This document shows, in pieces, positions 1 to 64,000 of a stretch of 64,000 bases of DNA. The notes below the pieces were generated by a model, which did no database searches, was not told the DNA's origin, and worked only from the letters and a program-made list of their open reading frames with translations. Source of the stretch: Parabacteroides acidifaciens (lineage in GTDB: Bacteria > Bacteroidota > Bacteroidia > Bacteroidales > Tannerellaceae); contig NZ_QREV01000014.1 in NCBI RefSeq assembly GCF_003363715.1, positions 1 to 64,000 on the forward strand. Reading direction: 5' to 3'. The position numbers were made by a program, and so were the translations under genes. How positions within the stretch are numbered: the first letter of the stretch is position 1; each line of letters opens with the position of its first letter.

Positions 1-77
1 ATCGTGAAAAGAGTCAATCCAAAACCGATCAAGATTTCGGACGAAATAGAAAAATAGCCGAAACAGGGGGTTATTGT
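1..77 (-). repeat. 511-bp element, copy D (cut by window edge)
   Basis: This is the outer end of a dispersed non-coding element. It matches the end of copy C (about 47029-47105), including the run gtgaaaagagtcaatccaaa, the word agatttcggacgaaatagaa and the terminal ggggttattgt. Similarity to copy C continues weakly to about position 115 (aaaactaagaaata), so the true boundary may be further right. The orientation is the same as copy C and opposite to copies A and B. It lies just downstream of the Crp-like gene. Confidence 0.85.
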
Positions 78-144
78 CTATTTTGTTATTTTCAAGAGGC
101 TTAAAACTAAGAAATAGTGAACCTGTAAATGATGATTTATAAGT

Positions 145-708
145 TCATTTTACCGATGACCGTATCCGGCTAAGCGATTGGGGAGTGATCTGCAGAAAAG
201 AGGCGATATGTTTGAGGGGCACCCGCTGAAAAAGGTCCGGACGTGTCCGGAGGAGGTTTTCGTATTGCTCACGGGCATCGCTCCAACTGTCGTTTATAAA
301 ATAGTTTTCATATTCCCGAAGATAATAATCGAGCAATTTACGCATCCAGTTGGCCAGTTCGAGCGTCTGCTCGCAAAGCTCCTCCAGCCGCCGCGCCGGA
401 ATACGCAACAGGACGGTGTCCTCCACCATCTCCAGATTGTAGGCGGCAATTTCACGGTAAGACATATTCACGATTTCACCGGACGAAGCAAACCACAAAG
501 TTACGTCGCGCATATCCCGTTCCACGAACGAGCGCGTCAGCCCGTCCTTCACAAACCAGACATACGGGTCGCGGTCTCCTTCGTAAACCGAAAAACCGCC
601 TTTCGGGACAAAGACTTCCTCCATCTCGTCCGTCAGTTTCCGTATCGCCTCATCCGACAGCGGATAGATCAAACGTTGTTGCGCAATAAAATGATCCAGA
701 TCTTTCAT
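145..708 (-). CDS. Crp/Fnr-type transcriptional regulator
   Basis: This is a 187-residue cytoplasmic protein with the layout of the short Bacteroidetes Crp/Fnr-like regulators. A cyclic-nucleotide-binding beta-roll covers about residues 15-110 (VFVPKGGFSVYEGD, then LWFASSGEIVNMS). A long dimerisation helix follows, and the C-terminus carries helix-turn-helix residues HIASFLQITPQSLSRIR. No cysteine cluster typical of Fnr is present. It probably senses a small ligand and controls unknown genes. It sits 30 bases downstream of an ECF sigma gene on the same strand, but a -7 box in the gap suggests its own promoter. The family call is firm; ligand and targets cannot be seen. Confidence 0.85.
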   Translation of the reverse strand: MKDLDHFIAQQRLIYPLSDEAIRKLTDEMEEVFVPKGGFSVYEGDRDPYVWFVKDGLTRSFVERDMRDVTLWFASSGEIVNMSYREIAAYNLEMVEDTVLLRIPARRLEELCEQTLELANWMRKLLDYYLREYENYFINDSWSDAREQYENLLRTRPDLFQRVPLKHIASFLQITPQSLSRIRSSVK

Positions 709-729
709 ACCATACTATTATATCCGGTA

Positions 730-737
730 CAAAGATA
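730..737 (-). promoter_or_regulatory. -7 promoter box of the Crp-like gene
   Basis: On the minus strand this reads TATCTTTG, an exact match to the Bacteroidetes -7 consensus TAnnTTTG. It lies 22 bases before the ATG at 708. No good -33 TTTG is visible because the upstream DNA is the end of the sigma gene. Confidence 0.55.
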
Positions 738-738
738 T

Positions 739-1302
739 TCAATTTTCGGTCCCGTCGATATAACGGCCCAACATCTCCCGCAGGCGGCCGACGGCTTTTT
801 GAAGTTGCACATCGACGGTATTGACGCTTATACCCAAATCTGCCGCCACCTGTGCATACGGTTGCTTTTCTTCACGCACGCGGATAAATATCTCCCGGCA
901 ACGCTCCGGCAGGCGGTCGAGCGCCCTGACATAATGGGCGAAAAGTTCCTCGCTGACTAATATATCTTCCGGCGATTCACCCGTATCGGCAGTACCGGCA
1001 CAAGCTTCCGCCGCCTGGTCTTTCCGGCGCTGTTCTTTTTCGAGATAATTCAAAGAGGCATTTTTTACGGTGACAAAGAAATAATCTTCCAGGTCGGCGA
1101 TCCGGTGCAAAGAATCCCGGCGTTCCCATATCTTCAGAAAGACATCCAGGACGACTTCCTGCGCCCACTCTTCCGTATGCAGATAGTAGTAGGCAATACG
1201 GAAGAAACGGTCGAAACACAGGTTGTAGAAATCGCGCAGAGCCGCTTGGGAACTCTCTTCTTCGATCTGTCTCAAATATCTTCTTACCGCCTGCTCCGTC
1301 AT
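739..1302 (-). CDS. ECF RNA polymerase sigma-70 factor
   Basis: This is a 187-residue ECF sigma factor. Region 2 spans roughly residues 25-90 (DRFFRIAYYYLHTEEWAQEV, then FLKIWERRD) and region 4 about 125-180 (LDRLPERCREIFIRVRE, then ISVNTVDVQLQKAVGRLRE). The reading frame is open to an ATG at 1338, but a perfect -7 box at 1326-1333 puts the transcription start near 1319. I therefore choose the ATG at 1302 (MTEQAVRR). It is divergent from the secreted protein at 1456, which is a paralogue of the protein encoded beside the second ECF sigma at 2849. No anti-sigma gene lies next to it, so its regulator is unclear. Confidence 0.88.
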   Translation of the reverse strand: MTEQAVRRYLRQIEEESSQAALRDFYNLCFDRFFRIAYYYLHTEEWAQEVVLDVFLKIWERRDSLHRIADLEDYFFVTVKNASLNYLEKEQRRKDQAAEACAGTADTGESPEDILVSEELFAHYVRALDRLPERCREIFIRVREEKQPYAQVAADLGISVNTVDVQLQKAVGRLREMLGRYIDGTEN

Positions 1303-1325
1303 CTTCTTATCTTCTATAACCGGGG

Positions 1326-1333
1326 CAAAAATA
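1326..1333 (-). promoter_or_regulatory. -7 promoter box that decides the sigma start
   Basis: The minus strand reads TATTTTTG (TAnnTTTG). Its predicted transcription start near 1319 lies inside the longest possible reading frame, so the upstream ATG at 1338 would not be in the transcript. This supports the ATG at 1302. Confidence 0.5.
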
Positions 1334-1455
1334 GTCAAATTTTCATATTATGTCCACCATCCGAAAAAAATACAGCGTAAAAGTGTAGGGTATTTTCCGG
1401 CTGAACCATCTTAGTTATACAAACAAGAGTATTAACTTATTAAACAATATGGAGT

Positions 1456-2724
1456 ATGAAAGCGATGCATAAACAATTATGGGGATATTTGCTTATTACA
1501 CTGTTGCTGGCGGGATTCACACCTTTACAGGCACAGACCGATTCGGCAGACGAAAGTGATTACATCACGGTCAGCGGCGTAGTGAAAGACAAGAAAAGCA
1601 AAAAGAGCCTGGAATATGTGAACATCTCGATTCCGGGTACGACAACCGGTACCGTTACGAATGCCGACGGTGAATTTTCCTTCAAGGTCAAGGACTCGAT
1701 ACAGGCCAAGGAAGTGGAGATATCTTACCTCGGATACTACAATGCGAAAATTCCTCTGAACGGAGAAAATATAGAAAAAGAGACCGTATGGCTGACACCT
1801 TACACGAATATGCTCGAAGAGGTAATCATCCATGCCCGCGACCCGCGCTACCTGGTGGAAGAGGCCATCAAAAAGATTCCGGCCAACTATAATCCCAAGC
1901 ACAGCCTCCTGACCGGATTCTACAGGGAAACGGCCCAGAAGGGACGCCGGTATATCAATATCTCGGAAGCGGTGATCGACATATATAAGACACCCTACAA
2001 CGAGACGGCAGACCGCGACCGCGTACAGATTTTCAAAGGCCGCAAGCTGCTCAGCCAGAAGGCGAGCGACACGTTGGCAGTCAAGCTGCTGGGCGGACCG
2101 AATATGTCTATCTATGTGGATGTGGTGAAAAACCCGGATGTCATACTCGAGCTGGAAAGCCTGCCTTACTACAAGTTCCGTATGGAAGAATCGACGACGA
2201 TCAACGACCGTCCGCAGTATGTAATCAATTTCGAACCGCAGGCCATCCTGCCGTATGCGCTCTATTACGGTAAATTATATATCGATAAGGAACGGTTATC
2301 CTTTACCCGCGCCGAGTTCTTCCTCGACATGAACGACCGCAACAAGGCGACACAGGCAATCCTCCGGAAAAAACCGTTCGGACTGCGTTTCAAGCCGGTC
2401 GAAGTGTCGTTCCTCGTCAACTATCAGGATCGCGACGGTGTGACCTATCTGAGCTACATCCGCAACGGCGTCCGCTTCAAATGTGACTGGAAACGCAAAT
2501 TGTTCTCCACCAACTACACCATTCTTTCGGAAATGGTCGTGACAGACGGGAAAGAAAGTACGACGAACGCGATCCCGTACAAAATGGCATTCAAGCAGAA
2601 CCAGTCCTTATCGGACAAGGTCGCCGACTTTGCCGACGCGAATTTCTGGGGTTCCTATAACATCATCGAACCGACAGAATCGTTGGAACATGCAGTCGAC
2701 AGACTGAAGAAACAACATAAATAA
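1456..2724 (+). CDS. Secreted carboxypeptidase-regulatory-like domain protein (paralogue 1)
   Basis: This 422-residue exported protein has a signal peptide at 1-26 (hydrophobic LLITLLLAGFTPLQAQ). A carboxypeptidase-D regulatory-like beta-sandwich covers about 38-115 (VSGVVKDKKSKKSLEYVNIS, TNADGEFSFKV). An uncharacterised domain fills 125-422. That domain is clearly homologous to the C-terminal part of the protein at 4270-5835: both share GFYRE/TFYRE, a xGxLYID segment and a terminal FWGxxNxIxP. Unlike the paralogue it has no STN domain. No TonB barrel is present, so this is not a SusC. A ggag sequence four bases before the ATG is an unusually good ribosome site for this phylum. It is divergently transcribed from an ECF sigma gene. 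Function unknown; envelope location inferred. Confidence 0.75.
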   Translation: MKAMHKQLWGYLLITLLLAGFTPLQAQTDSADESDYITVSGVVKDKKSKKSLEYVNISIPGTTTGTVTNADGEFSFKVKDSIQAKEVEISYLGYYNAKIPLNGENIEKETVWLTPYTNMLEEVIIHARDPRYLVEEAIKKIPANYNPKHSLLTGFYRETAQKGRRYINISEAVIDIYKTPYNETADRDRVQIFKGRKLLSQKASDTLAVKLLGGPNMSIYVDVVKNPDVILELESLPYYKFRMEESTTINDRPQYVINFEPQAILPYALYYGKLYIDKERLSFTRAEFFLDMNDRNKATQAILRKKPFGLRFKPVEVSFLVNYQDRDGVTYLSYIRNGVRFKCDWKRKLFSTNYTILSEMVVTDGKESTTNAIPYKMAFKQNQSLSDKVADFADANFWGSYNIIEPTESLEHAVDRLKKQHK

Positions 2725-2738
2725 TATGCCGATTAATC

Positions 2739-2826
2739 AATGTGCCGATTTGCCAATGAATAGATTAATGTATAAATTAGCATTCTCTTAAATTGGCACA
2801 TTGGCAAATTATCACATTGGCACATT
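2739..2826. repeat. Intergenic inverted repeat
   Basis: The arm aatgtgccgatttgccaat (2739-2757) is mirrored by cattggcaa and ggcacatt within 2799-2826, giving an interrupted stem of about 17 pairs around an AT-rich loop. The right side also repeats cacattggca directly. It fills the gap between the secreted protein and the second ECF sigma. It could act as a terminator-like RNA hairpin or an operator; it lacks a clean U-run. Confidence 0.55.
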
Positions 2827-2848
2827 ATTATATTGAAACATTATTCCT

Positions 2849-3403
2849 ATGCTGAACGACCTGCTTATACTGACAAAGATCAAAGATGGAGACGTCAAGG
2901 CTTTTGAACAAGTTTTCCGTCAATACTATATGCCTCTTTGTCTGTATGCTGCGAGCATCACAGGAAGAATGGATATAGCAGAAGAGATTGTACAGGAATT
3001 ATTTTTAGTGTTCTGGAGAGAAAGAGAGAGGTTGCAACTGTTCCATACGATTAAAAGTTATCTGTATGGAGCCGTTCGCAACCAATCCCTTCAGTATTGG
3101 GAACATCAAGACGTACGCAACCGCTACCGGGATGCCGTCCTCTCCCGCCCGGAAAAAGACGATATGCCGGACGACCCGCAGGAACAGATAGAATACAAGG
3201 AACTGGAAGCCCTGATAGAGCGTACGCTCCGGAAGCTGCCCGAACGCCGTCTCCGCATATTCCGGATGCATCGCTTCGAAGGAAAGAAATATGCAGAGAT
3301 CGCTTCCACTCTCTCCCTATCGGTTAAAACAGTGGAGGCCGAAATGACAAAAGCACTTCGCACATTACGCAATGAATTAGAGATTTATTTGAAATATGAT
3401 TGA
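2849..3403 (+). CDS. ECF RNA polymerase sigma-70 factor
   Basis: This is a 184-residue ECF sigma factor. Region 2 lies around residues 22-90 (VFRQYYMPLCLYAASITGR, AEEIVQELFLVFWRER) and region 4 around 125-175 (LRKLPERRLRIFRMHRFEG, SLSVKTVEAEMTKALRTLR). Its last eight bases overlap the FecR-type anti-sigma gene, and an STN-domain protein follows, so the three are co-transcribed. In Bacteroidetes such a trio normally controls a TonB-dependent receptor operon by cell-surface signalling. Here the third gene has no receptor barrel. Confidence 0.92.
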   Translation: MLNDLLILTKIKDGDVKAFEQVFRQYYMPLCLYAASITGRMDIAEEIVQELFLVFWRERERLQLFHTIKSYLYGAVRNQSLQYWEHQDVRNRYRDAVLSRPEKDDMPDDPQEQIEYKELEALIERTLRKLPERRLRIFRMHRFEGKKYAEIASTLSLSVKTVEAEMTKALRTLRNELEIYLKYD

Positions 3404-4241
3404 AACAGAAAGAAATAAGAAAAAAACAGACCAGGCATGGAATGCACTCTATCAACGCCTGGAGGAAGAGGGCTTGCTTTCGGGCCGGCCGGCTTCGCCA
3501 TACAGAAGCATTCTATGGAAAGGGGGCATGGCTGCCGCCGTCGCCCTGCTTTGCCTGCTCGTATCCGTCGTTTATCTGAACAGGACGGAACGGGAGGCCG
3601 ACCGGAATCTGCTCACCCGCCAGAACAGCGAGACAACGACTACGTTGGTGACGACACTCGAAGACGGCTCCGTCGTTTATCTGGCGGGAAACACCTCGTT
3701 GCAATATCCCCAACATTTCTCTTCCGACCGGCGGGAAGTGAGCTTACAAGGAAATGCCTTGTTCGACGTGGCGGGCAACCGCGCACGCCCCTTCGTGATC
3801 GAAACGGAAGATACCCGCATCGAGGTCTTAGGCACGGCTTTTAATGTGAAAAGCAACGGCAGTTCTCCTTTCGAACTGTCCGTACAGCGGGGAGAAGTGA
3901 AAGTGACACTGAAGAAAAGCGGCCAGGATATACACGTGAAAGCAGGAGAAACCGTAACCCTTCTTTCCCGGAAACTGCAACTGAGCGCGACACCCGACCC
4001 CGGACAGTTTGCCCGCTACACCGAACGGATCCGGTTCAAAGACGAGATGCTCGGTAATATCCTCCGGGTTATCAATTCACAAAATCCGGGTATCCGGTTG
4101 GAGACAACGCCTGAGTTGCAAAACCGGACACTTACCGTTACGTTCTCCAACGACACGCCCGAAGATATGGCTGAACTGATCTGCTTGGCGCTCAATCTGA
4201 AAAAGACGGAAAAGAATAATACGATAACACTGTCCGAATAA
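3396..4241 (+). CDS. FecR-type anti-sigma factor
   Basis: This is a 281-residue inner-membrane anti-sigma factor. The cytoplasmic N-terminus (1-41) would bind the sigma factor, and one transmembrane helix spans about 42-61 (MAAAVALLCLLVSVVYL). A periplasmic FecR domain lies at about 80-180 (TLEDGSVVYLAGNTSLQYP, VLGTAFNV), followed by the C-terminal STN-like DUF4974 domain at about 205-281 (RFKDEMLGNILRVI). The start overlaps the sigma gene by eight bases, indicating translational coupling. The likely signal source is the STN domain of the next protein, by analogy with FecA-FecR. Confidence 0.92.
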   Translation: MIETERNKKKTDQAWNALYQRLEEEGLLSGRPASPYRSILWKGGMAAAVALLCLLVSVVYLNRTEREADRNLLTRQNSETTTTLVTTLEDGSVVYLAGNTSLQYPQHFSSDRREVSLQGNALFDVAGNRARPFVIETEDTRIEVLGTAFNVKSNGSSPFELSVQRGEVKVTLKKSGQDIHVKAGETVTLLSRKLQLSATPDPGQFARYTERIRFKDEMLGNILRVINSQNPGIRLETTPELQNRTLTVTFSNDTPEDMAELICLALNLKKTEKNNTITLSE

Positions 4242-4269
4242 AACCGGATAATTGTTATACCTTTATATC

Positions 4270-5835
4270 ATGACACATACGACCACTACATACCGCCTGC
4301 TCCTGCTGTTCTGGATGCTGTTGCTTCCGGCAGGTTTCCTACGAAGCCAGGATGGCGATGATGTGCTGGGCCGTATGATCCATTTATCCAAAGAAAAAAA
4401 CACGGTTTACCGGCTGCTCGACAAAGTATCCGATCAAACCGGCCTGCTCTTTATCTACGACAGTAAACTGATCGATAACGAGAAAACGGTACGCATTCCG
4501 GACGGCGACTATACCATACGGCAAGCTATCTACCGGATCACGGGGGACGAGCAATTGAACCTGCGTGTCATCGGCAACCATATCCTGATTTCACCACCGC
4601 AGAACAAAATACCGGTAGCCATACCGGACACTATTCCCGGGGAAGAAACAAACGTTCATTTTGTCGTGAAAGGCATCCTGCTCGACAGGCAGACGAACGA
4701 TCCGATCGAGGCCGGTACAGTCGGTGTACTGAATACTTCCATCGGCAGCATCACCAACGCCAACGGAGAGTTCCGGCTCACACTCCCCGACTCGCTCCGG
4801 ACATCCACGCTCTATTTCTCCCACCTGGGCTACGAACCGCGTGAGGTAGCGGCATCCCTGCTTACGGAACAAAACAGCACGATTGTCCTCGAAGCCAAAG
4901 TGATTCCAATACAGGAAGTCGTCGTACGCATTGTCAACCCGCTCCGCCTACTCCGGGATATGCAGGAAAACATCCGGAAGAACTACCCGCAGTCGCCGGC
5001 CTACCTGACCACGTTCTACCGGGAAGGAATCGAGCGTAAAAGTCAATTCGTAGGTCTTACGGAAGCAGTCTTCAAAGTGTATAAGTCCGGATACAAGCAA
5101 AACCCGTCACCGGACCAGGTCAAGCTTCTCAAGATGCGCCGCATCATCAGCCAACGGGAAAAAGATACGCTCATCGCCCGGATGAAATCGGGCATCGGGG
5201 CCAGCCTGCATCTTGACTTGATAAAAGAGATGCCTGACTTCCTGTTGGCGAATGAAAACATAGAAGAATATACGTATGCCTCGACCGACATCACGGTGAT
5301 TGACAACCGGCTGGCCAACGTAGTCTATTTCGAGCAGAAAGAAAACGTCCGTTCGCCCTTGTACCGGGGAGAGCTGTATATTGATTCCGAAAACAACGCC
5401 TTGCTCCGCGCCCGTTTCGAGATCAATCCGAAATATATCAAACAAACAGTCGGGATGCTGGTGGAGAAGAAAAGCCGCAACTTGAAAATCACTCCGCAAA
5501 GGGTGACCTACACCGTTACCTATAAGCCGTATAACGGCCAGTACTATATCAACCATGTCCGGGGCGACCTGTATTTTAAGATAAAGAGAAGAAAGCAATT
5601 GTTCGGGACATTCCCGCTCCACACCTGGTTCGAGATGGTAACCTGCAAGGTTGATACCGACCAGGTAAGCCGCTTCACCCGCAACGAAGCGCTGCCGACA
5701 CGAACGGTGTTTGCCGAAACCGAATTTACATACGATGAAAAATTCTGGGGGAACTTCAATGTCATCCCGCCGGAAGAACGGCTGAACGATGCGATCGGAA
5801 AAATATCGTCAAAGATAGAAGAGACGGAAGAGTAA
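4270..5835 (+). CDS. Secreted STN plus carboxypeptidase-regulatory-like protein (paralogue 2)
   Basis: This is a 521-residue exported protein. I chose the ATG at 4270 because it leads straight into a signal peptide (RLLLLFWMLLLPAGF); the frame is open from 4252. Domains in order are STN (secretin/TonB short N-terminal) at about 44-108, carboxypeptidase-D regulatory-like at about 131-205, and a domain at about 225-521 shared with the protein at 1456. The STN domain usually starts a SusC/FecA receptor and contacts FecR. Here it is joined to a non-barrel domain, which is odd. It is third in the sigma/anti-sigma/STN operon and is followed by a strong terminator. Role inferred: the signal input to the FecR protein. 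Confidence 0.78.
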   Translation: MTHTTTTYRLLLLFWMLLLPAGFLRSQDGDDVLGRMIHLSKEKNTVYRLLDKVSDQTGLLFIYDSKLIDNEKTVRIPDGDYTIRQAIYRITGDEQLNLRVIGNHILISPPQNKIPVAIPDTIPGEETNVHFVVKGILLDRQTNDPIEAGTVGVLNTSIGSITNANGEFRLTLPDSLRTSTLYFSHLGYEPREVAASLLTEQNSTIVLEAKVIPIQEVVVRIVNPLRLLRDMQENIRKNYPQSPAYLTTFYREGIERKSQFVGLTEAVFKVYKSGYKQNPSPDQVKLLKMRRIISQREKDTLIARMKSGIGASLHLDLIKEMPDFLLANENIEEYTYASTDITVIDNRLANVVYFEQKENVRSPLYRGELYIDSENNALLRARFEINPKYIKQTVGMLVEKKSRNLKITPQRVTYTVTYKPYNGQYYINHVRGDLYFKIKRRKQLFGTFPLHTWFEMVTCKVDTDQVSRFTRNEALPTRTVFAETEFTYDEKFWGNFNVIPPEERLNDAIGKISSKIEETEE

Positions 5836-5849
5836 CCCTCTAAAAACAT

Positions 5850-5884
5850 AAAGAGGACCTTTTCTCAAAGGTCCTCTTTAAGGT
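5850..5884 (+). terminator. Rho-independent terminator of the sigma/FecR/STN operon
   Basis: A 13-bp perfect stem (aaagaggaccttt / aaaggtcctcttt) with a four-base loop starts 14 bases after the stop codon and is followed by a short T-rich stretch. Confidence 0.8.
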
Positions 5885-6090
5885 TTTAATAGGTATTAGT
5901 CTTTAAGGCAAAAAGATTGTTTAGGTTATCTGCATGCAAAGATGAGGCATTTTAAATTACTGAACAAATAAAAAAAGATATTATAAAACACATTTTTAAG
6001 ATTATCGAAACTTATTTGCAGCTTCTTCTATTTTTTAACAATATGGTCTTGCTGCCGGAAAACCGGTTCAGAGCGTTCAAAACCACCTCA

Positions 6091-6110
6091 TATCTTTGAT
6101 TCTGAATCAA
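6091..6110 (+). promoter_or_regulatory. -7 box overlapping a perfect dyad
   Basis: TATCTTTG (6091-6098) matches the -7 consensus. It overlaps the perfect 15-base palindrome ttgattctgaatcaa (6096-6110), a plausible operator. It sits 215 bases upstream of queD in a gene-free stretch (5885-6324) that otherwise shows only AT-rich DNA. What it would transcribe besides a long leader is not clear. Confidence 0.35.
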
Positions 6111-6259
6111 ATTAACGCATATATTTTTTATTTTGAAACAAAAAGGCTTGTTTTTCGAAAAATTTTCTTCGACATACAGTTTTAATGACATACAAACGGA
6201 ACATATATATTTTAAGATTTCAATACACTAAGTACAGCTCTCCAACAGGATTTTTTGAG

Positions 6260-6267
6260 TAAATTTG
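6260..6267 (+). promoter_or_regulatory. Candidate -7 box of queD-queE
   Basis: TAAATTTG matches the TAnnTTTG consensus and gives a leader of about 50 bases before the queD ATG. No well-spaced -33 TTTG is present. I looked for a preQ1 riboswitch in the leader and could not recognise one. Confidence 0.45.
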
Positions 6268-6324
6268 CAGCCTGCGCCGAGGTGACATTAGGGGCTGACA
6301 TAAATTCTAAAACAGTTTTATCGT

Positions 6325-6657
6325 ATGTATACCGTTATCAAACGAATGGAGATTTCGGCAGCACATAGTCTGTCGCTTTCCTATCCGAGCAAATGTGAGA
6401 ATCTGCATGGTCACAACTGGATTATCACTGTATATTGCCGTTCCGAAGAATTGAACCCGGACGGCATGGTGGTCGACTTCAGCCATATCAAACGCATCGT
6501 AAAAGACCAGCTGGACCACCGGAACCTCAACGAGGTACTCCCTTTCAACCCGACAGCCGAGAATATCGCCAGATGGATCTGCGACCAGCTCCCCACCTGT
6601 TATAAAGTAGAAGTTCAGGAATCAGAAGGAAACACGGCTATCTATGAGAAAGATTAA
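6325..6657 (+). CDS. queD: 6-carboxy-5,6,7,8-tetrahydropterin synthase
   Basis: QueD converts 7,8-dihydroneopterin triphosphate to 6-carboxytetrahydropterin, the second step of queuosine (7-deazaguanine) synthesis. The protein has 110 residues, normal for the family. Zinc ligands are seen in SAAH (near residue 14) and HGHNW (near 29-31), and the catalytic cysteine in KCENLHGHNW. The C-terminal glutamate of the fold is in VQESEGNTA. It overlaps queE by 14 bases, so the two are translationally coupled. queC and queF are not in the window. The upstream gap is 489 bases with promoter-like boxes. Confidence 0.93.
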   Translation: MYTVIKRMEISAAHSLSLSYPSKCENLHGHNWIITVYCRSEELNPDGMVVDFSHIKRIVKDQLDHRNLNEVLPFNPTAENIARWICDQLPTCYKVEVQESEGNTAIYEKD

Positions 6658-7186
6658 CGAGATATTCTACAGCCTCCAGGGTGAAGGCTTCCATACGGGG
6701 ACGCCTGCCGTATTCATCCGTTTCTCCGGATGTAACCTGAAATGCAGTTTCTGTGATACCCGCCATGAAGACGGGACGCTGATGTCTGACGAAGAAATCC
6801 TGCAAGCCGTCTCGGCCTATCCTTCCAACGTCGTCATACTGACAGGCGGCGAGCCTTCCCTATGGATCGACCAGTCCTTTATCGACCTGTTGCACCAGGC
6901 GGGGAAATATATATGTATCGAAACAAACGGTACGAATCCGCTACCCGAAGGCATCGACTGGGTGACCTGCTCCCCGAAAGGCGCACCGTTGCGGCTGACG
7001 CATATCGACGAAATAAAAGTGGTCTATACGGGACAAGACCTGACAGCCTATGCCAACCTGAAAGCCTCCTGGCATTTCCTTCAACCTTGTTCCTGCCAAA
7101 ACACAAAAGAGGTGGTAGAGTACATCCTCCACCACCCCCTTTGGCGTCTCAGCTTGCAAACACACAAACTGATTGATATCAACTGA
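6644..7186 (+). CDS. queE: 7-carboxy-7-deazaguanine synthase (radical SAM)
   Basis: QueE performs the radical SAM ring contraction of 6-carboxytetrahydropterin to 7-carboxy-7-deazaguanine. The 180-residue protein has the 4Fe-4S motif C30-x3-C34-x2-C37 ([12 protein letters not shown]), the N-terminal substrate loop YSLQGEG and the SAM-binding TGGEP. Length matches the short QueE class. It begins inside queD and its final eight bases overlap the 3' end of the convergent dihydroorotase gene. No terminator fits between these two stops. Confidence 0.93.
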
Positions 7187-8522
7187 TATACTTCACTTCC
7201 ATCCCGCGGACCGCGTCATCCACCCGGCCATCGGTATAAGCCAGTTGTCCGTTGACAAATGTCTTCCAAACGGCATGATGGAAGGTGTAGCCTTCAAAAG
7301 GAGACCAGCCGCATTTGTATAAGATATTGTCTTTGGCAACCGTCCAGGTTTCTTTCGGATCGACCAGGACGAGGTCGGCATAGTAGCCGGGACGGATATA
7401 TCCGCGACGGTCGACGTGGAACAGTTCGGCAGGCATATGCGCCATTTTTTCCACTACCTTCTCGTAGGTGAAACGTCCTTCCATCGCCAATTCCAACATC
7501 ACGATCAGCGAGTGTTGGATAAGCGGTCCGCCGGAAGCGGCTTTCAGGCAACTCCCCTCCTTCTCCGAAAGCAGATGGGGAGCATGGTCGGTCGCCACAA
7601 TATCGATTGTGTTATTATTGACGGCTTCGCGCAATGCGGTACGGTCTGCCAGTGTTTTGATAGACGGATTCCATTTGATACGGTTACCGAACAATTCATA
7701 ATCGCCGTCATGGAACCAAAGGTGATGCACGCAGACTTCCCCTGTAATCTTCTTTTCGCTCAGCGGAAGCTCATTGCTTAACAAAGTAAGCTCTTTTGCC
7801 GTCGAGAGATGCAGGATATGCAGGCGGGAATTCAATCGGGTCGCCAGCTCCACCGCTTCGGACGAAGAGGCATAGCAGGCTTCTTCGCTGCGGATTTTAC
7901 TGTGGAAAGATATATCCAGATCCTCCCCGTACAAGCCGGTATAATGGGCTATGTTCCGTTTGATCACCTCCTCCTTTTCGGCATGGATGGCGATCAACAT
8001 ACCGGCTTCACCGAAGATACGTTCGAGGCTTTCCTTCTTGTCGACCAACATATTGCCGGTTGAAGAGCCCAGGAAAAGCTTCAGCCCAGGAACACGGCTC
8101 CGGTCCAGCTTGCGGATCTCGTCCATATTATCGTTGGTCCCGCCAAAGAAGAAAGAATAGTTGGCTGCCGAAGCCTCCGCTCCCCGCCGGAATTTCCATT
8201 CCAAGTCGGCAAGGGTGGTTGTCTGCGGCTTCGTGTTCGGCATATCCATGAAGGTAGTCACTCCACCGGCTACGGCGGCACGGCTTTCGCTGGCGATATC
8301 GCCTTTATGTGTCAGTCCGGGATCACGGAAATGCACCTGGTCATCGATGGCACCCGGAAGCAGAAGCTTACCCGTCGCATCGATCACCCGGCCATCTTCG
8401 GCTGAAGCCGGAACAGTTCCTTCGTAAACAGCGGCAATCTTATCATCCTCGATCAGCACCGAACCGGTAAAGGTGCGGCCTTCATTGATGATAGTGGCGT
8501 TTTTTATCAGTGTCTTATTCAT
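7179..8522 (-). CDS. pyrC: Dihydroorotase
   Basis: This enzyme converts carbamoyl aspartate to dihydroorotate in pyrimidine synthesis. It is a 447-residue class I amidohydrolase with metal-site segments VHFRDPG (near 63-69), [29 protein letters not shown] and ATDHAPH. The usual first motif HxH is QxH here (DDQVHFRD), so one canonical zinc ligand is replaced by glutamine. I believe this variant occurs in other Bacteroidetes dihydroorotases but cannot confirm it. Other cyclic amidohydrolases such as dihydropyrimidinase remain a lesser possibility. It has its own promoter and ends convergently with queE. Confidence 0.85.
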
Positions 8523-8545
8523 ATCTTTTTTTATTTTAGTTATGA

Positions 8546-8553
8546 CAAAGGTA
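8546..8553 (-). promoter_or_regulatory. -7 promoter box of pyrC
   Basis: The minus strand reads TACCTTTG (TAnnTTTG), giving a leader of about 17 bases. A TTG 22 bases further upstream may serve as the -33 element; it lies inside the end of the lyase gene. Confidence 0.55.
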
Positions 8554-8563
8554 CGGAAATCTT

Positions 8564-11335
8564 CTATTCTAACCTCAATATGCCCAAGGAAGACGGGATA
8601 TGGAAATCCGGTTCGGTCGCTTCGGGCACAATCCAGGAAGACCAGATCACCTGGTCATCCTTATTTCCGAAATAATCCGCCCGGTAAACGCCCATGCGAA
8701 TCTCGCCTTCCGGAGAAACCAGCCCTAAATCTTTTAATGATTTCAATGAAAGGGAACCTTCCACACGGTAAGAATCCTTACCGATATAAGTAGCCACTTT
8801 CAAATCTTTAAAGTTCCAACTGCCATCAAACTTCCGGTAGTGATGCGCTTCATAGTCCATCACCTTGCCCTGCGGGTCGATCTCTGCACAATAGTAGGTT
8901 TTCATTTCCGGATCTTTGCTAAAGAAAAATTCAACGCGGTCGCTGCTTCCGACGGAAGCCTCCGTCTTTTCGTTGTTATATACCAAAGTCGTATCGGACA
9001 CTTCATACAGGAAATACAGGTTCTTTTTATCGTGGCAGACATAAAAAGCCGTGCTGTCTTTCACCGCTCCATCCCAAGGAGCGATAAGCCCGCGTACGGC
9101 AGATGGGATATTCCAGTCGTCGCTCTTTCCATCGACTTTTATGCCTTTGACAAACGGAGCACGGATAAACGGATGAATAGAAATGCTCTTTCCCAGCGGA
9201 TGACTGGAAGGGAATACGATTTTCACATCCCGGCCGTTGATGTTAAGTGATAAGCTAATTTGTTTATGCGTCGGATCGGCAGCCTCGACATGCCAGTCGC
9301 CACGATCCCGGCGGAACATATAAATGCCCGGTGTCAGGATATCCACTTGCAGGTCATACCGCAAGTCCAGCTTTTGCGGTTCATACGCCGTCACATAAAA
9401 ACAACCGCCGAGGCCGACAGCCTGAACCGACCGGTCGTTGCGGATCACCTCTATATCCTGTGTGGAGAAAGCCGCCGTCTTTTCAGCAGAAGAGGCAGGA
9501 AGGATCAGGTATTGGTAGCCGGCATTATCCGCCCTTCCATGCTCGATATGCAAACCGACGATCTCACCCTCCACGGTTGCAGGTGCATACGAGCCCATAA
9601 AATCGCACCAACGACCGGAGCGCTTTTCCGAAACAGCCACACAGGTAGCCGGCTGCAACACGATATAGCCTGTATTATCATGGAAGAACCGCTGCTTTTC
9701 CGGAGAAGAGGTGTAAGTCCCGTTTACCGGAACCCAGCCTTTATGCTCATAACGAAGCAAATCGCCATGCTTGACACGCTGGTCAATGGAGGTTGTAACA
9801 GCCAATGTACTGTCCGAATGGATACCGGCACCGAGACAAAGAACATAATCATCGGTAAAGATCCACGACTTACGGGCCTGCAATCCGTCACGGTCCAGGA
9901 CCATGGCCGTCATACCCGTATGCCCGTCCGTCACGCCTCCGACAAAAGCCGTCTTATTCCGCACATGCTCCCCATAACGGAAAAAGGCGGGAACGGGAGC
10001 ATCGCTCTCATAGGAGGTGATACCCGGTATCTTGCGCCAATCCCAGAACGGGAAAATATTCAGATACTCATCACCCCGGCAATAGGTATAGAGCGCACCG
10101 TCCGCCATATAGAAACCTTTCAGGTTATCTTCATTAATAAGTTCCGTCCCGATCACCCGCCAGGAGGCCATCTTGACGGAAGCCATCCAGGCCGGAGAGC
10201 GATGGATGGTCTGGTCCGAATCCCAGAAATGCTTATGTCCGGTAAAGCGGCTCCCCTCCTTTTCGGGAGCATAGTTGTCTTGAAGGAAATCGTTCATCCG
10301 GCTGATATCTTCCGCCCCGCTTCCCCGCATCAGGGCATTTGTCGCAAACGCCAGACTGAATGCCTTATGAATCTGTCCGCTATGGAAAAGTTGGCGGTCA
10401 AGCGCATTGATATCCATGTAGCCTCGCCAGACAATCCAGCGATAGCCGTTCAGCAGGAAAGAATTCAGGATATCCTGCTGTTCCTTGTTCAAGGCAAAAA
10501 CCGTTCCGGCAAACAGACCGGAGAAGGAACTCATCTCAGTCAGGAAGGCCAAGCCGTAATTGCCGAACTGCTGCTGTGGCCCGTGCTGATGGAAACTCCA
10601 GTCACTTCTGATCCCTTCCTGCGTCCCGATCGTGATCTCGGAAACAATCGTATCGCGGGCAGCCTTCACCAGTTCAAAATCGTCCTGCAGCAAACCGCGT
10701 ATCAGTACGTTTCCGGCCAACCACACTTTGTTTTGCCCCGTCATTCCGAACTTGGCATTCTCCATCACTTCGATGGCTGCCGCCTTTTCCTTCGCATCCA
10801 ATTCGTTTTTCATCAAGAGGAAAGCCGGACCCAATGTTTTGGGAATCCCGATTTCGTTGTACCACCAGTTCTTGCAAACCGGCTTCTCGCGAAACCAATA
10901 GCCGAAGGCCTGATGAATGACTGTTTGGAGTTTAGGCCCCCAATGGCAATCGCCGTCTTCCGCCATGTAGAGTTTGGCAAGTTCCAATACCCTGTCGGCA
11001 TGTGCCTTGACTGACCAGCCCGACCGCTTCTGGTCGTTATAATCGATATCCGGCCAGGAACCGTCCTCCCGGATCGTTTCCATATAGGCCGTTATCTTTT
11101 CTATGTTAAATGGATAACGCTGGTGGAGCTCCACGACCACCTGGTCGGCTATCTCTGTTTCCGGTTGGATGCCGGACAGGAGCTCAACCAAAGAGGCCGT
11201 CCCGTCATCGTTCGAGACCAAAGACCGGATATAGTTTTGTTGAAGCCGCTCCAACTCCTGTTGCGGTGTTTGTGCGAACAAAGGGATCGCTACAAGAGAG
11301 AACAAAAAGACGGAAACTTTATTTCGTACATTCAT
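8564..11335 (-). CDS. Polysaccharide lyase family 8-like enzyme with C-terminal CBM9-like domain
   Basis: This is a 923-residue secreted enzyme with a signal peptide at 1-21 ([13 protein letters not shown]). The alpha/alpha-barrel at about 25-380 carries PL8-type catalytic segments: [10 protein letters not shown] (156-165), [15 protein letters not shown] (247-261, catalytic His and Tyr) and a later arginine in [10 protein letters not shown] beta-sandwich region follows. The last 190 or so residues (from [14 protein letters not shown]) resemble a family 9-like carbohydrate-binding domain. PL8 enzymes cleave uronic-acid polymers such as hyaluronan, chondroitin or xanthan; the substrate cannot be read from sequence. 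Its ATG is only nine bases after glpF, so it may be the last gene of the glycerol operon, an odd pairing. Confidence 0.82.
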
Positions 11336-11344
11336 GGTATATAA

Positions 11345-12082
11345 TTATAGAATATAGTATAACATAGCTGCTACGGCCGCCCCGGCAATCGGTCCCAACA
11401 CCGGAATCCAGGCATATCCCCATTGGCTGCCGCCTTTTCCTTTTATCGGCAGAAGGGCATGCATGCAACGGGGAGCCAAATCGCGGGCCGGATTAATCGC
11501 ATAACCTGTCGGGCCGCCCAGCGACAACCCGATCACCCAGACCGTAAACGCCACCGGCAACGCCCCTACGGAGCCCAAACCGATCGGCAACGTACTGTTG
11601 CTATCCTTCAACGCTAATTCGCCGCCCGTGATATAGAACACGACAAACATCAGGGCAAAAGTCCCGACCGCCTCCGTCAGGAAATTAATCGCCGGATGGC
11701 GGATGGCCGGACTGGTACAGAACACGCCCAATATGGCATCCGGATCGTCCGTCGCCTCAAAATGGTCTTTATAAACAAGCCAGACTAAAAGCGCACCTAA
11801 AGCCGCTCCCAACATCTGGGCAATCACATACTGGCAAACGTCGCACCAGGGAAACGTCCCCCCGATAGCCAACCCGATGGAAACCGCCGGATTGAGATGC
11901 GCCCCGCTATACGGCCCGGCCACCACCACTCCGATAAACACACCCAAAGCCCAGGCTGTCGTTATCGCCATCCAGCCGGCGCCATGCCCTTTGGTCTTAC
12001 CGAGGCATACATTTGCTACAACGCCTCCTCCCATCAGGATCAGAAGCATGGTTCCTAATAATTCTGCTATAAATGGAGTCAC
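11345..12082 (-). CDS. glpF: Glycerol facilitator (aquaporin family)
   Basis: GlpF is an inner-membrane channel for glycerol entry. The 245-residue protein has about six membrane spans and both family motifs: GAHLNPAVS near residue 67 and INPARDLAPR near 202. Aspartate after the second NPAR is typical of glycerol-conducting rather than water-only channels. It lies 53 bases after glpK on the same strand. The gap holds an AT-rich simple repeat. Confidence 0.93.
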   Translation of the reverse strand: MTPFIAELLGTMLLILMGGGVVANVCLGKTKGHGAGWMAITTAWALGVFIGVVVAGPYSGAHLNPAVSIGLAIGGTFPWCDVCQYVIAQMLGAALGALLVWLVYKDHFEATDDPDAILGVFCTSPAIRHPAINFLTEAVGTFALMFVVFYITGGELALKDSNSTLPIGLGSVGALPVAFTVWVIGLSLGGPTGYAINPARDLAPRCMHALLPIKGKGGSQWGYAWIPVLGPIAGAAVAAMLYYIL

Positions 12083-12089
12083 AGTTATT

Positions 12090-12135
12090 TGAATTATGAA
12101 TTTTGAATTATGAATTAAGAGTTAACTTTCAACTC
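12090..12135. repeat. AT-rich intergenic simple repeat with small hairpin
   Basis: The word gaattatgaatt occurs twice around ttt, followed by gagttaactttcaactc, which can form a weak hairpin. Similar words recur in other gaps of this window (near 17758-17805, 29873-29912 and 34515-34545). Confidence 0.5.
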
Positions 12136-13635
12136 TCAAGTTGCCCAGTTTAAGGATCTTCCCACCGCCTTATGCCATTCGGAGAGCAAGGCTTCGGCCG
12201 TCTCTTCATGCATTTCGGCACTGAAGATATTGTCCAACGACCATTGATCCTTCAACTCGTCGACATCTTTCCAGTAATCGATAGCAAGCCCCGCCAGATA
12301 AGCGGCACCCAAAGCAGTCGTCTCCAACACCCGCGGACGTACCACCGGGCAACGGCAGATATCCGCCTGGAACTGCATCAGGAAATTATTGGCAATCGCA
12401 CCGCCGTCCACACGTATCTCTTTCGGCTTGGCATGTATATCGTTTTCCATGGCCATCAGGACATCGTAGACCTGGTAGCAAATACCTTCGAGAGCGGCAC
12501 GGGTCAGATGGGCGACACTCGTCCCACGCGTAATGCCGATGATCGCACCGCGGGCATACTGATCCCAATAAGGAGCCCCCAAGCCGGTCAATGCCGGGAC
12601 AAAATAAACCCCTCCGTTATCTGGTACGGAATTGGCCAATTGTTCTGTTATGGCAGCACTCTGTATCACACCCAACTCATCACGCAACCACTGTACGACA
12701 GCCCCACCGACAAAGACACTGCCTTCCAGGGCATACGTCACCTTGCCGTCCAGCTTCCAGGCAATCGTCGTCAATAGGTTGTTCTGCGACAGAACCGGGC
12801 GGCTTCCCGTATTCAGGATCATGAAACAGCCCGTCCCGTAAGTTGTCTTGATCATGCCGATATCCGTACAAAGCTGTCCGAACAAGGCGGCCTGCTGGTC
12901 GCCCGCCATACCGGACACCGGAATACCGGTCTTGAAAATAGGCGTAGAAGTCTCGCAATAGACTTCGCTGCTGCTTTTCACTTCGGGCATCATCGAGGCC
13001 GGAATATGGAAAAGCTCGAGCAGTTCATTGTCCCACTCCTGCGTATGGATGTTGAACAGCATTGTGCGGGAAGCATTCGTGATGTCCGTAATAAATTCCG
13101 TCCCGCGCGTCAGCTTCCAGACCAGCCAGGAATCGACCGTTCCGAAACAGAGCTCTCCACGTTCAGCCCGCTCGCGGACACCTTTCACATGATCCAGGAT
13201 CCAGCGTATCTTAGTTGCGGAAAAATAGGCATCAATCACCAAGCCTGTCTTTTGCTGGATCATCGAAGCATATCCCTGTGCCTTCAACTGCTCGCAATAA
13301 TCGGCCGTACGCCGGTCTTGCCAGACGATGGCGTTATAGACCGGGAAACCGGTTTCGCGATCCCATATGATCGTCGTTTCACGCTGGTTGGCAATACCGA
13401 TACAAGCGATATGGGTATCCGTCACATCCGCTTTTGCCATCGCTTCCTTGATGGCGGACGACTGCGTGTACCAGATCTCGTTCGGATCATGCTCCACCCA
13501 GCCGGGTTTAGGAAAATACTGCTGAAATGTTTTCTGCGCCAGTGTGATGATAGCCCCTTGGTGGTTGAAAAGGATCGCCCTTGAAGAGGTTGTTCCCTGG
13601 TCGATAGCCAGCACATATTTATTTCTGAAATTCAT
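12136..13635 (-). CDS. glpK: Glycerol kinase
   Basis: GlpK phosphorylates glycerol to sn-glycerol 3-phosphate with ATP. The 499-residue FGGY-family protein has the N-terminal phosphate loop [14 protein letters not shown], substrate residues in [15 protein letters not shown], the [13 protein letters not shown] segment and the C-terminal ATP-site [16 protein letters not shown]. Length matches the bacterial family. It lies between glpD (21-base gap) and glpF, giving a complete uptake-phosphorylation-oxidation path. Confidence 0.96.
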
Positions 13636-13656
13636 ATCATCCGTTTCTTTTGATTA

Positions 13657-15231
13657 TCAATTCAATATATAATGGGAAGCCACCCGGTTGAAGTCGTCCA
13701 ACTGGGCTGCCTGCCAAACTTCATCTTTTCCCCGTTCTTTTGCCAGGATAGCCACAACGACAGGGGCCATCTCCATCGCGGCACGCGCATCCATAAAGAG
13801 AATACGCAGGCGACGAGCCAGCACATCTTCCAGCGTCCGCACCATTTCATTGCGGACAATCCAGACCACTTCCCCTCTGGTAAAGGCATATGCGGGATGG
13901 AGCTTCTCTCCCATTTCCGGCGAAGAGGCGACCAACGTCCGGATTTCATCGGCATCCGTTCCGTAGACATACAGAGGATCGGAGAAATCGGGGTTCGGAC
14001 GCGAGCCGTGCACAGGGTAACGTTCCGTCACACAGTCCTTTGTCGGCACATGCATATAACGGATCGCATAATCCAACGTGTCTTGTGCCATCTTTCTGTA
14101 GGTAGTCCATTTCCCTCCGATAATGGTAATTAAACCGGATTTCTCCCGGATAAGTTTATGGCTCCGGGAAATCTCTTTCGTTTTCTTACCTTCGTTGCGG
14201 GGAGCGGCAAGGGGACGGAGTCCGGCAAACACCGACAGGACATCACTCCGCTGTGGAGCGCGTGTCAGGTATTTTCCGGCGGTATCGAGTATAAACTGTA
14301 TTTCCTGTTCGAGCGCGACCGGCTCTGTTTCGGCATGGTCCATCAGCGTATCGGTCGTTCCGACCACCACCTTATTATGCCAGGGGACAGCAAAGAGCAC
14401 ACGCCCGTCGGATGTCTTGGGGATCATCACCGCACAATCGCTATCCAGGAAAGAGGCGTCGAGTATCAGGTGTACTCCCTGGCTGGGGCGGACGGTCGGA
14501 CGCTTGCCCGGTTTATCCATTTGCAGGATCTCATCGGCAAACACACCTGTCGCATTAATAACGGAACGGGCCTGAACAGAATAGACCGTTCCGGTTTCCT
14601 CATCACGCACCTGCACACCCGATATCTTCCCTTCTTCTTTCAGCAAGGAAAACACATTCATATAATTCAAAACACAGGCTCCGGCGTCGACAGCCGTACG
14701 GACCAGGTTGATCGCTAACCGCGAATCATCGAACTGCCCGTCATGATAGAGTACCCCGGCTGTCATCCCCTTACGGCGAAGCATCGGTATCGTACGGATA
14801 GCCCGCTTGGGCCCGATGCAGACAGAGCGTCCTAAGCTCAGACCACGCGCCATCAAATCATAGAGCACCAGTCCGATTGTATAAAAAGGCCCTTCCCACC
14901 AACGGTAGCAAGGGATCAAGAAGAGCTGGTCTTTCACCAGGTGGGGAGCATTCCGGCGGAGCAACCCCCGCTCGCGCAACGCTTCACGAACCAAAGCGAC
15001 ATCGCCTTGTGCCAGATAACGGACACCTCCATGCACCAGTTTCGTACTCCGGCTGGAAGTTCCCTTCGTGAAGTCCGAGCGTTCAAACAAAGCGACACTG
15101 TATCCGCGGGTGGCAGCATCCAGTGCCACACCCAGACCGGTAGCACCGCCGCCAATCACGACAAAATCAAAGATATTGTCCTTGTCATTTAATTGAGAAA
15201 TAATAGTCTCACGTTTCATATCCCGCGTCAT
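13657..15231 (-). CDS. glpD: Aerobic-type glycerol-3-phosphate dehydrogenase
   Basis: This FAD enzyme oxidises sn-glycerol 3-phosphate to dihydroxyacetone phosphate at the inner membrane, feeding quinones. The 524-residue protein has the dinucleotide-binding motif VIGGGATGLGVALDAATRG (about 26-44), then SRSTKLVHGGVRYL, and the C-terminal GlpA/GlpD alpha domain (from about 390). The start at 15231 (MTRDMKRE) leaves about nine bases of leader from the predicted promoter; the ATG at 15219 would give about 21 and is equally possible. First gene of the glp operon. Confidence 0.94.
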   Translation of the reverse strand: MTRDMKRETIISQLNDKDNIFDFVVIGGGATGLGVALDAATRGYSVALFERSDFTKGTSSRSTKLVHGGVRYLAQGDVALVREALRERGLLRRNAPHLVKDQLFLIPCYRWWEGPFYTIGLVLYDLMARGLSLGRSVCIGPKRAIRTIPMLRRKGMTAGVLYHDGQFDDSRLAINLVRTAVDAGACVLNYMNVFSLLKEEGKISGVQVRDEETGTVYSVQARSVINATGVFADEILQMDKPGKRPTVRPSQGVHLILDASFLDSDCAVMIPKTSDGRVLFAVPWHNKVVVGTTDTLMDHAETEPVALEQEIQFILDTAGKYLTRAPQRSDVLSVFAGLRPLAAPRNEGKKTKEISRSHKLIREKSGLITIIGGKWTTYRKMAQDTLDYAIRYMHVPTKDCVTERYPVHGSRPNPDFSDPLYVYGTDADEIRTLVASSPEMGEKLHPAYAFTRGEVVWIVRNEMVRTLEDVLARRLRILFMDARAAMEMAPVVVAILAKERGKDEVWQAAQLDDFNRVASHYILN

Positions 15232-15247
15232 TAGAAGTTAACACTCA

Positions 15248-15255
15248 CAAATCTA
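15248..15255 (-). promoter_or_regulatory. -7 promoter box of the glpDKF operon
   Basis: The minus strand reads TAGATTTG (TAnnTTTG), with transcription predicted to start near 15241. No clear -33 TTTG at the usual distance. Confidence 0.5.
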
Positions 15256-15314
15256 ACAAATATTTTCCAGAAACGGACAGGATAAGAAACTAAATTAACA
15301 CAGTAAGGGATTAT

Positions 15315-15375
15315 AAAAAATGGCTCCTGTCTGAAAAAATATCGGACAGGAGCCGTTTTTTTTCAGACAGGAGCC
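15315..15375 (-). terminator. Terminator of the penicillin-binding protein gene with a duplicated arm
   Basis: On the minus strand two copies of ggctcctgtc (complements of 15366-15375 and 15345-15354) precede one copy of gacaggagcc (complement of 15322-15331) and then a run of T. Either left arm can pair with the right arm, giving two mutually exclusive 10-bp stems. It lies just after the mrcA stop and ends about 60 bases before the glpD promoter. Confidence 0.75.
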
Positions 15376-15401
15376 ATTTTTTCTCAGACAAGTATTAAAA
15401 T

Positions 15402-17747
15402 TTACTCGAACATCTTATCTATGCCCCCGACATCCGTCGGCGTTTGTTTACGCTCTTCTTCGGTGGTCATCTTGCAGGGATTCTGATATTGTTCGGGGAT
15501 TTCAAAGTCTTCTTCCTGCGAATAGCCCAATGTCTTGTCGGCATAGACTTTCTGCATATAAAGTCCATAAATCGGCAACGCCATGCTGGCGCCCTGGCCT
15601 TCGGACATACGGTCGAAGTGGATGGAACGGTCCTCACCGCCTACCCAGACTCCGGATACCAAGCTCGGTGTGAAGCCCATAAACCAGCCGTCGGAGTTGT
15701 TCTGCGTCGTACCGGTCTTTCCTCCCATCGGCGCCTTGATGCCATAACGGAAACGGACACGGCTACCGGTACCGCCGTCTATTACGTTTTTCAGCATATG
15801 GAGCATCTTATAGGAAGCATCTTCCGTCAACACTTCGCTCATCTGCGGGTTGAAGTTCGCAATCGTATTTCCATAGGAATCTTCTATGCGAGTGATATAC
15901 AGCGGTTCGACACGGATACCTTTATTGGCAAATGTCGTATAAGCACTCACCATCTCGCCGACCGACACATCCGGCGTACCCAGACAGATAGAGATCACAG
16001 GGTCCATCTCGTTCTTCAAGCCGAACGAATGCAACAAGCGGACAAACGTATAAGGAGACAACTGCCCCATCAACCAGGCCGTCACCCAATTGTCGGAGTT
16101 CTGCAACCCCCACTGTACGGAAACCATCTCGCCGACACGTTTCTTATTCGCATTACGCGGTTCCCAAAGCCGTCCGTTCTCGTCCGTCAGACGTTGCTGC
16201 ACGTGCAGCATCTCGTCGCAGGGGCTGATCCCTTCGATCATCGCCAGCGAATAGAGGAAGGGTTTGATAGTCGAACCGATCTGGCGGCGTCCGCCGTTGA
16301 CCATATCATACTGGAAATCGTTATAATCGATTCCCCCGACATAGGCTTTCACATAGCCGGTACGCGGGTCCATCGACATAAAGCCGGTACGCAAGAAACT
16401 TTTATAATAGCGGATCGAATCCAACGGAGACATAACCGTATCGATCTCTCCGCCCCAACTGAACACGCGCATTTCGGCAGGCTCATTGAAAGCAGCCTTT
16501 ATCTCTTTCTCGCTCGCTCCCGCACTTTTCATCGACCGGTAACGGTCGGTCTGGTGCATGGCGCGCATAAAAATCGTATCGACCTCGCCCTGACGCAAAT
16601 CGCGGGAGAACGGAGCGTAGTTCTTTCCTTTTTTCTCTTTGAAGAAAGCATCTTGCAAATAGCCTCCGATATGTTCACGGACAGCCTCCTCGGCATACTG
16701 CTGCATGCGTGAATCGATAGTCGTATATATCTTCAGACCGTCGGTGTACAGGTTATAGAACTCTCCGTCCGGTCTCTTGTTCTTGTTACACCAGCCATAT
16801 GCAGGATTTGTTTCCCAGGCAAGCGAATCTTCCCTGAACTGCTGCATCTGCCAGCCCCGGTAGTTCTTGCGTTCGGGCTTTTTTGCCGTCAACGTCAGGC
16901 GCAGGTATTCGCGGAAATAGGGAGCCAGGCCATCTTTATGGTCCATACGGCTGAAATGCAGGGTCAACGGCAAGGCTTTCAACGAATCGCACTCGGCCTG
17001 CGAGAGATAACCGGCTTTCAACATCTGGTCCAACACCGTGTTCCGGCGTCCACGCGTCCGCTCGCTGTGGCGCTTCGGATTAAAATAGGACGGGTTCTTA
17101 CACATCCCGACAAGCGTTGCCGCCTCTTCCGTCTTTAAATCTTTGGGAGTCTTGCCGAAATAGACACGGGCGGCCGACTGGATACCGACGGCATTATAAA
17201 GGAAGTCGAACTTATTCAGATACATATTGATAATCTCTTCCTTCGTATAGAAACGTTCCAGCTGGACAGCGATCACCCATTCGATCGGCTTCTGGAACAA
17301 GCGTTCCATCACGTTGTCGGCACTCGGCGAAAACAACTGTTTTGCCAGCTGCTGTGTGATAGTACTACCGCCACCGCCGCTCTTCTGCATCAGAAGACCA
17401 CGTTTGACAACTGCGCGAAACAATCCCTGCGCGTCGATACCGCTGTGTTCGGCAAAGCGAACATCTTCGGTGGCAATCAACGCCTTCACCAGATCAGGCG
17501 ATAAATCGTTATAGTTGACGAAAATACGGTTATCCTGACTGTGGGCATAGGTGCTGAGTGTCTTTCCATCGGAAGATATTACCTGTGAAGCATATTTATC
17601 AATCGGATTTTCAAGCTGTTCGACCGGAGGCATATAGCCTATCGAACCATTGGCGATTGCCGAGAACAGCAAAACTACGACACCTACTGCTGCAGCAAAC
17701 AGCACCCAAAATGAAATTATGATACCTTTTGTTACCTTTGAAGCCAT
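15402..17747 (-). CDS. mrcA: Class A penicillin-binding protein 1A (bifunctional)
   Basis: This enzyme builds peptidoglycan in the periplasm, with glycosyltransferase and transpeptidase activities. The 781-residue protein has an N-terminal membrane anchor (IIISFWVLFAAAVGVVVLLF) and glycosyltransferase motifs EDVRFAEHSGID and GGGSTITQQLAKQLF (about 92-140). Its transpeptidase motifs are GSTIKPF (SxxK, about 492), SDN (about 555) and KTGTTQ (about 682). Domain order and length are typical. It is a single gene with a nearby promoter and a strong terminator. The symbol could equally be ponA. Confidence 0.94.
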   Translation of the reverse strand: MASKVTKGIIISFWVLFAAAVGVVVLLFSAIANGSIGYMPPVEQLENPIDKYASQVISSDGKTLSTYAHSQDNRIFVNYNDLSPDLVKALIATEDVRFAEHSGIDAQGLFRAVVKRGLLMQKSGGGGSTITQQLAKQLFSPSADNVMERLFQKPIEWVIAVQLERFYTKEEIINMYLNKFDFLYNAVGIQSAARVYFGKTPKDLKTEEAATLVGMCKNPSYFNPKRHSERTRGRRNTVLDQMLKAGYLSQAECDSLKALPLTLHFSRMDHKDGLAPYFREYLRLTLTAKKPERKNYRGWQMQQFREDSLAWETNPAYGWCNKNKRPDGEFYNLYTDGLKIYTTIDSRMQQYAEEAVREHIGGYLQDAFFKEKKGKNYAPFSRDLRQGEVDTIFMRAMHQTDRYRSMKSAGASEKEIKAAFNEPAEMRVFSWGGEIDTVMSPLDSIRYYKSFLRTGFMSMDPRTGYVKAYVGGIDYNDFQYDMVNGGRRQIGSTIKPFLYSLAMIEGISPCDEMLHVQQRLTDENGRLWEPRNANKKRVGEMVSVQWGLQNSDNWVTAWLMGQLSPYTFVRLLHSFGLKNEMDPVISICLGTPDVSVGEMVSAYTTFANKGIRVEPLYITRIEDSYGNTIANFNPQMSEVLTEDASYKMLHMLKNVIDGGTGSRVRFRYGIKAPMGGKTGTTQNNSDGWFMGFTPSLVSGVWVGGEDRSIHFDRMSEGQGASMALPIYGLYMQKVYADKTLGYSQEEDFEIPEQYQNPCKMTTEEERKQTPTDVGGIDKMFE

Positions 17748-17814
17748 TTCTTGTTAATTGAAAAATTGAGAATTGAAAAACAGTATCCAACTCTCAATAA
17801 ATTGCATTGAGCCA

Positions 17815-17822
17815 CAAAGGTA
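17815..17822 (-). promoter_or_regulatory. -7 promoter box of mrcA
   Basis: The minus strand reads TACCTTTG (TAnnTTTG), about 67 bases before the ATG, with a TTTG 15 bases upstream (shorter than the usual spacing). Confidence 0.5.
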
Positions 17823-17899
17823 ATAATTTATAGAACACAAACAGATAATTTTCAATTCCCAATTAACAAACCTTTCAAAGTGCCCTTACCGAGTGTATA

Positions 17900-18946
17900 T
17901 TAAACCAAATATTTAGCCAACAAATAACCGCCTCCAAGCAACCAGATATACAACACCGCAGCCAGGATGAAAGGTTTCGCACCGGCCTTTTTAAACTTCT
18001 CGATGCTGGTTTCCGCACCTAACGCCGTCATAGCCATCGTTAACATAAATGTATCCACATTATTAATCCCGTCTACAACCGCATGGGGAAGCAAATCAAA
18101 AGAGTTAAAGCCGATCACGGCCAGGAACCCGAATGCAAACCAGGGAATCGTTATCTTGCCGCGTTTCGCAACGCCGGCCCCTTTCACTCCATTGGAAACA
18201 GCTTTCACAGCGGTACGTGCCAAAGCCAAACTCATGATCACCAATACGGGAGCTAACATCATGACACGGATCATCTTCACGATAATGGCTGTATCCGAAA
18301 TCTCTTTTCCCATTGCATTGCCGGCACCTACTACATGCGCCACTTCATGCAGGGTCGACCCGGTATAAAGTCCCATCTGTTCAGGTGTCAGATCCAGAAT
18401 GCCGGAACGGTACATCGCCGGATAGATAAACATGGACAAAGTCCCGAAGATAACGACAGTCGAGACGGCAACAGCAGTTTTATGTGGTTCGCTTTTTACC
18501 ACCGGTTCAGCTCCCAATACGGCTGCCGCACCGCAAATGGCACTACCCGTAGAGGTCAGCAAAGCCAAATCCCGGTCCATCTTCATCAGCCGTCCGACAA
18601 ACAGGCCGATAAAAATCGTAGCCGTCACGATTATCGTATCGATCAGGATGGCAGGAAGCCCGATTGCGACCACACTCTGGAATGTCAACCGGAAACCATA
18701 CAGCACGATACCGGCACGCAACACCTGTTTCGTACAGAACAGTATTCCCGGCACCCATGTCTCCGGCAAATGGTTACGCAAGCTGTTCGCATATATCATA
18801 CCCAATATGATACCGACAATCAGCGGGCTGAAAGAAAGGTTCTTGACAAAAGGAAATTCCGCTATATAGAAAGCAGAACAAGAGAAGAGAGCTATCAACA
18901 GAATACCATGAAGTACGTTACTCCTTTTTTCGCTAAACATAATCAA
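17900..18946 (-). CDS. YeiH-family putative sulfate/sulfite exporter
   Basis: This 348-residue integral membrane protein belongs to the UPF0324/YeiH family. About ten hydrophobic segments are visible, starting with ILLIALFSCSAFYI and including GSAICGAAAVLGAEPVVKS and STLHEVAHVVGAGNAMG, both typical of the family. The assignment to sulfate or sulfite export is by family annotation, not proven here. An ATG two codons downstream (18940) is an alternative start. The gene follows a LysR regulator with a 100-base gap containing a promoter and a dyad, the usual yeiE-yeiH type pairing. Confidence 0.85.
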   Translation of the reverse strand: MIMFSEKRSNVLHGILLIALFSCSAFYIAEFPFVKNLSFSPLIVGIILGMIYANSLRNHLPETWVPGILFCTKQVLRAGIVLYGFRLTFQSVVAIGLPAILIDTIIVTATIFIGLFVGRLMKMDRDLALLTSTGSAICGAAAVLGAEPVVKSEPHKTAVAVSTVVIFGTLSMFIYPAMYRSGILDLTPEQMGLYTGSTLHEVAHVVGAGNAMGKEISDTAIIVKMIRVMMLAPVLVIMSLALARTAVKAVSNGVKGAGVAKRGKITIPWFAFGFLAVIGFNSFDLLPHAVVDGINNVDTFMLTMAMTALGAETSIEKFKKAGAKPFILAAVLYIWLLGGGYLLAKYLV

Positions 18947-18981
18947 TTAAGTTTAAAATCCATTACTTTTATAACCGGCGG

Positions 18982-18989
18982 CAAAAGTA
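18982..18989 (-). promoter_or_regulatory. -7 promoter box of the YeiH gene
   Basis: The minus strand reads TACTTTTG (TAnnTTTG), predicting transcription from about 18975 and a leader of about 30 bases. This gives the transporter its own promoter, separate from the LysR gene. Confidence 0.5.
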
Positions 18990-19011
18990 AGGCTTTTTCC
19001 CGGTATCCTTT

Positions 19012-19030
19012 CCTAATATGTTTTTATAGG
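19012..19030. promoter_or_regulatory. Candidate LysR operator upstream of the YeiH gene
   Basis: The 19-base sequence cctaatatgtttttatagg is an interrupted dyad with a T-N11-A core, as LysR proteins prefer. Its centre lies about 45 bases upstream of the predicted YeiH transcription start, a usual activator position. It is immediately after the lysR stop codon. Confidence 0.4.
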
Positions 19031-19046
19031 GCATAACGCAAGGTTA

Positions 19047-19931
19047 TTACCAGCATTGGCAAGCATAGCGGATAAAGCTTTCTTCCACTCCCCCGTTCTG
19101 TCCTTGCGGTTCGGCAAAGGCAAACATCCGCTCGGCCCGGAAACCGTCCACTTCAATCACCTTCAGCCGTCCGGACATCAGTTCACGGGTCACGGCACGA
19201 ATAGAAACAATTCCCAACGCGTCAGAGTTCTCCAAAAACAACTTAATACTTTCCGTACTTCCCATCTGTAACAATACGTTCAACTGCGACAACTTAACTT
19301 GGTGCTCTGCCAGAGCCGCCTCCACCACATCGAGCGTTCCCGAACCGTTCTCGCGCAAGACAAGCGGCAAGGTGCAAAGCTGCTCAATCGTAATCTCGTC
19401 GTAAACAGCCAACGAACTGCCGGTGTGCGCCACGACGACCAGCTCGTCTTTCATAAAAGGCGTATAATGAAGCGTACTCTGATGCGCCGTCCCTTCCACC
19501 AGCCCGAGCGTGATCCTTCCTTCCCTCAAGGCTTGTTCGATGTCACGGCTATTCCCGTTCTGCAAAGAAATTTTAATCTCCGGAAATTTCTGGATAAAAG
19601 AGGAAAGGACAGGCGGGAGCACATACTGCGAGATGGTCGTACTGGCCCCTAACCGCAGCTCACCGCTAAAATTATCCGTCAGCAGATTCATCTCGAAATC
19701 CATCTGCCGGTAAGCAGAAAGCAACAGCTTCGTATGCGACAGCAACAGTTCGCCGGCATGAGTGAGTGCGATACGGCTGCCCACCCGGTCGAACAATGGC
19801 GTTTTATATTGCACCTCCAATTCGTGGATATGTTTACTGATAGCCGGTTGACTGATAAACAGCTCTTTTGAAGCCTTCGTAAAGCTTAGATTCGTGGCTA
19901 CGCTATGAAATACTTTCAGACGAAAATCCAT
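19047..19931 (-). CDS. LysR-family transcriptional regulator
   Basis: This 294-residue DNA-binding regulator has an N-terminal winged helix (FHSVATNLSFTKASKELF, QPAISKHIHELE; residues 8-45). A periplasmic-binding-protein-like effector domain covers about 90-290 (LRLGASTTISQYVLPPVL). It probably controls the adjacent YeiH-type transporter, as YeiE/CysB-like LysR proteins do in other bacteria (inference from position and the dyad at 19012). The effector is unknown. Confidence 0.9.
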   Translation of the reverse strand: MDFRLKVFHSVATNLSFTKASKELFISQPAISKHIHELEVQYKTPLFDRVGSRIALTHAGELLLSHTKLLLSAYRQMDFEMNLLTDNFSGELRLGASTTISQYVLPPVLSSFIQKFPEIKISLQNGNSRDIEQALREGRITLGLVEGTAHQSTLHYTPFMKDELVVVAHTGSSLAVYDEITIEQLCTLPLVLRENGSGTLDVVEAALAEHQVKLSQLNVLLQMGSTESIKLFLENSDALGIVSIRAVTRELMSGRLKVIEVDGFRAERMFAFAEPQGQNGGVEESFIRYACQCW

Positions 19932-19950
19932 AGATGGTATAATTTTCAGG

Positions 19951-19958
19951 CAAAGATA
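19951..19958 (-). promoter_or_regulatory. -7 promoter box of the LysR gene
   Basis: The minus strand reads TATCTTTG (TAnnTTTG), 19 bases before the ATG. Confidence 0.5.
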
Positions 19959-19980
19959 CGGTTTAGGCGGGGGATATACA

Positions 19981-20019
19981 AAAAATAAAAAAGCCGCGGG
20001 TTAAAAACCAGCGGCTTTT
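19981..20019 (-). terminator. Terminator of the envelope operon (20025-25798)
   Basis: On the minus strand a 9-bp stem (aaaagccgc / gcggctttt) with a 13-base loop precedes a long T-rich run. It starts six bases after the stop codon of the transglutaminase-like gene. Confidence 0.8.
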
Positions 20020-20024
20020 ATCCA

Positions 20025-21512
20025 TTATTCCAACAAGATCACCTTTGCTGTCGCATTATCCATATCCGGCATAGTCCTACCAACAGGGGCCCCTATAAAT
20101 GTAGGATCACAAATAACATAACGTGTGCCATTTATCGCAACGTAATCACCGGTCACATTTTCCGAAAAATGAACGGCTGTTGCCAGATGTCCCGGATAAT
20201 AAATCAACACGACCTTTAATCCCAACAAATCCCGCACCAACCGGGAAAAGAGGATGGACCGGTCTTCACAGTCACAATAAGGATAAAAAAGAGTTTCATC
20301 CGCAAAAAACGCTCTATCATACCCCCAGACCTTATCATCATACTCATAAACAAAAGCAGTCTGGACAAAATTCAACAACCGATTGACGGCATCAATCTGT
20401 GACTTGCCTGTCACAACACTCTTCAAGGCCGGATACAAAGAGCTTTTAGCCTCCTGGCTTAACGGAGTGTTGGCATACATAGCCCACCGCGTACCGAAAT
20501 CTTCATTTATCATTGACGTAGGATAGGTATCGAAAAAACGGATCAGATTCCGGTTTGTATGTACCGTCGCCTTCACTTCCGGAAAACGTTTAGATTGTAA
20601 ATCCCGTTCGGGGGATGTGTTTGCGGCTAATTTCTGTTCTGTATTCACCTGTAAAGAAAGAGGCCTTTCTTTCGGATATGAAGCCTGGCAAATATATAAC
20701 TGTTTCAGGTCGCAATCCAACGGATAAAATTTTTCATCATCCACTATCCAAAAACTCTTCTTATATATAATATGTTCACTGGCATACAATAAATAAAGCT
20801 TGTTATCCGCATTAGCCAACCTCATCTTATATCCGGACTGGCAATAAAGAAAAGCTGTAAATAAGGTAGCCTCATTATCACATCCCTTAAAAAAAGCTTT
20901 TGACAGATTACGCAGCATCAACAAATAGGCCCAATCGCACAATCTATTTTGGTTCCTTATCGAGAGACAATCATTAATAACATTATTATAACGCTCGCCA
21001 GACAAAATCGTCCATGTTTTAGCAATATCGTTTTCGCTGCAACTTCGAAGGCTAAAACGATGTTTCTCCTCCAGACGCACTTTCAGATCTGTTCCAAAGA
21101 AATTAAATGAAAAGTAAACATCAACCGGCTTTGGAGTATCTTCTATCGGTGCAATCGGTTCAGGCTGCGGAACAGGCTTAACAATCGGAATAATCTCTTC
21201 AAAAGGTTTGGGATTATCCTTAATCGGCTTATTTTTATCTTCCTCCGGATAAATAACAGGAGGAACCGGTTTGTCATCCTTAGGCATGGGAACACCTTTG
21301 ATTGCATCAAACTCTTTCCACGCTTTTTTCATAAAAGCCGCATACTCTTCATTTATCTTATTCCGGAAGTCTTCAAACTCCTTTTCTTTCGCTTTTTTAA
21401 ATGAAGAATATTCACTTTCAGTTTTTTTCTTGAATTCCTCAAAATTGCTTTGCGCCTTAACCTCACAAGAGATCAAGGCACAAATAGACAATATGTACAC
21501 TGTTTTTTGCAT
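20025..21512 (-). CDS. Secreted coiled-coil / transglutaminase-like protein
   Basis: I do not recognise a named family for this 495-residue protein. Seen: signal peptide (1-20), a charged coiled coil at about 22-68 with repeated EF/FKK words, a proline-rich linker at about 72-135, and a long C-terminal globular part. Near the end, DCEDRSILFSRLVRDLLG (Cys), GHLATAVHF (His) and RYVICDPTFIGAPVG (Asp) give the Cys-His-Asp order of transglutaminase-like cysteine enzymes. It is the last gene of a tight operon, six bases after the PEGA-domain gene. A protein-crosslinking or protease-like role at the envelope is inference. Confidence 0.65.
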   Translation of the reverse strand: MQKTVYILSICALISCEVKAQSNFEEFKKKTESEYSSFKKAKEKEFEDFRNKINEEYAAFMKKAWKEFDAIKGVPMPKDDKPVPPVIYPEEDKNKPIKDNPKPFEEIIPIVKPVPQPEPIAPIEDTPKPVDVYFSFNFFGTDLKVRLEEKHRFSLRSCSENDIAKTWTILSGERYNNVINDCLSIRNQNRLCDWAYLLMLRNLSKAFFKGCDNEATLFTAFLYCQSGYKMRLANADNKLYLLYASEHIIYKKSFWIVDDEKFYPLDCDLKQLYICQASYPKERPLSLQVNTEQKLAANTSPERDLQSKRFPEVKATVHTNRNLIRFFDTYPTSMINEDFGTRWAMYANTPLSQEAKSSLYPALKSVVTGKSQIDAVNRLLNFVQTAFVYEYDDKVWGYDRAFFADETLFYPYCDCEDRSILFSRLVRDLLGLKVVLIYYPGHLATAVHFSENVTGDYVAINGTRYVICDPTFIGAPVGRTMPDMDNATAKVILLE

Positions 21513-21518
21513 AACTCA

Positions 21519-23270
21519 TTAATTAGCACCAAACACCCATGAAACGCTAAGTCCCAATTTGTTTTGGACTGTTTTGAAACTTCCCTGATCTGCATAAAAC
21601 TTATGGTCAGTCAGCCCTTTGGAATATGAAGCATTTACCTGCACCGGGCCAACACGCATCCCCAATCCGACCTCTGCTGAAAGATTAAAACGGTTAGGCC
21701 AAGCCTCTTGTCCGTAATAATCAGTTACAGGCTCCGTATTGTCTCCATCTTCCGACGAACTGAACGCTGCATGGATACCATAATCCAAACCAATACCACC
21801 ATGTACGGACAATGCGACTTTTTCAGCAAAAGGGATACGATAATAAGCATGGACAGGCATATAAGCGCAGTGTTCCACAAACTTATCCAAGTAACCGTTA
21901 TCCTTCATCTCGTCGTCCCATGACATATAGCACTCGTAAAACAATCCGGTATATAGCCCCAACCCCCAACTGAAGCAAGGCTGAAAATGTAACCCTACCT
22001 GAAGACCATGCAGCCTTTTATTTTCACGCCCCCATACATCTTCTTTCACTCTTGATCCTTCACCCGAAGTAACCCATTGTTTCGTTACATATCCCATAGA
22101 AAATCCCATCGGAGCAGAGTCATACTCGCGTTGCCAAGGCCAGACAATAGAGTTTTTAGGTTTTATCAAGAATTCATACTTGGATTGACTATTGGCCTTT
22201 ACCCGTGCTGTTTTTTCTTTATAGTTCCCGGCATATGACATCCTGAATTTATATCGTCCATACGGTAAATTCAAATGATAAGAAGGTTTCGCTTCTTTTA
22301 ATTCATCAGGATCAACTGTATATGAACCATCCAAGTTAGAAACATCTAATCGGGCATTTACACGTCCACCTTGATAGGATGCATATAATTCAACAGACTT
22401 TTTCTTAACGGGGCGTAACATTACTTTTGATGTATTATCACCTACTGTGAGGGCCAGCGTATCACGTTTATCGGCACTAACGACAGCGACAATACTATGT
22501 AGACCGTAAGGTAATTCCAGATCCATCGGAGTACGACCTTTCAGTGCATTTTCACCATCTACGTATATATCCGCTCCACTCGGATCACTTTCCAAATGGA
22601 CGACTTTACGCTCCCGGAAATCATAACTGTCGAATCTGATATTACCATCCGCCACCTCAATCGTCTCCTTTTTCAGCATCTTTCCATCTTTAGTAAAGAC
22701 CAAAGAATGTTTACCATAAGATACACCGGAGGGCTGCACCGGAGTCCGGCCGATCTCCCGATCATCCATCAAAACAGTCACTCCTGTAGGATTTGAAGAA
22801 ATAAAAATTGTGGCAGTCTTATTGTTTTTCAGCACAACATCATACACGCCTTTCGGCTTCAAGCTCAAGCTATACAAACGATTACTCTTAGCAATCGTAC
22901 CATGATCAAGCTGCGCCTCCATTATAGCGGCATCTGTAGGCGTTACAAAAATCCATATTTCTTTTTCATCATAATTCAAACGATTCCGGGTTTCTTTAAT
23001 CGGGGCACTATTTCCAAAATTAAACTTGACATTTGCAGCATCGTCTATCGGCATATTCTCAAATGTCACACGTACCCACGCACAATCTTTATCGCCATTT
23101 ACATCCTTAGGCCACTCTCCATCAAAGAAACGTGTTCCTATATTTTCCAATCCCCCCAGAGATCTCGACTCTTTAAAAGAATGCAATTGAAGTTGATCTT
23201 CTTGTTTTTCCTGGCTATAACCGGGAAGTACCACTATTGCAAATAAAAAGAACAATACTATTTTTTTCAT
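21519..23270 (-). CDS. PEGA-domain outer-membrane beta-barrel protein
   Basis: This is a 583-residue exported protein with signal peptide 1-19 (IVLFFLFAIVVLPGYSQ) and an N-terminal unassigned domain (25-150). Two PEGA domains follow at about 152-222 (SSNPTGVTVLMDDREIGRTP) and 225-295 (SDPSGADIYVDGENALKGRT), then a third, weaker PEGA-like repeat at 295-372. The C-terminal 200 residues look like an 8-strand outer-membrane barrel (alternating aromatic strands ending LGLSVSWVFGAN). PEGA domains are surface or periplasmic beta-sandwiches often tied to S-layer or sugar-binding proteins. It lies ten bases after the LPP20-like gene. Function unknown. Confidence 0.72.
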   Translation of the reverse strand: MKKIVLFFLFAIVVLPGYSQEKQEDQLQLHSFKESRSLGGLENIGTRFFDGEWPKDVNGDKDCAWVRVTFENMPIDDAANVKFNFGNSAPIKETRNRLNYDEKEIWIFVTPTDAAIMEAQLDHGTIAKSNRLYSLSLKPKGVYDVVLKNNKTATIFISSNPTGVTVLMDDREIGRTPVQPSGVSYGKHSLVFTKDGKMLKKETIEVADGNIRFDSYDFRERKVVHLESDPSGADIYVDGENALKGRTPMDLELPYGLHSIVAVVSADKRDTLALTVGDNTSKVMLRPVKKKSVELYASYQGGRVNARLDVSNLDGSYTVDPDELKEAKPSYHLNLPYGRYKFRMSYAGNYKEKTARVKANSQSKYEFLIKPKNSIVWPWQREYDSAPMGFSMGYVTKQWVTSGEGSRVKEDVWGRENKRLHGLQVGLHFQPCFSWGLGLYTGLFYECYMSWDDEMKDNGYLDKFVEHCAYMPVHAYYRIPFAEKVALSVHGGIGLDYGIHAAFSSSEDGDNTEPVTDYYGQEAWPNRFNLSAEVGLGMRVGPVQVNASYSKGLTDHKFYADQGSFKTVQNKLGLSVSWVFGAN

Positions 23271-23280
23271 AATCGTTCAA

Positions 23281-25188
23281 TTAAAATTCTAATTCGTTTA
23301 TAAATTCACTTAAACTCAACATATCAGATTTTTCAGGTTGCCACATTCTTATATGTATTAAAGGTAATTTCTTCGATGCATCCAATACTAATGTCAGAAA
23401 ACCCTTATCCGAATAGACAGGAGAGTTATATATTTGATTGATCTGTATGGCGAAAGCCGTACCGACAGGCAATCTTGGAGCGTTAATCATCTGTGTCACA
23501 TTATGTTCAAATATGAGATGAATATATTCCCTCTCATTGAAGTGCCTACGCAATTTAGCAAGATATTGTTGCTTACTTTGTTTGGTATAACGGATGTTAT
23601 CACGCTTCAAATTGATCTGCGTACCTTCAATCTCCGGACTTGAAACAGAAGTCAAGACCGTCCCTGTTATGATTAAAGCATCATCGGAAAATATCTTCTC
23701 AATATAATCGAGCCGCTTCAATGCATAAGCTGTCTGATAATCTTCCATAAACTGCAAGATTGTATAACGCGAGATTTCAGTCCACGAAGATGCTGCATTA
23801 AAAATATCATCTTCCGCCTTTTTTGTAAGAGCAAAAGCAATCGACTGTATCTTTCCACTCTCCTTATTGAAACGAAAGACAATATTATCCATAAAAGTCT
23901 GACCATTTTTGAAGCGTATCTTCACTTTACAGAATCGCCCCAATATCTGTCCGTTCGCTTCGATAAACTCATAATTCTGCTTACCGACTACAGACACTTT
24001 TCCGGTTTTATTGATCAGTGTTTCAAACATTTTATAGCCTTCCGTCGTAAAAGAAGAATATACATCTTGTGGAGAGCCTGTCTTTATTGCATTTTCAACA
24101 TTTTGCAATACACTTAGATAGTCCTCATTGTTCTGTACCGTTGTCACAGGTATCCGCTTGCGCATCTCTACTTTTTCCGGCTGTATGTCGGCATATTCGG
24201 CAGAGACAGATGCCGTCACCCCCTCCTCGAATTTTTTATCCGGCTTTATGGACTTCTGTTTTTGGTTCACCTTTACAGGGACCTCTACCAATGCGTTTTC
24301 AATCGGCAAAACAGTTGACTTATCAAATATAGCCCGCAGCTCCGCATCCAAATTTTCAGCTTCCTTACGGAAACTATACTCATAACGTATCCCGATTTTA
24401 TTACCTACTGGCAAGGAAACAAGGTCCAGTTCTCCCTCTCCATCTCTCACAATCAATGGTCCGATAAAGGATTGTCCGTCGAAATAACGTAATTGCAAGC
24501 TGGCGACATCCCTATCGTTATAGGTAAAACGCATCCGCGCAAGATAACGAAACCCGTCTCCCGTACAATCAACCAAAGAGACTTTAATTCGGGAAAGTAC
24601 GGATTTGATCTTCAGAGGCAAAAACGTAAGACAGTTCGATGGTTTGCCATTGAAGTCTGCATAAACGGCATCGCGATTCACTTTTGCAAGCATAAACGCC
24701 CAATAATAATTACGAAGGGCATCATCTATCTGCAAATTTTCTTCCGCCACTTTACCTGTAGCCACAAAATCAAGTATTTTCTTTTTGCGCTCTTCAAACA
24801 TTTTATCCACTTCCGTCTTCGCTACCCATCGAAACACTTTTGCGTTCGGTTCCCCTTTCAGCACAGTCATCCTCACATTCTGCAAAGAGGCAAATGAATA
24901 AGATGCAACAGATCCTTCCTGAATGTAGCTCGAGGACACAGAACCATCGCTATTCCGCTCTCCTCTGTCTGTTTCCTGAGACTGAGTAGATATGCTTACG
25001 GCAATCTGGCGGCTGATTTGTGCCAAAGCGTTACTCTCAGCCTCTTCCAATGTTGTCCCTGAACCTTCGGCGCAATAATATCTTGAATCATTCTTTATAT
25101 CTTCTATATTTTGTGCATGCACATAAAACCCCAAAAAAGTACAGATATAAATAAAGATCAATCGTTGTAGCCTAAATGCTAACATCAC
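23281..25188 (-). CDS. LPP20-like secreted protein with tandem NTF2-like region
   Basis: This 635-residue exported protein has signal peptide 1-25. An LPP20/FlgT-type domain covers about 28-140 (YYCAEGSGTTLEEAESNALA is the hallmark region), followed by a middle beta-rich section. Two C-terminal segments (about 355-460 and 470-625) resemble NTF2-like folds (ILQFMEDYQTAYALKRLDYI). It overlaps the upstream lipoprotein gene by 17 bases. The pair of LPP20-type proteins next to a PEGA protein suggests an envelope assembly complex. Function unknown. Confidence 0.6.
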   Translation of the reverse strand: MMLAFRLQRLIFIYICTFLGFYVHAQNIEDIKNDSRYYCAEGSGTTLEEAESNALAQISRQIAVSISTQSQETDRGERNSDGSVSSSYIQEGSVASYSFASLQNVRMTVLKGEPNAKVFRWVAKTEVDKMFEERKKKILDFVATGKVAEENLQIDDALRNYYWAFMLAKVNRDAVYADFNGKPSNCLTFLPLKIKSVLSRIKVSLVDCTGDGFRYLARMRFTYNDRDVASLQLRYFDGQSFIGPLIVRDGEGELDLVSLPVGNKIGIRYEYSFRKEAENLDAELRAIFDKSTVLPIENALVEVPVKVNQKQKSIKPDKKFEEGVTASVSAEYADIQPEKVEMRKRIPVTTVQNNEDYLSVLQNVENAIKTGSPQDVYSSFTTEGYKMFETLINKTGKVSVVGKQNYEFIEANGQILGRFCKVKIRFKNGQTFMDNIVFRFNKESGKIQSIAFALTKKAEDDIFNAASSWTEISRYTILQFMEDYQTAYALKRLDYIEKIFSDDALIITGTVLTSVSSPEIEGTQINLKRDNIRYTKQSKQQYLAKLRRHFNEREYIHLIFEHNVTQMINAPRLPVGTAFAIQINQIYNSPVYSDKGFLTLVLDASKKLPLIHIRMWQPEKSDMLSLSEFINELEF

Positions 25189-25798
25189 TCATTTCTTTTT
25201 TCAGTTCTTCTTCAACCCGGTCTCTAAATTTCTGGAACTCATATTGCATTTTGATCCTTTCCTCATCAGGAATCCGTTGCTTAACATTATCAACAATATC
25301 ATCGGCCAATTTTGAAACACCATCTTTATATTCAAGGCATACAAAAACCTGATACGAACCGTCAGCCTGCAAATATTGCGAGGTTTTTATAATCACGGTA
25401 TTCTTTATGGTTTCTTCCGCCACCTGCAAAGTCATCTCATTACTATTAGAACCTTCATCTCTCACTCCTGCCCCTTCTTTCATATTCGATGAATATTTCC
25501 CATAAGTGAAACCACTTTCTTCTTGAGCTGTTTTTATTTTAGCAGCTATTGCACGAGCAAACTTTCCACGAGCCTGCATTTCCGCATAGTTTGAAGCCGT
25601 TGACAATCTGAAATTAATCCCCTCTCCCCAAGACCGAACCTCAGGTTTCTGCTGTGCTAATTCCTGACATTCATCCAGCTCTATCTTCATTTTTGACGGT
25701 CCGCTCCACTGGGTTGTCGCTTTTTTCGAACCACCACATCCACACAACACTGTACTTGCAATAATACCAATTGCAATAAATCCTTTTAAATTTTTCAT
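25172..25798 (-). CDS. LPP20-like lipoprotein
   Basis: This 208-residue lipoprotein has lipobox VLCGC with the modified cysteine at about residue 20 or 22. The body resembles LPP20/FlgO-type domains (NFRLSTASNYAEMQARGKFA, VIIKTSQYLQADGSYQVFV). A charged helical tail (about 170-205) ends the protein. It is the first gene of the four-gene operon and overlaps the next gene by 17 bases. Function unknown; membrane-anchored partner of the next protein by inference. Confidence 0.7.
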   Translation of the reverse strand: MKNLKGFIAIGIIASTVLCGCGGSKKATTQWSGPSKMKIELDECQELAQQKPEVRSWGEGINFRLSTASNYAEMQARGKFARAIAAKIKTAQEESGFTYGKYSSNMKEGAGVRDEGSNSNEMTLQVAEETIKNTVIIKTSQYLQADGSYQVFVCLEYKDGVSKLADDIVDNVKQRIPDEERIKMQYEFQKFRDRVEEELKKEMSDVSI

Positions 25799-26041
25799 TA
25801 TTAATACCTTTTAGTTTGACAATTGACAGTAATATGATCCCCCACCCCCACAAATACAATTGGTACAGGAAACGCTGCAAATTTATAAAGAACAGATTCT
25901 CCGAAAATGAAGGAATTTTCCAAAACCAGATAAGTTGCAAGATTTACAGTCAAGCGGTAAAAAATAATCGACAAAATGAAAATAAAATAAATTTAAGTAA
26001 AGAATTGAAGACACATTTTAGGCTGGTCATATACAAGGAAT
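25799..26041. other. Gene-free AT-rich stretch
   Basis: This gap lies between the start of the envelope operon and the end of the first AAA gene. It must hold the operon promoter, but I see no exact TAnnTTTG box close to the start. No gene or repeat is evident. Confidence 0.5.
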
Positions 26042-26078
26042 AAAAAGCCGCCGGTTAAAAAAACAATGAAACCGGGGC
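26042..26078 (-). terminator. Probable terminator of the AAA/DUF1703 gene
   Basis: On the minus strand an imperfect GC-rich stem (gccccggtt / aaccggcggc) is followed by TTTTTATT, starting 16 bases after the stop codon at 26094. Confidence 0.5.
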
Positions 26079-26093
26079 TGGACAGAAGCAGTT

Positions 26094-27641
26094 TTATATC
26101 ACAATCCACCGTTCGATATTACGGGTTTTAGCGCTGAAGTTCACTCCTATCTTAAACAGCTTGCGGGCATCTGAAAGGAAAGGCTGTGCATAATGTTTTT
26201 CGTCTATCTGCTGCAAAGCCTCTTCCGCCGTACCATCCAATTTGAACTCCATCACATAAATAAACTTATCCGTTTGCAGAACAAGGTCTACACGACCTTC
26301 GCTCGTATGATATTCTGCTTTCACATAGAAACCCACCAGCTTAAAGACGATAAAGAGCACATTCTGATAATGCAACTCAAGGTCTTTCACCAACTCGTAA
26401 GGCGTATCGGCAAAAAAGCTTTGCAGTCTGCGGAAAAAAGCGTCGACCTCTCCGGCACGTATCTCACGGACAAACTGCTGGATTTCAAACGAAGCTTCCT
26501 GTTTGTTGTAACGCGTATAGAATGGCATCAAAAACCTGATAAACCCTTCCTCCACTTCGCGGTTAGGAAAACCAAGATGATACAAACCAAATTCTTCATC
26601 ATACCCTTTTATCGTCAGATAACCGCTCTGAAAAATAACAGGAATAGGTTGATCATCTCCATAAATGCTGTTCAAGACATCGGCATCCGTTTCTTCATGC
26701 GCCATACGTTCCAAATCGTAATGATTGCGCTTCAAAAGTTCTACCAGGTAAGTAGGGGTACCTGTTTCGAACCAGTAACTACCGAACTTCATCATGTAAA
26801 AAGTATTCAACAGGCTGAAAGGATTATAGATACCTTCCGTATTTTCCGCAAAATGGTAACCGTCATAACGATCTTTCAACTCCTTACATACTTTCTCATA
26901 GCTCATTTTCTGCTTATCGGCCAACTCATGCAAATCATCCTGAAAGTTATCATGAATCTCCTGTCCGGTTATTCCGCACAATGCAACATGGCGTTCACTC
27001 ATCGAGATATCTATCAGATTATTCAGGTCGCTGAATACGCTCACCTTGCCAAACTTCGTGACACCTGTCAACATACCGAATTTGATACTGCCATCCATCG
27101 TCTTGAGCACGCCGTAAAAAGGTTTCAACGTATTACGGTATTCGGTCTGCAAGGCCTCATTGCCGATAGCTTGCAACAACGGCTTGTCGTATTCGTCTAC
27201 AAGGATAACGACACGCTGGCCTGTCAGCTTGCAGGCACGGTCCACAACCCCTTTGAAACGCAGGGCAAGAGTTGATTCTCCTTCTCGGGAGCCGTAAAGA
27301 GCTTCCCAACCCAGCAACGCTTCATTCAGTATTTTGTCGAGACTGTCGGGAGCATCATACTTTCCAATATTCAAGTCCAGATGCAAGATGGGATGCTTTA
27401 TCCAGTCTTTTTCCAGCTTCTCCATTGCCAATCCTTCGAACAGTTCCTTCTTTCCCTGAAAATAGGCTTCAAGAGTAGAAAGCATCAAGCTTTTACCGAA
27501 ACGGCGCGGACGGCTCAGAAAATAGTAACTCCCAGTTTTCACGAGCTGATAGATCAACGCTGTTTTATCTATATAAAAATAACCGTCTTTGCGAATCTTC
27601 TCAAAGTTCTGTATGCCGATGGGGTAAATCTTGTTGCTCAT
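26094..27641 (-). CDS. AAA-ATPase-like / DUF1703 PD-(D/E)XK protein, copy 1
   Basis: This is a 515-residue cytoplasmic protein of the AAA-ATPase_like plus DUF1703 family, common and multi-copy in Bacteroidales; its role is unknown. Seen: P-loop SRPRRFGKSLML (about 41-52), Walker B VVILVDEYDKPL (about 137-148), and a C-terminal nuclease-fold motif GRVDLVLQTD with YVMEFKLDG (D...ExK). I chose the ATG at 27641 (MSNKIYPIGIQNF) because the -7 box at 27675-27682 puts the transcription start downstream of the ATG at 27677. It is the downstream member of a tandem duplication. Confidence 0.82.
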   Translation of the reverse strand: MSNKIYPIGIQNFEKIRKDGYFYIDKTALIYQLVKTGSYYFLSRPRRFGKSLMLSTLEAYFQGKKELFEGLAMEKLEKDWIKHPILHLDLNIGKYDAPDSLDKILNEALLGWEALYGSREGESTLALRFKGVVDRACKLTGQRVVILVDEYDKPLLQAIGNEALQTEYRNTLKPFYGVLKTMDGSIKFGMLTGVTKFGKVSVFSDLNNLIDISMSERHVALCGITGQEIHDNFQDDLHELADKQKMSYEKVCKELKDRYDGYHFAENTEGIYNPFSLLNTFYMMKFGSYWFETGTPTYLVELLKRNHYDLERMAHEETDADVLNSIYGDDQPIPVIFQSGYLTIKGYDEEFGLYHLGFPNREVEEGFIRFLMPFYTRYNKQEASFEIQQFVREIRAGEVDAFFRRLQSFFADTPYELVKDLELHYQNVLFIVFKLVGFYVKAEYHTSEGRVDLVLQTDKFIYVMEFKLDGTAEEALQQIDEKHYAQPFLSDARKLFKIGVNFSAKTRNIERWIVI

Positions 27642-27674
27642 AATGCTTTTGTTTTTGCCGAATGATGATCTATA

Positions 27675-27682
27675 CAAAAGTA
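27675..27682 (-). promoter_or_regulatory. -7 promoter box of AAA copy 1
   Basis: The minus strand reads TACTTTTG (TAnnTTTG) with a TTG 18 bases upstream that lies around the stop codon of copy 2. It makes the ATG at 27677 an unlikely start. Confidence 0.55.
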
Positions 27683-27692
27683 CAAATTATTT

Positions 27693-29240
27693 TTATTGCA
27701 CAATCCACCGTTCGATATTACGGGTTTTAGCGCCGAAGTTCACTCCTATTTTAAACAGCTTGCGGGTGTCTGAGAGGAAAGGCTGTGCATAATGTTTTTC
27801 GTCTATCTGCTGCAAGGCCTCTTCCGCCGTACCATCCAGTTTGAACTCCATCACATAAATAAACTTATCCGTTTGCAGAACCAGGTCTACACGACCTTCG
27901 CTCGTATGATATTCCGCTTTCACATAGAAACCTACCAGCTTAAAGACAATAAAGAGCACATTCTGATAATGCAACTCAAGGTCTTTTATCAGCTCGTAAG
28001 GCATATCGGCAAAAAAGCTTTGCAGGCGCCGGAAAAAGGCGTCGACCTCTCCGATTTCTATTTCACGGACAAACTTCTGTATCTCAAAAGCTGATTCTTG
28101 TTTATTGAAACGGGTATAAAATGGCATCAGGAACTTAATAAAACCTTCCTCCACTTCACGGTTAGGATAGCCTAAGCGATAAAGGCCGAAACGTTCATCA
28201 TACCCTTTTATCGTCAGATAACCGCTCTGGAAAATAACAGGAATAGGCTGATCATCTCCATAAATACTATTCAAGACGTCAGCATCCGTTTCTTCATGCG
28301 CCATACGTTCCAAATCGTAATGGTTGCGCTTCAAGAGTTCTACCAGGTAAGTAGGGGTGCCTGTTTCAAACCAGTAACTACCGAATTTATTGTATTTGAA
28401 AGTATTCAACAGGCTGAAAGGATTGTAAATACCTTCCGTGTTTTCTACGAAGTGATAACCATCATAATATTCTTTCAATTTTGCACATACCTCTTCATAG
28501 GTCATCTTCCGGGCTGCAGCGAGTTCGTGCAATTCAAGATCAAGATTATCATGTATCTCCTTTTCAGTCATACCACAGATACCGACATAAGGTTCACGCA
28601 TTGAGATATCGTCCAGATTATTCAGGTCACTGAATACACTTACCTTGCCAAACTTCGTGACACCAGTCAACATACCGAACTTGATACTGCCGTCCATCGT
28701 CTTGAGCACACCGTAAAAAGGTTTCAGCGTGTTACGGTATTCAGTCTGCAAGGCTTCATTGCCGATAGCTTGCAGCAACGGCTTGTCATATTCGTCTACA
28801 AGGATGACGACACGCTGGCCAGTCAGCTTGCAAGCGCGGTCTACAACCCCTTTAAAACGCAGGGCAAGAGTAGATTCTCCTTCTCTGGAGCCGTAAAGAG
28901 CCTCCCAACCCAGCAGCGCTTCGTTCAGTATTTTGTCGAGGCTGTCGGGAGCATCATACTTGCCGATATTCAGGTCCAGATGCAAGATGGGATGTGTTAT
29001 CCAATCTTTTTCCAGCTTCTCCATTGCCAATCCTTCGAACAGTTCCTTCTTTCCCTGAAAGTAAGCCTCGAGAGTAGAAAGCATCAAGCTTTTACCGAAA
29101 CGGCGCGGACGGCTCAGAAAATAGTAACTCCCGGTTTTCACGAGCTGATAGATCAACGCTGTTTTATCTATATAGAAATAGCCGTCTTTGCGAATCTTCT
29201 CAAAGTTCTGTATGCCGATGGGGTAAATCTTGTTACTCAT
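27693..29240 (-). CDS. AAA-ATPase-like / DUF1703 PD-(D/E)XK protein, copy 2
   Basis: This 515-residue protein is nearly identical to the copy at 26094 over most of its length. It has the same P-loop (SRPRRFGKSLML), Walker B (VVILVDEYDKPL) and ExK nuclease-like motif. It differs in a central patch (DNA about 28384-28614) and a second patch (about 28050-28205). The family often appears as several copies per genome with unknown function. The ATG at 29240 is preferred over 29276, since the -7 box at 29274-29281 lies on top of the longer start. Confidence 0.82.
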   Translation of the reverse strand: MSNKIYPIGIQNFEKIRKDGYFYIDKTALIYQLVKTGSYYFLSRPRRFGKSLMLSTLEAYFQGKKELFEGLAMEKLEKDWITHPILHLDLNIGKYDAPDSLDKILNEALLGWEALYGSREGESTLALRFKGVVDRACKLTGQRVVILVDEYDKPLLQAIGNEALQTEYRNTLKPFYGVLKTMDGSIKFGMLTGVTKFGKVSVFSDLNNLDDISMREPYVGICGMTEKEIHDNLDLELHELAAARKMTYEEVCAKLKEYYDGYHFVENTEGIYNPFSLLNTFKYNKFGSYWFETGTPTYLVELLKRNHYDLERMAHEETDADVLNSIYGDDQPIPVIFQSGYLTIKGYDERFGLYRLGYPNREVEEGFIKFLMPFYTRFNKQESAFEIQKFVREIEIGEVDAFFRRLQSFFADMPYELIKDLELHYQNVLFIVFKLVGFYVKAEYHTSEGRVDLVLQTDKFIYVMEFKLDGTAEEALQQIDEKHYAQPFLSDTRKLFKIGVNFGAKTRNIERWIVQ

Positions 29241-29273
29241 AATGCTTTTGTTTTTGCCGAATGGTGATCTATA

Positions 29274-29281
29274 CAAAAGTA
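29274..29281 (-). promoter_or_regulatory. -7 promoter box of AAA copy 2
   Basis: The minus strand reads TACTTTTG, the duplicated counterpart of the box at 27675-27682, exactly 1,599 bases away. Confidence 0.55.
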
Positions 29282-29360
29282 CAAATTGTTTTTACAGCAG
29301 CGCACTCATAAGGATGTTTTTTACACCTCAACAGTTTAAATGTTTTATTCTCGAAAATTT

Positions 29361-29870
29361 ACAATAACCCCATTTTTCGCCATTTTTCTATTTCGTCCAA
29401 AATCTTGATCCATTTTGGATTGACTCTTTTCACGGTTTAAGCCTTTTTGTTTGACACCAGATGAAATGAGGTGCCGAGGTCGTTCCGGAAAGCGTGCAAT
29501 TTGATTACCGAAAGACGGAAACACCAGCAAAGTGATAAAGCTTAACTCCCGGAGAATCGCCTGTAGCAAAATAAAACGGACGGCGTTCCAAATATCCCAA
29601 GGAAATTCAGGTGCTTTTTTGCCCTTTAGACGGTCCTCTTTCCAATTATGACCGTCCTAATCGCCATTACGACCGTCCTAATCTTCGCGAGGTGCCGAGT
29701 GCACTACACATTAGCACGGTCGCGGTGGCAAAGAGGACGGTCGTAATTGCGGAAAACGCTCAAAAAAGAGAAAAAAGTGCCTTTTTGAGGTCAAAAAAGC
29801 GGATTAACATTTATTCGCTTTCAAGTCTCTTCTAAACCTGAAAAATACGTTTTATACAATAAGGTCCCCA
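29361..29870 (+). repeat. 511-bp element, copy A
   Basis: This non-coding element starts acaataacccc and ends cgttttatacaataag. The left flank (29361-29624) contains tctatttcgtccaaaatctt and aaagtgataaagcttaactc. The core (about 29628-29752) is built of 21-base units: gaccgtcctaat occurs at 29649 and 29670, and the complementary orientation (acggtcgtaat) follows. The right flank contains ggattaacattt. Copy B has the same length and core type. Two small open frames inside it (29345-29569, 29611-29835) are not conserved in copy B. A gttgaaagtt simple repeat follows at 29873-29912. Confidence 0.88.
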
Positions 29871-29987
29871 GGGAAGTTGAAAGTTGAGAGTTAAAAGTTG
29901 AAAGTTAGAAGAGCGCTCTTAAGTACAGACCTTCAGATTAGAATGGTTTATCGCATAAAAAAACAGATGAAGAATCTACTTTTTTCC

Positions 29988-29995
29988 TACTTTTG
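29988..29995 (+). promoter_or_regulatory. -7 promoter box of the AsmA-like gene
   Basis: TACTTTTG (TAnnTTTG), giving a leader of about 30 bases before the ATG at 30034. Confidence 0.5.
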
Positions 29996-30033
29996 TACAA
30001 GGATTTATTTTTTTACTTACACGAGAGACAACA

Positions 30034-33000
30034 ATGAAAAGAAAAAAGAAAATACTGACAATTATCGCCATAATTGCAGTTACACTGATATTCATACTTC
30101 CGGCTATCGGATTCAGCATATTGAACTGGGGTGTGCTGCCGCCAGAGAAGCTGACACCGCTGGTTGTCGAGCAAACCAACAAGTTTCTCGATGCGCATCT
30201 GGATTGCGAACGGGTGGAACTGACTTTTTTCGAGACATATCCCTATCTGGGGATAAAACTGACTAACGGGCACCTGATTTCGCATACCGCCGAAGACTCG
30301 ACCGCCCATGAGGAAGAGTTGGCGGTCTCTTCCGACTCGTTGCTGTCGTTCAACCGTGCGACTGTCTCCCTGCAACCGCTCGACTATCTGTTCGGGGGTA
30401 AGATCACCATCAAGAATTTCTCGCTCGACCACCCGCGTTTCTACGGTTTCGTCAATAAAGACGGACGGGCAAACTGGGATATCTACCAGAGTGAAGCCGA
30501 TTCGGCGGAAACGGATGCAGATAAAAAGCCACTCCCTCCCATCGACCTACAGCGGGTACGCATACGCGGAGGGCATTTCACGTACGACGACCGCCAGGCA
30601 GACCTCTTCGCCGAGGTAAACGGTTTCTTCATGCGTCTCGACGGTTCGCTTGCCGGAGGGGCCAATACGTTGGATTTTGAAACGGGCTGTTCTTCCATAT
30701 TGTTCAGCAATCCGGCTTATACATTAAAGAATGACCTGGCGCTCCGGCTCAAAAGCCGCCTGGTGCTTGCCGACCATTACAATTCGATTATGCTGAAAGA
30801 CGCCGAACTGATGGTGAACAACCTGCCTTTTACGGCGGACGGGGCTATCCGCAACTTCCCGGAAGACCGGCGTACACGCATCGACATGGATATGGGACTG
30901 AAGATATCTGACATGAATGACCTGCTGAAATTCATTCCTGATGCTTATTTCCAGGACCGTGACAAGATATTGGCAGAAGGCTCGGTTATTCTGGAAGGGA
31001 ACATTCACGGTTTCTTAGCTGACAGTATCATACCGAACATAAACCTTTGTTGCAAGATAGAAAACGGTTCTTATCATGTTAAAGGCGTGAAACAGGGTAT
31101 AGACACGTTGGCGATGGATCTGGATATCCACTTGAACGGGCCTTATCCGGATTCTTCTTTCATCTCACTCGAACAGCTTAACATGAAGGGACTCAACACC
31201 GCGCTGGACATACAGGCAAAAGTAAACAATCTGTTCCGCAATCCGGCCGTCAATGCCAAGATGAAAGGACAGGTGGATTTCACCAAGATGGGACAGGAAT
31301 TCCTGAACCCGGACACTTTGCTGGTGGAAGGAGTTATGGATGCCGACTTCTCGGCCACATTCACCGTAGACGACCTCCTGGAGAGCCGTTTCGGGAAAAT
31401 ACACGGTTCCGGCAAACTGAGTATTGATAAACTGAAAGCATTCAGCCAGCCGCTCGGCATGGATATTTTCATCTCTGACGCTTATCTGGCAATCGATACG
31501 ACACACCAGAAAAGCCGCTACCTGGAAGCACAGGAGCTGATGCGAATGACGATGGGCATCGACAGCCTGAACATCAAATACAAGGATGAAATCAGTACGA
31601 ATATCAGCAAACTGGAAATGCTGGCACAGACATCGCCTGTGATCGACACGACCGCAGTCATACCGATGACAGGACGCTTGGCGTTCGAGCACCTCCGGAC
31701 ACGTATGCCCGATTCCGTCTGGATGGTAGCAGGGCGTACCGAGCTGAAGGGCGGCATCAAATCGTCGGCTTCCGACAAACAAATACCGACGGCAGCAGCT
31801 GTTATCTCGGTCGACACACTGAAATATATCAGTGTCCCGCTTCGTACAGGCCTTGCGCTGACAGAGAGCAGGTTTACAATCGAAGCGCTCCCCTACCGGG
31901 ACGCACGGCGCCAGCAAATGGCAAACCGGCAACAGCGCATTCCAACCGGCAGGCAGCGCGGACAACAGACAGTAAGAAGGAGAGACTCAACCGATAGAAA
32001 AACGGCAAACGACAGCACGGATATCAGCGACCAGCTTCTCCGCAAATGGGAGGCACGGGGCAGTATCTCGTTTAAACAAATGCGCGGTTTCAGCCGCCTG
32101 TTTCCTCTTCCCATGTGGATGGAGCAGACGACGATGAAGTTTAACACCAACGACATCACATTGACGGATGCCCGCTTGCACTTAGGAAAGAGCGATCTTA
32201 CCCTCAACGGAGAGGTCAGCCAGATCCGGCGGGCAATGCTCCGAGGCGGCAAACTAAAAGGAAACTTTAAACTGAGTTCGGATTATATCGACTGCAACCA
32301 GTTAATGCAGGCGATCAACAGCGGTATGCAATATGCCGCAGGTAATTCAGACCTGGCGCTCCTTAGTGACGAAAGCATAGCGGGGCTCGACGCAACAAAG
32401 ATGCAGGACAGCATCTCGCAAGCAGAGATCGACACTACCGGACAACTGTTCGTCCTTCCTGCTTTCCTCGACATGGCGCTCCATACCGATGCGAAACGAA
32501 TCGATTTCAAAGATCTGGAACTGGAAAACGTGACAGGAGAAATTGTCCTGCGCGACCAAAGTATAAATTTGAGCAAGCTCAATATGGAGTCCAATATGGG
32601 ACACGGAAACCTGACGATGGTCTACACGGCAAGGAACGAAGAGGAAGCGACTGCCGGATTCGACCTCGATATGGAAAACGTACAGGTAGAAAGGCTGATC
32701 GCGCTCTTCCCGTCCATCGACACACTGGTCCCGATGCTCCGTTCGTTTGAAGGTGTGCTGGGCTGCGAGGTCACGGCTACCTGCAAGATAGACTCGACTA
32801 TGTCGCTCGTCATGCCGTCGATCAATTCATCCTGCTATCTGCACGGGAATAATATGGTATTGCTGGATGGCGAGACTTTTGCCGAAATATCCAAAACGCT
32901 GATGTTTAAGAACAAGAAACGGAATGTGATCGACAGCATTGCGGTTGACCTTGCGATCAAAGATAATAAGATCGAAGTCTTTCCTTTCCTGGTAGAGATG

Positions 33001-33360
33001 GACCGTTACCGGGTAGCTGTCGGGGGGACGCATAATCTGGACATGACGTTCAATTACCATGTGTCCGTACTGAAATCGCCTGTTCCCTTCAAGTTAGGAA
33101 TCGACATTACCGGCAATCTGGACGACTTCAAATACAAGATCACGAAGTGTAAATACAAAGACATCTTCAAACCGGCCAAGCAGGCGGAACTCGACAGCAC
33201 ACGCAAGAATATCCGGAAAGATATCCGCGACGCCATCCGCAAACAGATCGAAGAAGCGGCTCCGGAGTTAGGGAAGAATCTGGCATTGGCAAGAACGGAA
33301 ACAAAAAAGGAGGCAGGGGAAATTCAAGAATCCCCGGCCTCCTTCCAAGAAGGGAATTAG
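30034..33360 (+). CDS. AsmA-family protein
   Basis: This 1,108-residue protein is anchored by one N-terminal membrane helix (about 7-27, LTIIAIIAVTLIFILPAIGF), with a long periplasmic beta-rich body. The AsmA N-terminal domain (about 30-130) and AsmA-like C-terminal region (about 790-1060, LELENVTGEIVLRDQSINLS) mark the family, now thought to move lipids between membranes. An unusual Arg/Gln-rich hydrophilic insertion lies at about 621-664 (RQQMANRQQRIPTGRQRGQQ). It ends in a charged helical tail. It stands alone and its stop is four bases from the convergent rmlB stop. Confidence 0.85.
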   Translation: MKRKKKILTIIAIIAVTLIFILPAIGFSILNWGVLPPEKLTPLVVEQTNKFLDAHLDCERVELTFFETYPYLGIKLTNGHLISHTAEDSTAHEEELAVSSDSLLSFNRATVSLQPLDYLFGGKITIKNFSLDHPRFYGFVNKDGRANWDIYQSEADSAETDADKKPLPPIDLQRVRIRGGHFTYDDRQADLFAEVNGFFMRLDGSLAGGANTLDFETGCSSILFSNPAYTLKNDLALRLKSRLVLADHYNSIMLKDAELMVNNLPFTADGAIRNFPEDRRTRIDMDMGLKISDMNDLLKFIPDAYFQDRDKILAEGSVILEGNIHGFLADSIIPNINLCCKIENGSYHVKGVKQGIDTLAMDLDIHLNGPYPDSSFISLEQLNMKGLNTALDIQAKVNNLFRNPAVNAKMKGQVDFTKMGQEFLNPDTLLVEGVMDADFSATFTVDDLLESRFGKIHGSGKLSIDKLKAFSQPLGMDIFISDAYLAIDTTHQKSRYLEAQELMRMTMGIDSLNIKYKDEISTNISKLEMLAQTSPVIDTTAVIPMTGRLAFEHLRTRMPDSVWMVAGRTELKGGIKSSASDKQIPTAAAVISVDTLKYISVPLRTGLALTESRFTIEALPYRDARRQQMANRQQRIPTGRQRGQQTVRRRDSTDRKTANDSTDISDQLLRKWEARGSISFKQMRGFSRLFPLPMWMEQTTMKFNTNDITLTDARLHLGKSDLTLNGEVSQIRRAMLRGGKLKGNFKLSSDYIDCNQLMQAINSGMQYAAGNSDLALLSDESIAGLDATKMQDSISQAEIDTTGQLFVLPAFLDMALHTDAKRIDFKDLELENVTGEIVLRDQSINLSKLNMESNMGHGNLTMVYTARNEEEATAGFDLDMENVQVERLIALFPSIDTLVPMLRSFEGVLGCEVTATCKIDSTMSLVMPSINSSCYLHGNNMVLLDGETFAEISKTLMFKNKKRNVIDSIAVDLAIKDNKIEVFPFLVEMDRYRVAVGGTHNLDMTFNYHVSVLKSPVPFKLGIDITGNLDDFKYKITKCKYKDIFKPAKQAELDSTRKNIRKDIRDAIRKQIEEAAPELGKNLALARTETKKEAGEIQESPASFQEGN

Positions 33361-33364
33361 GTGA

Positions 33365-34504
33365 TTACCTGTTCCCGTACATTTCTTCGTAATACTTCAT
33401 ATAGTCACCGCCGGTAATATCTTCCACCCATTTCTGGTTATCCAGATACCAGCGAATGGTCTTGACGATTCCGACCTCAAAAGAAGTTTCGGGCGTCCAG
33501 CCTAATTCGTTTGTGATCTTCGTCGGATCGATCGCGTACCGCTGGTCATGCCCGAGGCGGTCTTTGACAAAGGTTATCAGGCTTTCGTTAATCCAGTCGA
33601 TAGAAATCTGTCCGTCGGCGCCAATTTCCTTTTTCTTCAGGATTTGGCGGTATTCCGGTTGTTCGGTCATCAGGTTGCGGATCGTGCCGATTGTCAATTT
33701 CACGATTTCGATATTCTGCTTTTCGTTATGACCGCCAACATTGTAGACCTCTCCTGCCCGTCCCTTATGGATCACCATGTCGATAGCCTTGCAATGGTCT
33801 TCGACATACAGCCAGTCGCGCACATTCGTACCGTCACCATAAACAGGGAGTGACTTGCCTTCAAGGATATTTTTAATAATCAGCGGAATCAGCTTTTCCG
33901 GGAAATGATACGGACCGTAGTTATTGGAACAACGGGTAATGCTGACCGGCATTTTATACGTTTCGGAATATGCCTGCACAAACAAGTCGGCACTCGTTTT
34001 GGATGCACTGTACGGGCTGCGCGGGTCCAACGGGGTAGTTTCATGAAAATAACCCTCGGCGCCCAGGCTGCCATACACTTCATCCGTCGATACCTGATGG
34101 AAACGGACTCCTTCACGCCACCGGGGATAACCGGTCTCCGCCTTGCCCGTCACCCAAGCCTTGCGGGCGGAATCGAGCAGGTTCTGCGTACCCAATATAT
34201 TCGTAACCAGGAAAAGCTGCGGATTCTCGATGCTGCGGTCAACATGGCTTTCGGCTGCAAAGTTAACGACATAATCGAACTGATATTTCGCAAACAACTC
34301 GTCCGTCAAGGCACGGTCGCAGATATCCCCTTTCACAAACTCGCAACGATCTCCGTCGATATCTTCGGCAATCGTTCCGAGATTGCCGGCATAGGTCAGC
34401 AGGTCCAGGACAACGATCTTTATTTCAGGATACTTTGCCAACATATACTTAACGAAATTGGCGCCGATAAAACCGGCCGCTCCGGTAACCAGGTAAGTCT
34501 TCAT
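33365..34504 (-). CDS. rmlB: dTDP-glucose 4,6-dehydratase
   Basis: RmlB converts dTDP-glucose to dTDP-4-keto-6-deoxyglucose for dTDP-rhamnose synthesis. The 379-residue short-chain dehydrogenase fold has the NAD motif VTGAAGFIGANF, the HVDRSIENP segment, the active-site STDEVYGSLG and catalytic YSASKTSADLF (YxxxK). I chose the ATG at 34504 (MKTYLVTG) because the fold starts there; the frame is open to 34537 and overlaps rmlC. It lies 22 bases after rmlC. rmlA and rmlD are not in the window. Confidence 0.96.
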   Translation of the reverse strand: MKTYLVTGAAGFIGANFVKYMLAKYPEIKIVVLDLLTYAGNLGTIAEDIDGDRCEFVKGDICDRALTDELFAKYQFDYVVNFAAESHVDRSIENPQLFLVTNILGTQNLLDSARKAWVTGKAETGYPRWREGVRFHQVSTDEVYGSLGAEGYFHETTPLDPRSPYSASKTSADLFVQAYSETYKMPVSITRCSNNYGPYHFPEKLIPLIIKNILEGKSLPVYGDGTNVRDWLYVEDHCKAIDMVIHKGRAGEVYNVGGHNEKQNIEIVKLTIGTIRNLMTEQPEYRQILKKKEIGADGQISIDWINESLITFVKDRLGHDQRYAIDPTKITNELGWTPETSFEVGIVKTIRWYLDNQKWVEDITGGDYMKYYEEMYGNR

Positions 34505-34526
34505 ATCTGTATGTGTAATTATAAAT

Positions 34527-35084
34527 TCATAATTCAAAATTCATCTCCGCTTCCCCCAATAAAGGAGCGTTTCGGTCCTTATCCGATAAATTAAGGATGG
34601 AAGGGTCCGTAATCCTCCATTCCACCGCAACCGCAGGATCGTCAAAACGCAAACCGCGTTCATGCGTCGGCATATAAGGATTATCGACTTTATAAGTGAA
34701 GACCGCTTCCTCGCTCAACACATGGAAACCATGGGCGAACCCCTGCGGAACAAAGAACTGGCGTTTGTTTTCGCCGGACAATTCGACAGCCACATATTTC
34801 CCGAACGTAGGAGAACCTTTACGCAAATCGACAGCCACATCCAGCACGCATCCTTTAATCACACGCACCAGCTTGGCCTGTGAATAGGGCGCCAGCTGGT
34901 AATGCAAGCCTCTCAATACACCTTTCGAGGAACAGGATTCGTTATCCTGCACAAATTCCACTTTACCGATATGTTCTTCAAACTCCGCCTTTTTCCAGGC
35001 TTCCATAAAATAGCCACGCGCATCTTTAAACACTTTCGGTTCAATGATCCACACGCCGGGGATTTCTGTTTCAATATATGTCAT
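34527..35084 (-). CDS. rmlC: dTDP-4-dehydrorhamnose 3,5-epimerase
   Basis: RmlC epimerises dTDP-4-keto-6-deoxyglucose at C3 and C5. The 185-residue cupin has the typical FKDARGYFMEAW, the catalytic histidine in LRGLHYQ and the conserved QFFVPQGFAHGFHVLS. The frame is open to 35240, but the family starts at MTYIETEIPGVW, so the ATG at 35084 is used and length then matches the family. First gene of the rmlCB pair. A near-match -7 sequence (TTACTTTG, one base short of consensus spacing) lies about 30 bases upstream. Confidence 0.95.
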   Translation of the reverse strand: MTYIETEIPGVWIIEPKVFKDARGYFMEAWKKAEFEEHIGKVEFVQDNESCSSKGVLRGLHYQLAPYSQAKLVRVIKGCVLDVAVDLRKGSPTFGKYVAVELSGENKRQFFVPQGFAHGFHVLSEEAVFTYKVDNPYMPTHERGLRFDDPAVAVEWRITDPSILNLSDKDRNAPLLGEAEMNFEL

Positions 35085-35243
35085 TATCTTATTGTTTATG
35101 CTAACAGAAGGCAAAGTAACTTCTTTTTCCTTAGTTCTCCAAGCCTCCAGGAAAACAAAAAGGGAAGAAAAGATTTGCATATTCCAAATATATTCTATTT
35201 CTTTGCACTCGCAAAACCGGAATGGTTCTTTTGAAAACATATT

Positions 35244-35315
35244 GGTTCCTTGGATGAGTGGCTTAGTCAGCGGTCTGCAAAACCGTCCACGGCGGTTCGA
35301 ATCCGCCAGGAACCT
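35244..35315 (+). tRNA. tRNA-Cys (GCA), first copy
   Basis: A 72-base cloverleaf: acceptor ggttcct/aggaacc, anticodon arm gcggt-ctgcaaa-accgt with anticodon GCA, T arm ggcgg-ttcgaat-ccgcc, discriminator T. No CCA is encoded. Identical to the second copy. Confidence 0.97.
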
Positions 35316-35370
35316 CTTGGTAATTGAAAATTCAAAATGGAGAACTGAATATTACTTATTATTCTATTTT

Positions 35371-35442
35371 GGTTCCTTGGATGAGTGGCTTAGTCAGCGG
35401 TCTGCAAAACCGTCCACGGCGGTTCGAATCCGCCAGGAACCT
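35371..35442 (+). tRNA. tRNA-Cys (GCA), second copy
   Basis: Identical in all 72 bases to the copy 127 bases upstream. The 55-base spacer between them is AT-rich and shows no promoter box of its own, so both are probably cut from one transcript. Confidence 0.97.
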
Positions 35443-35448
35443 CAAAAA

Positions 35449-35481
35449 AAAGCTTGTAATCATTAGACTACAAGCTTTTTT
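35449..35481. terminator. Bidirectional terminator after the tRNA-Cys pair
   Basis: A 9-bp core stem (aagcttgta / tacaagctt) extended by A/T pairs, with a 10-base loop and T-runs on both strands. It can end the tRNA transcript and the GH97 transcript arriving from the right. Confidence 0.8.
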
Positions 35482-35489
35482 TATTACTC

Positions 35490-37487
35490 CTATCTGTAAA
35501 TCTTCGCAGCCCAACCGCCACCCGGGGCCATCTTGACTTTCACTTTGCGGTCGGCGGGAACCGGGATGATTTCCTTCTTATAGTCACGGGCGGCACGATC
35601 GGCATTGATTCCGTCGCGGAACAATTCCATCTTATAGTTGCCGTCGCCCAGGAAAGAGAGGTCGAGCTCCACTTCGCGGGCATCCCAGTTTGTCAATGCA
35701 CCGACATACCAGTTATCGCCATGATGGCGGGCAATGGCAACATACTCTCCTATCTTACCGTCCAATGCAACCGTCTTGTCCCATACGGTCGGGATATCGG
35801 CGATAAATTCCGTACATTCGGCCTCGCGTCTGTAGTTGGAAGGATTATCGCACAGCATGTTCAGCGGAGATTCAAAGATCACATAAGTGGCCAATTGATG
35901 GCAACGCGTACCCTGGCTCATCGGCTCGGTATTGATCGGGGCGTAGTTTTTACGAATCGCATTGCGCATGGCACCCTGCGTATAATCCATCGGGCCGGCC
36001 ACCATACGGACAAACGGGATCGTCACGTCGTACAACGGCATATCATATGTATTAGCCGCCCATTTCATATTTTCCAGACCATGCACGCCTTCATAATTGA
36101 TTACGTTCGGATACGTGCGTTGCAAGCCTGTCGGTTTGCATATACCATGATAATCCACCATCATCTTATATCGGGCACAAGTTTCAGCGCCCCGGTAAAG
36201 GAAGTCAATGATCTCCTGGTCGTCACGGTCCATAAAGTCGACCTTGAAACCTTTCACACCCATATCCGAATAATGTTTCACCACTTTCTCCATATCGCGG
36301 TCGAAAGCATGATAGCCGGCCCAAAGGATAATGCCGACATTCTTAGATTTGCCATAGTTGACCAGCTCCTGGATATTTATTTCCGGGATCACCTGCATCA
36401 GGTCGGCAGCCAGGTTGACAGACCAGCCTTCATCCAGGATTACATATTCGATACCATGTTCGGAGGCAAAATCGATATAATATTTATAAGTCTCGTTATT
36501 GATGCCTGCGCGGAAATCCACCCCATAGATATTCCAGTCGTTCCACCAATCCCAGGCAACCTTACCCGGCTTGATCCAGGAGAAATCCTGCACGCGGCAA
36601 GGAGAAGCCAAACGATAGACCATATCGCAATCGGCCAATTGCTTATCATCTTCCGACACGACAAACACACGCCACGGGAAAGCACGCGTCCCCTTCGTCT
36701 TGGCAATGTAGCCTTCACGTTCTTCGACCAACATCTGGAGGTTGTTATGGCCACCCTGTTTCTTCACCTTAGGATAAGGAGCAAAAACAGGCTTCAAGGC
36801 CGGTTTGTCAGTCAAGTTATTCAGGAACATACCCGGATAGTCTTCCAAGTCGGCTTCCGTGATGCAGAGTTTCTTACCGCCGTCCAGTTCGACCAGAAGC
36901 GGAAGAATCATCAACCGTTTGCTATCCAGTTTCGTGATCGGCTCATGTACATAAGGCTGCTCGAAAGAGTTCATGAACTGTTCCTCAAAAGTCGCCTTTT
37001 GGCTGTTCACATAAGGAGCGAACGTCTTATGGTCGGAAGAGAAATTATAGCCGGCTTCTTCGTTCACCACGATGATATCATTTTTCATCTTTGTGGTAAA
37101 GCGGTAAGCCATTCCATCATTATACAGACGGAAAACAAGACCGTAATTACCGCGGAACGCGAATGTCATCTCGTTATACGTATCCTCTATTTCCGTCTTT
37201 TTATAGAAAGGAGAAGGAATAGTTTTATCCACTGCCGCCTTCAAGACCTTCGATACTTTCGAATTGGCCCCCAAGACGGAGCCATCCTGCAGTGTCATGG
37301 AAATTGGCGAAGCCGCCAGAACCTCTGTCCCGTCATGTGTCAGGGAAAAACGGATATCATCACCCACAGTAACGACTACTTGCAGTTTTTTGTCCGGCGA
37401 TTGCAACTGATAGCTTTTCTGAGCCATCAACGATACGCTCCCCATCAGGAAGAGCATAATAAGAGCTTTTAGTTTCATGGTTTTCAA
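35490..37487 (-). CDS. Glycoside hydrolase family 97 (probable retaining alpha-galactosidase)
   Basis: This 665-residue secreted or periplasmic enzyme has signal peptide 1-22. The N-terminal GH97 beta-sandwich spans about 25-290, the (beta/alpha)8 barrel about 300-570 (VAWDWWNDWNIYGVDF), and a C-terminal beta domain follows. The segment GFKVDFMDRDDQE (about 414-426) carries aspartate at the position of the catalytic nucleophile of the retaining GH97 alpha-galactosidases; the inverting alpha-glucosidases (SusB type) use glutamates instead. The substrate class is thus inferred from one segment. It is divergent from an SGNH esterase-like gene. Confidence 0.85.
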   Translation of the reverse strand: MKTMKLKALIMLFLMGSVSLMAQKSYQLQSPDKKLQVVVTVGDDIRFSLTHDGTEVLAASPISMTLQDGSVLGANSKVSKVLKAAVDKTIPSPFYKKTEIEDTYNEMTFAFRGNYGLVFRLYNDGMAYRFTTKMKNDIIVVNEEAGYNFSSDHKTFAPYVNSQKATFEEQFMNSFEQPYVHEPITKLDSKRLMILPLLVELDGGKKLCITEADLEDYPGMFLNNLTDKPALKPVFAPYPKVKKQGGHNNLQMLVEEREGYIAKTKGTRAFPWRVFVVSEDDKQLADCDMVYRLASPCRVQDFSWIKPGKVAWDWWNDWNIYGVDFRAGINNETYKYYIDFASEHGIEYVILDEGWSVNLAADLMQVIPEINIQELVNYGKSKNVGIILWAGYHAFDRDMEKVVKHYSDMGVKGFKVDFMDRDDQEIIDFLYRGAETCARYKMMVDYHGICKPTGLQRTYPNVINYEGVHGLENMKWAANTYDMPLYDVTIPFVRMVAGPMDYTQGAMRNAIRKNYAPINTEPMSQGTRCHQLATYVIFESPLNMLCDNPSNYRREAECTEFIADIPTVWDKTVALDGKIGEYVAIARHHGDNWYVGALTNWDAREVELDLSFLGDGNYKMELFRDGINADRAARDYKKEIIPVPADRKVKVKMAPGGGWAAKIYR

Positions 37488-37504
37488 ATTTAATTAACTG
37501 ACGG

Positions 37505-37512
37505 CAAATATA
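37505..37512 (-). promoter_or_regulatory. -7 promoter box of the GH97 gene
   Basis: The minus strand reads TATATTTG (TAnnTTTG), 18 bases before the ATG. The palindrome ttttgcaaaa (37533-37542) lies upstream, between the two divergent promoters. Confidence 0.55.
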
Positions 37513-37548
37513 CGGGAATAAACAGGAAAAGCTTTTGCAAAATTGTCT

Positions 37549-37556
37549 TATCTTTG
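37549..37556 (+). promoter_or_regulatory. -7 promoter box of the SGNH gene
   Basis: TATCTTTG (TAnnTTTG), transcription predicted from about 37563. This excludes the ATG-like start at 37554 and supports the ATG at 37599. Confidence 0.55.
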
Positions 37557-37598
37557 TTGATATTGTATCATAATACAGCTATAAAAGGGACTATTTGT

Positions 37599-39332
37599 AT
37601 GAAAAAGCTTATTTGTTTACTGTTTTGCAGCCTTCTTTTCCTTCCGGCTGCCGCCCAATGGAAATGGCATAATCCGATGAAAGCCGGTTTTCCGGTTATC
37701 CAAAACCAGGGATTCACAAAGGAAATCGGAAACACTTACACCCGCTTGCCGGAACGTGCCAATGGCGTGGTGAGCGAACCGGTCTGGAACCTGTCGCGCC
37801 ATTCGGCCGGACTTGCCATCCATTTCTACAGCGATGCGCCTCAGATTAAAGTCCGCTATACCGTAACCGGCAGCCTGAACATGCCGCATATGCCCTCGAC
37901 CGGCGTTTCCGGCGTCGACCTCTACAGCATCGACAGCGACGGAAAATGGCACTTCTGTTTCGGCGGCTATTCGTTTCAAGATACGATTACCTATACATAT
38001 AATAATATAGGTAAAGACCGCTATCATAAACAAGGGTTTGAATACCGGCTCTATCTCCCGCTGTACAACGGGGTGAAATGGCTGGAGATCGGTACGCCCG
38101 AAGACAGCCATCTGGAATTTATCCCGCTTTCTCCCGAAAAGCCGATTGTCCTCTACGGGACTTCCATTGCGCAGGGAGCTTGCGCCTCCCGTCCGGCAAT
38201 GGCGTGGAGCACGATCCTGCAACGCTCACTCGACTACCCGTTGATAAACCTGGGATTCTCCGGCAACGGCAGACTGGCAAAAGAGGTGTTGCAATTTATC
38301 AATGAGACGGACGCGCGTCTGTACATTCTGGACTGTATGCCCAACCTGCCCAACCAGGAGGAAGAAGAGGTGACAGCCCTTGCCATCGCCGCCGTCAAGC
38401 AGATCCGGGAGAAGCATTCGGCTCCTATCCTGCTGATCGAACATGCCGGATACAGTAATATGCAGACTGACTCCACCGAATACAAACGGCTTATGAAAGT
38501 GAACCGGGCTTCCCGTAAAGCCTACGAGCAGATACAGACCGAAGGGATTCCGGGCGTCTTCTACCTCACCCGCGAAGAGCTGAACATTCCTGCCGACGGC
38601 TGGGTAGACAGCGTGCATCCGTCCGACTTGGGCGCACAGCAGCAGGCTACGGTTGTAGAAAAGAAGATACGCGAAATCCTGCATATCCCTCTCGGTTCCT
38701 TCGCAACAACCATCCCCGTCACCCAACGCCGCGAACCGCATATGTACGAATGGCACGCCCGCCACCGCGCTATCTTGGAGCAAGTACGCAACCATCCGCC
38801 CAAAGCTGTCATCATAGGCAACTCGATCACCCATTATTGGGGAGGCGAACCGGAACACCGGAACAAGAACGGAAGGGAGACATGGGAGAAAGTGATGCGC
38901 CCCGCCGGCTTCCAAAACCTGGGCTATGGCTGGGACCGGATAGAGAATGTGCTTTGGCGCGTGTACCACGGCGAACTGGATGGCTATGACGCCGGCAAAG
39001 TAGTCCTGATGATCGGCACGAACAACTGTGGACTGAACAGCGACAATGAGATTGTCGAAGGCCTCCGCTTCCTACTCTCCGCCATCCGCCAGCGTCAGCC
39101 GAACACCTCCATCAAAGTCATCGGAATCCTTCCCCGCCGCAATCAGGAGCAATGGGTGAAAAACATCAACATCGATATCAAAGAAATGGTGGAAACGGAA
39201 GGCTTCGAATTTGCCAACCCGGGAACAGCCCTGCTGCAACAAGACGGCAAAACAAACGAAAGCTTGTTTATCGGCGACGGGTTGCACCCGAACGAGGAGG
39301 GATATAAACTGATTGCAGGAGATATATTATAA
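37599..39332 (+). CDS. Secreted protein with two SGNH-hydrolase domains
   Basis: This 577-residue protein has signal peptide 1-20 (LICLLFCSLLFLPAAAQ). A beta-sandwich at about 35-165 is followed by SGNH domain 1 (about 180-360: GTSIAQG, GFSGNG, DSVHPSDLG). SGNH domain 2 covers about 400-577 (IIGNSITHYWGG, LMIGTNNCG, DGLHPNEEG). Both keep Ser, Gly, Asn and the Asp-x-x-His pair, so both may be active esterases, for example deacetylating sugars. The start at 37599 is set by the promoter and signal peptide. Divergent from the GH97 gene, which suggests joint action on one glycan (inference). Confidence 0.85.
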   Translation: MKKLICLLFCSLLFLPAAAQWKWHNPMKAGFPVIQNQGFTKEIGNTYTRLPERANGVVSEPVWNLSRHSAGLAIHFYSDAPQIKVRYTVTGSLNMPHMPSTGVSGVDLYSIDSDGKWHFCFGGYSFQDTITYTYNNIGKDRYHKQGFEYRLYLPLYNGVKWLEIGTPEDSHLEFIPLSPEKPIVLYGTSIAQGACASRPAMAWSTILQRSLDYPLINLGFSGNGRLAKEVLQFINETDARLYILDCMPNLPNQEEEEVTALAIAAVKQIREKHSAPILLIEHAGYSNMQTDSTEYKRLMKVNRASRKAYEQIQTEGIPGVFYLTREELNIPADGWVDSVHPSDLGAQQQATVVEKKIREILHIPLGSFATTIPVTQRREPHMYEWHARHRAILEQVRNHPPKAVIIGNSITHYWGGEPEHRNKNGRETWEKVMRPAGFQNLGYGWDRIENVLWRVYHGELDGYDAGKVVLMIGTNNCGLNSDNEIVEGLRFLLSAIRQRQPNTSIKVIGILPRRNQEQWVKNINIDIKEMVETEGFEFANPGTALLQQDGKTNESLFIGDGLHPNEEGYKLIAGDIL

Positions 39333-39474
39333 TTAAAACAATCATTATAAAAGAGGGTACACCAGAAGCTGCTTATCCCCGCGCTAAACGCAGGATCGCA
39401 AAAAGACAGGAGTTATCAATTTTCTGATGTAATTTCCACATCAAGAACGAGAATAAAGCTCTACTGTCCCCTCT

Positions 39475-40521
39475 TCATTTATCAATCAAACTTTCACTAT
39501 CATCTGAATGCATTATGTTTTTCAATACACATTCCCGACTGGTATTAGCATAACAATATACACAGAAATGATGGCAAGTATTATACATACCGATATCCTT
39601 ACTCACCATACAGCCACAAACCTTACGTTGTCCTTTGTCTTTTAAGTTCTTTCGTTTGTCTGGCATAACAGGAAGCATACCGAAAATATCCGGTTCGGGC
39701 AATTTGCCAGTCTGAAGATAATACATCAATTCGTAGTCATCACCGAACACACATTCCATTAATTCACCATCAATACAACGATTATGCTCAATGCCATAAG
39801 TATCCAAATCAACATCTTCAGCACAAGTAGCAAGTACTACATTCCATCCGGCAGATGCCCACGTTTCACGAAGCTTTACCAATCCTTCTACCATTTCTTG
39901 GCGTTGTGTCGTATTCATCTCTGCCCCTTCGACATTGCTCTTAGAAAAATAATGAGTCTCTTTAACAAGGTTATTCTGCACTTTGCGGTAGGCTTTCACA
40001 TCCACAAAACTAAATACAAGTTTATCAGTATAACCTTTCAAACAATTACCAATCTTCCACATACGACTAAGTAAAATGCGGGGAGTAATAGACGGAGTGA
40101 TAATAAGCGGGTCAAACCGCCAGATTATCCGTTCTTTCCCTATCATTTCCGATAACTGACGAAAAATACCCACTCGTTGCTCTACACTTGGAACATTTGG
40201 CTCAAAACCTTCATCAGTATAATCGTTCAATGTCACTTGGAAGTAATAATGAATGCCCCGTTCATCAAGTTCATGCAGATAAGGCAATATTGGTTTCGGA
40301 TTCTTCGTCCAAAACACAATGACTTTACACCGCTCGAATGAGACATACATTTTTTGCTGATTGAACGGATTATACCATACACAATAACCTCTAGCCAAAC
40401 GATTGAAGAACCATTTAGCATAAAAAGCCGGGATATCCGTTGATCGGCTGGCGGAGATAATAACGGGAGCCACAGCCTCTACTTGCTCGCCGAAGTCGGT
40501 AGTGATAAAAATTTTATCCAT
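39475..40521 (-). CDS. DUF1848 protein (radical-SAM-like)
   Basis: This 348-residue protein matches the DUF1848 family by its N-terminus (ITTDFGEQVE, IISASRSTDIPAFY, WYNPFN), VFWTKNP and IWRFDPLI segments. The cysteine motif C-x3-C-x2-C (CHHFCVYCYA) lies near the C-terminus (about 322-331), where these proteins are thought to hold an iron-sulfur cluster; a further CGC lies upstream. The reaction is unknown. It lies 23 bases after the NTF2-like gene on the same strand. A decayed copy of its first 40 codons lies at 41380-41538. Confidence 0.85.
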   Translation of the reverse strand: MDKIFITTDFGEQVEAVAPVIISASRSTDIPAFYAKWFFNRLARGYCVWYNPFNQQKMYVSFERCKVIVFWTKNPKPILPYLHELDERGIHYYFQVTLNDYTDEGFEPNVPSVEQRVGIFRQLSEMIGKERIIWRFDPLIITPSITPRILLSRMWKIGNCLKGYTDKLVFSFVDVKAYRKVQNNLVKETHYFSKSNVEGAEMNTTQRQEMVEGLVKLRETWASAGWNVVLATCAEDVDLDTYGIEHNRCIDGELMECVFGDDYELMYYLQTGKLPEPDIFGMLPVMPDKRKNLKDKGQRKVCGCMVSKDIGMYNTCHHFCVYCYANTSRECVLKNIMHSDDSESLIDK

Positions 40522-40544
40522 AACTATTGCTTTTATTTAGGCTC

Positions 40545-41366
40545 TTATTCCTGCAAATTTTCTAATACATATAAATCAGAAAAGCACATATCCGCACGAT
40601 ATGCCATCCCGTGATGAACTTTTATAGCGATTATAACAGGTCTATTATTATCTTGGACCAGGTAAATGCCTTTCTTATTCGGTATTGCATTTACCTTTAC
40701 AACACTTCCTGTTTGAATGATAGTATTGAATTTTACTGCAAGATAGTTTAAATATTTATCTTTTCCTTTCATCTCTTCAAGAACCCATTGTGATGAATAA
40801 GTAAAATCAGGAACAAGATATGGCTCAATTATAGATACATCTTTCTTATTCCAAGCCTCTTCAAAAGCGATTATAACATTACAATTATTCTCATAACTAT
40901 TTTCTCTCACTCCTGCACTTACGACTTCTTCTAAATCTTTTTTCTGATATTCTTCTACAAATCGAATAAGCGAAGGATATGCGATCTTTGCAAAATAATT
41001 AGTTGTACATCCTAAAAGAAGTAAAGATAGCTCATCATTGGACAGATCAATAAATACCATATCTTCAATGAAATTATCAGTAACCGGCATCCAATATTCT
41101 GAAAATTGTTTAGCTAAATCAGAATCAAGTTTATGAAAATGTTCAATCCATTGATCATAACAAACCTTTGCTTTATTAGCAGAAATCACATGTTTAGGAA
41201 ATTCCACAAGGGAAAAACATCCTAATATTTCAGAATACTCTGCATATAAAGGGAATGACACTTCGTCCAGATACTTCCAAGCTTCAGGTTTATTATTAAA
41301 ATAGGAAATGATGTTTATAGCTTGTTGCACCCGATTACTGATTATTTTATCTTGAATCATATTCAT
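40545..41366 (-). CDS. Uncharacterised protein with C-terminal NTF2-like domain
   Basis: I do not recognise the N-terminal helical part (1-155) of this 273-residue cytoplasmic protein. The C-terminal part (about 160-270, FEEAWNKKDVSIIEPYLVP, YLNYLAVKFNTII) has the pattern of SnoaL/NTF2-like folds. An ATG two codons later is an alternative start. Base composition is AT-rich like the genes to its right. It separates the intact DUF1848 gene from a decayed DUF1848 start, so it may have arrived by insertion. Confidence 0.6.
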   Translation of the reverse strand: MNMIQDKIISNRVQQAINIISYFNNKPEAWKYLDEVSFPLYAEYSEILGCFSLVEFPKHVISANKAKVCYDQWIEHFHKLDSDLAKQFSEYWMPVTDNFIEDMVFIDLSNDELSLLLLGCTTNYFAKIAYPSLIRFVEEYQKKDLEEVVSAGVRENSYENNCNVIIAFEEAWNKKDVSIIEPYLVPDFTYSSQWVLEEMKGKDKYLNYLAVKFNTIIQTGSVVKVNAIPNKKGIYLVQDNNRPVIIAIKVHHGMAYRADMCFSDLYVLENLQE

Positions 41367-41379
41367 TTACATTAAAATA

Positions 41380-41538
41380 TTAAAAATTATCATTGAATAC
41401 CTTTCTTAATCTAAAGTAAAAAAAGCGCTTAACACAAAAGGCCAGAATATCTGTCAACCAGTTGGTAATGATAAAGATTAAAGCTACGACCTCTATTTGC
41501 TCACCGAAATCGGTAGTGATGATTACATTTTTTTTCAT
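41380..41538 (-). pseudogene. Decayed 5' fragment of a second DUF1848 gene
   Basis: The minus strand from the ATG at 41538 encodes 52 residues beginning MKKNVIITTDFGEQIEVVA and continuing to TDILAFCVKRFF. This matches the intact neighbour (MDKIFITTDFGEQVEAVA, then STDIPAFYAKWFF) before diverging to a stop at 41380. The remaining 300 or so codons are missing. The fragment overlaps the end of the 695-residue gene in another frame by 38 bases with an ATGA-like junction, so a DUF1848 gene probably once followed that operon directly. Confidence 0.75.
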
Positions 41539-43588
41539 TCCTGATCTCTTTCAGTTCTTTCTCAACCCTCCTAGCCAGTTCATCAGTGAACAAATTTAGA
41601 AGCTCTTTATGACTCTTAGATTCTCCACGACTTTCTTTTTTACATAAGTGCAAGAAATAATCAATATGTTTATCGCTCATACAGTCATATCCTTCCGCCG
41701 TATAAGCCCAATTATCATTTAATCTTTTTTCAACTTTCTTATTAGAAGAACGCAATTTTTTCAAAGATTTCAAATCCGGCAATTCTTCCTTTGGGAATAA
41801 GGTTAAATCCTTATCCTTGTTATTTCCTTTAACTCTCCGGTTCTTTCCTTGAGTTGGATTGAGTTTTTTCTCTAAATACTTCTGTACGGTTTTCTGAAGA
41901 CCTTTTCCGCTATTAATGCGTGGATCTTCTTTTATATCTGATAAGAAATCAGCACTGATTCCTCTATGTCGGACACAAATTTCCATATATACAGATATAT
42001 CCTTTTTAGCACCCGAGCACCCACAATCACGAAGAAATTCATTTATCTGATCCTCGTAGGAGAAATCAACCTCATCTATAGATGTCTCTTCATCAACCAT
42101 CACAGATTTATCTTTCGGCAGAGTAGGATCAGTCCCTAATAATTGACCATATAATTCTTTATAAACATCTGCCACATATTTTTTTTCATCAACTCCTTTT
42201 TCATCAACGTTTAGCAAATTATCTGTAAAATCCCTTGTCAGATTAGCAAAACCATTCAACTCGCCATAGAAGGCAAAAGCAAGGCGATAGTCCGAAATGG
42301 ATTTACTTTGCATAAAAGCAAGCAACTGTTCCCAATCATTTCCTTTCGCTATAACGGCTACAATAGAAGAAACTAACAGATTATCCCACCTGAACATATT
42401 TTCCTGTCCTCTCACATATTTACGCATCTGATTCAATAATAGCTTCGCTTCACTGCCTTCCCAAGTATCTTTATATATTTCCTTTGCTTTTGTTGTAACT
42501 TCATCGGAGATTTTCTCCTTAAAAGAACTAATCTTCCCATTGTATGCCCTTGATAACAACACCTCGTTCACCCAAGCGATTATCAAGCTGTTTTCTAATC
42601 TTTCACCCAAAAGTTTATTTGAGATCTTGCTTAAACGGCAATCTGTTATAATGATCTCCTCAGCTGAAGGTTCCAATCGCTTCTGAACCTTTCGAACTTG
42701 TTTTTGTAATACATCTTGTTGCTCTTTCAACCAATCAATAGCAGGATTATTATTTTCGGGAGAATACCTCAAATATCTTATAAGTTCTTCCACATCAATT
42801 ATTCCTGGATACTTCATCCCCGATTTAATCCAATCCTCTATCTCTTGTATAGGCATCCTAAGTTCCAACAAGCGTACTATAAGTGGATTATACTTTTGCA
42901 ATCCTGTAAATAAAATATTTAGCCTCTCATTCTGGACTGTGGTAAGAAAATGATCTTCTGATGACAAGACGGAGAAAAAAATATCTTGTAACTCTCGTAG
43001 TATATTCACCTTTCGAGTAACCTCAGGCGTAGAAGAAAGCGAAGCTCCTATATAATAGCCATACAACAAGCCTTTCAATTTATTAATACGATAATCATAT
43101 TCAATTTTCTCATTATTCAAGCCGACATTCAATTCCATTTTAGGAATATTACCCACTGTCGGACTCTCTACAACAAGTCTCTTGCGATAAAATTCCACGA
43201 GTTTTGTTTCCTGACTGCTGTCAGATAAAGACAATGCGACATGTTGATCTTGTGCCGAGAAAAAGATGAACCGAGTTCGCCACGGTGACAGATAAATAGT
43301 ATGATCGCTATAGAATACACCCTCTGCGACCTGTGGAAAATCCTCATCCGTACAGATTTCGACAAGCAAAGGATGATCCTCAATATCACTACTCGGACGA
43401 GTGAATCCGATAGGCCTATCATAAAGGAGAATCACATTATCAATGTTATTCTCCGGTATCTCCAACCAACGAGAATAACCAAACCCTCTCCGTTCATAAA
43501 AAGCTTTTGGAGAAATACTTTCACTCGACAATATATTATTGAAGTTGAAAGTGGAAGTAGGAATATATAATTTTTTCATATCGTTCAA
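41501..43588 (-). CDS. Large protein of unknown family, third gene of the methyltransferase/helicase unit
   Basis: I do not recognise this 695-residue cytoplasmic protein. Seen: an N-terminal beta-rich section (LYIPTSTFNFNNILSSESIS, ERRGFGYSRWLEIPENNIDN), a long helical middle (about 160-470), and a basic, lysine-rich section at about 580-640. No P-loop, nuclease triad or membrane helix is evident. Its ATG overlaps the helicase stop by four bases (ATGA), so it is translationally coupled. Its last ten codons run across the start of the DUF1848 remnant, so the native C-terminus may have been altered. Context suggests a partner of the helicase, possibly in defence. Confidence 0.7.
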   Translation of the reverse strand: MNDMKKLYIPTSTFNFNNILSSESISPKAFYERRGFGYSRWLEIPENNIDNVILLYDRPIGFTRPSSDIEDHPLLVEICTDEDFPQVAEGVFYSDHTIYLSPWRTRFIFFSAQDQHVALSLSDSSQETKLVEFYRKRLVVESPTVGNIPKMELNVGLNNEKIEYDYRINKLKGLLYGYYIGASLSSTPEVTRKVNILRELQDIFFSVLSSEDHFLTTVQNERLNILFTGLQKYNPLIVRLLELRMPIQEIEDWIKSGMKYPGIIDVEELIRYLRYSPENNNPAIDWLKEQQDVLQKQVRKVQKRLEPSAEEIIITDCRLSKISNKLLGERLENSLIIAWVNEVLLSRAYNGKISSFKEKISDEVTTKAKEIYKDTWEGSEAKLLLNQMRKYVRGQENMFRWDNLLVSSIVAVIAKGNDWEQLLAFMQSKSISDYRLAFAFYGELNGFANLTRDFTDNLLNVDEKGVDEKKYVADVYKELYGQLLGTDPTLPKDKSVMVDEETSIDEVDFSYEDQINEFLRDCGCSGAKKDISVYMEICVRHRGISADFLSDIKEDPRINSGKGLQKTVQKYLEKKLNPTQGKNRRVKGNNKDKDLTLFPKEELPDLKSLKKLRSSNKKVEKRLNDNWAYTAEGYDCMSDKHIDYFLHLCKKESRGESKSHKELLNLFTDELARRVEKELKEIRNEKKCNHHYRFR

Positions 43589-44643
43589 ATATCTTCTATT
43601 TCTTCTATTTCTGAAATTTCATACAAATCCGGGGATATATCTGATAGAGGTTTAGGCAACAATCCACTATACATTATATATAAGTTCCTATACGTACGCG
43701 TCATCGCCACATAAAGAGATTTTCGTTGAGAACCTCCATCATCACTAAAATCCTCTATACATGGAAGGAATACAGTCTCAAATTGCAATCCTTTCGCACT
43801 ATGATAAGTCATTACTTTCGGATTGGTAGTCGAAAAGTTCAAAGAATCTTCACTATTACGCCAATTCTCTTTATCTGAATAACGTAACTCAACATTCAAT
43901 CCTAAACATTTCAACCTTCCTCCTATATCTTTAACCATTTCATTATGAGGCAACAAGACTGCGACATCCAACAAGTCATTCCTTTCAATAATACACTTTA
44001 CAGCAATTAGTTGACTTTCTATATCATCATATTTCAAAATATGTGGCATTACTGTTTCCTGACTTTTGTACGTACTTTCTTCAAATGGTGGCAAATCAAC
44101 ACCAACCGACTGTACCAATTTTGCAACCGGTATTGGCAAGCGATAATTACGGTATAACTCCCAAACCTTTGGCCTTTCTCCTCTAGGCAAAAGATATCCA
44201 ATATCTTCCACAGGTAATGTGTCTTTCAATCCTTCATAAATAGATTGTGCAGTATCACCGAAAAAAATGAAATGCTTCTTTGCTGCATCAATAAACTCTC
44301 TTATTTCCTCTTCTTCAAAATCCTGTATTTCATCTACGATAATATAATCAGCAGGACTGCAATTTTCTCTATTTTTCCATGCCCAATAATAAAGGAAAGT
44401 ATTTTTTAGCCCTAAACTTTGCCTCCCTGCATTCATGTATTGACAAAGAGCTTTCGTAAACACGATGATTTTATAATTATCTCCTCGTTCCTTTTGTATA
44501 CGTTGCGCTTTTATTAAAGCAAGTACAGATTTACCGCTACCAGCACACCCAGTTACGATACACGATTTATCAAGGACAGCCATTAATACTTTAATCTGAT
44601 CTTCATCTAACTCAGATTCTTTTATCATCCAATCCTTTTTCAT
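43585..44643 (-). CDS. Compact UvrD/Rep-like superfamily 1 helicase
   Basis: This 352-residue ATPase has superfamily 1 motifs in order: GCAGSGKSVLA (Walker A, about 32-42), IIVDEIQDF (Walker B), FFGDTAQSIY (motif III), ELYRNYRLP (motif IV), VMTYHSAKGLQFETVFLP (motif V) and LYVAMTRTYRNLYIMYSG (motif VI). It is about half the length of UvrD, with no room for full 1B/2B insertions. The frame is open to 44673, but the ATG at 44643 starts two bases after the methyltransferase stop and gives MKKDWMIKE, so I prefer it. It overlaps the next gene by four bases. Confidence 0.82.
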   Translation of the reverse strand: MKKDWMIKESELDEDQIKVLMAVLDKSCIVTGCAGSGKSVLALIKAQRIQKERGDNYKIIVFTKALCQYMNAGRQSLGLKNTFLYYWAWKNRENCSPADYIIVDEIQDFEEEEIREFIDAAKKHFIFFGDTAQSIYEGLKDTLPVEDIGYLLPRGERPKVWELYRNYRLPIPVAKLVQSVGVDLPPFEESTYKSQETVMPHILKYDDIESQLIAVKCIIERNDLLDVAVLLPHNEMVKDIGGRLKCLGLNVELRYSDKENWRNSEDSLNFSTTNPKVMTYHSAKGLQFETVFLPCIEDFSDDGGSQRKSLYVAMTRTYRNLYIMYSGLLPKPLSDISPDLYEISEIEEIEDI

Positions 44644-44645
44644 GA

Positions 44646-45452
44646 TTATATAAATTTTTGTATGATTCTCCATGCAACTTTACTCACATCTCTTTTCCTT
44701 CTGGAATGAGACACCGTAAACGTCTGATTATAGCCTTCGTTTCTTCGGATCACTTGGCAGTCAGCCTCCTCCAATCCTTTATCCATCATTTTGGGCAACC
44801 ATTCTTGAGAAACATTATTATAAGATGTAACATCCACAAATAACATGATTCCTTCCGAATTTAGCTTAGGCAACAAATTTCGCACTATATAATTATAAGC
44901 ATTTTGTTGTTCAAATCGTTCTTTCGTCACAAACTCACAAATTGCTTTAAATGACATTATAATGTCAAAACCATTAGGGATAATAGAATCAAGTATATTC
45001 AAATCGTAGAAATCATCAATCACAATAGGAATTATACGGCATTTAATCTTAACATTCGTCCGTAAAGAATAAGCATCCACCACTTTCTCAAAAAGACGGA
45101 GAGCATACGAATTCCCATCAAAAGCACATATATTAACAAACTTCATATTTGAAAAATAAATTTTGAGAGCCTCCAACAAGCCAATAATCTCACCACCTGT
45201 TCCACATCCAAAATCAAAGACGGAAAGTTCTTCTTTATCATACCAATCCCCTACATGATATCTAAAGAAATCACTGTAAATGCAAAAAGCTTCTGCATAA
45301 CTACGTGGAAAATAAGTACCAATATAGTTCAATACATCATTTCTATCCCAATCAATAACTGTCATGTCAGAATTGGAACAACAATAAGAGCCATGTAATT
45401 TCGTGAATATATATTCGTCAAGCCATTGCGGGAGATACACATCTGTTATCAT
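44646..45452 (-). CDS. Class I SAM-dependent methyltransferase-like protein
   Basis: This is a 268-residue cytoplasmic protein. A Rossmann methyltransferase core has motif I FDFGCGTGGEI (about 79-89) and an acidic motif II region (NICAFDGNSYALR). No DNA-methylase DPPY/NPPY motif is visible, and the segment DIIMSFKAICEF is where it would be expected. The substrate is unknown; small molecule, RNA or protein are all possible. It is first of three overlapping genes and lies 70 bases after the end of a structured RNA candidate, from whose promoter it may also be read. Confidence 0.72.
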   Translation of the reverse strand: MITDVYLPQWLDEYIFTKLHGSYCCSNSDMTVIDWDRNDVLNYIGTYFPRSYAEAFCIYSDFFRYHVGDWYDKEELSVFDFGCGTGGEIIGLLEALKIYFSNMKFVNICAFDGNSYALRLFEKVVDAYSLRTNVKIKCRIIPIVIDDFYDLNILDSIIPNGFDIIMSFKAICEFVTKERFEQQNAYNYIVRNLLPKLNSEGIMLFVDVTSYNNVSQEWLPKMMDKGLEEADCQVIRRNEGYNQTFTVSHSRRKRDVSKVAWRIIQKFI

Positions 45453-45520
45453 AGGATTCTCTCATCATATCTTCCGTTGGCTACCTTAGCGGGAGGTTAA
45501 CATTATAACAATCTCATATA

Positions 45521-45846
45521 CACAAAAACGTGGAGCCAGTCCTGTCACTCGTTCCACGATTCAAAGGCTCTCGCATGCCCAGTTTGTCGAAACGAGCAAC
45601 GTCGAAAGCCCCACGCCGATGTGATTATATAATCTACCACTCATCGTTCCTATCGCAATGAAACGACAAGATACAATGAGGGCTGTATATAAACATCCCA
45701 CGGGACGTTCCCGTTGCTTTGTTCCTGACAAACTGTTTAGAATTTGCGAGATTCTTGAATCGTCAAAACCAAAGCGTTCAGTAAACGCCTTTATGTATAT
45801 GTGCCCCTCTACCGCATCACTATGAATGACACCAGCGTGAGAGGAA
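45521..45846 (-). ncRNA. Candidate structured RNA, about 320 nt
   Basis: Transcribed leftward from a -7 box at 45853-45860, this stretch has no long open frame. It can form at least seven stems: cctct/agagg (45806-45844), aggcgtt/aacgctt (45772-45790), gattc/gaatc (45750-45761), acggga/tcccgt (45700-45714), ctcat/atgag (45640-45680), gatta/taatc (45623-45634), and a large three-tier hairpin (45529-45615). The large hairpin has an 8-bp base, a 9-bp inner stem (45545-45553 with 45591-45599) and a small top hairpin. It is followed by TTTTTG, as at an intrinsic terminator. I do not recognise a known RNA family. It may be a stand-alone RNA or a leader of the methyltransferase operon. Confidence 0.65.
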
Positions 45847-45852
45847 ACATTG

Positions 45853-45860
45853 CAAATATA
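45853..45860 (-). promoter_or_regulatory. -7 promoter box of the structured RNA
   Basis: The minus strand reads TATATTTG (exact TAnnTTTG). No clear -33 TTTG at the usual distance. Predicted transcription start about 45846, just before the first stem. Confidence 0.55.
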
Positions 45861-45951
45861 GTAATTTATTATTTTATCTCCGGTAAGAAGTGAATCATTA
45901 TTTATAATTCAATACTGACAAGTTTCAAATCTCCTGCAAACCTAATGGATT

Positions 45952-46462
45952 ACAATAACCCCCTTTCCGGCGATTTTTCTATTTCGTCCAAAATTCTGAT
46001 CCATTTTGGATTGACTCTTTTCATTGTTTATCCCTTCCTGTCTGACAATAGGTGGGGGTGAGGTGCGCAGCCCGTTTTGAAAAGTATTCTTTTTGATTGT
46101 CGGAAGGCAGAAATGCCGACAAAGTGATAAAGCTTAACTCCCAGAGAATCGAATATTTCAAAATAAAACGGACGGCGTTCCAAATATCCAAAGGAAATTC
46201 AGGGGCTTTTTTGCCTTTAAGACGGTCCTCTTTTCAATTACGACCGTCCTAATCTCCATTATGACCGTCCTAATCTTTGCGAGCTACCGAGTGCACTACA
46301 CATTAGAACAGTCGTAATGGCAAAGAGGACGGTCGTAATGGCGGAAAACGTTCAAAAAAGAGGAAAAAGTTCCTTTTTGAGGTCAAAAAAGCGGTTTAAC
46401 ATTTGTTTGAATTAGATCCTCTTTTTGGCCGGAAAAATGCGTTTTATACAATAAGCCCCCCG
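45952..46462 (+). repeat. 511-bp element, copy B
   Basis: Same orientation, length and core type as copy A. It starts acaataacccc and ends cgttttatacaataag. The core consists of six consecutive 21-base units starting at 46221. Three begin gacggtcct or gaccgtcct, one is a divergent centre, and two carry the complementary word (acagtcgtaatgg and acggtcgtaatgg). The frame that is open in copy A has a stop codon here, so coding is unlikely. Confidence 0.88.
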
Positions 46463-46618
46463 AGACAGTTGAAAGTTATAAGGGATCATGAACTATCCTG
46501 TTTCGCACTTCGACGCGGGATCACAAAAGAACCTGCCGTATCCACACATAGATGCAAATTTATCAAATACGATCTCTCCAAACTTTCAACTCCCGGGGGG
46601 GCTTATTGTATAAAACGT
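46438..46618. repeat. Inverted junction between copies B and C
   Basis: The sequence gttttatacaataagccccc (near 46441) and its complement (near 46596-46616), each followed inward by cagttgaaagtt or aactttcaactc, form a stem of more than 30 bases around a spacer of about 100 bases. Confidence 0.8.
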
Positions 46619-47105
46619 GTTTTTCAGGGTGAAAAAATATTCGAAGCCGAACAAATGTTAATCCACTATTCTGCCGTCAAAAAGAGGCTTTTCCCTATGA
46701 TCTGGCATCTCGCTTCCGTGAAGAGGGACTTTATTGCTCTGATCCGGAACTTTGTTGCCCTGAAGTCGGACTTCATATAACACGAAGTCAACCTTCAGAG
46801 CGATGAAGCGTTACTTCACGGCAATTTTCTGCGCACTTCACGGCGACAAGCCCCCAAAATTTCCTTGGGATATTTGGAACGCAGTCCGCCTTCGTTCGCA
46901 AATATTCAATTCTCCCGAAGTTAAGATTTATCACTTTGCCTCTGTTTCCAGTTTTCAGTAACCAAATTGCACGCTTTTTGGAATAGACTCAGCACCTCAT
47001 TTCATCTACAGTCATCCGTAAAGTCCAAAACCGTGAAAAGAGTCAATCCAAAATGGATCAAGATTTCGGACGAAATAGAAAAACGTCCGAAATAGGGGTT
47101 ATTGT
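46594..47105 (-). repeat. 511-bp element, copy C, with a different core
   Basis: Inverted relative to copies A and B, facing copy B across a 130-base spacer. The flanks match (tctatttcgtccgaaatctt, aaagtgataaatcttaact, ggattaacatttgttcg on the minus strand). The core (46700-46846) is unrelated in sequence to A and B, yet again periodic: the word acttt/acttc (accttc at 46791) recurs at 46728, 46749, 46770, 46791, 46813 and 46835, a spacing of 21-22 bases. An open frame (46403-46780) crosses spacer and core but I do not call it a gene. Confidence 0.85.
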
Positions 47106-47151
47106 CTTTTTTCCAATTTACAGAAAGGTCAAAACTAAGAAATAAGGAGTT

Positions 47152-47907
47152 TCAGCACGAAACATGCAACCCGTCATAAGCCAAATGGACATGCGGCGGC
47201 AGTTCCTTCTCGACCTCGGCATGGAGGCCGATGCGGTGGCTCATGTGGATCAGATAGGATTCTTTCGGACGGATGCGCTCGATATTGGCGAGTGCTTCTT
47301 CCAGAGATTCATGCGTCGGGTGAGCGCCTTTCCGGAGGGCGGTCAGGATCAGCAGGTCCAAACCTTCCAATTTGGCATATTCTTCTTCCGGCAGATACTT
47401 CACGTCCGTGATATAAGCCATATTGCCGATACGATAGCCGAAGATAGGCAGTTTGCCGTGCATCACCCGGATAGGCGTAACCGGCAAGCCGGCTGCCATA
47501 AAGGGCTGGTCTGTTATCCGGTGCAGCTCCAGGTTCGGAACACCGGGATAGCGGTGGGCACGAAAGGCATAAGGCATACGCGTTTCGATCGCTTCCGCCA
47601 CATAGTCTTCGGCAAAGATGTCGACCCCTTTTTCCCGGCAAAAAGGACGAAGATCGTCCAGTCCGCCGACATGGTCATAATGTTCGTGCGAAATCAGGAC
47701 CGCATCCAGCTGATAGGTCCGGTTCTTAATCACCTGCCAACGGAAGTCCGGACCGCAGTCCAGCAAAATCCGTTTCCCGTCGGTTTCAACCAATACCGAC
47801 GTACGCAAACGCCAGTCGCGCTTATCCGTGCTTGTACACACCTCGCACTGGCAACCAATCTCGGGGACACCCGTAGAAGTCCCCGTCCCTAAAAACGTAA
47901 TTTCCAT
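47152..47907 (-). CDS. PhnP-like metallo-beta-lactamase-fold hydrolase
   Basis: This 251-residue cytoplasmic metallohydrolase has an N-terminal GTGTSTGVPEIGCQCEVC with the extra zinc-binding cysteines seen in PhnP-type phosphodiesterases. The di-metal motif is SHEHYDHVGG (HxHxDH, about 75-84), with further ligands in VMHGKLP, YITDVK and IHMSH. In other bacteria PhnP cleaves cyclic ribose phosphates; here no phosphonate genes are near, so the substrate is open. It directly abuts murB upstream (zero-base gap) and is probably co-transcribed with it. Confidence 0.85.
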   Translation of the reverse strand: MEITFLGTGTSTGVPEIGCQCEVCTSTDKRDWRLRTSVLVETDGKRILLDCGPDFRWQVIKNRTYQLDAVLISHEHYDHVGGLDDLRPFCREKGVDIFAEDYVAEAIETRMPYAFRAHRYPGVPNLELHRITDQPFMAAGLPVTPIRVMHGKLPIFGYRIGNMAYITDVKYLPEEEYAKLEGLDLLILTALRKGAHPTHESLEEALANIERIRPKESYLIHMSHRIGLHAEVEKELPPHVHLAYDGLHVSC

Positions 47908-48921
47908 TTAACCGACATATTTAACTTCTGGCATGATCTCGATACCGAACCGGTCATTGACTGCCGTACGGATGCTTTCGGCGACCAGTGCGATTTCATG
48001 CCCTCTTGCATCTCCTAAATTAACCAATATCAACGCCTGCTTCTCATAGACTCCGACCGGGCCGTGCGATTTGCCTTTGAAGCCACATTGCTCGATCAGC
48101 CAGCCGGCCGGGACTTTCACCTTCCCCTCGCCTGCCGGATAAGACGGCATCTCCGGATACTGTTCTTTCAGCTTCTCATACTGCGCAGCCGGGACGACTG
48201 GATTAATGAAGAAACTGCCTGCATTTCCCAACTCATCCGGATCGGGCAATTTCTGACGGCGGATCGAGATCACGGCGTCGCGCACTGCCTGCAATGTCAC
48301 CTCCGGATATTTGGCCAGTTCTTCCTTCAAATTGCCATAACCGACAGAAAACTGAGGCCTTTTGCTGAGACGTATATATATATATGTAACAATATACGGA
48401 TCATTATGCTCATTTTTAAAGTAACTGCTCCGATAACCATAGAGGCATTCTTCGTTTGTAAACGTACGCTTCTCGAACGAAAGCTGGTTATAAGCCTCCA
48501 CCGCCTCGATCACATCTTTGATCTCCGCCCCGTATGCCCCGATGTTCTGGATTGCGGCAGCACCGGCTTCTCCGGGGATAAGCGAGAGGTTTTCAATGCC
48601 GCCCCAACCTTTGGACACGGCATAAGCCACCACGTCATCCCATTTTTCGGCGGCACCGATACGAAGCAGGACGGAATCGTCTGTCTCCTCCGCCACGGAA
48701 ATGCCTTTTATCTGCGAATGCAGGATGATCCCGTTGAAATCGTTTATGAACAGCAAATTGCTCCCGCCACCGATATGAAGCGACAGGCATTCCTGGAAAT
48801 ATTCATCCCGGAGGATACGTCCCAACTCTTCTTCACTTGCATATTCCATGAACCAGCGGGTCTTTACCGGGAGATGGAAAGTATTATGTTTTTCCAACGA
48901 ATAATTCTCTTCTATTCTCAT
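47908..48921 (-). CDS. murB: UDP-N-acetylenolpyruvoylglucosamine reductase
   Basis: MurB reduces UDP-GlcNAc-enolpyruvate to UDP-MurNAc with FAD and NADPH in peptidoglycan synthesis. The 337-residue protein has FAD-binding LHIGGGSNLLF, IPGEAGAAAIQNIGAYGAEI, the catalytic serine region DELGNAGSFFINP and the terminal glutamate region. The frame is open back to 49140, but a -7 box at 48948-48955 puts the transcription start at about 48941. The ATG at 48921 (MRIEENYSLEKHNTF) matches the family start. Divergent from the HU gene. Confidence 0.95.
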   Translation of the reverse strand: MRIEENYSLEKHNTFHLPVKTRWFMEYASEEELGRILRDEYFQECLSLHIGGGSNLLFINDFNGIILHSQIKGISVAEETDDSVLLRIGAAEKWDDVVAYAVSKGWGGIENLSLIPGEAGAAAIQNIGAYGAEIKDVIEAVEAYNQLSFEKRTFTNEECLYGYRSSYFKNEHNDPYIVTYIYIRLSKRPQFSVGYGNLKEELAKYPEVTLQAVRDAVISIRRQKLPDPDELGNAGSFFINPVVPAAQYEKLKEQYPEMPSYPAGEGKVKVPAGWLIEQCGFKGKSHGPVGVYEKQALILVNLGDARGHEIALVAESIRTAVNDRFGIEIMPEVKYVG

Positions 48922-48947
48922 TTTACGTTCTGTATTATTTTTCATGA

Positions 48948-48955
48948 CAAAAATA
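48948..48955 (-). promoter_or_regulatory. -7 promoter box that decides the murB start
   Basis: The minus strand reads TATTTTTG (TAnnTTTG). Transcription from about 48941 leaves a 20-base leader before the ATG at 48921 and rules out the much longer frame. Confidence 0.5.
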
Positions 48956-49135
48956 ACTATAAATATCAAATTCATCAGTACATCCACTAAAAAGCCTTTC
49001 AAATATCGAAACCGAGAGACCATTAACATTTTTTGTTTCGCAAAACGTAACAAACGCACGCAAGCGTTGTTAAATAAGAAATGAACGACGTTTTCTTTAT
49101 ATGCAAAAAGCAACACAACATATAGACAAAAAGCG

Positions 49136-49143
49136 TACATTTG
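49136..49143 (+). promoter_or_regulatory. -7 promoter box of the HU gene
   Basis: TACATTTG (TAnnTTTG), 32 bases before the ATG. Confidence 0.5.
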
Positions 49144-49174
49144 CCTTGAAAATCATAATTAAATAGAAACATTC

Positions 49175-49465
49175 ATGAACAAAGCAGAATTGATCGAGGC
49201 CCTGGCCCAGAGATCGGGATTACAGAAGCAGAAAGCAAAAAAAATGTTGGACGCTTACATTGAGATTGTTACAGAAGCGATGTCTCACGACGAAGAGATT
49301 GTATTAATTGGTTTCGGTACATTGATACCGCGTCCGCAGACCAGCCGTTTGGCCCGTAACCCAAAAACTGGTACTCCAGTTATGATTCCGGCCAGAACAA
49401 CCGTGAAATTTAAACCGGGAAAATATTTGTTGGATGCAATCAACAAACCCGGAGAAAAGAAGTAA
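49175..49465 (+). CDS. HU-family DNA-binding protein
   Basis: This 96-residue histone-like protein shapes the nucleoid. It shows the family start MNKAELIEALAQRSG, the helix-turn KKMLDAYIEIVTEAM and the beta-arm RPQTSRLARNPKTG, followed by PARTTVKFKPGKYL. The RNP-type arm is intact. Single gene with its own promoter and a strong terminator. Confidence 0.95.
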   Translation: MNKAELIEALAQRSGLQKQKAKKMLDAYIEIVTEAMSHDEEIVLIGFGTLIPRPQTSRLARNPKTGTPVMIPARTTVKFKPGKYLLDAINKPGEKK

Positions 49466-49486
49466 AAAAGACTTTTTGCACTATCA

Positions 49487-49521
49487 AAGAAGGCAGCCTA
49501 AAAAAGGTTGCCTTCTTTTTT
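49487..49521 (+). terminator. Terminator of the HU gene
   Basis: A 13-bp stem with one mismatch (aagaaggcagcct / aggttgccttctt) and a five-base A loop, followed by a T-run, 22 bases after the stop codon. Confidence 0.88.
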
Positions 49522-49574
49522 GCGATCTGTGCAAATTATAACTAAATTCGGCACCGGAAAATAACAATTTAATA

Positions 49575-50228
49575 ATGAAAATAGTTAATCTTGGAGAATC
49601 GAACTCGGTTTTAAACCGGTTTGTCGCCGAACTGCGCGATGTGAATATACAGAAAGACAGTATGCGTTTCCGCCGGAACGTCGAACGGATCGGCGAAATT
49701 ATGGCTTATGAGATCAGTAAAGATTTTACTTACAGCTTAAAAGGCATTCAGTCACCTTTAGGAATAGCCCCGATGAACACACCGGACGACCGGGTCGTTA
49801 TCAGTACCATCCTGCGTGCCGGACTCCCCTATCACCAGGGATTCCTCAGCTATCTGGACAATGCGGAAAATGCTTTTGTTTCCGCCTACCGCAAATACAA
49901 AGACCGCTTGAATTTCGACATCCACATCGAATATATCGCCTCCCCCCGGTTAACAGACAAAACCCTGATCATAACAGACCCGATGCTGGCAACCGGCAGT
50001 TCGATGGAATTAGCTTACGAAGCCTTGCGTACAAAGGGACATCCGGCCCATATCCATGTCGCTTCCATCATCGCCAGTAAGCAGGCCATCGAATACATCC
50101 AACGCAAAATGCCGGACGATATCACAACCATATGGGTCGCAGCCGTTGACGACAAGCTGGACGACCATTCCTATATCGTTCCCGGATTAGGCGACGCCGG
50201 AGACCTCGCCTATGGTGAAAAAGAATAA
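49575..50228 (+). CDS. upp: Uracil phosphoribosyltransferase
   Basis: Upp salvages uracil to UMP with PRPP. The 217-residue protein has the PRPP loop LIITDPMLATGSSMELAYE (about 132-150) and the uracil-binding C-terminus YIVPGLGDAGDLAYG. The pattern and length fit the family, although residues STILRAGLPYHQGFL differ somewhat from the proteobacterial form, as is common in Bacteroidetes. Its stop is nine bases from the stop of the convergent kinase gene; no terminator is visible between. Confidence 0.92.
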   Translation: MKIVNLGESNSVLNRFVAELRDVNIQKDSMRFRRNVERIGEIMAYEISKDFTYSLKGIQSPLGIAPMNTPDDRVVISTILRAGLPYHQGFLSYLDNAENAFVSAYRKYKDRLNFDIHIEYIASPRLTDKTLIITDPMLATGSSMELAYEALRTKGHPAHIHVASIIASKQAIEYIQRKMPDDITTIWVAAVDDKLDDHSYIVPGLGDAGDLAYGEKE

Positions 50229-50237
50229 GAGATTGTC

Positions 50238-52646
50238 TTAGCGGGGTAAAGTAAACCAGAAGCAAGAGCCCTTGCCTTCTTCGGACTTTACTCCGATATG
50301 TCCTCCCATCTGCTCTACGAAACTTTTGCAGATGGAAAGTCCCAGACCGGTGCCCTGCTTAAAGCTGTTTCCTTTATAAAAACGGTCAAACACGTGTTGC
50401 TGTATCTCGAGCGGCATCCCATCTCCCGTATCCGTCACAGAAAATTCCACGCAATTCTGGCGTAAACGGTAATCAAGCGTAATCACTCCCGCATCGGTAT
50501 GTTTGATCGCATTATTAACAAAATTGGACAAGACCTGTGTCAACCGCACTTTGTCGCAATGGTAGACATAAGGAGGCAGATCCGGAGCCGCGCAAAGCGT
50601 AACACCCACCGGCACCTTAATCTTCATCGACACAACCAATTCGTTATACAGTTCCTGCAAATCAATATCGGTTGCCTTCAATTCGATTGTTCCGGATTCG
50701 ATCTTGGCCAGGTCCAGCACATCAGAAATGAGTTGCAGCAACAGTTCGTTATTTTTTTGGATGATATCCACGAACTGTTTCTTTTCTTCCGCATCATCCG
50801 TATCCACCAGCAAAGTAGAAAAACCGACAATGGCGTTAAGAGGCGTCCGGATCTCATGGCTCATATTAGCAAGAAAAGCAGATTTCAGGCGATCCAGTTC
50901 CTCTGCCTTTTCGCGTTGTTTTTGTGTTTCCTTCAGTTCGGTAATATCGTAGTTCACACAAATCATTTCTAACTTATCCGCATCGACGGACTGCATATTA
51001 CGCATAACATTCACACGGGTCCATTTCCATCCATCGCCATTTTTGATTCTCAATTCCTTCCGGAGGCTGTTTACCTTTCCCTGTTTTACACGCTCAAAGA
51101 AATTAAGCATCACTTTCCGGTCTTCCGGATGAACATGATTATAAACGCCGATTATCTTCGACAAAGGCGTTCCCTCTTTTTCTCCCAGGTTCTGATACCA
51201 TTGATTAATGGCATAACCGTCACGCGAAAGCAAATCAAACTTCGCATATCCGACTTTTGCAAAGCGGCTGACTAAGCTGAAAAAGTGCTCGAACTCTTCG
51301 ATACGGCTATAAGCCACCGCCTTATCGGTGTTATCAAGATTGATGAACAGGTAATTTATAAGACTACCATGCGCATCATAAAGCATGCTGACCTTTGTAA
51401 AAAGGTCGATTGTTCCACTTTTCTCTGTCGGGTAATAATCGTCTTTCCGGATTTCATTAAAAGAATAAGATTGGCGGAAGGAAACAGGTTCACGGGAATG
51501 CAGCTTTTCCCGTATCTCAACAGGGATCATCGGATTGTCAAAAATATTAACCCCAAAAGCCACCTCTTTGGCAGGAATACCGAATATCTCGGCATTCAGA
51601 TTATTCATATCCACCAGATAGCCGTCTTTATCATACAATTCGATACCGACAGGAATATTTGTATAGATATTACGGAGCAGTTTTTCACTATGATCCAACG
51701 CTTCGTTGATTCGTGCCATCTTTGTGATGATACTGATTATATTGGAAAGGGACGAGAGCCATTGATAATCTTCCAAGCTCCACAATCGGTGTTTATCTAC
51801 AATATCGACTCCCATATACCCCCAAGGTTCACCCTTGATTATCAAGGGAATCAAAATCGATGAACGAACACATCGCTTCTCCAGATAACGCTTTTCCTCC
51901 GATGCTTCGGCCGGCAGTTCATCTAAATTATTAATCAGAACCGGATATAAGCTCTGTATTTTCCGTGTGGACCAGGGCAATGTGGAAATCGGAATCTTTT
52001 GCAGGGAAAGACGGACAGGCGTAACCCCTTCGCTACAAACCTCGTATGTGCAACTAATACTCTGTTCGTCGTCATATTCCATAATATAAACACGTCCTCT
52101 CGTATCTATCGAAAACAAAATCTCCGTCAAAGCCAGATGAATCGATTTATGCAAATCATTTGTCTGTATGAAGGAGTGCAAGGCACGCGAAAGACTTCCC
52201 AAATGCCGGAGGATACCATCGATCTGGCTGTTTACAATCGGTTTGTTTTCTTCGACTTCGCTAAACGGAATCAGCTGCAAAATCCCCAATACCGTTATTT
52301 TTCCGTTTGCATCTTTTTCACGCTTACAGATCTTAGTACGGACAAACTTGACTCCAAAACAGGTCTTAAGCGGAAATATTTGTTCATATATACCTATTTC
52401 TTTAAAGAAAGCAAATTCATTGGCAATACGGTCTCGGTAATCTTCACGGATTAAAGCAAGGAAATCACGAATAGGCAGTTGTGGACCATCCAATTCTAAC
52501 AGACTAATCAAAAAGTCCGAGCAGATATAACATCCGCGTTCAAAATCAGCTTCCCACCAACCAACCTGGGCATTATCTAATAATAATCGATACTGGTCTG
52601 TCTCCATGAGCACTTCATTAGTTAAATATGACACAAAATTCGTCAT
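50238..52646 (-). CDS. Soluble PAS/GAF sensor histidine kinase
   Basis: This 802-residue cytoplasmic kinase has no membrane helix. Domains in order: PAS at about 15-130, GAF at about 150-315 ([35 protein letters not shown]), PAS at about 325-440 ([20 protein letters not shown]), and PAS with PAC at about 450-565. HisKA follows at about 578-645 with the phosphorylated histidine in [20 protein letters not shown], then HATPase at about 690-802 ([28 protein letters not shown]). No receiver domain or response regulator is adjacent, so its output is unknown. An ATG at 52607 (METDQYRLL) is an alternative start. Confidence 0.9.
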
Positions 52647-52661
52647 TATAAACCAGATCTA

Positions 52662-52669
52662 CAAATTTA
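52662..52669 (-). promoter_or_regulatory. -7 promoter box of the histidine kinase gene
   Basis: The minus strand reads TAAATTTG (TAnnTTTG), predicted start about 52655. This leaves nine bases before the ATG at 52646 or 48 before the ATG at 52607. Confidence 0.45.
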
Positions 52670-52711
52670 TTCATGTTAATATTCAAGGCTTTTCAGACAA
52701 ATAACCAGCAT

Positions 52712-52755
52712 AAAAAAATTGCAGTATAAACAAATAAATGCTTATACTGCAATTT
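52712..52755 (-). terminator. Terminator of the polysaccharide utilisation operon
   Basis: On the minus strand a 14-bp stem (aaattgcagtataa / ttatactgcaattt) is followed by a T-run (complement of 52712-52718), starting about 20 bases after the DUF1080 gene. Confidence 0.85.
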
Positions 52756-52775
52756 AACAATGTGATACAGAACTC

Positions 52776-55700
52776 TTACTTCAGTTCTTTAATACGGATG
52801 TTACGGAATTTAACAGGAGAACCATGTCCTAAGAAGCCGATATGTCCCTTCTTATTGAAAAGTCCCGGATGCTCCTTATGGTCGGGTGTTCCGTTCTTGG
52901 TCGCCTCACGGATATTACCATCCAGGATCACAACACCGTTTACCGTCACACGGATATTATCGCCATCGGCAACAATCTCCTCATAATTCCATTCGCCCAC
53001 AGGTTTGAAGGCGCTATGATGATCCGCTTTAGCCGGGATAATACCATATACGGAGCCATGATGCTGCAAAGGAGTTATATCCTTGTAGATCGGATGTTCG
53101 CAATCCAGAATCTGGATTTCCATTCCGACATAAGCGGCATCTCCTTCCATCGGAGTACGGATTCCGACACCGTTATTGGCACCCGGAGTCAACTGGAATT
53201 CGAAACGGTAAATAAAGTTGCCGTATTCATTCTTCGTATATAAGTTGCCACCGTAGCTCTTGCTCGGAATCATGGAGATGGTACCGTCTTCCAATGTATA
53301 GTCGACCGTATTGCCTGTCCATTCATGCATATTCGTTCCGTCAAACAAAATCTTGAAACCTTCTTTCTCCTCTTCGGCGGAAAGTTTGAACGGTTCCTTG
53401 CGTTCCAATTCCTTTACGTAAATGTTACGGTAATAGACTTTACTGCCGTGAGCCTGCAATTCGATCTGTTCAACGGGGAAGATCGGAAGCTTACGATCCC
53501 AGTAGTTTTCAAGGATCACATCGTCCACCACTTTTTCTCCGTTCAGGACAACCGTTACACGGTCACCCACCATCTTAATATAGAAACTGTTCCATTCGCC
53601 TAATTTATTGTCGGCCACTTTCGACGGTTTGCTTTCGTTCACCTGGTTGTTATACAAACCACCCGAACCGACCTGTGCGCCTACATTCACACGGGAAGTA
53701 TCCCAGATCTGAACCTGTGGAGTGCCACGCAGGTAAATACCGGCATCCGCTTCGGGACCAGCCGGATCAAGCATCCAGTCTACATACATTTCGAAATCGC
53801 CATATTGTTTCTCCGTACACAAGTTATCATAACCGGAGCCTTCGAATACCAACAAGCCATCTTCGACTTTCCAGTCCCTGCGCATGTTCTCATCCGCCTT
53901 TTCCTGTGCTTTCGCCAATTGGGCCGGTTTCATCTTCGCACGGGCGATCGGGTTCTCGACAAGCCCTTTCCAGCCAGTCAGGTCCTTGCCATTGAAAAGA
54001 GAGACGAAGCCTTCTCCCTGCGGCATTTCAGCCAGATGCTTCTTGATGGCTTCCTTCTGATAGCCGGCGTCCGGGTTATCGAGCACTTCCATTACCTTAT
54101 TCAACAAAGCACGGACATTGGTGCCCATATACTCCTTGTTGCCCAAAGCAATGTTCATGACGGCATTGGCAGCAGCTTGCTGTACAGGCTTCTGATCCAG
54201 AAAATCACCGGCGTATAACAAGCCGAGGAATGTGCCGGTCTTTTCAACCTGCCGCAAGATTGCGATCTTCTGTGCATCTGTCTGTGCAATTTCCATTGCC
54301 TTACGCAGGCTCAACAAGCGGTTTTCACCGGTCCGTTCCGGAGAAGATACCAATTCGACAAAACGATTCAATGCAGCCGTTCTAATTTGCGAGTCGCCCG
54401 ATTTGGCAATTTCATACAGATAATCGGCAGCACGCAAATCTTTCCATATTAACAAGGCACCTACTGCAGCATCTTTTACTGCACCATTTCCCTTTTCACA
54501 TCCTTCGATGATTAAGTCAAGCGCACTCTGCTCACCAGTCGAAGCCAAGACAAAATAATACAAATATCCTTTATCACCGGCCTGCAACATACGACGTGTT
54601 ACCGTTTCCACCTGCCCAGCGGGTGACAATGATGATAAGGCAGAAATCACCGCACGCTGCATAGGAGGAACAGCCAAGGCATCAGCCGTTTCCAGCATAC
54701 CGCACATATTTGTGATATCACGTTCGCCCACCACATCTTTCAGCGCCACATATGCCGCTGCTTTTACCTCCGGAGAACCGGACTGTATCTGTTCCAAGAC
54801 TGTGTTGATATTAGCAGTCGCCTTACGCATAGCTAACAACTCCAACCCGGCAATCTTACCGGCATTGGCGGCAGAAGAAACCGCTTTTGCCACAGCTCCG
54901 TCGATATCCCCCGGGAAGGCAGCCAAAGCATCCTGGCCCAGCAATACAATCTGCTTGTCGTCATTCTTCAGCAATTCGGCCAGCGAAGGGATATAGGCCT
55001 TATCGCCAATCTTAACCAATGTCCAGGTAGCAGCCTGCTTCACATTAAAGTCGGCATCGCGAAGTTGTTCCAGCAGCACTTGTCTGGCAGGAAGATCAAA
55101 GCGGATTTCCAGATCCCGGATAATATCATGCTTGGCGGGCTTTTTAGCCTCACGTCCGATCCAGTTCAGGATATCGACTTTCAGTTCCGGTTTAGCTTTC
55201 GGCAGCATCTTCACCAGTTCGATATACAAATCCTTATCTGCAAAACAAGAAGCATAATCCAATGCGGCATTCCGGTAATTCTTGCTCGGGTCCTTCATGG
55301 CCGCCACTACGATTTTAGAAGCTCCTGTTTTATCGGCATCTTTCCCCTTTGCTTGTTCTTTTTGCTGTCCGATTGCCAACTCTGCCGAAATCATAGCTTG
55401 CAAAGCTGCTTCACGTGTCTGCTCCTGCCCGGCTTTAGCGGCATCTTTCTGCAATTTCTTTGCAGCCTTTAGAGCATCCGTATAATTTCCCTGTGCAATC
55501 ACTCGCTTGATCAAGGCTATATAAGCTTCGTTCGCACCGGTTTTTTCCATCGTGTACCCGGCATTTGCAGCAGCATCCGCCAATGCATCCAGCGATTCGC
55601 GGCTTCCGGCACGGCTCAGTGCATAGAGTACAGCCTTCTGCATATTCGGATCGGAAGCACCCAGCAAAGCTTTCAAGACCGGCTCGGCTTCTTTCACCTG

Positions 55701-56276
55701 TGCATCTGCAATCGCACGGATCACGTCTTTCTGCGTTTTCGGAGAACCGGAACGGCTCTTCAATGCAGCTACCAAAGCCTGTCCGGACTTTTCACTACCG
55801 ATAGCAGCCAAAGCACGTGCAGCAGGTCCGCTTAACGATTCATCATTCAGACAGGATGCCAGTGCGTCCACACATTCATCTTGTCCTAAAATCTGTAGTT
55901 GACGGATGATAAACGCTTTTGTTTCGCGCTCATTCACCATTTCCAATGCTTTCAGATAAGCATTAGCCGTTGTCAGGCGGGCACTTTCCTCCCCTTTCGC
56001 CATGACATAATGCGTCAGGCCGCTCAAGGCGTAATCCACATTCGCATTGCTGCCTTTACCCGGTGCATTAATCATATTAACCAGCATCAGGACACCTTCT
56101 TCGCCGGTAGAACTCAGATCGCTTATCAGTTTATTATACTCCGCTTGCTGTGCCGCAGGCATTTGAGCCAACACATCGGCAGCGGTCGTTTTGGCCGTAC
56201 GGTTGGCCGGTGTCTGCGCCATCAGCATGCTTCCGCATAGCAGTAAGGCAGCTATTGATATATATGCTTTTCTCAT
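52776..56276 (-). CDS. HEAT-repeat protein with two DUF1080 (3-keto-glycoside hydrolase) domains
   Basis: This is a 1,166-residue secreted protein with signal peptide 1-20. Residues 25-735 form a long alpha-solenoid of HEAT-like repeats (ARALAAIGSEKSGQALVAAL, ALYALSRAGSRESLDALADA). Two DUF1080 beta-jellyrolls follow: about 755-955 (GFVSLFNGKDLTGWKG, GIYLRGTPQVQIWD) and about 970-1166 (GFKILFDGTNMHEWTG, GVGIRTPMEGDAAYVGMEIQ). DUF1080 proteins include 3-keto-disaccharide hydrolases. With an oxidoreductase and a TIM-barrel protein upstream, it fits an oxidation-then-cleavage glycan route. It lies 22 bases after the oxidoreductase gene. Length and double domain are unusual. Confidence 0.85.
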   Translation of the reverse strand: MRKAYISIAALLLCGSMLMAQTPANRTAKTTAADVLAQMPAAQQAEYNKLISDLSSTGEEGVLMLVNMINAPGKGSNANVDYALSGLTHYVMAKGEESARLTTANAYLKALEMVNERETKAFIIRQLQILGQDECVDALASCLNDESLSGPAARALAAIGSEKSGQALVAALKSRSGSPKTQKDVIRAIADAQVKEAEPVLKALLGASDPNMQKAVLYALSRAGSRESLDALADAAANAGYTMEKTGANEAYIALIKRVIAQGNYTDALKAAKKLQKDAAKAGQEQTREAALQAMISAELAIGQQKEQAKGKDADKTGASKIVVAAMKDPSKNYRNAALDYASCFADKDLYIELVKMLPKAKPELKVDILNWIGREAKKPAKHDIIRDLEIRFDLPARQVLLEQLRDADFNVKQAATWTLVKIGDKAYIPSLAELLKNDDKQIVLLGQDALAAFPGDIDGAVAKAVSSAANAGKIAGLELLAMRKATANINTVLEQIQSGSPEVKAAAYVALKDVVGERDITNMCGMLETADALAVPPMQRAVISALSSLSPAGQVETVTRRMLQAGDKGYLYYFVLASTGEQSALDLIIEGCEKGNGAVKDAAVGALLIWKDLRAADYLYEIAKSGDSQIRTAALNRFVELVSSPERTGENRLLSLRKAMEIAQTDAQKIAILRQVEKTGTFLGLLYAGDFLDQKPVQQAAANAVMNIALGNKEYMGTNVRALLNKVMEVLDNPDAGYQKEAIKKHLAEMPQGEGFVSLFNGKDLTGWKGLVENPIARAKMKPAQLAKAQEKADENMRRDWKVEDGLLVFEGSGYDNLCTEKQYGDFEMYVDWMLDPAGPEADAGIYLRGTPQVQIWDTSRVNVGAQVGSGGLYNNQVNESKPSKVADNKLGEWNSFYIKMVGDRVTVVLNGEKVVDDVILENYWDRKLPIFPVEQIELQAHGSKVYYRNIYVKELERKEPFKLSAEEEKEGFKILFDGTNMHEWTGNTVDYTLEDGTISMIPSKSYGGNLYTKNEYGNFIYRFEFQLTPGANNGVGIRTPMEGDAAYVGMEIQILDCEHPIYKDITPLQHHGSVYGIIPAKADHHSAFKPVGEWNYEEIVADGDNIRVTVNGVVILDGNIREATKNGTPDHKEHPGLFNKKGHIGFLGHGSPVKFRNIRIKELK

Positions 56277-56298
56277 ATGTTTTTGAATTTTGAATGAA

Positions 56299-57555
56299 TT
56301 AAATATTCCAGGGAGCTCTCATCGGCTGATCCAACAAACGATTCGCAGCCTCATCATCAATAAATTCAAGTTTCACAGGATCGAAATTCAATGTCCGGTT
56401 CAAGCGGAGCGCCGTTGCACCCATATTGACAATTGTAGCCGAACGGAATCCGTTGCGTTCGTTCAGAGCAAACGGCTGACGGGTTTTCACACATTCGATA
56501 AAATCCGTAACCTGTGGTTCCGGTTCGGGATAATCGGCAAGTTTCTTCTCCCAATCAGGAATATCGCATACAAAATTCTTATAAACATTACCTTTCGGAC
56601 CGGCAATATACGGCGTATTCGGATCTCCGAAATCGCCTCCCCAAAGCACGATCTGGCAACCATCGTCATAGGTATATGTGATCGAGCGCCATGTACCGAC
56701 AGCATCCGGGTGCTGTTGCGGGGCATCTACTTCCACCTTTACCGGGCTGGTTTCGTCTTTGCCCAATATATATTGCACAGGGTCGATGTAGTGCTGTCCC
56801 ATATCGCCCAGTCCACCGCCATCATAATCCCAGTAGCCACGGAAAGTCTGGTGTACACGGTGCGGATTATAAGGCTTGTAAGGAGCCGGGCCGAGCCACA
56901 TGTCATAATCCAGTTCCGACGGAACGGATTGCGGTTCGAGATACTCTTTGCCTACCCAATAGAATTTCCAGTCGAAACCGGTATGTTTACTGATCGTCAC
57001 CTTCAACGGCCAGCCCAGCATACCGCTCTGCACCAATTTCTTCAACGGCTTGACCGGCGTACCCAACCCATAGAACTGGTCGGTAAAGCGGAACCAGGTG
57101 TTCAAACGGAACATACGCCCGTATTGCTTCATTGCTTCCATCACCCGCTTGCCCTCTCCGATCGTACGTGTCATCGGTTTTTCGCACCAGATATCCTTAC
57201 CGGCTTTAGCAGCCTCGACCGACATAATTCCATGCCAGTGGGGAGGCGTCGCGATATGGACGATATCGACATTCGGATCCAGAATCAAATCGCGGAAATC
57301 ATGATAAGCGGCTATTTTATCCTTCACCAGGTTTTTCCCTAACTCCAGGTGTTTCTTGTCTACATCACAAACGGCAACCAAACGCGTACCGCCGTAATTC
57401 ACATGGCCTCTTCCCATACCTCCGGTACCAATGATACCTTTAGTCAATTGATCACTCGGAGCTATATACCCGTTTCCCAATACGTTACGCGGCACAATTG
57501 AGAAAAGAGCTACACCTCCAAGGGTTTTCAGAAAACCTCTTCTGCTTGTTCTCAT
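56299..57555 (-). CDS. Tat-exported Gfo/Idh/MocA-family oxidoreductase
   Basis: This 418-residue NAD-dependent sugar oxidoreductase family member has a twin-arginine signal (RTSRRGFLKTLGGVALF) at the N-terminus. The ATG at 57555 places it at the start; the frame is open to 57618. Seen: dinucleotide fold GIIGTGGMGRGH, HIATPPHWHG, and the catalytic EKPMTRTIGEG lysine. Tat export of a cofactor-bearing oxidoreductase suggests a periplasmic enzyme, probably making or using 3-keto sugars for the DUF1080 hydrolase and TIM-barrel partner (inference from family and context). Located 68 bases after the TIM-barrel gene. Confidence 0.88.
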   Translation of the reverse strand: MRTSRRGFLKTLGGVALFSIVPRNVLGNGYIAPSDQLTKGIIGTGGMGRGHVNYGGTRLVAVCDVDKKHLELGKNLVKDKIAAYHDFRDLILDPNVDIVHIATPPHWHGIMSVEAAKAGKDIWCEKPMTRTIGEGKRVMEAMKQYGRMFRLNTWFRFTDQFYGLGTPVKPLKKLVQSGMLGWPLKVTISKHTGFDWKFYWVGKEYLEPQSVPSELDYDMWLGPAPYKPYNPHRVHQTFRGYWDYDGGGLGDMGQHYIDPVQYILGKDETSPVKVEVDAPQQHPDAVGTWRSITYTYDDGCQIVLWGGDFGDPNTPYIAGPKGNVYKNFVCDIPDWEKKLADYPEPEPQVTDFIECVKTRQPFALNERNGFRSATIVNMGATALRLNRTLNFDPVKLEFIDDEAANRLLDQPMRAPWNI

Positions 57556-57623
57556 AGTAGAAAATAATTTATATAGATTAGCAACTATTTCTTTAAAAAT
57601 ATAAACAATATCAGACAAAGATA

Positions 57624-58514
57624 CTAATTATCCAATAGTCCCTGCAGATATTCACGAGTTTTAATAACATAATCATGCCGTGCACCGTTCAATTCGCATT
57701 CAATGGTCAGTGCTCCCTGGAAACCTTGTTTCTTCAGTTCTGCTATAACAGCGGGAAAATCGACTTCTCCTGTTGGGATCGGCACTTCTGCGCCTAATTC
57801 ATACGGATTATTAGGATCCGGATATTTACCGTCTTTTGCATGAAATTCCTTAATCAGATTTCCGAACTGTTTCACGGCATCCAGAGAATTGGCCTTTCCA
57901 TACATCAGTAAATTAGCCAAATCGCAATTAATAAACACATTACCCGTACCTATATCTTTAATTGCACGGATCAAAGTTGTCGGGGTTTCCTGCCCTGTTT
58001 CAAAATAGATCATGACATTCCGCTCTTTCGCATAATTGGCCAAATCCTGCATAACCCGGATAAAATCCTTATATTGTTCGGAAGAGGGATCTTCCGGAAT
58101 AAAACCGAAATGAGAATGCATGGCCGGCACTTCAGCCATTGCGCAGAAATCGATCATTTCATGATACACCTTGATTTTTTCAGCCCGCTCTTCTTTCGGC
58201 ACCAGGCCTATCGTCGCCGGTCCCTGACGGAAATTCCAGACACTACGGCTTCCCGGCACACCGACAACCGTAGTTACCTTAATATTATGTTTCTTCGACG
58301 CCGCCTTCACTTTTTCAGCAAACTCTTTGGTCAGCGTATTGTTCCGGTAACTCAGTTCGCAAGAACCGAATCCCTGGTCATGCAAATCCTTAAAGCTTTT
58401 ATCTATATTGCTCAAATCATACTGAATAACGCCGATCGTGATATTATTCTGAGCCTTTGTTTCGGAGAACACAAATAACAAAGCAAAAATCAATAAAGAA
58501 AGTTTAGTTTTCAT
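57624..58514 (-). CDS. Sugar phosphate isomerase/epimerase-like TIM-barrel protein
   Basis: This 296-residue exported protein has a signal peptide at 1-22 (LSLLIFALLFVFSETKAQ); the ATG at 58514 is chosen for this reason though the frame continues to 58730. The xylose-isomerase-like TIM barrel carries metal-site segments: ELSYRNNTL, MHSHFGF, YFETGQE, INCDLANL, EFHAKDGKYP and LTIECELNG. In related gut Bacteroidales loci such proteins act on 3-keto glycosides as lyases or epimerases. It follows susD after a hairpin and precedes the oxidoreductase. Confidence 0.85.
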   Translation of the reverse strand: MKTKLSLLIFALLFVFSETKAQNNITIGVIQYDLSNIDKSFKDLHDQGFGSCELSYRNNTLTKEFAEKVKAASKKHNIKVTTVVGVPGSRSVWNFRQGPATIGLVPKEERAEKIKVYHEMIDFCAMAEVPAMHSHFGFIPEDPSSEQYKDFIRVMQDLANYAKERNVMIYFETGQETPTTLIRAIKDIGTGNVFINCDLANLLMYGKANSLDAVKQFGNLIKEFHAKDGKYPDPNNPYELGAEVPIPTGEVDFPAVIAELKKQGFQGALTIECELNGARHDYVIKTREYLQGLLDN

Positions 58515-58551
58515 CGCCTGATACAGATTAAGTTTATAAATAAAATGAAAA

Positions 58552-58591
58552 GAGGGACAACCAAAGGGTTGTAAGTCTTTTGGTCTCCCTC
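58552..58591 (-). terminator. Hairpin between susD and the enzyme genes
   Basis: On the minus strand gagggagaccaaaa pairs with tttggttgtccctc around a loop of about a dozen bases. It is followed only by TTTTCATTTTA, so termination is likely partial. It could lower expression of the downstream enzymes relative to susCD or protect the susCD transcript end. Confidence 0.6.
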
Positions 58592-58620
58592 CTTTGAGTA
58601 TAAAAAACAAAAGTAATAAT

Positions 58621-60414
58621 TTATTCCATTGTCGGATTGAAAGTTCCGCCCCAATTATTATTTTGTTCAAGATTCGGATTCTGATCGATATTACTCTTTT
58701 GAATCGGGAAGAAATAGAAAGATTCTTCAATCACAAATTCCCTTTCTGCAGCTTCCGTATAAGGAACCTGATGAATCACATAGCGAAAATCACCTGTGGT
58801 CAATTCGTTGTTGTTTATCTTTGTTCTTGCCGTATTCAAACTCATATCAGTTCCATCCGGATTGATAGCAATCGCCTCAAGACCGTGTTTAGTCCAACCG
58901 GCCAGCTTCATCATGTTACGCGTACGGCGCAAATCCCAAAAACGATGACCTTCAAAACACAACTCGATATTACGTTCATCCAGAATAGCCTGGCGGATTT
59001 CTTCGCGGTTGCCGACATTCAGACCATAAAGGCCATCGCTTCCTGCTTCAATTCCGGCACGTTTACGAATTTGTTTCAACATTTCGACTGCCACATCCGA
59101 ATGTCCGGTTTCATTGGCTGCCTCAGCATAAATAAACATTACTTCTGCAAAGCGCATCAAGATGTAATCGATATCATATGTCATTACCTTATCTTGAGTC
59201 AACGTCAAATCCGCAGCTTTGTAAATATAGAAACCTGAAAAAATATCGTTATTCACAGCATTGGTATGCGCAGCAGGATTCACGCCATACTGGTCGTCCG
59301 GGCTACTCACACCCAGTGCGTTATATTGCCGGTAATCAGAAGGTTTCCCTGCCACCGGATATTCACGACCATTATATAAGCACACATTATTAAAACGGGG
59401 ATCCCTATTCACCCAGAAAGATTTCAGCAAAGCCTGTTCATCACCCACATAATATTTACTTGTCGGATCATCATAGCGCTTGCCATCCATCATCGGGAAA
59501 CTTTTCACAAATTCCCAAGTCGGATTACTATAAGACTTATCACGACTGACCGATGCCGGACGAGTCGTATATTCCCAAGATGAAATTTTGTTCGGATTAG
59601 AATTTACTACGGGGAACACCACTTCCGGTCCCTGCTCCTGTATCCAAATATTTGCGTATTCAGGAGTTAACGAAATACCTTTAGCCACGCAAAAATCATA
59701 AGCCTCTTTTGCTGCCGTATAAGCCTCTTCCCAATAAGGATTACCATAGGAGTTACTCGGATTGAACTGAGGAGATGCCTTCAACAACAAAGTCTTTGCT
59801 TTCCAGGCTTTCGCAAAACATTGGTCGATACGACCATAATCTGCAGAACTGCTTGCAATCTTTTCAGGCAGTAATGATATGGCATGATCCAAATCTTCCA
59901 CCATGAACTGGAAACATTCCGGTGTGGAATTACGTTTCACATACAGATCATCCTTATCTTTATCCTGAGGAATTTTAATATAAGGGACACCACCATGATG
60001 TATAACCATCCAATAATAGGTATAAGCACGCATAAAATAGGCCTGGCCTAACAACCCATTAGCCGTTTTGCTATCCAATAATCCCTCTTCCAAGCGCTTG
60101 ATGGCTTCATTGATATGACGGATCGTCGTGTAATCCCATTTTTTATAGGCACCGCCTGTTTCCGTAATAGTGCCTAAATACCAGGGCATACCGGTCACTT
60201 GTTCCGAATTATTATCCGCTCCGGCATTCCAGTTGCCAAAACACTCCGAATAAAGATTATTCACATAAGCGGTTGCCAAGCTGGCATCGTCCCAGACCAT
60301 AGATTCATCATAACTATTCAAGTTATCGATATCCAGCGTATCACAACCGGTTGTCATTCCGCCTAAAACGAGAACGGCACTTATTATTGCATATTTAATT
60401 TTTTTCATTTTCAT
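58621..60414 (-). CDS. SusD/RagB-family glycan-binding lipoprotein
   Basis: This 597-residue outer-membrane lipoprotein has lipobox GGMTTGC with the modified cysteine at residue 24. The tetratricopeptide-like SusD fold shows the family marks AYFMRAYTYYWMVIHHGGVP (about 128-147), CFAKAWKAKTLLLKASPQFNP and the C-terminal RNIELCFEGHRFWDLRRT. It caps the SusC transporter and binds the glycan at the cell surface. It lies 18 bases after susC. The target glycan cannot be read from sequence. Confidence 0.95.
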   Translation of the reverse strand: MKMKKIKYAIISAVLVLGGMTTGCDTLDIDNLNSYDESMVWDDASLATAYVNNLYSECFGNWNAGADNNSEQVTGMPWYLGTITETGGAYKKWDYTTIRHINEAIKRLEEGLLDSKTANGLLGQAYFMRAYTYYWMVIHHGGVPYIKIPQDKDKDDLYVKRNSTPECFQFMVEDLDHAISLLPEKIASSSADYGRIDQCFAKAWKAKTLLLKASPQFNPSNSYGNPYWEEAYTAAKEAYDFCVAKGISLTPEYANIWIQEQGPEVVFPVVNSNPNKISSWEYTTRPASVSRDKSYSNPTWEFVKSFPMMDGKRYDDPTSKYYVGDEQALLKSFWVNRDPRFNNVCLYNGREYPVAGKPSDYRQYNALGVSSPDDQYGVNPAAHTNAVNNDIFSGFYIYKAADLTLTQDKVMTYDIDYILMRFAEVMFIYAEAANETGHSDVAVEMLKQIRKRAGIEAGSDGLYGLNVGNREEIRQAILDERNIELCFEGHRFWDLRRTRNMMKLAGWTKHGLEAIAINPDGTDMSLNTARTKINNNELTTGDFRYVIHQVPYTEAAEREFVIEESFYFFPIQKSNIDQNPNLEQNNNWGGTFNPTME

Positions 60415-60432
60415 ATTCTTTCTGATTTAAAA

Positions 60433-63400
60433 TTAGAACGAGAAATTAAGGCCAAAGGAAAAAGTTTTCATCAATGGATATGAATCATAATATTTCTGTT
60501 CAGGATCCAAGAACTCTGTTACTACTGAAATACAGAACAAATTGGTTGCATTGGCAAACACCTGAGCACGCGAAATACCTAACGGACGAAGAATGCCCAT
60601 TGGCAAATCATAGCCGATGTTCAAGTTCTTCAAACGAAGATAAGCGCCGTTACGCATCCAGTAACTGGTGTTTCCGGCTCCGGACTCATACCAACCAGAA
60701 CCTACGATACGCGGATAAACACCATTCGGGTTACGCTCCGGATCATATACTTTGTCGCTTGTCCAAATCGGGAAATAAGGACGGACAGCACCACCATGCT
60801 GGTAGAAACCACCATCGACACCACCGACAAAACGATCATACTTGCCGACACCTTGGAAGTGGACATCCAGAGTAATACCTTTCCACTTAATATTACCACC
60901 AAAACCGTAGTTAATACGTGGCGTTCCGTTTTCACTCAACAAGTTATATGCGTCATTTCCATCGATACGTCCATCAGGACCTTCCGTATATCCGTCACCA
61001 CGCGTATCTTTATACAAGATTCCGCCCAAATACGGATCACGTCCATATTGTTTGAAACCTTTCGCTTTCAAAGCGTCGACTTCAGCCTGGTCTGTCAGCA
61101 AGTGATCGGCAATCAAACCGATCAAGATACCATCGGCTTTCCCTACAGGTGATAGGGCATGAAGATTTCCACCTTCCTGATAAGTAGCAGAAACATCCAA
61201 TACGTCCCATTTATCACGGGCAAAACCCAAATTCACATAGGCAGAATAATCGATTGCCCCGTTAGCAGCCTTATCCATCCAGGTTAAAGACAGTTCACCA
61301 CCTCTCCATGAACGCTCAGCATAGTTTTCCGGAGCCAAGCTTTGGCCATACGTATTCGGGAGTGTCACTGTACGTGGGCCCAAAATATCGACCTCCTTAC
61401 GATAGAAAGCATCGAACGTACCGGACAAACGATTATTAAAGAAACCGAAGTCCAAACCACCATTATAAGTCGTGGAAGTGGCCCAAGTCAATGTCGGGTT
61501 AGGAGTCGCACCGGCTGTAATTGTATTGGCTAAATTACTGCCGAATATATATGTGCCACCTGTATTATATTTCTGCAAATAAGAAAATGCTGTAATCTTA
61601 TCGATCGGGTCCTTACTCAAATCCAAGTCATTACCAGTCGTTCCATAAGATGCACGCAATTTCAAATTGCTCAACCAATCGGATGTCTTTTCCATAAACG
61701 GCTCCTGACTGATACGCCATGCAGCAGATACAGACGGGAAGAATCCCCAACGGTGTCCGTCCGGGAACAAGGTATTGCCATCATAACGGAAAGAGAACTC
61801 GGCAATATACTTCTGATCGAACGTATAATTGAAACGACCTATCCAGGAAAGACGTCCACCGGTATATTCTTCCGCATCTCCCCAACGGCGTTCCGCATCT
61901 TTTGAATAATTAAACATCTGATCGATATTGGCAAGCGGTTGTTCGCCTTTAGCCTGTACCCATTCACCACCGTTGGCAGCCTGTTCAAAAACGATCATAC
62001 CGCCGACGTCATGTTTGCCGAACGTATTTGCATAGTTTACGAACCAGTTGAACTGCTCTGTCCATAACTGCTTGGCACGGTAATCCAGGTTTTCATAATT
62101 CTGGGAAAAGTTGAATGTATTATATTCATTCAAATTCAACGGAGCCGGCAAAAAACGGTTTCCTTCCGGATCAGCCTGTTGGAATTTGTAATTTTTTTGA
62201 AAAGTCATGAATCTCTTACGGGAATAGTCATGGCCGATATAACTTCCCATAATCTTCGTACTCAAGCCTTTCGTGATAAAGTCAAGATTGAAATCAAATG
62301 AAACAATACCATTCATATTACGACGGCGAGTCTTCAAATAACGGTCACCCACAACTTGGTCAACCGGGTTCCATCCCTGCCATGAACCATAGTCCTGATA
62401 GATCGGGTAATCCGTAATAGTAGCAGATGGAGTTCCATCCAGGTTAGAATAAAAAGGCGTTGTCTTCATCGCATTGAACGTACAACGATACAAGTCGTAA
62501 ACAGCCTGGTCATCATCGTCCGAGAACGGCCAATAGAAACGTTTGTCATTCGATTGGTTTGCATCCAGGTTTACATTCATCTTGATATATTTGCTCAATT
62601 CCATCGTCAGGTTCGAACGCAAAGAAAATTTCTTGTTTTCCAAAGAGACATAAGAACCCTCTTCCGCCAGGAAAGATCCCATTACATAATATTGAACCTT
62701 TTCACTACCGCCTGTCACACTCAGAGAATGTTTCGTATTCCAAGGATTCTGCCAAATGTAATCGTTTACATTATAGTTAATATTATTATCGCGGAAATAA
62801 GCATATTCAGCTTCACCGTTAGGTTCTTTCGTCCCTTGGAAACGTGCAACCGCATTTTGATAATCCAAATCATCGATAGCTGTCCATCTGTCTGCGAACA
62901 ATTCCTGGGTAGACTTGCTGAAAGCATAGGAACCCTGGTAGTTAAACACAGGTTTTTGGTTCTTGACACCCCCTTTGGTCGTCACCAACACGACACCATT
63001 ACCGGCAGCTGATCCATAGATAGAAGCCGATGCGGCATCTTTCAGGAAACTCATCTGGTCGATTTCGTACGGTTCCAGGTTATCAAACGCTTCTTTATCG
63101 CGGATAACACCGTCTATAACGAATAACGGATCGCCAAAACCACCACGCATACGGATTTCGGAAGAAGCTCCCATCAAACCGGAATTACCTGTAATAGTTG
63201 CACCGGGAGCGCGTCCGGCCAAAGAGTTCGACAAGTTAGTATTCGGAATAACCGAAAGTTCTTCTGCTTTTACATTCGAAATAGAACCTGTCATATTGAC
63301 CTTCTTTTGCACACCGTATCCGACAACGACAACTTCGTCCAGTTTCTGGGTATCTTCATGCAAGGTAATCTGAAACGAGCTTTTATCACCTGTCACCTGT

Positions 63401-63960
63401 ATCGTTTGATCCAAATATCCGATATAAGAAACAAGTAAAGTCGCTCCGTCAGGAATTCCATCCAATGTAAATTTACCGTCGGCATCCGTCACCGTTCCGA
63501 CACCGGCACCGTCTTTAAGGATAATATTCGCCCCGATAACCGGCAATCCCGTATCGTCGATAACGACACCGGATATCGCTTTTTTCTGTTGCTGGGCCAT
63601 AGCCACAACCGGCTCGGGTTGGACATATTGTTTCACACTATTATCTTTCAGAAATACGCGGTTATGAACAATCTTGTAAGAGATACCGGTATTCTTAAAG
63701 ACCTCTTTCAGAACTTTTTCAATACGTTCATTTTTAAGGCTAACGGAAACTCTGGATATTTTCTTATTCAACAAGGCTTCGTCGTAAGAAAATTCGTATC
63801 CGGTTTGTTCACTAATACTTTGTATCACTGCACCGACAGTTGTACTATTCAACGCCAGTTCCAGATTCACATACAAAGAATGTGCATCCCCTTCCGCCAT
63901 TGCGGGCGATGCAGCTGTCAAAAACATTGCTAATGTCGCAATTGATGCTTTTTTAATCAT
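60433..63960 (-). CDS. SusC/RagA-family TonB-dependent transporter with STN domain
   Basis: This is a 1,175-residue outer-membrane importer with signal peptide 1-22. An STN signalling domain lies at about 48-105 (IQSISEQTGYEFSYDEALLN), a carboxypeptidase-regulatory-like domain at about 128-210 (SGVVIDDTGLPVIGANI), and the TonB box/plug starts at LDEVVVVGYGVQKK (about 217) and runs to about 330. The SusC signature NLEPYEIDQMSFLKDAASAS is followed by the barrel, ending in FSFGLNFSF. The STN domain implies control by a FecR/ECF pair, not in this window; the most likely place is just beyond the right edge. First gene of the locus. Confidence 0.95.
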   Translation of the reverse strand: MIKKASIATLAMFLTAASPAMAEGDAHSLYVNLELALNSTTVGAVIQSISEQTGYEFSYDEALLNKKISRVSVSLKNERIEKVLKEVFKNTGISYKIVHNRVFLKDNSVKQYVQPEPVVAMAQQQKKAISGVVIDDTGLPVIGANIILKDGAGVGTVTDADGKFTLDGIPDGATLLVSYIGYLDQTIQVTGDKSSFQITLHEDTQKLDEVVVVGYGVQKKVNMTGSISNVKAEELSVIPNTNLSNSLAGRAPGATITGNSGLMGASSEIRMRGGFGDPLFVIDGVIRDKEAFDNLEPYEIDQMSFLKDAASASIYGSAAGNGVVLVTTKGGVKNQKPVFNYQGSYAFSKSTQELFADRWTAIDDLDYQNAVARFQGTKEPNGEAEYAYFRDNNINYNVNDYIWQNPWNTKHSLSVTGGSEKVQYYVMGSFLAEEGSYVSLENKKFSLRSNLTMELSKYIKMNVNLDANQSNDKRFYWPFSDDDDQAVYDLYRCTFNAMKTTPFYSNLDGTPSATITDYPIYQDYGSWQGWNPVDQVVGDRYLKTRRRNMNGIVSFDFNLDFITKGLSTKIMGSYIGHDYSRKRFMTFQKNYKFQQADPEGNRFLPAPLNLNEYNTFNFSQNYENLDYRAKQLWTEQFNWFVNYANTFGKHDVGGMIVFEQAANGGEWVQAKGEQPLANIDQMFNYSKDAERRWGDAEEYTGGRLSWIGRFNYTFDQKYIAEFSFRYDGNTLFPDGHRWGFFPSVSAAWRISQEPFMEKTSDWLSNLKLRASYGTTGNDLDLSKDPIDKITAFSYLQKYNTGGTYIFGSNLANTITAGATPNPTLTWATSTTYNGGLDFGFFNNRLSGTFDAFYRKEVDILGPRTVTLPNTYGQSLAPENYAERSWRGGELSLTWMDKAANGAIDYSAYVNLGFARDKWDVLDVSATYQEGGNLHALSPVGKADGILIGLIADHLLTDQAEVDALKAKGFKQYGRDPYLGGILYKDTRGDGYTEGPDGRIDGNDAYNLLSENGTPRINYGFGGNIKWKGITLDVHFQGVGKYDRFVGGVDGGFYQHGGAVRPYFPIWTSDKVYDPERNPNGVYPRIVGSGWYESGAGNTSYWMRNGAYLRLKNLNIGYDLPMGILRPLGISRAQVFANATNLFCISVVTEFLDPEQKYYDSYPLMKTFSFGLNFSF

Positions 63961-64000
63961 ACATGTGATTCAATAATGTTAGTACTAAGTTTTTTTAAGT

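Follow-up and report, generated by a model that had tools for sequence, protein, structure and literature searches.

A probable portable RNA switch at the head of accessory operons in Bacteroidales

The window locus

The window, by which we mean the whole 64,000-nt stretch of DNA that was analysed, comes from Parabacteroides acidifaciens (GCF_003363715.1, contig NZ_QREV01000014.1, positions 1-64,000) and contains an accessory insertion that carries a structured RNA and an operon. The insertion is absent from four relatives, in which the matching flanks lie 29-309 bp apart, and a fifth relative aligned on one side of it only. On the minus strand, positions 45860-45523 hold, in this order, a promoter box, an RNA of ~320 nt that folds very strongly, and a U-tract. 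The features are listed below, with S1 and S2 denoting two alternative predicted folds.

45853..45860, minus strand: -7 promoter box TATATTTG (Bacteroidota TAnnTTTG), from the sequence
45806..45844, minus strand: variable 5' hairpin, from the predicted fold
45771..45792, minus strand: H1, a small conserved hairpin (AAAGGCGTTTACTGAACGCTTT), from alignment A1
45755..45761, minus strand: P-a 5' strand, pairs with 45564-45558 in S1
45745..45751, minus strand: P-b 5' strand TCTCGCA, pairs with 45575-45569 in S1
45727..45734, minus strand: P-c 5' strand AGTTTGTC, pairs with 45588-45581 in S1
45712..45717, minus strand: strand A (GCAACG), partner of strand B in S1
45693..45706, minus strand: strand Y, partner of strand Z in S1 (predicted fold, permutation z), next to a variable apical domain
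45607..45621, minus strand: strand Z (CATCGGCGTGGGGCT), partner of Y in S1 and of D in S2
45589..45601, minus strand: strand B (CGTTGCTCGTTTC), partner of A in S1 and of C in S2
45544..45557, minus strand: strand C, partner of D in S1 and of B in S2
45529..45537, minus strand: strand D, the terminator 3' arm, partner of C (S1), Z (S2) or the leader loop E
45523..45528, minus strand: U-tract TTTTTG, from the sequence
45471..45495, minus strand: leader hairpin E, whose loop 45485-45478 (GGTAGCCA) is complementary to D
44646..45452, minus strand: first gene, SAM-dependent methyltransferase-like (Pfam methyltransferase matches, best E 6e-4, all below cut-off)
43585..44673, minus strand: SF1 (UvrD / viral-helicase-1-like) helicase (Pfam PF01443, PF13361 and PF13538 above cut-off)
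41501..43588, minus strand: 695-aa protein not assigned to a family (nothing above the Pfam cut-off)
39337..47150, no strand assigned: accessory insertion with RNA and operon, ~7.8 kb, borders within about 20 bp

Folding of the RNA region is far stronger than that of shuffled sequences (z -8.8). The box at 45860-45853 matches TAnnTTTG, the -7 promoter consensus of Bacteroidota, and of 128 copies of the RNA, 79 have this consensus in exact form no more than 75 nt upstream of the core and 96 have it with at most one mismatch. The 56-nt region of the 5' hairpin has a mean folding energy of -18.4 kcal/mol versus -12.1 for mononucleotide shuffles in a subset formed by the first 60 copies, and H1 contains many invariant columns in alignment A1 (26 copies). 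Searches of Rfam 15 returned no match for the RNA, either at the gathering cut-off on the window or at E<=10 on 45400-45900, and none for six homologous loci at the gathering cut-off. A sequence-only reading of this DNA had described a structured non-coding region behind a -7 box that it could not match to tmRNA, RNase P RNA, 6S RNA, SRP RNA or a familiar riboswitch, and both observations are borne out here.

The product of the first gene of the operon has a conserved FDFGCGTGGE in the alignment, which we take to be a SAM-dependent methyltransferase motif. The 695-aa protein had no Pfam match above cut-off and none in PADLOC or NCBIfam; a region of it is 26% identical to one phage record (MT835661.1), and a search of GTDB contigs matched 14 stretches with no relative among them. 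Relatives of it, each preceded by a gene of the same methyltransferase family, were found at three loci of the RNA family (L037, L046 and L126), and the operon is a candidate defence operon of no recognised type. A 273-aa gene with weak SnoaL matches and a DUF1848 gene follow. The DUF1848 gene (E 6e-42) and the helicase gave matches to PADLOC models for reverse-transcriptase-associated proteins, and the methyltransferase gave a weak one to the RT_UG35 model (E 4e-4); Pfam detected no reverse transcriptase domain in the five window genes. Pfam, PADLOC and NCBIfam scans of five genes in the insertion identified no recombinase. Elsewhere in the window, 35244-35316 and 35371-35443 are two tandem tRNA-Cys (GCA) genes of equal Rfam score.

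Covariation in two folds and beyond the terminator

When 124 copies (effective number 117) were scanned for covariation, with only mostly complementary column pairs considered, all fifteen top scores fell in three nested helices that join the 5' and 3' halves of the RNA. P-a is paired in 717 of 744 cells (124 copies) with 299 double changes, P-b in 736 of 743 with 138, and P-c in 558 of 580 with 240. These long-range helices of S1 thus have 96-99% of cells paired, versus at most 52% for slid versions, and single pairs show all four Watson-Crick types. Permutation tests, which leave the shared ancestry of the copies in place, gave z 10.9 for P-c in 50 divergent copies found by model, and z 5.3 and 6.4 for Y:Z. 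A closing terminal helix, P1, had weaker support (z 5.0) and is not part of the fold proposed here. A:B is paired in 714 of 744 cells (96%) of the pattern set, where the search pattern fixed B, and its z of 14.7 in that set probably stems from the adjoining P-c strand. In the 50 divergent copies A:B covariation was not significant in an anchored test, and a copy-specific test gave z 3.4, -1.9 and -1.1, varying with the strand cut; in single cases (L226, L067 and L210) A:B does covary. The pairing intended as a control, A:C, scored z 7.9, which on our reading is explained by the presence of the P-a strand within the C cut. Mean folding energies over 169 copies were -120 kcal/mol for the whole RNA and -68 and -41 kcal/mol for the separate halves, so that S1 is favoured by 11.9 kcal/mol, versus 3.4 when the halves are taken from different copies.

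The three-tier hairpin of S2, which the sequence-only reading had already placed before TTTTTG at the end of the RNA (45528-45523), is paired in 90% of cells, with double changes at 12 of 19 pairs. Within it, B:C has 86.3% of cells paired and double changes at 8 of 12 pairs, and reaches z 8.5-8.8 in the 50 divergent copies. Homologues with compensatory stem changes, whose absence would have counted against that reading, are abundant, and the changes support two mutually exclusive folds. The exclusivity would be topological: because P-a, P-b and P-c have their 3' strands in the loop closed by B:C and ~2 nt join P-a to C, this linker would need to span some 17 base pairs if P-a to P-c were formed. 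The arrangement of an attenuator, exclusive helices of which one resembles an intrinsic terminator, is present as judged by sequence and covariation. The short hairpin C:D, compatible with S1, has 86.2% of 195 cells paired and 15 double-change cells (0/500 shuffles), and two of five measures fell within the shuffles (pairs with double changes, 82/500; pair types, 62/500); its permutation z is 5.6-9.6. As C:D covaries too, S1 may keep a weaker terminator and so may itself terminate through this hairpin.

The terminator 3' arm D also covaries with the loop of leader hairpin E, which lies downstream of the U-tract in the mRNA leader. Comparison of each copy's own D:E combination with permuted ones gave z 11.3 (117 copies, 0/2000), and the 50 divergent copies gave z 5.2 and 4.7 (0/5000). 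Among copies of one genome the value was z 2.6, and the match in the window itself is short (5 + 2 bp). D:E forms only once the U-tract has been transcribed, and thus cannot itself decide the termination of that transcript. The long-range helices of S1, the helices of S2 and the D:E pairing are each supported by covariation.

Spread of the family and the genes behind it

The family is multi-copy, and 128 unique full copies were collected. A covariance model built on the 3' half of the RNA (R1) matches 72 of 392 Bacteroidales genomes in 38 of 204 genera, with up to 9 matches per genome; in a phylum-wide draw of 392 genomes it matched the window's own genome only, 5 of the 21 genomes listed from that draw being Bacteroidales. 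BLASTN with the RNA found 45 places, some of them two halves of one copy, in 20 of 123 genomes of the host's family, all but one of these genomes in the same genus. A 3'-half pattern run over GTDB genomes returned at least 120 stretches; among the matches listed, 115 of 120 carry labels of Bacteroidales or Bacteroidia taxa, and the other five are labelled Clostridium, Roseburia and Firmicutes (one each) and 'bacterium' (two). Segatella copri iA622, Bacteroides caecigallinarum and Parabacteroides sp. An277 are among the cultivable carriers. The P. acidifaciens genome holds a second, divergent copy (C87:32889-32981; L191). Plasmid sequences had no match to two RNA queries, phage sequences had none to one query and a single partial match of 76 nt to the other, and two viral contigs were matched by the 3' pattern and none by a 5' pattern.

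Several loci depart from the usual arrangement. Two (L049, 5677-6093; L051, 7499-7914) have the promoter and the 5' half of the RNA only, after which come unrelated sequence and an ORF. The 3'-half model has no match at these loci, and they are perhaps natural deletions of the switch proposed below. Another (L040) has two tandem accessory units, each with its own RNA copy (9626-9959 and 11609-11939), the copies lying ~2 kb apart. In six of 122 pattern loci (L110, L117, L135, L165, L173 and L190) the RNA is interrupted directly after strand D by a stretch of ~90 bp with like ends (TTGAACC or TGAACC ... ATACCATAAAGTTCCC and variants). BLAST joins these stretches in pairs only, and their end motif has four further matches, all inside normal leaders; the stretch may be one end of a mobile element whose target is the U-tract of the RNA.

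The RNA typically ends 40-80 nt upstream of the start codon of the next operon. The first ORF starts 140-179 nt past the GGGCTT motif in 83 of 136 cases, and 11 of 147 sites have no ORF. Clustering of the 162 unique first ORFs gave 101 clusters with no phmmer link between them at 1e-4, and representatives of 78 of these were run against Pfam and PADLOC. Among the families listed (those named here come from the first 25 of 78 and of 130), defence-type first ORFs include EcoRI-type, type II and type III methyltransferases, DndC, SspB, a MADS component and PD-T4-6-like kinases, which is a plain listing of names. Others among those listed are a subtilase, a leucine-rich repeat protein, a short-chain dehydrogenase, an acetyl-CoA hydrolase and a sensor-regulator protein. 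Ten first ORFs taken singly include a PLD-SNF2 helicase, a DUF4007 protein and a vWA protein, with four lacking a match, and a crude rule found a signal-peptide-like start in 51 of the 162.

The RNA is present at 3 of 9 loci that hold a homologue of the window methyltransferase, and at 1 of 26 that hold a homologue of the PLD-SNF2 protein (1 of 13 for whole-protein matches, two of which are cut within 350 nt upstream). As both families occur with and without it, the RNA looks like a detachable leader rather than a system part. Among upstream regions read by eye at loci without the RNA, 2 of 11 contain an XRE-type regulator gene. At four loci with the RNA (L061, L035, L039 and L064) the first ORF is, by eye, a small HTH-like one, and in such copies RNA and protein regulator may be stacked.

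The sequence-only reading had proposed a discrete non-coding RNA tied to a three-gene unit. What is supported is a defined, structured RNA that begins behind a promoter-like box and has an end like that of an intrinsic terminator; its independence and its bond to those three genes are not supported. Very different first genes have the RNA upstream at a nearly constant distance; the 3' arm of the terminator covaries with a part of the mRNA leader that lies past the terminator, and does so within single genomes too; and loci exist in which a first-gene homologue lacks the RNA. These three results point to a cis-acting leader, a switch or attenuator, and the RNA is probably not a stand-alone non-coding RNA.

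A proposed switch, its alternatives and known systems

Taken together, our analysis suggests that the RNA is probably a portable, ~320-nt cis-acting switch (attenuator) that heads the transcripts of accessory operons in Bacteroidales. Its occurrence before many genes, and its presence or absence beside the same gene family, are shown by comparison of loci. Transcription would start at the -7 box and continue through the RNA into the operon. In S1, the 5' half would capture the 3' half (P-a, P-b and P-c; A:B; Y:Z), so that C and D could form no more than a short hairpin with each other. In S2, B:C and Z:D would build the long three-tier hairpin directly against the U-tract as an intrinsic terminator. 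We infer that S2 is the OFF state and S1, with D:E, the open one, that the choice affects termination, and that there is a signal, which would act on the 5' half, shift the balance between S1 and S2 and so set the amount of read-through. In read-through RNA, the freed arm D would pair with loop E just upstream of the start codon, which would lock the open state or adjust translation.

It is conceivable, although we would hesitate to rely on it, that one general switch stands before about a hundred accessory operons, anti-phage families included, and that all respond to the same signal, such as phage attack or some other stress. XRE and WYL protein regulators stand before many defence systems, and the RNA would then be their RNA counterpart, with a pairing relay that reaches past the terminator into the leader. 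The family is large and strongly conserved among gut Bacteroidales, and both folds are predicted base by base with natural compensatory variants at hand, which makes them ready to test. If the RNA is a switch, it would offer a handle on how these bacteria regulate accessory and defence operons, which are costly, and could serve as a portable control element in Bacteroidales research.

A family of trans-acting sRNAs is an unlikely alternative. The terminated RNA of ~320 nt would then build up in the cell and work through base pairing or by binding protein. Such a family would account for the promoter-like box and the U-tract, and D:E would then be the sRNA binding the leader of its own mRNA. 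FopS and GibS of Bacteroides thetaiotaomicron (PMC11697453) are likewise multi-copy paralogous sRNAs, from bacteria of the same group, that have sigma-ABfr promoters and end in a terminator, and several paralogues per genome are found here too. FopS, deposited in Rfam according to that source, has a single-stranded 5' seed followed by the terminator and acts in trans on susC-type mRNAs (PMC11697453), a description that sets the window RNA apart, as its 5' part is paired in the predicted fold. Also against an sRNA, D is paired within the RNA in both folds, the position upstream of the start codon is near-constant, and E lies just downstream at the same locus and fits D better than the genome's other copies do, if only at z 2.6.

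We consider it very improbable that the RNA is part of a defence or toxin-antitoxin system (type III TA-, AbiF- or retron-like), acting with the encoded proteins. Type III TA loci have a fixed toxin gene behind a tandem-repeat RNA antitoxin, and the order of promoter, RNA, terminator and gene resembles that of type III TA and AbiF-associated RNAs; known defence families also occur among the first genes, and the PADLOC matches to reverse-transcriptase-associated models described above also speak for this reading. However, the gene partner varies over the 101 clusters, a number of which are non-defence by Pfam, two gene families also occur without the RNA, and no tandem repeats are apparent in alignment A1 (26 copies). 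Given this diversity, the RNA-less families and the lack of a Pfam reverse transcriptase domain in the five window genes, type III TA and retron were rejected.

Equally doubtful is a classical metabolite riboswitch or a leader-peptide attenuator of one pathway. Alternative folds beside a terminator are typical of such leaders, but the downstream genes show no common pathway, no Rfam class was matched, and no upstream ATG ORF of at least 25 codons is conserved (183 in 128 copies versus 145 in shuffles, with scattered starts), so that a long leader ORF of this size was rejected. A foldback transposable element (MITE) landed before genes by chance would explain the many copies and the long hairpin-like fold, but is scarcely credible and was set aside in view of the compensatory double changes in both alternative folds, the near-fixed distance to same-strand start codons and the promoter box in most copies.

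Other structured RNA motifs have been reported from the same phylum (PMC2864571, Table 1): Bacteroidales-1, Bacteroides-1 and Bacteroid-trp, which have Rfam numbers there, gave no match to the window RNA, and Bacteroides-2 is listed there without such a number. Thousands of candidate structured RNAs have been predicted in human microbiomes (PMC8040213), and this motif may be among them, unnamed. No published description of the RNA was found in titles and abstract openings, a search whose scope excludes most subscription journals and bioRxiv.

Attenuators and transcriptional riboswitches are 5' leaders in which mutually exclusive helices, one of them a terminator, precede the regulated gene. 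The window RNA shares this layout of leader, exclusive helices, one of them like an intrinsic terminator, and gene, and at the level of sequence has the features of an attenuator or orphan riboswitch. Unlike such leaders, its family precedes about a hundred clusters of first genes with no shared pathway visible and has an extra covarying partner, the leader hairpin loop, downstream of the terminator; it is also ~320 nt long, consists mostly of one long-range hairpin and has no match in Rfam 15. What is unusual in this RNA family is thus its portability together with a pairing that reaches past the terminator.
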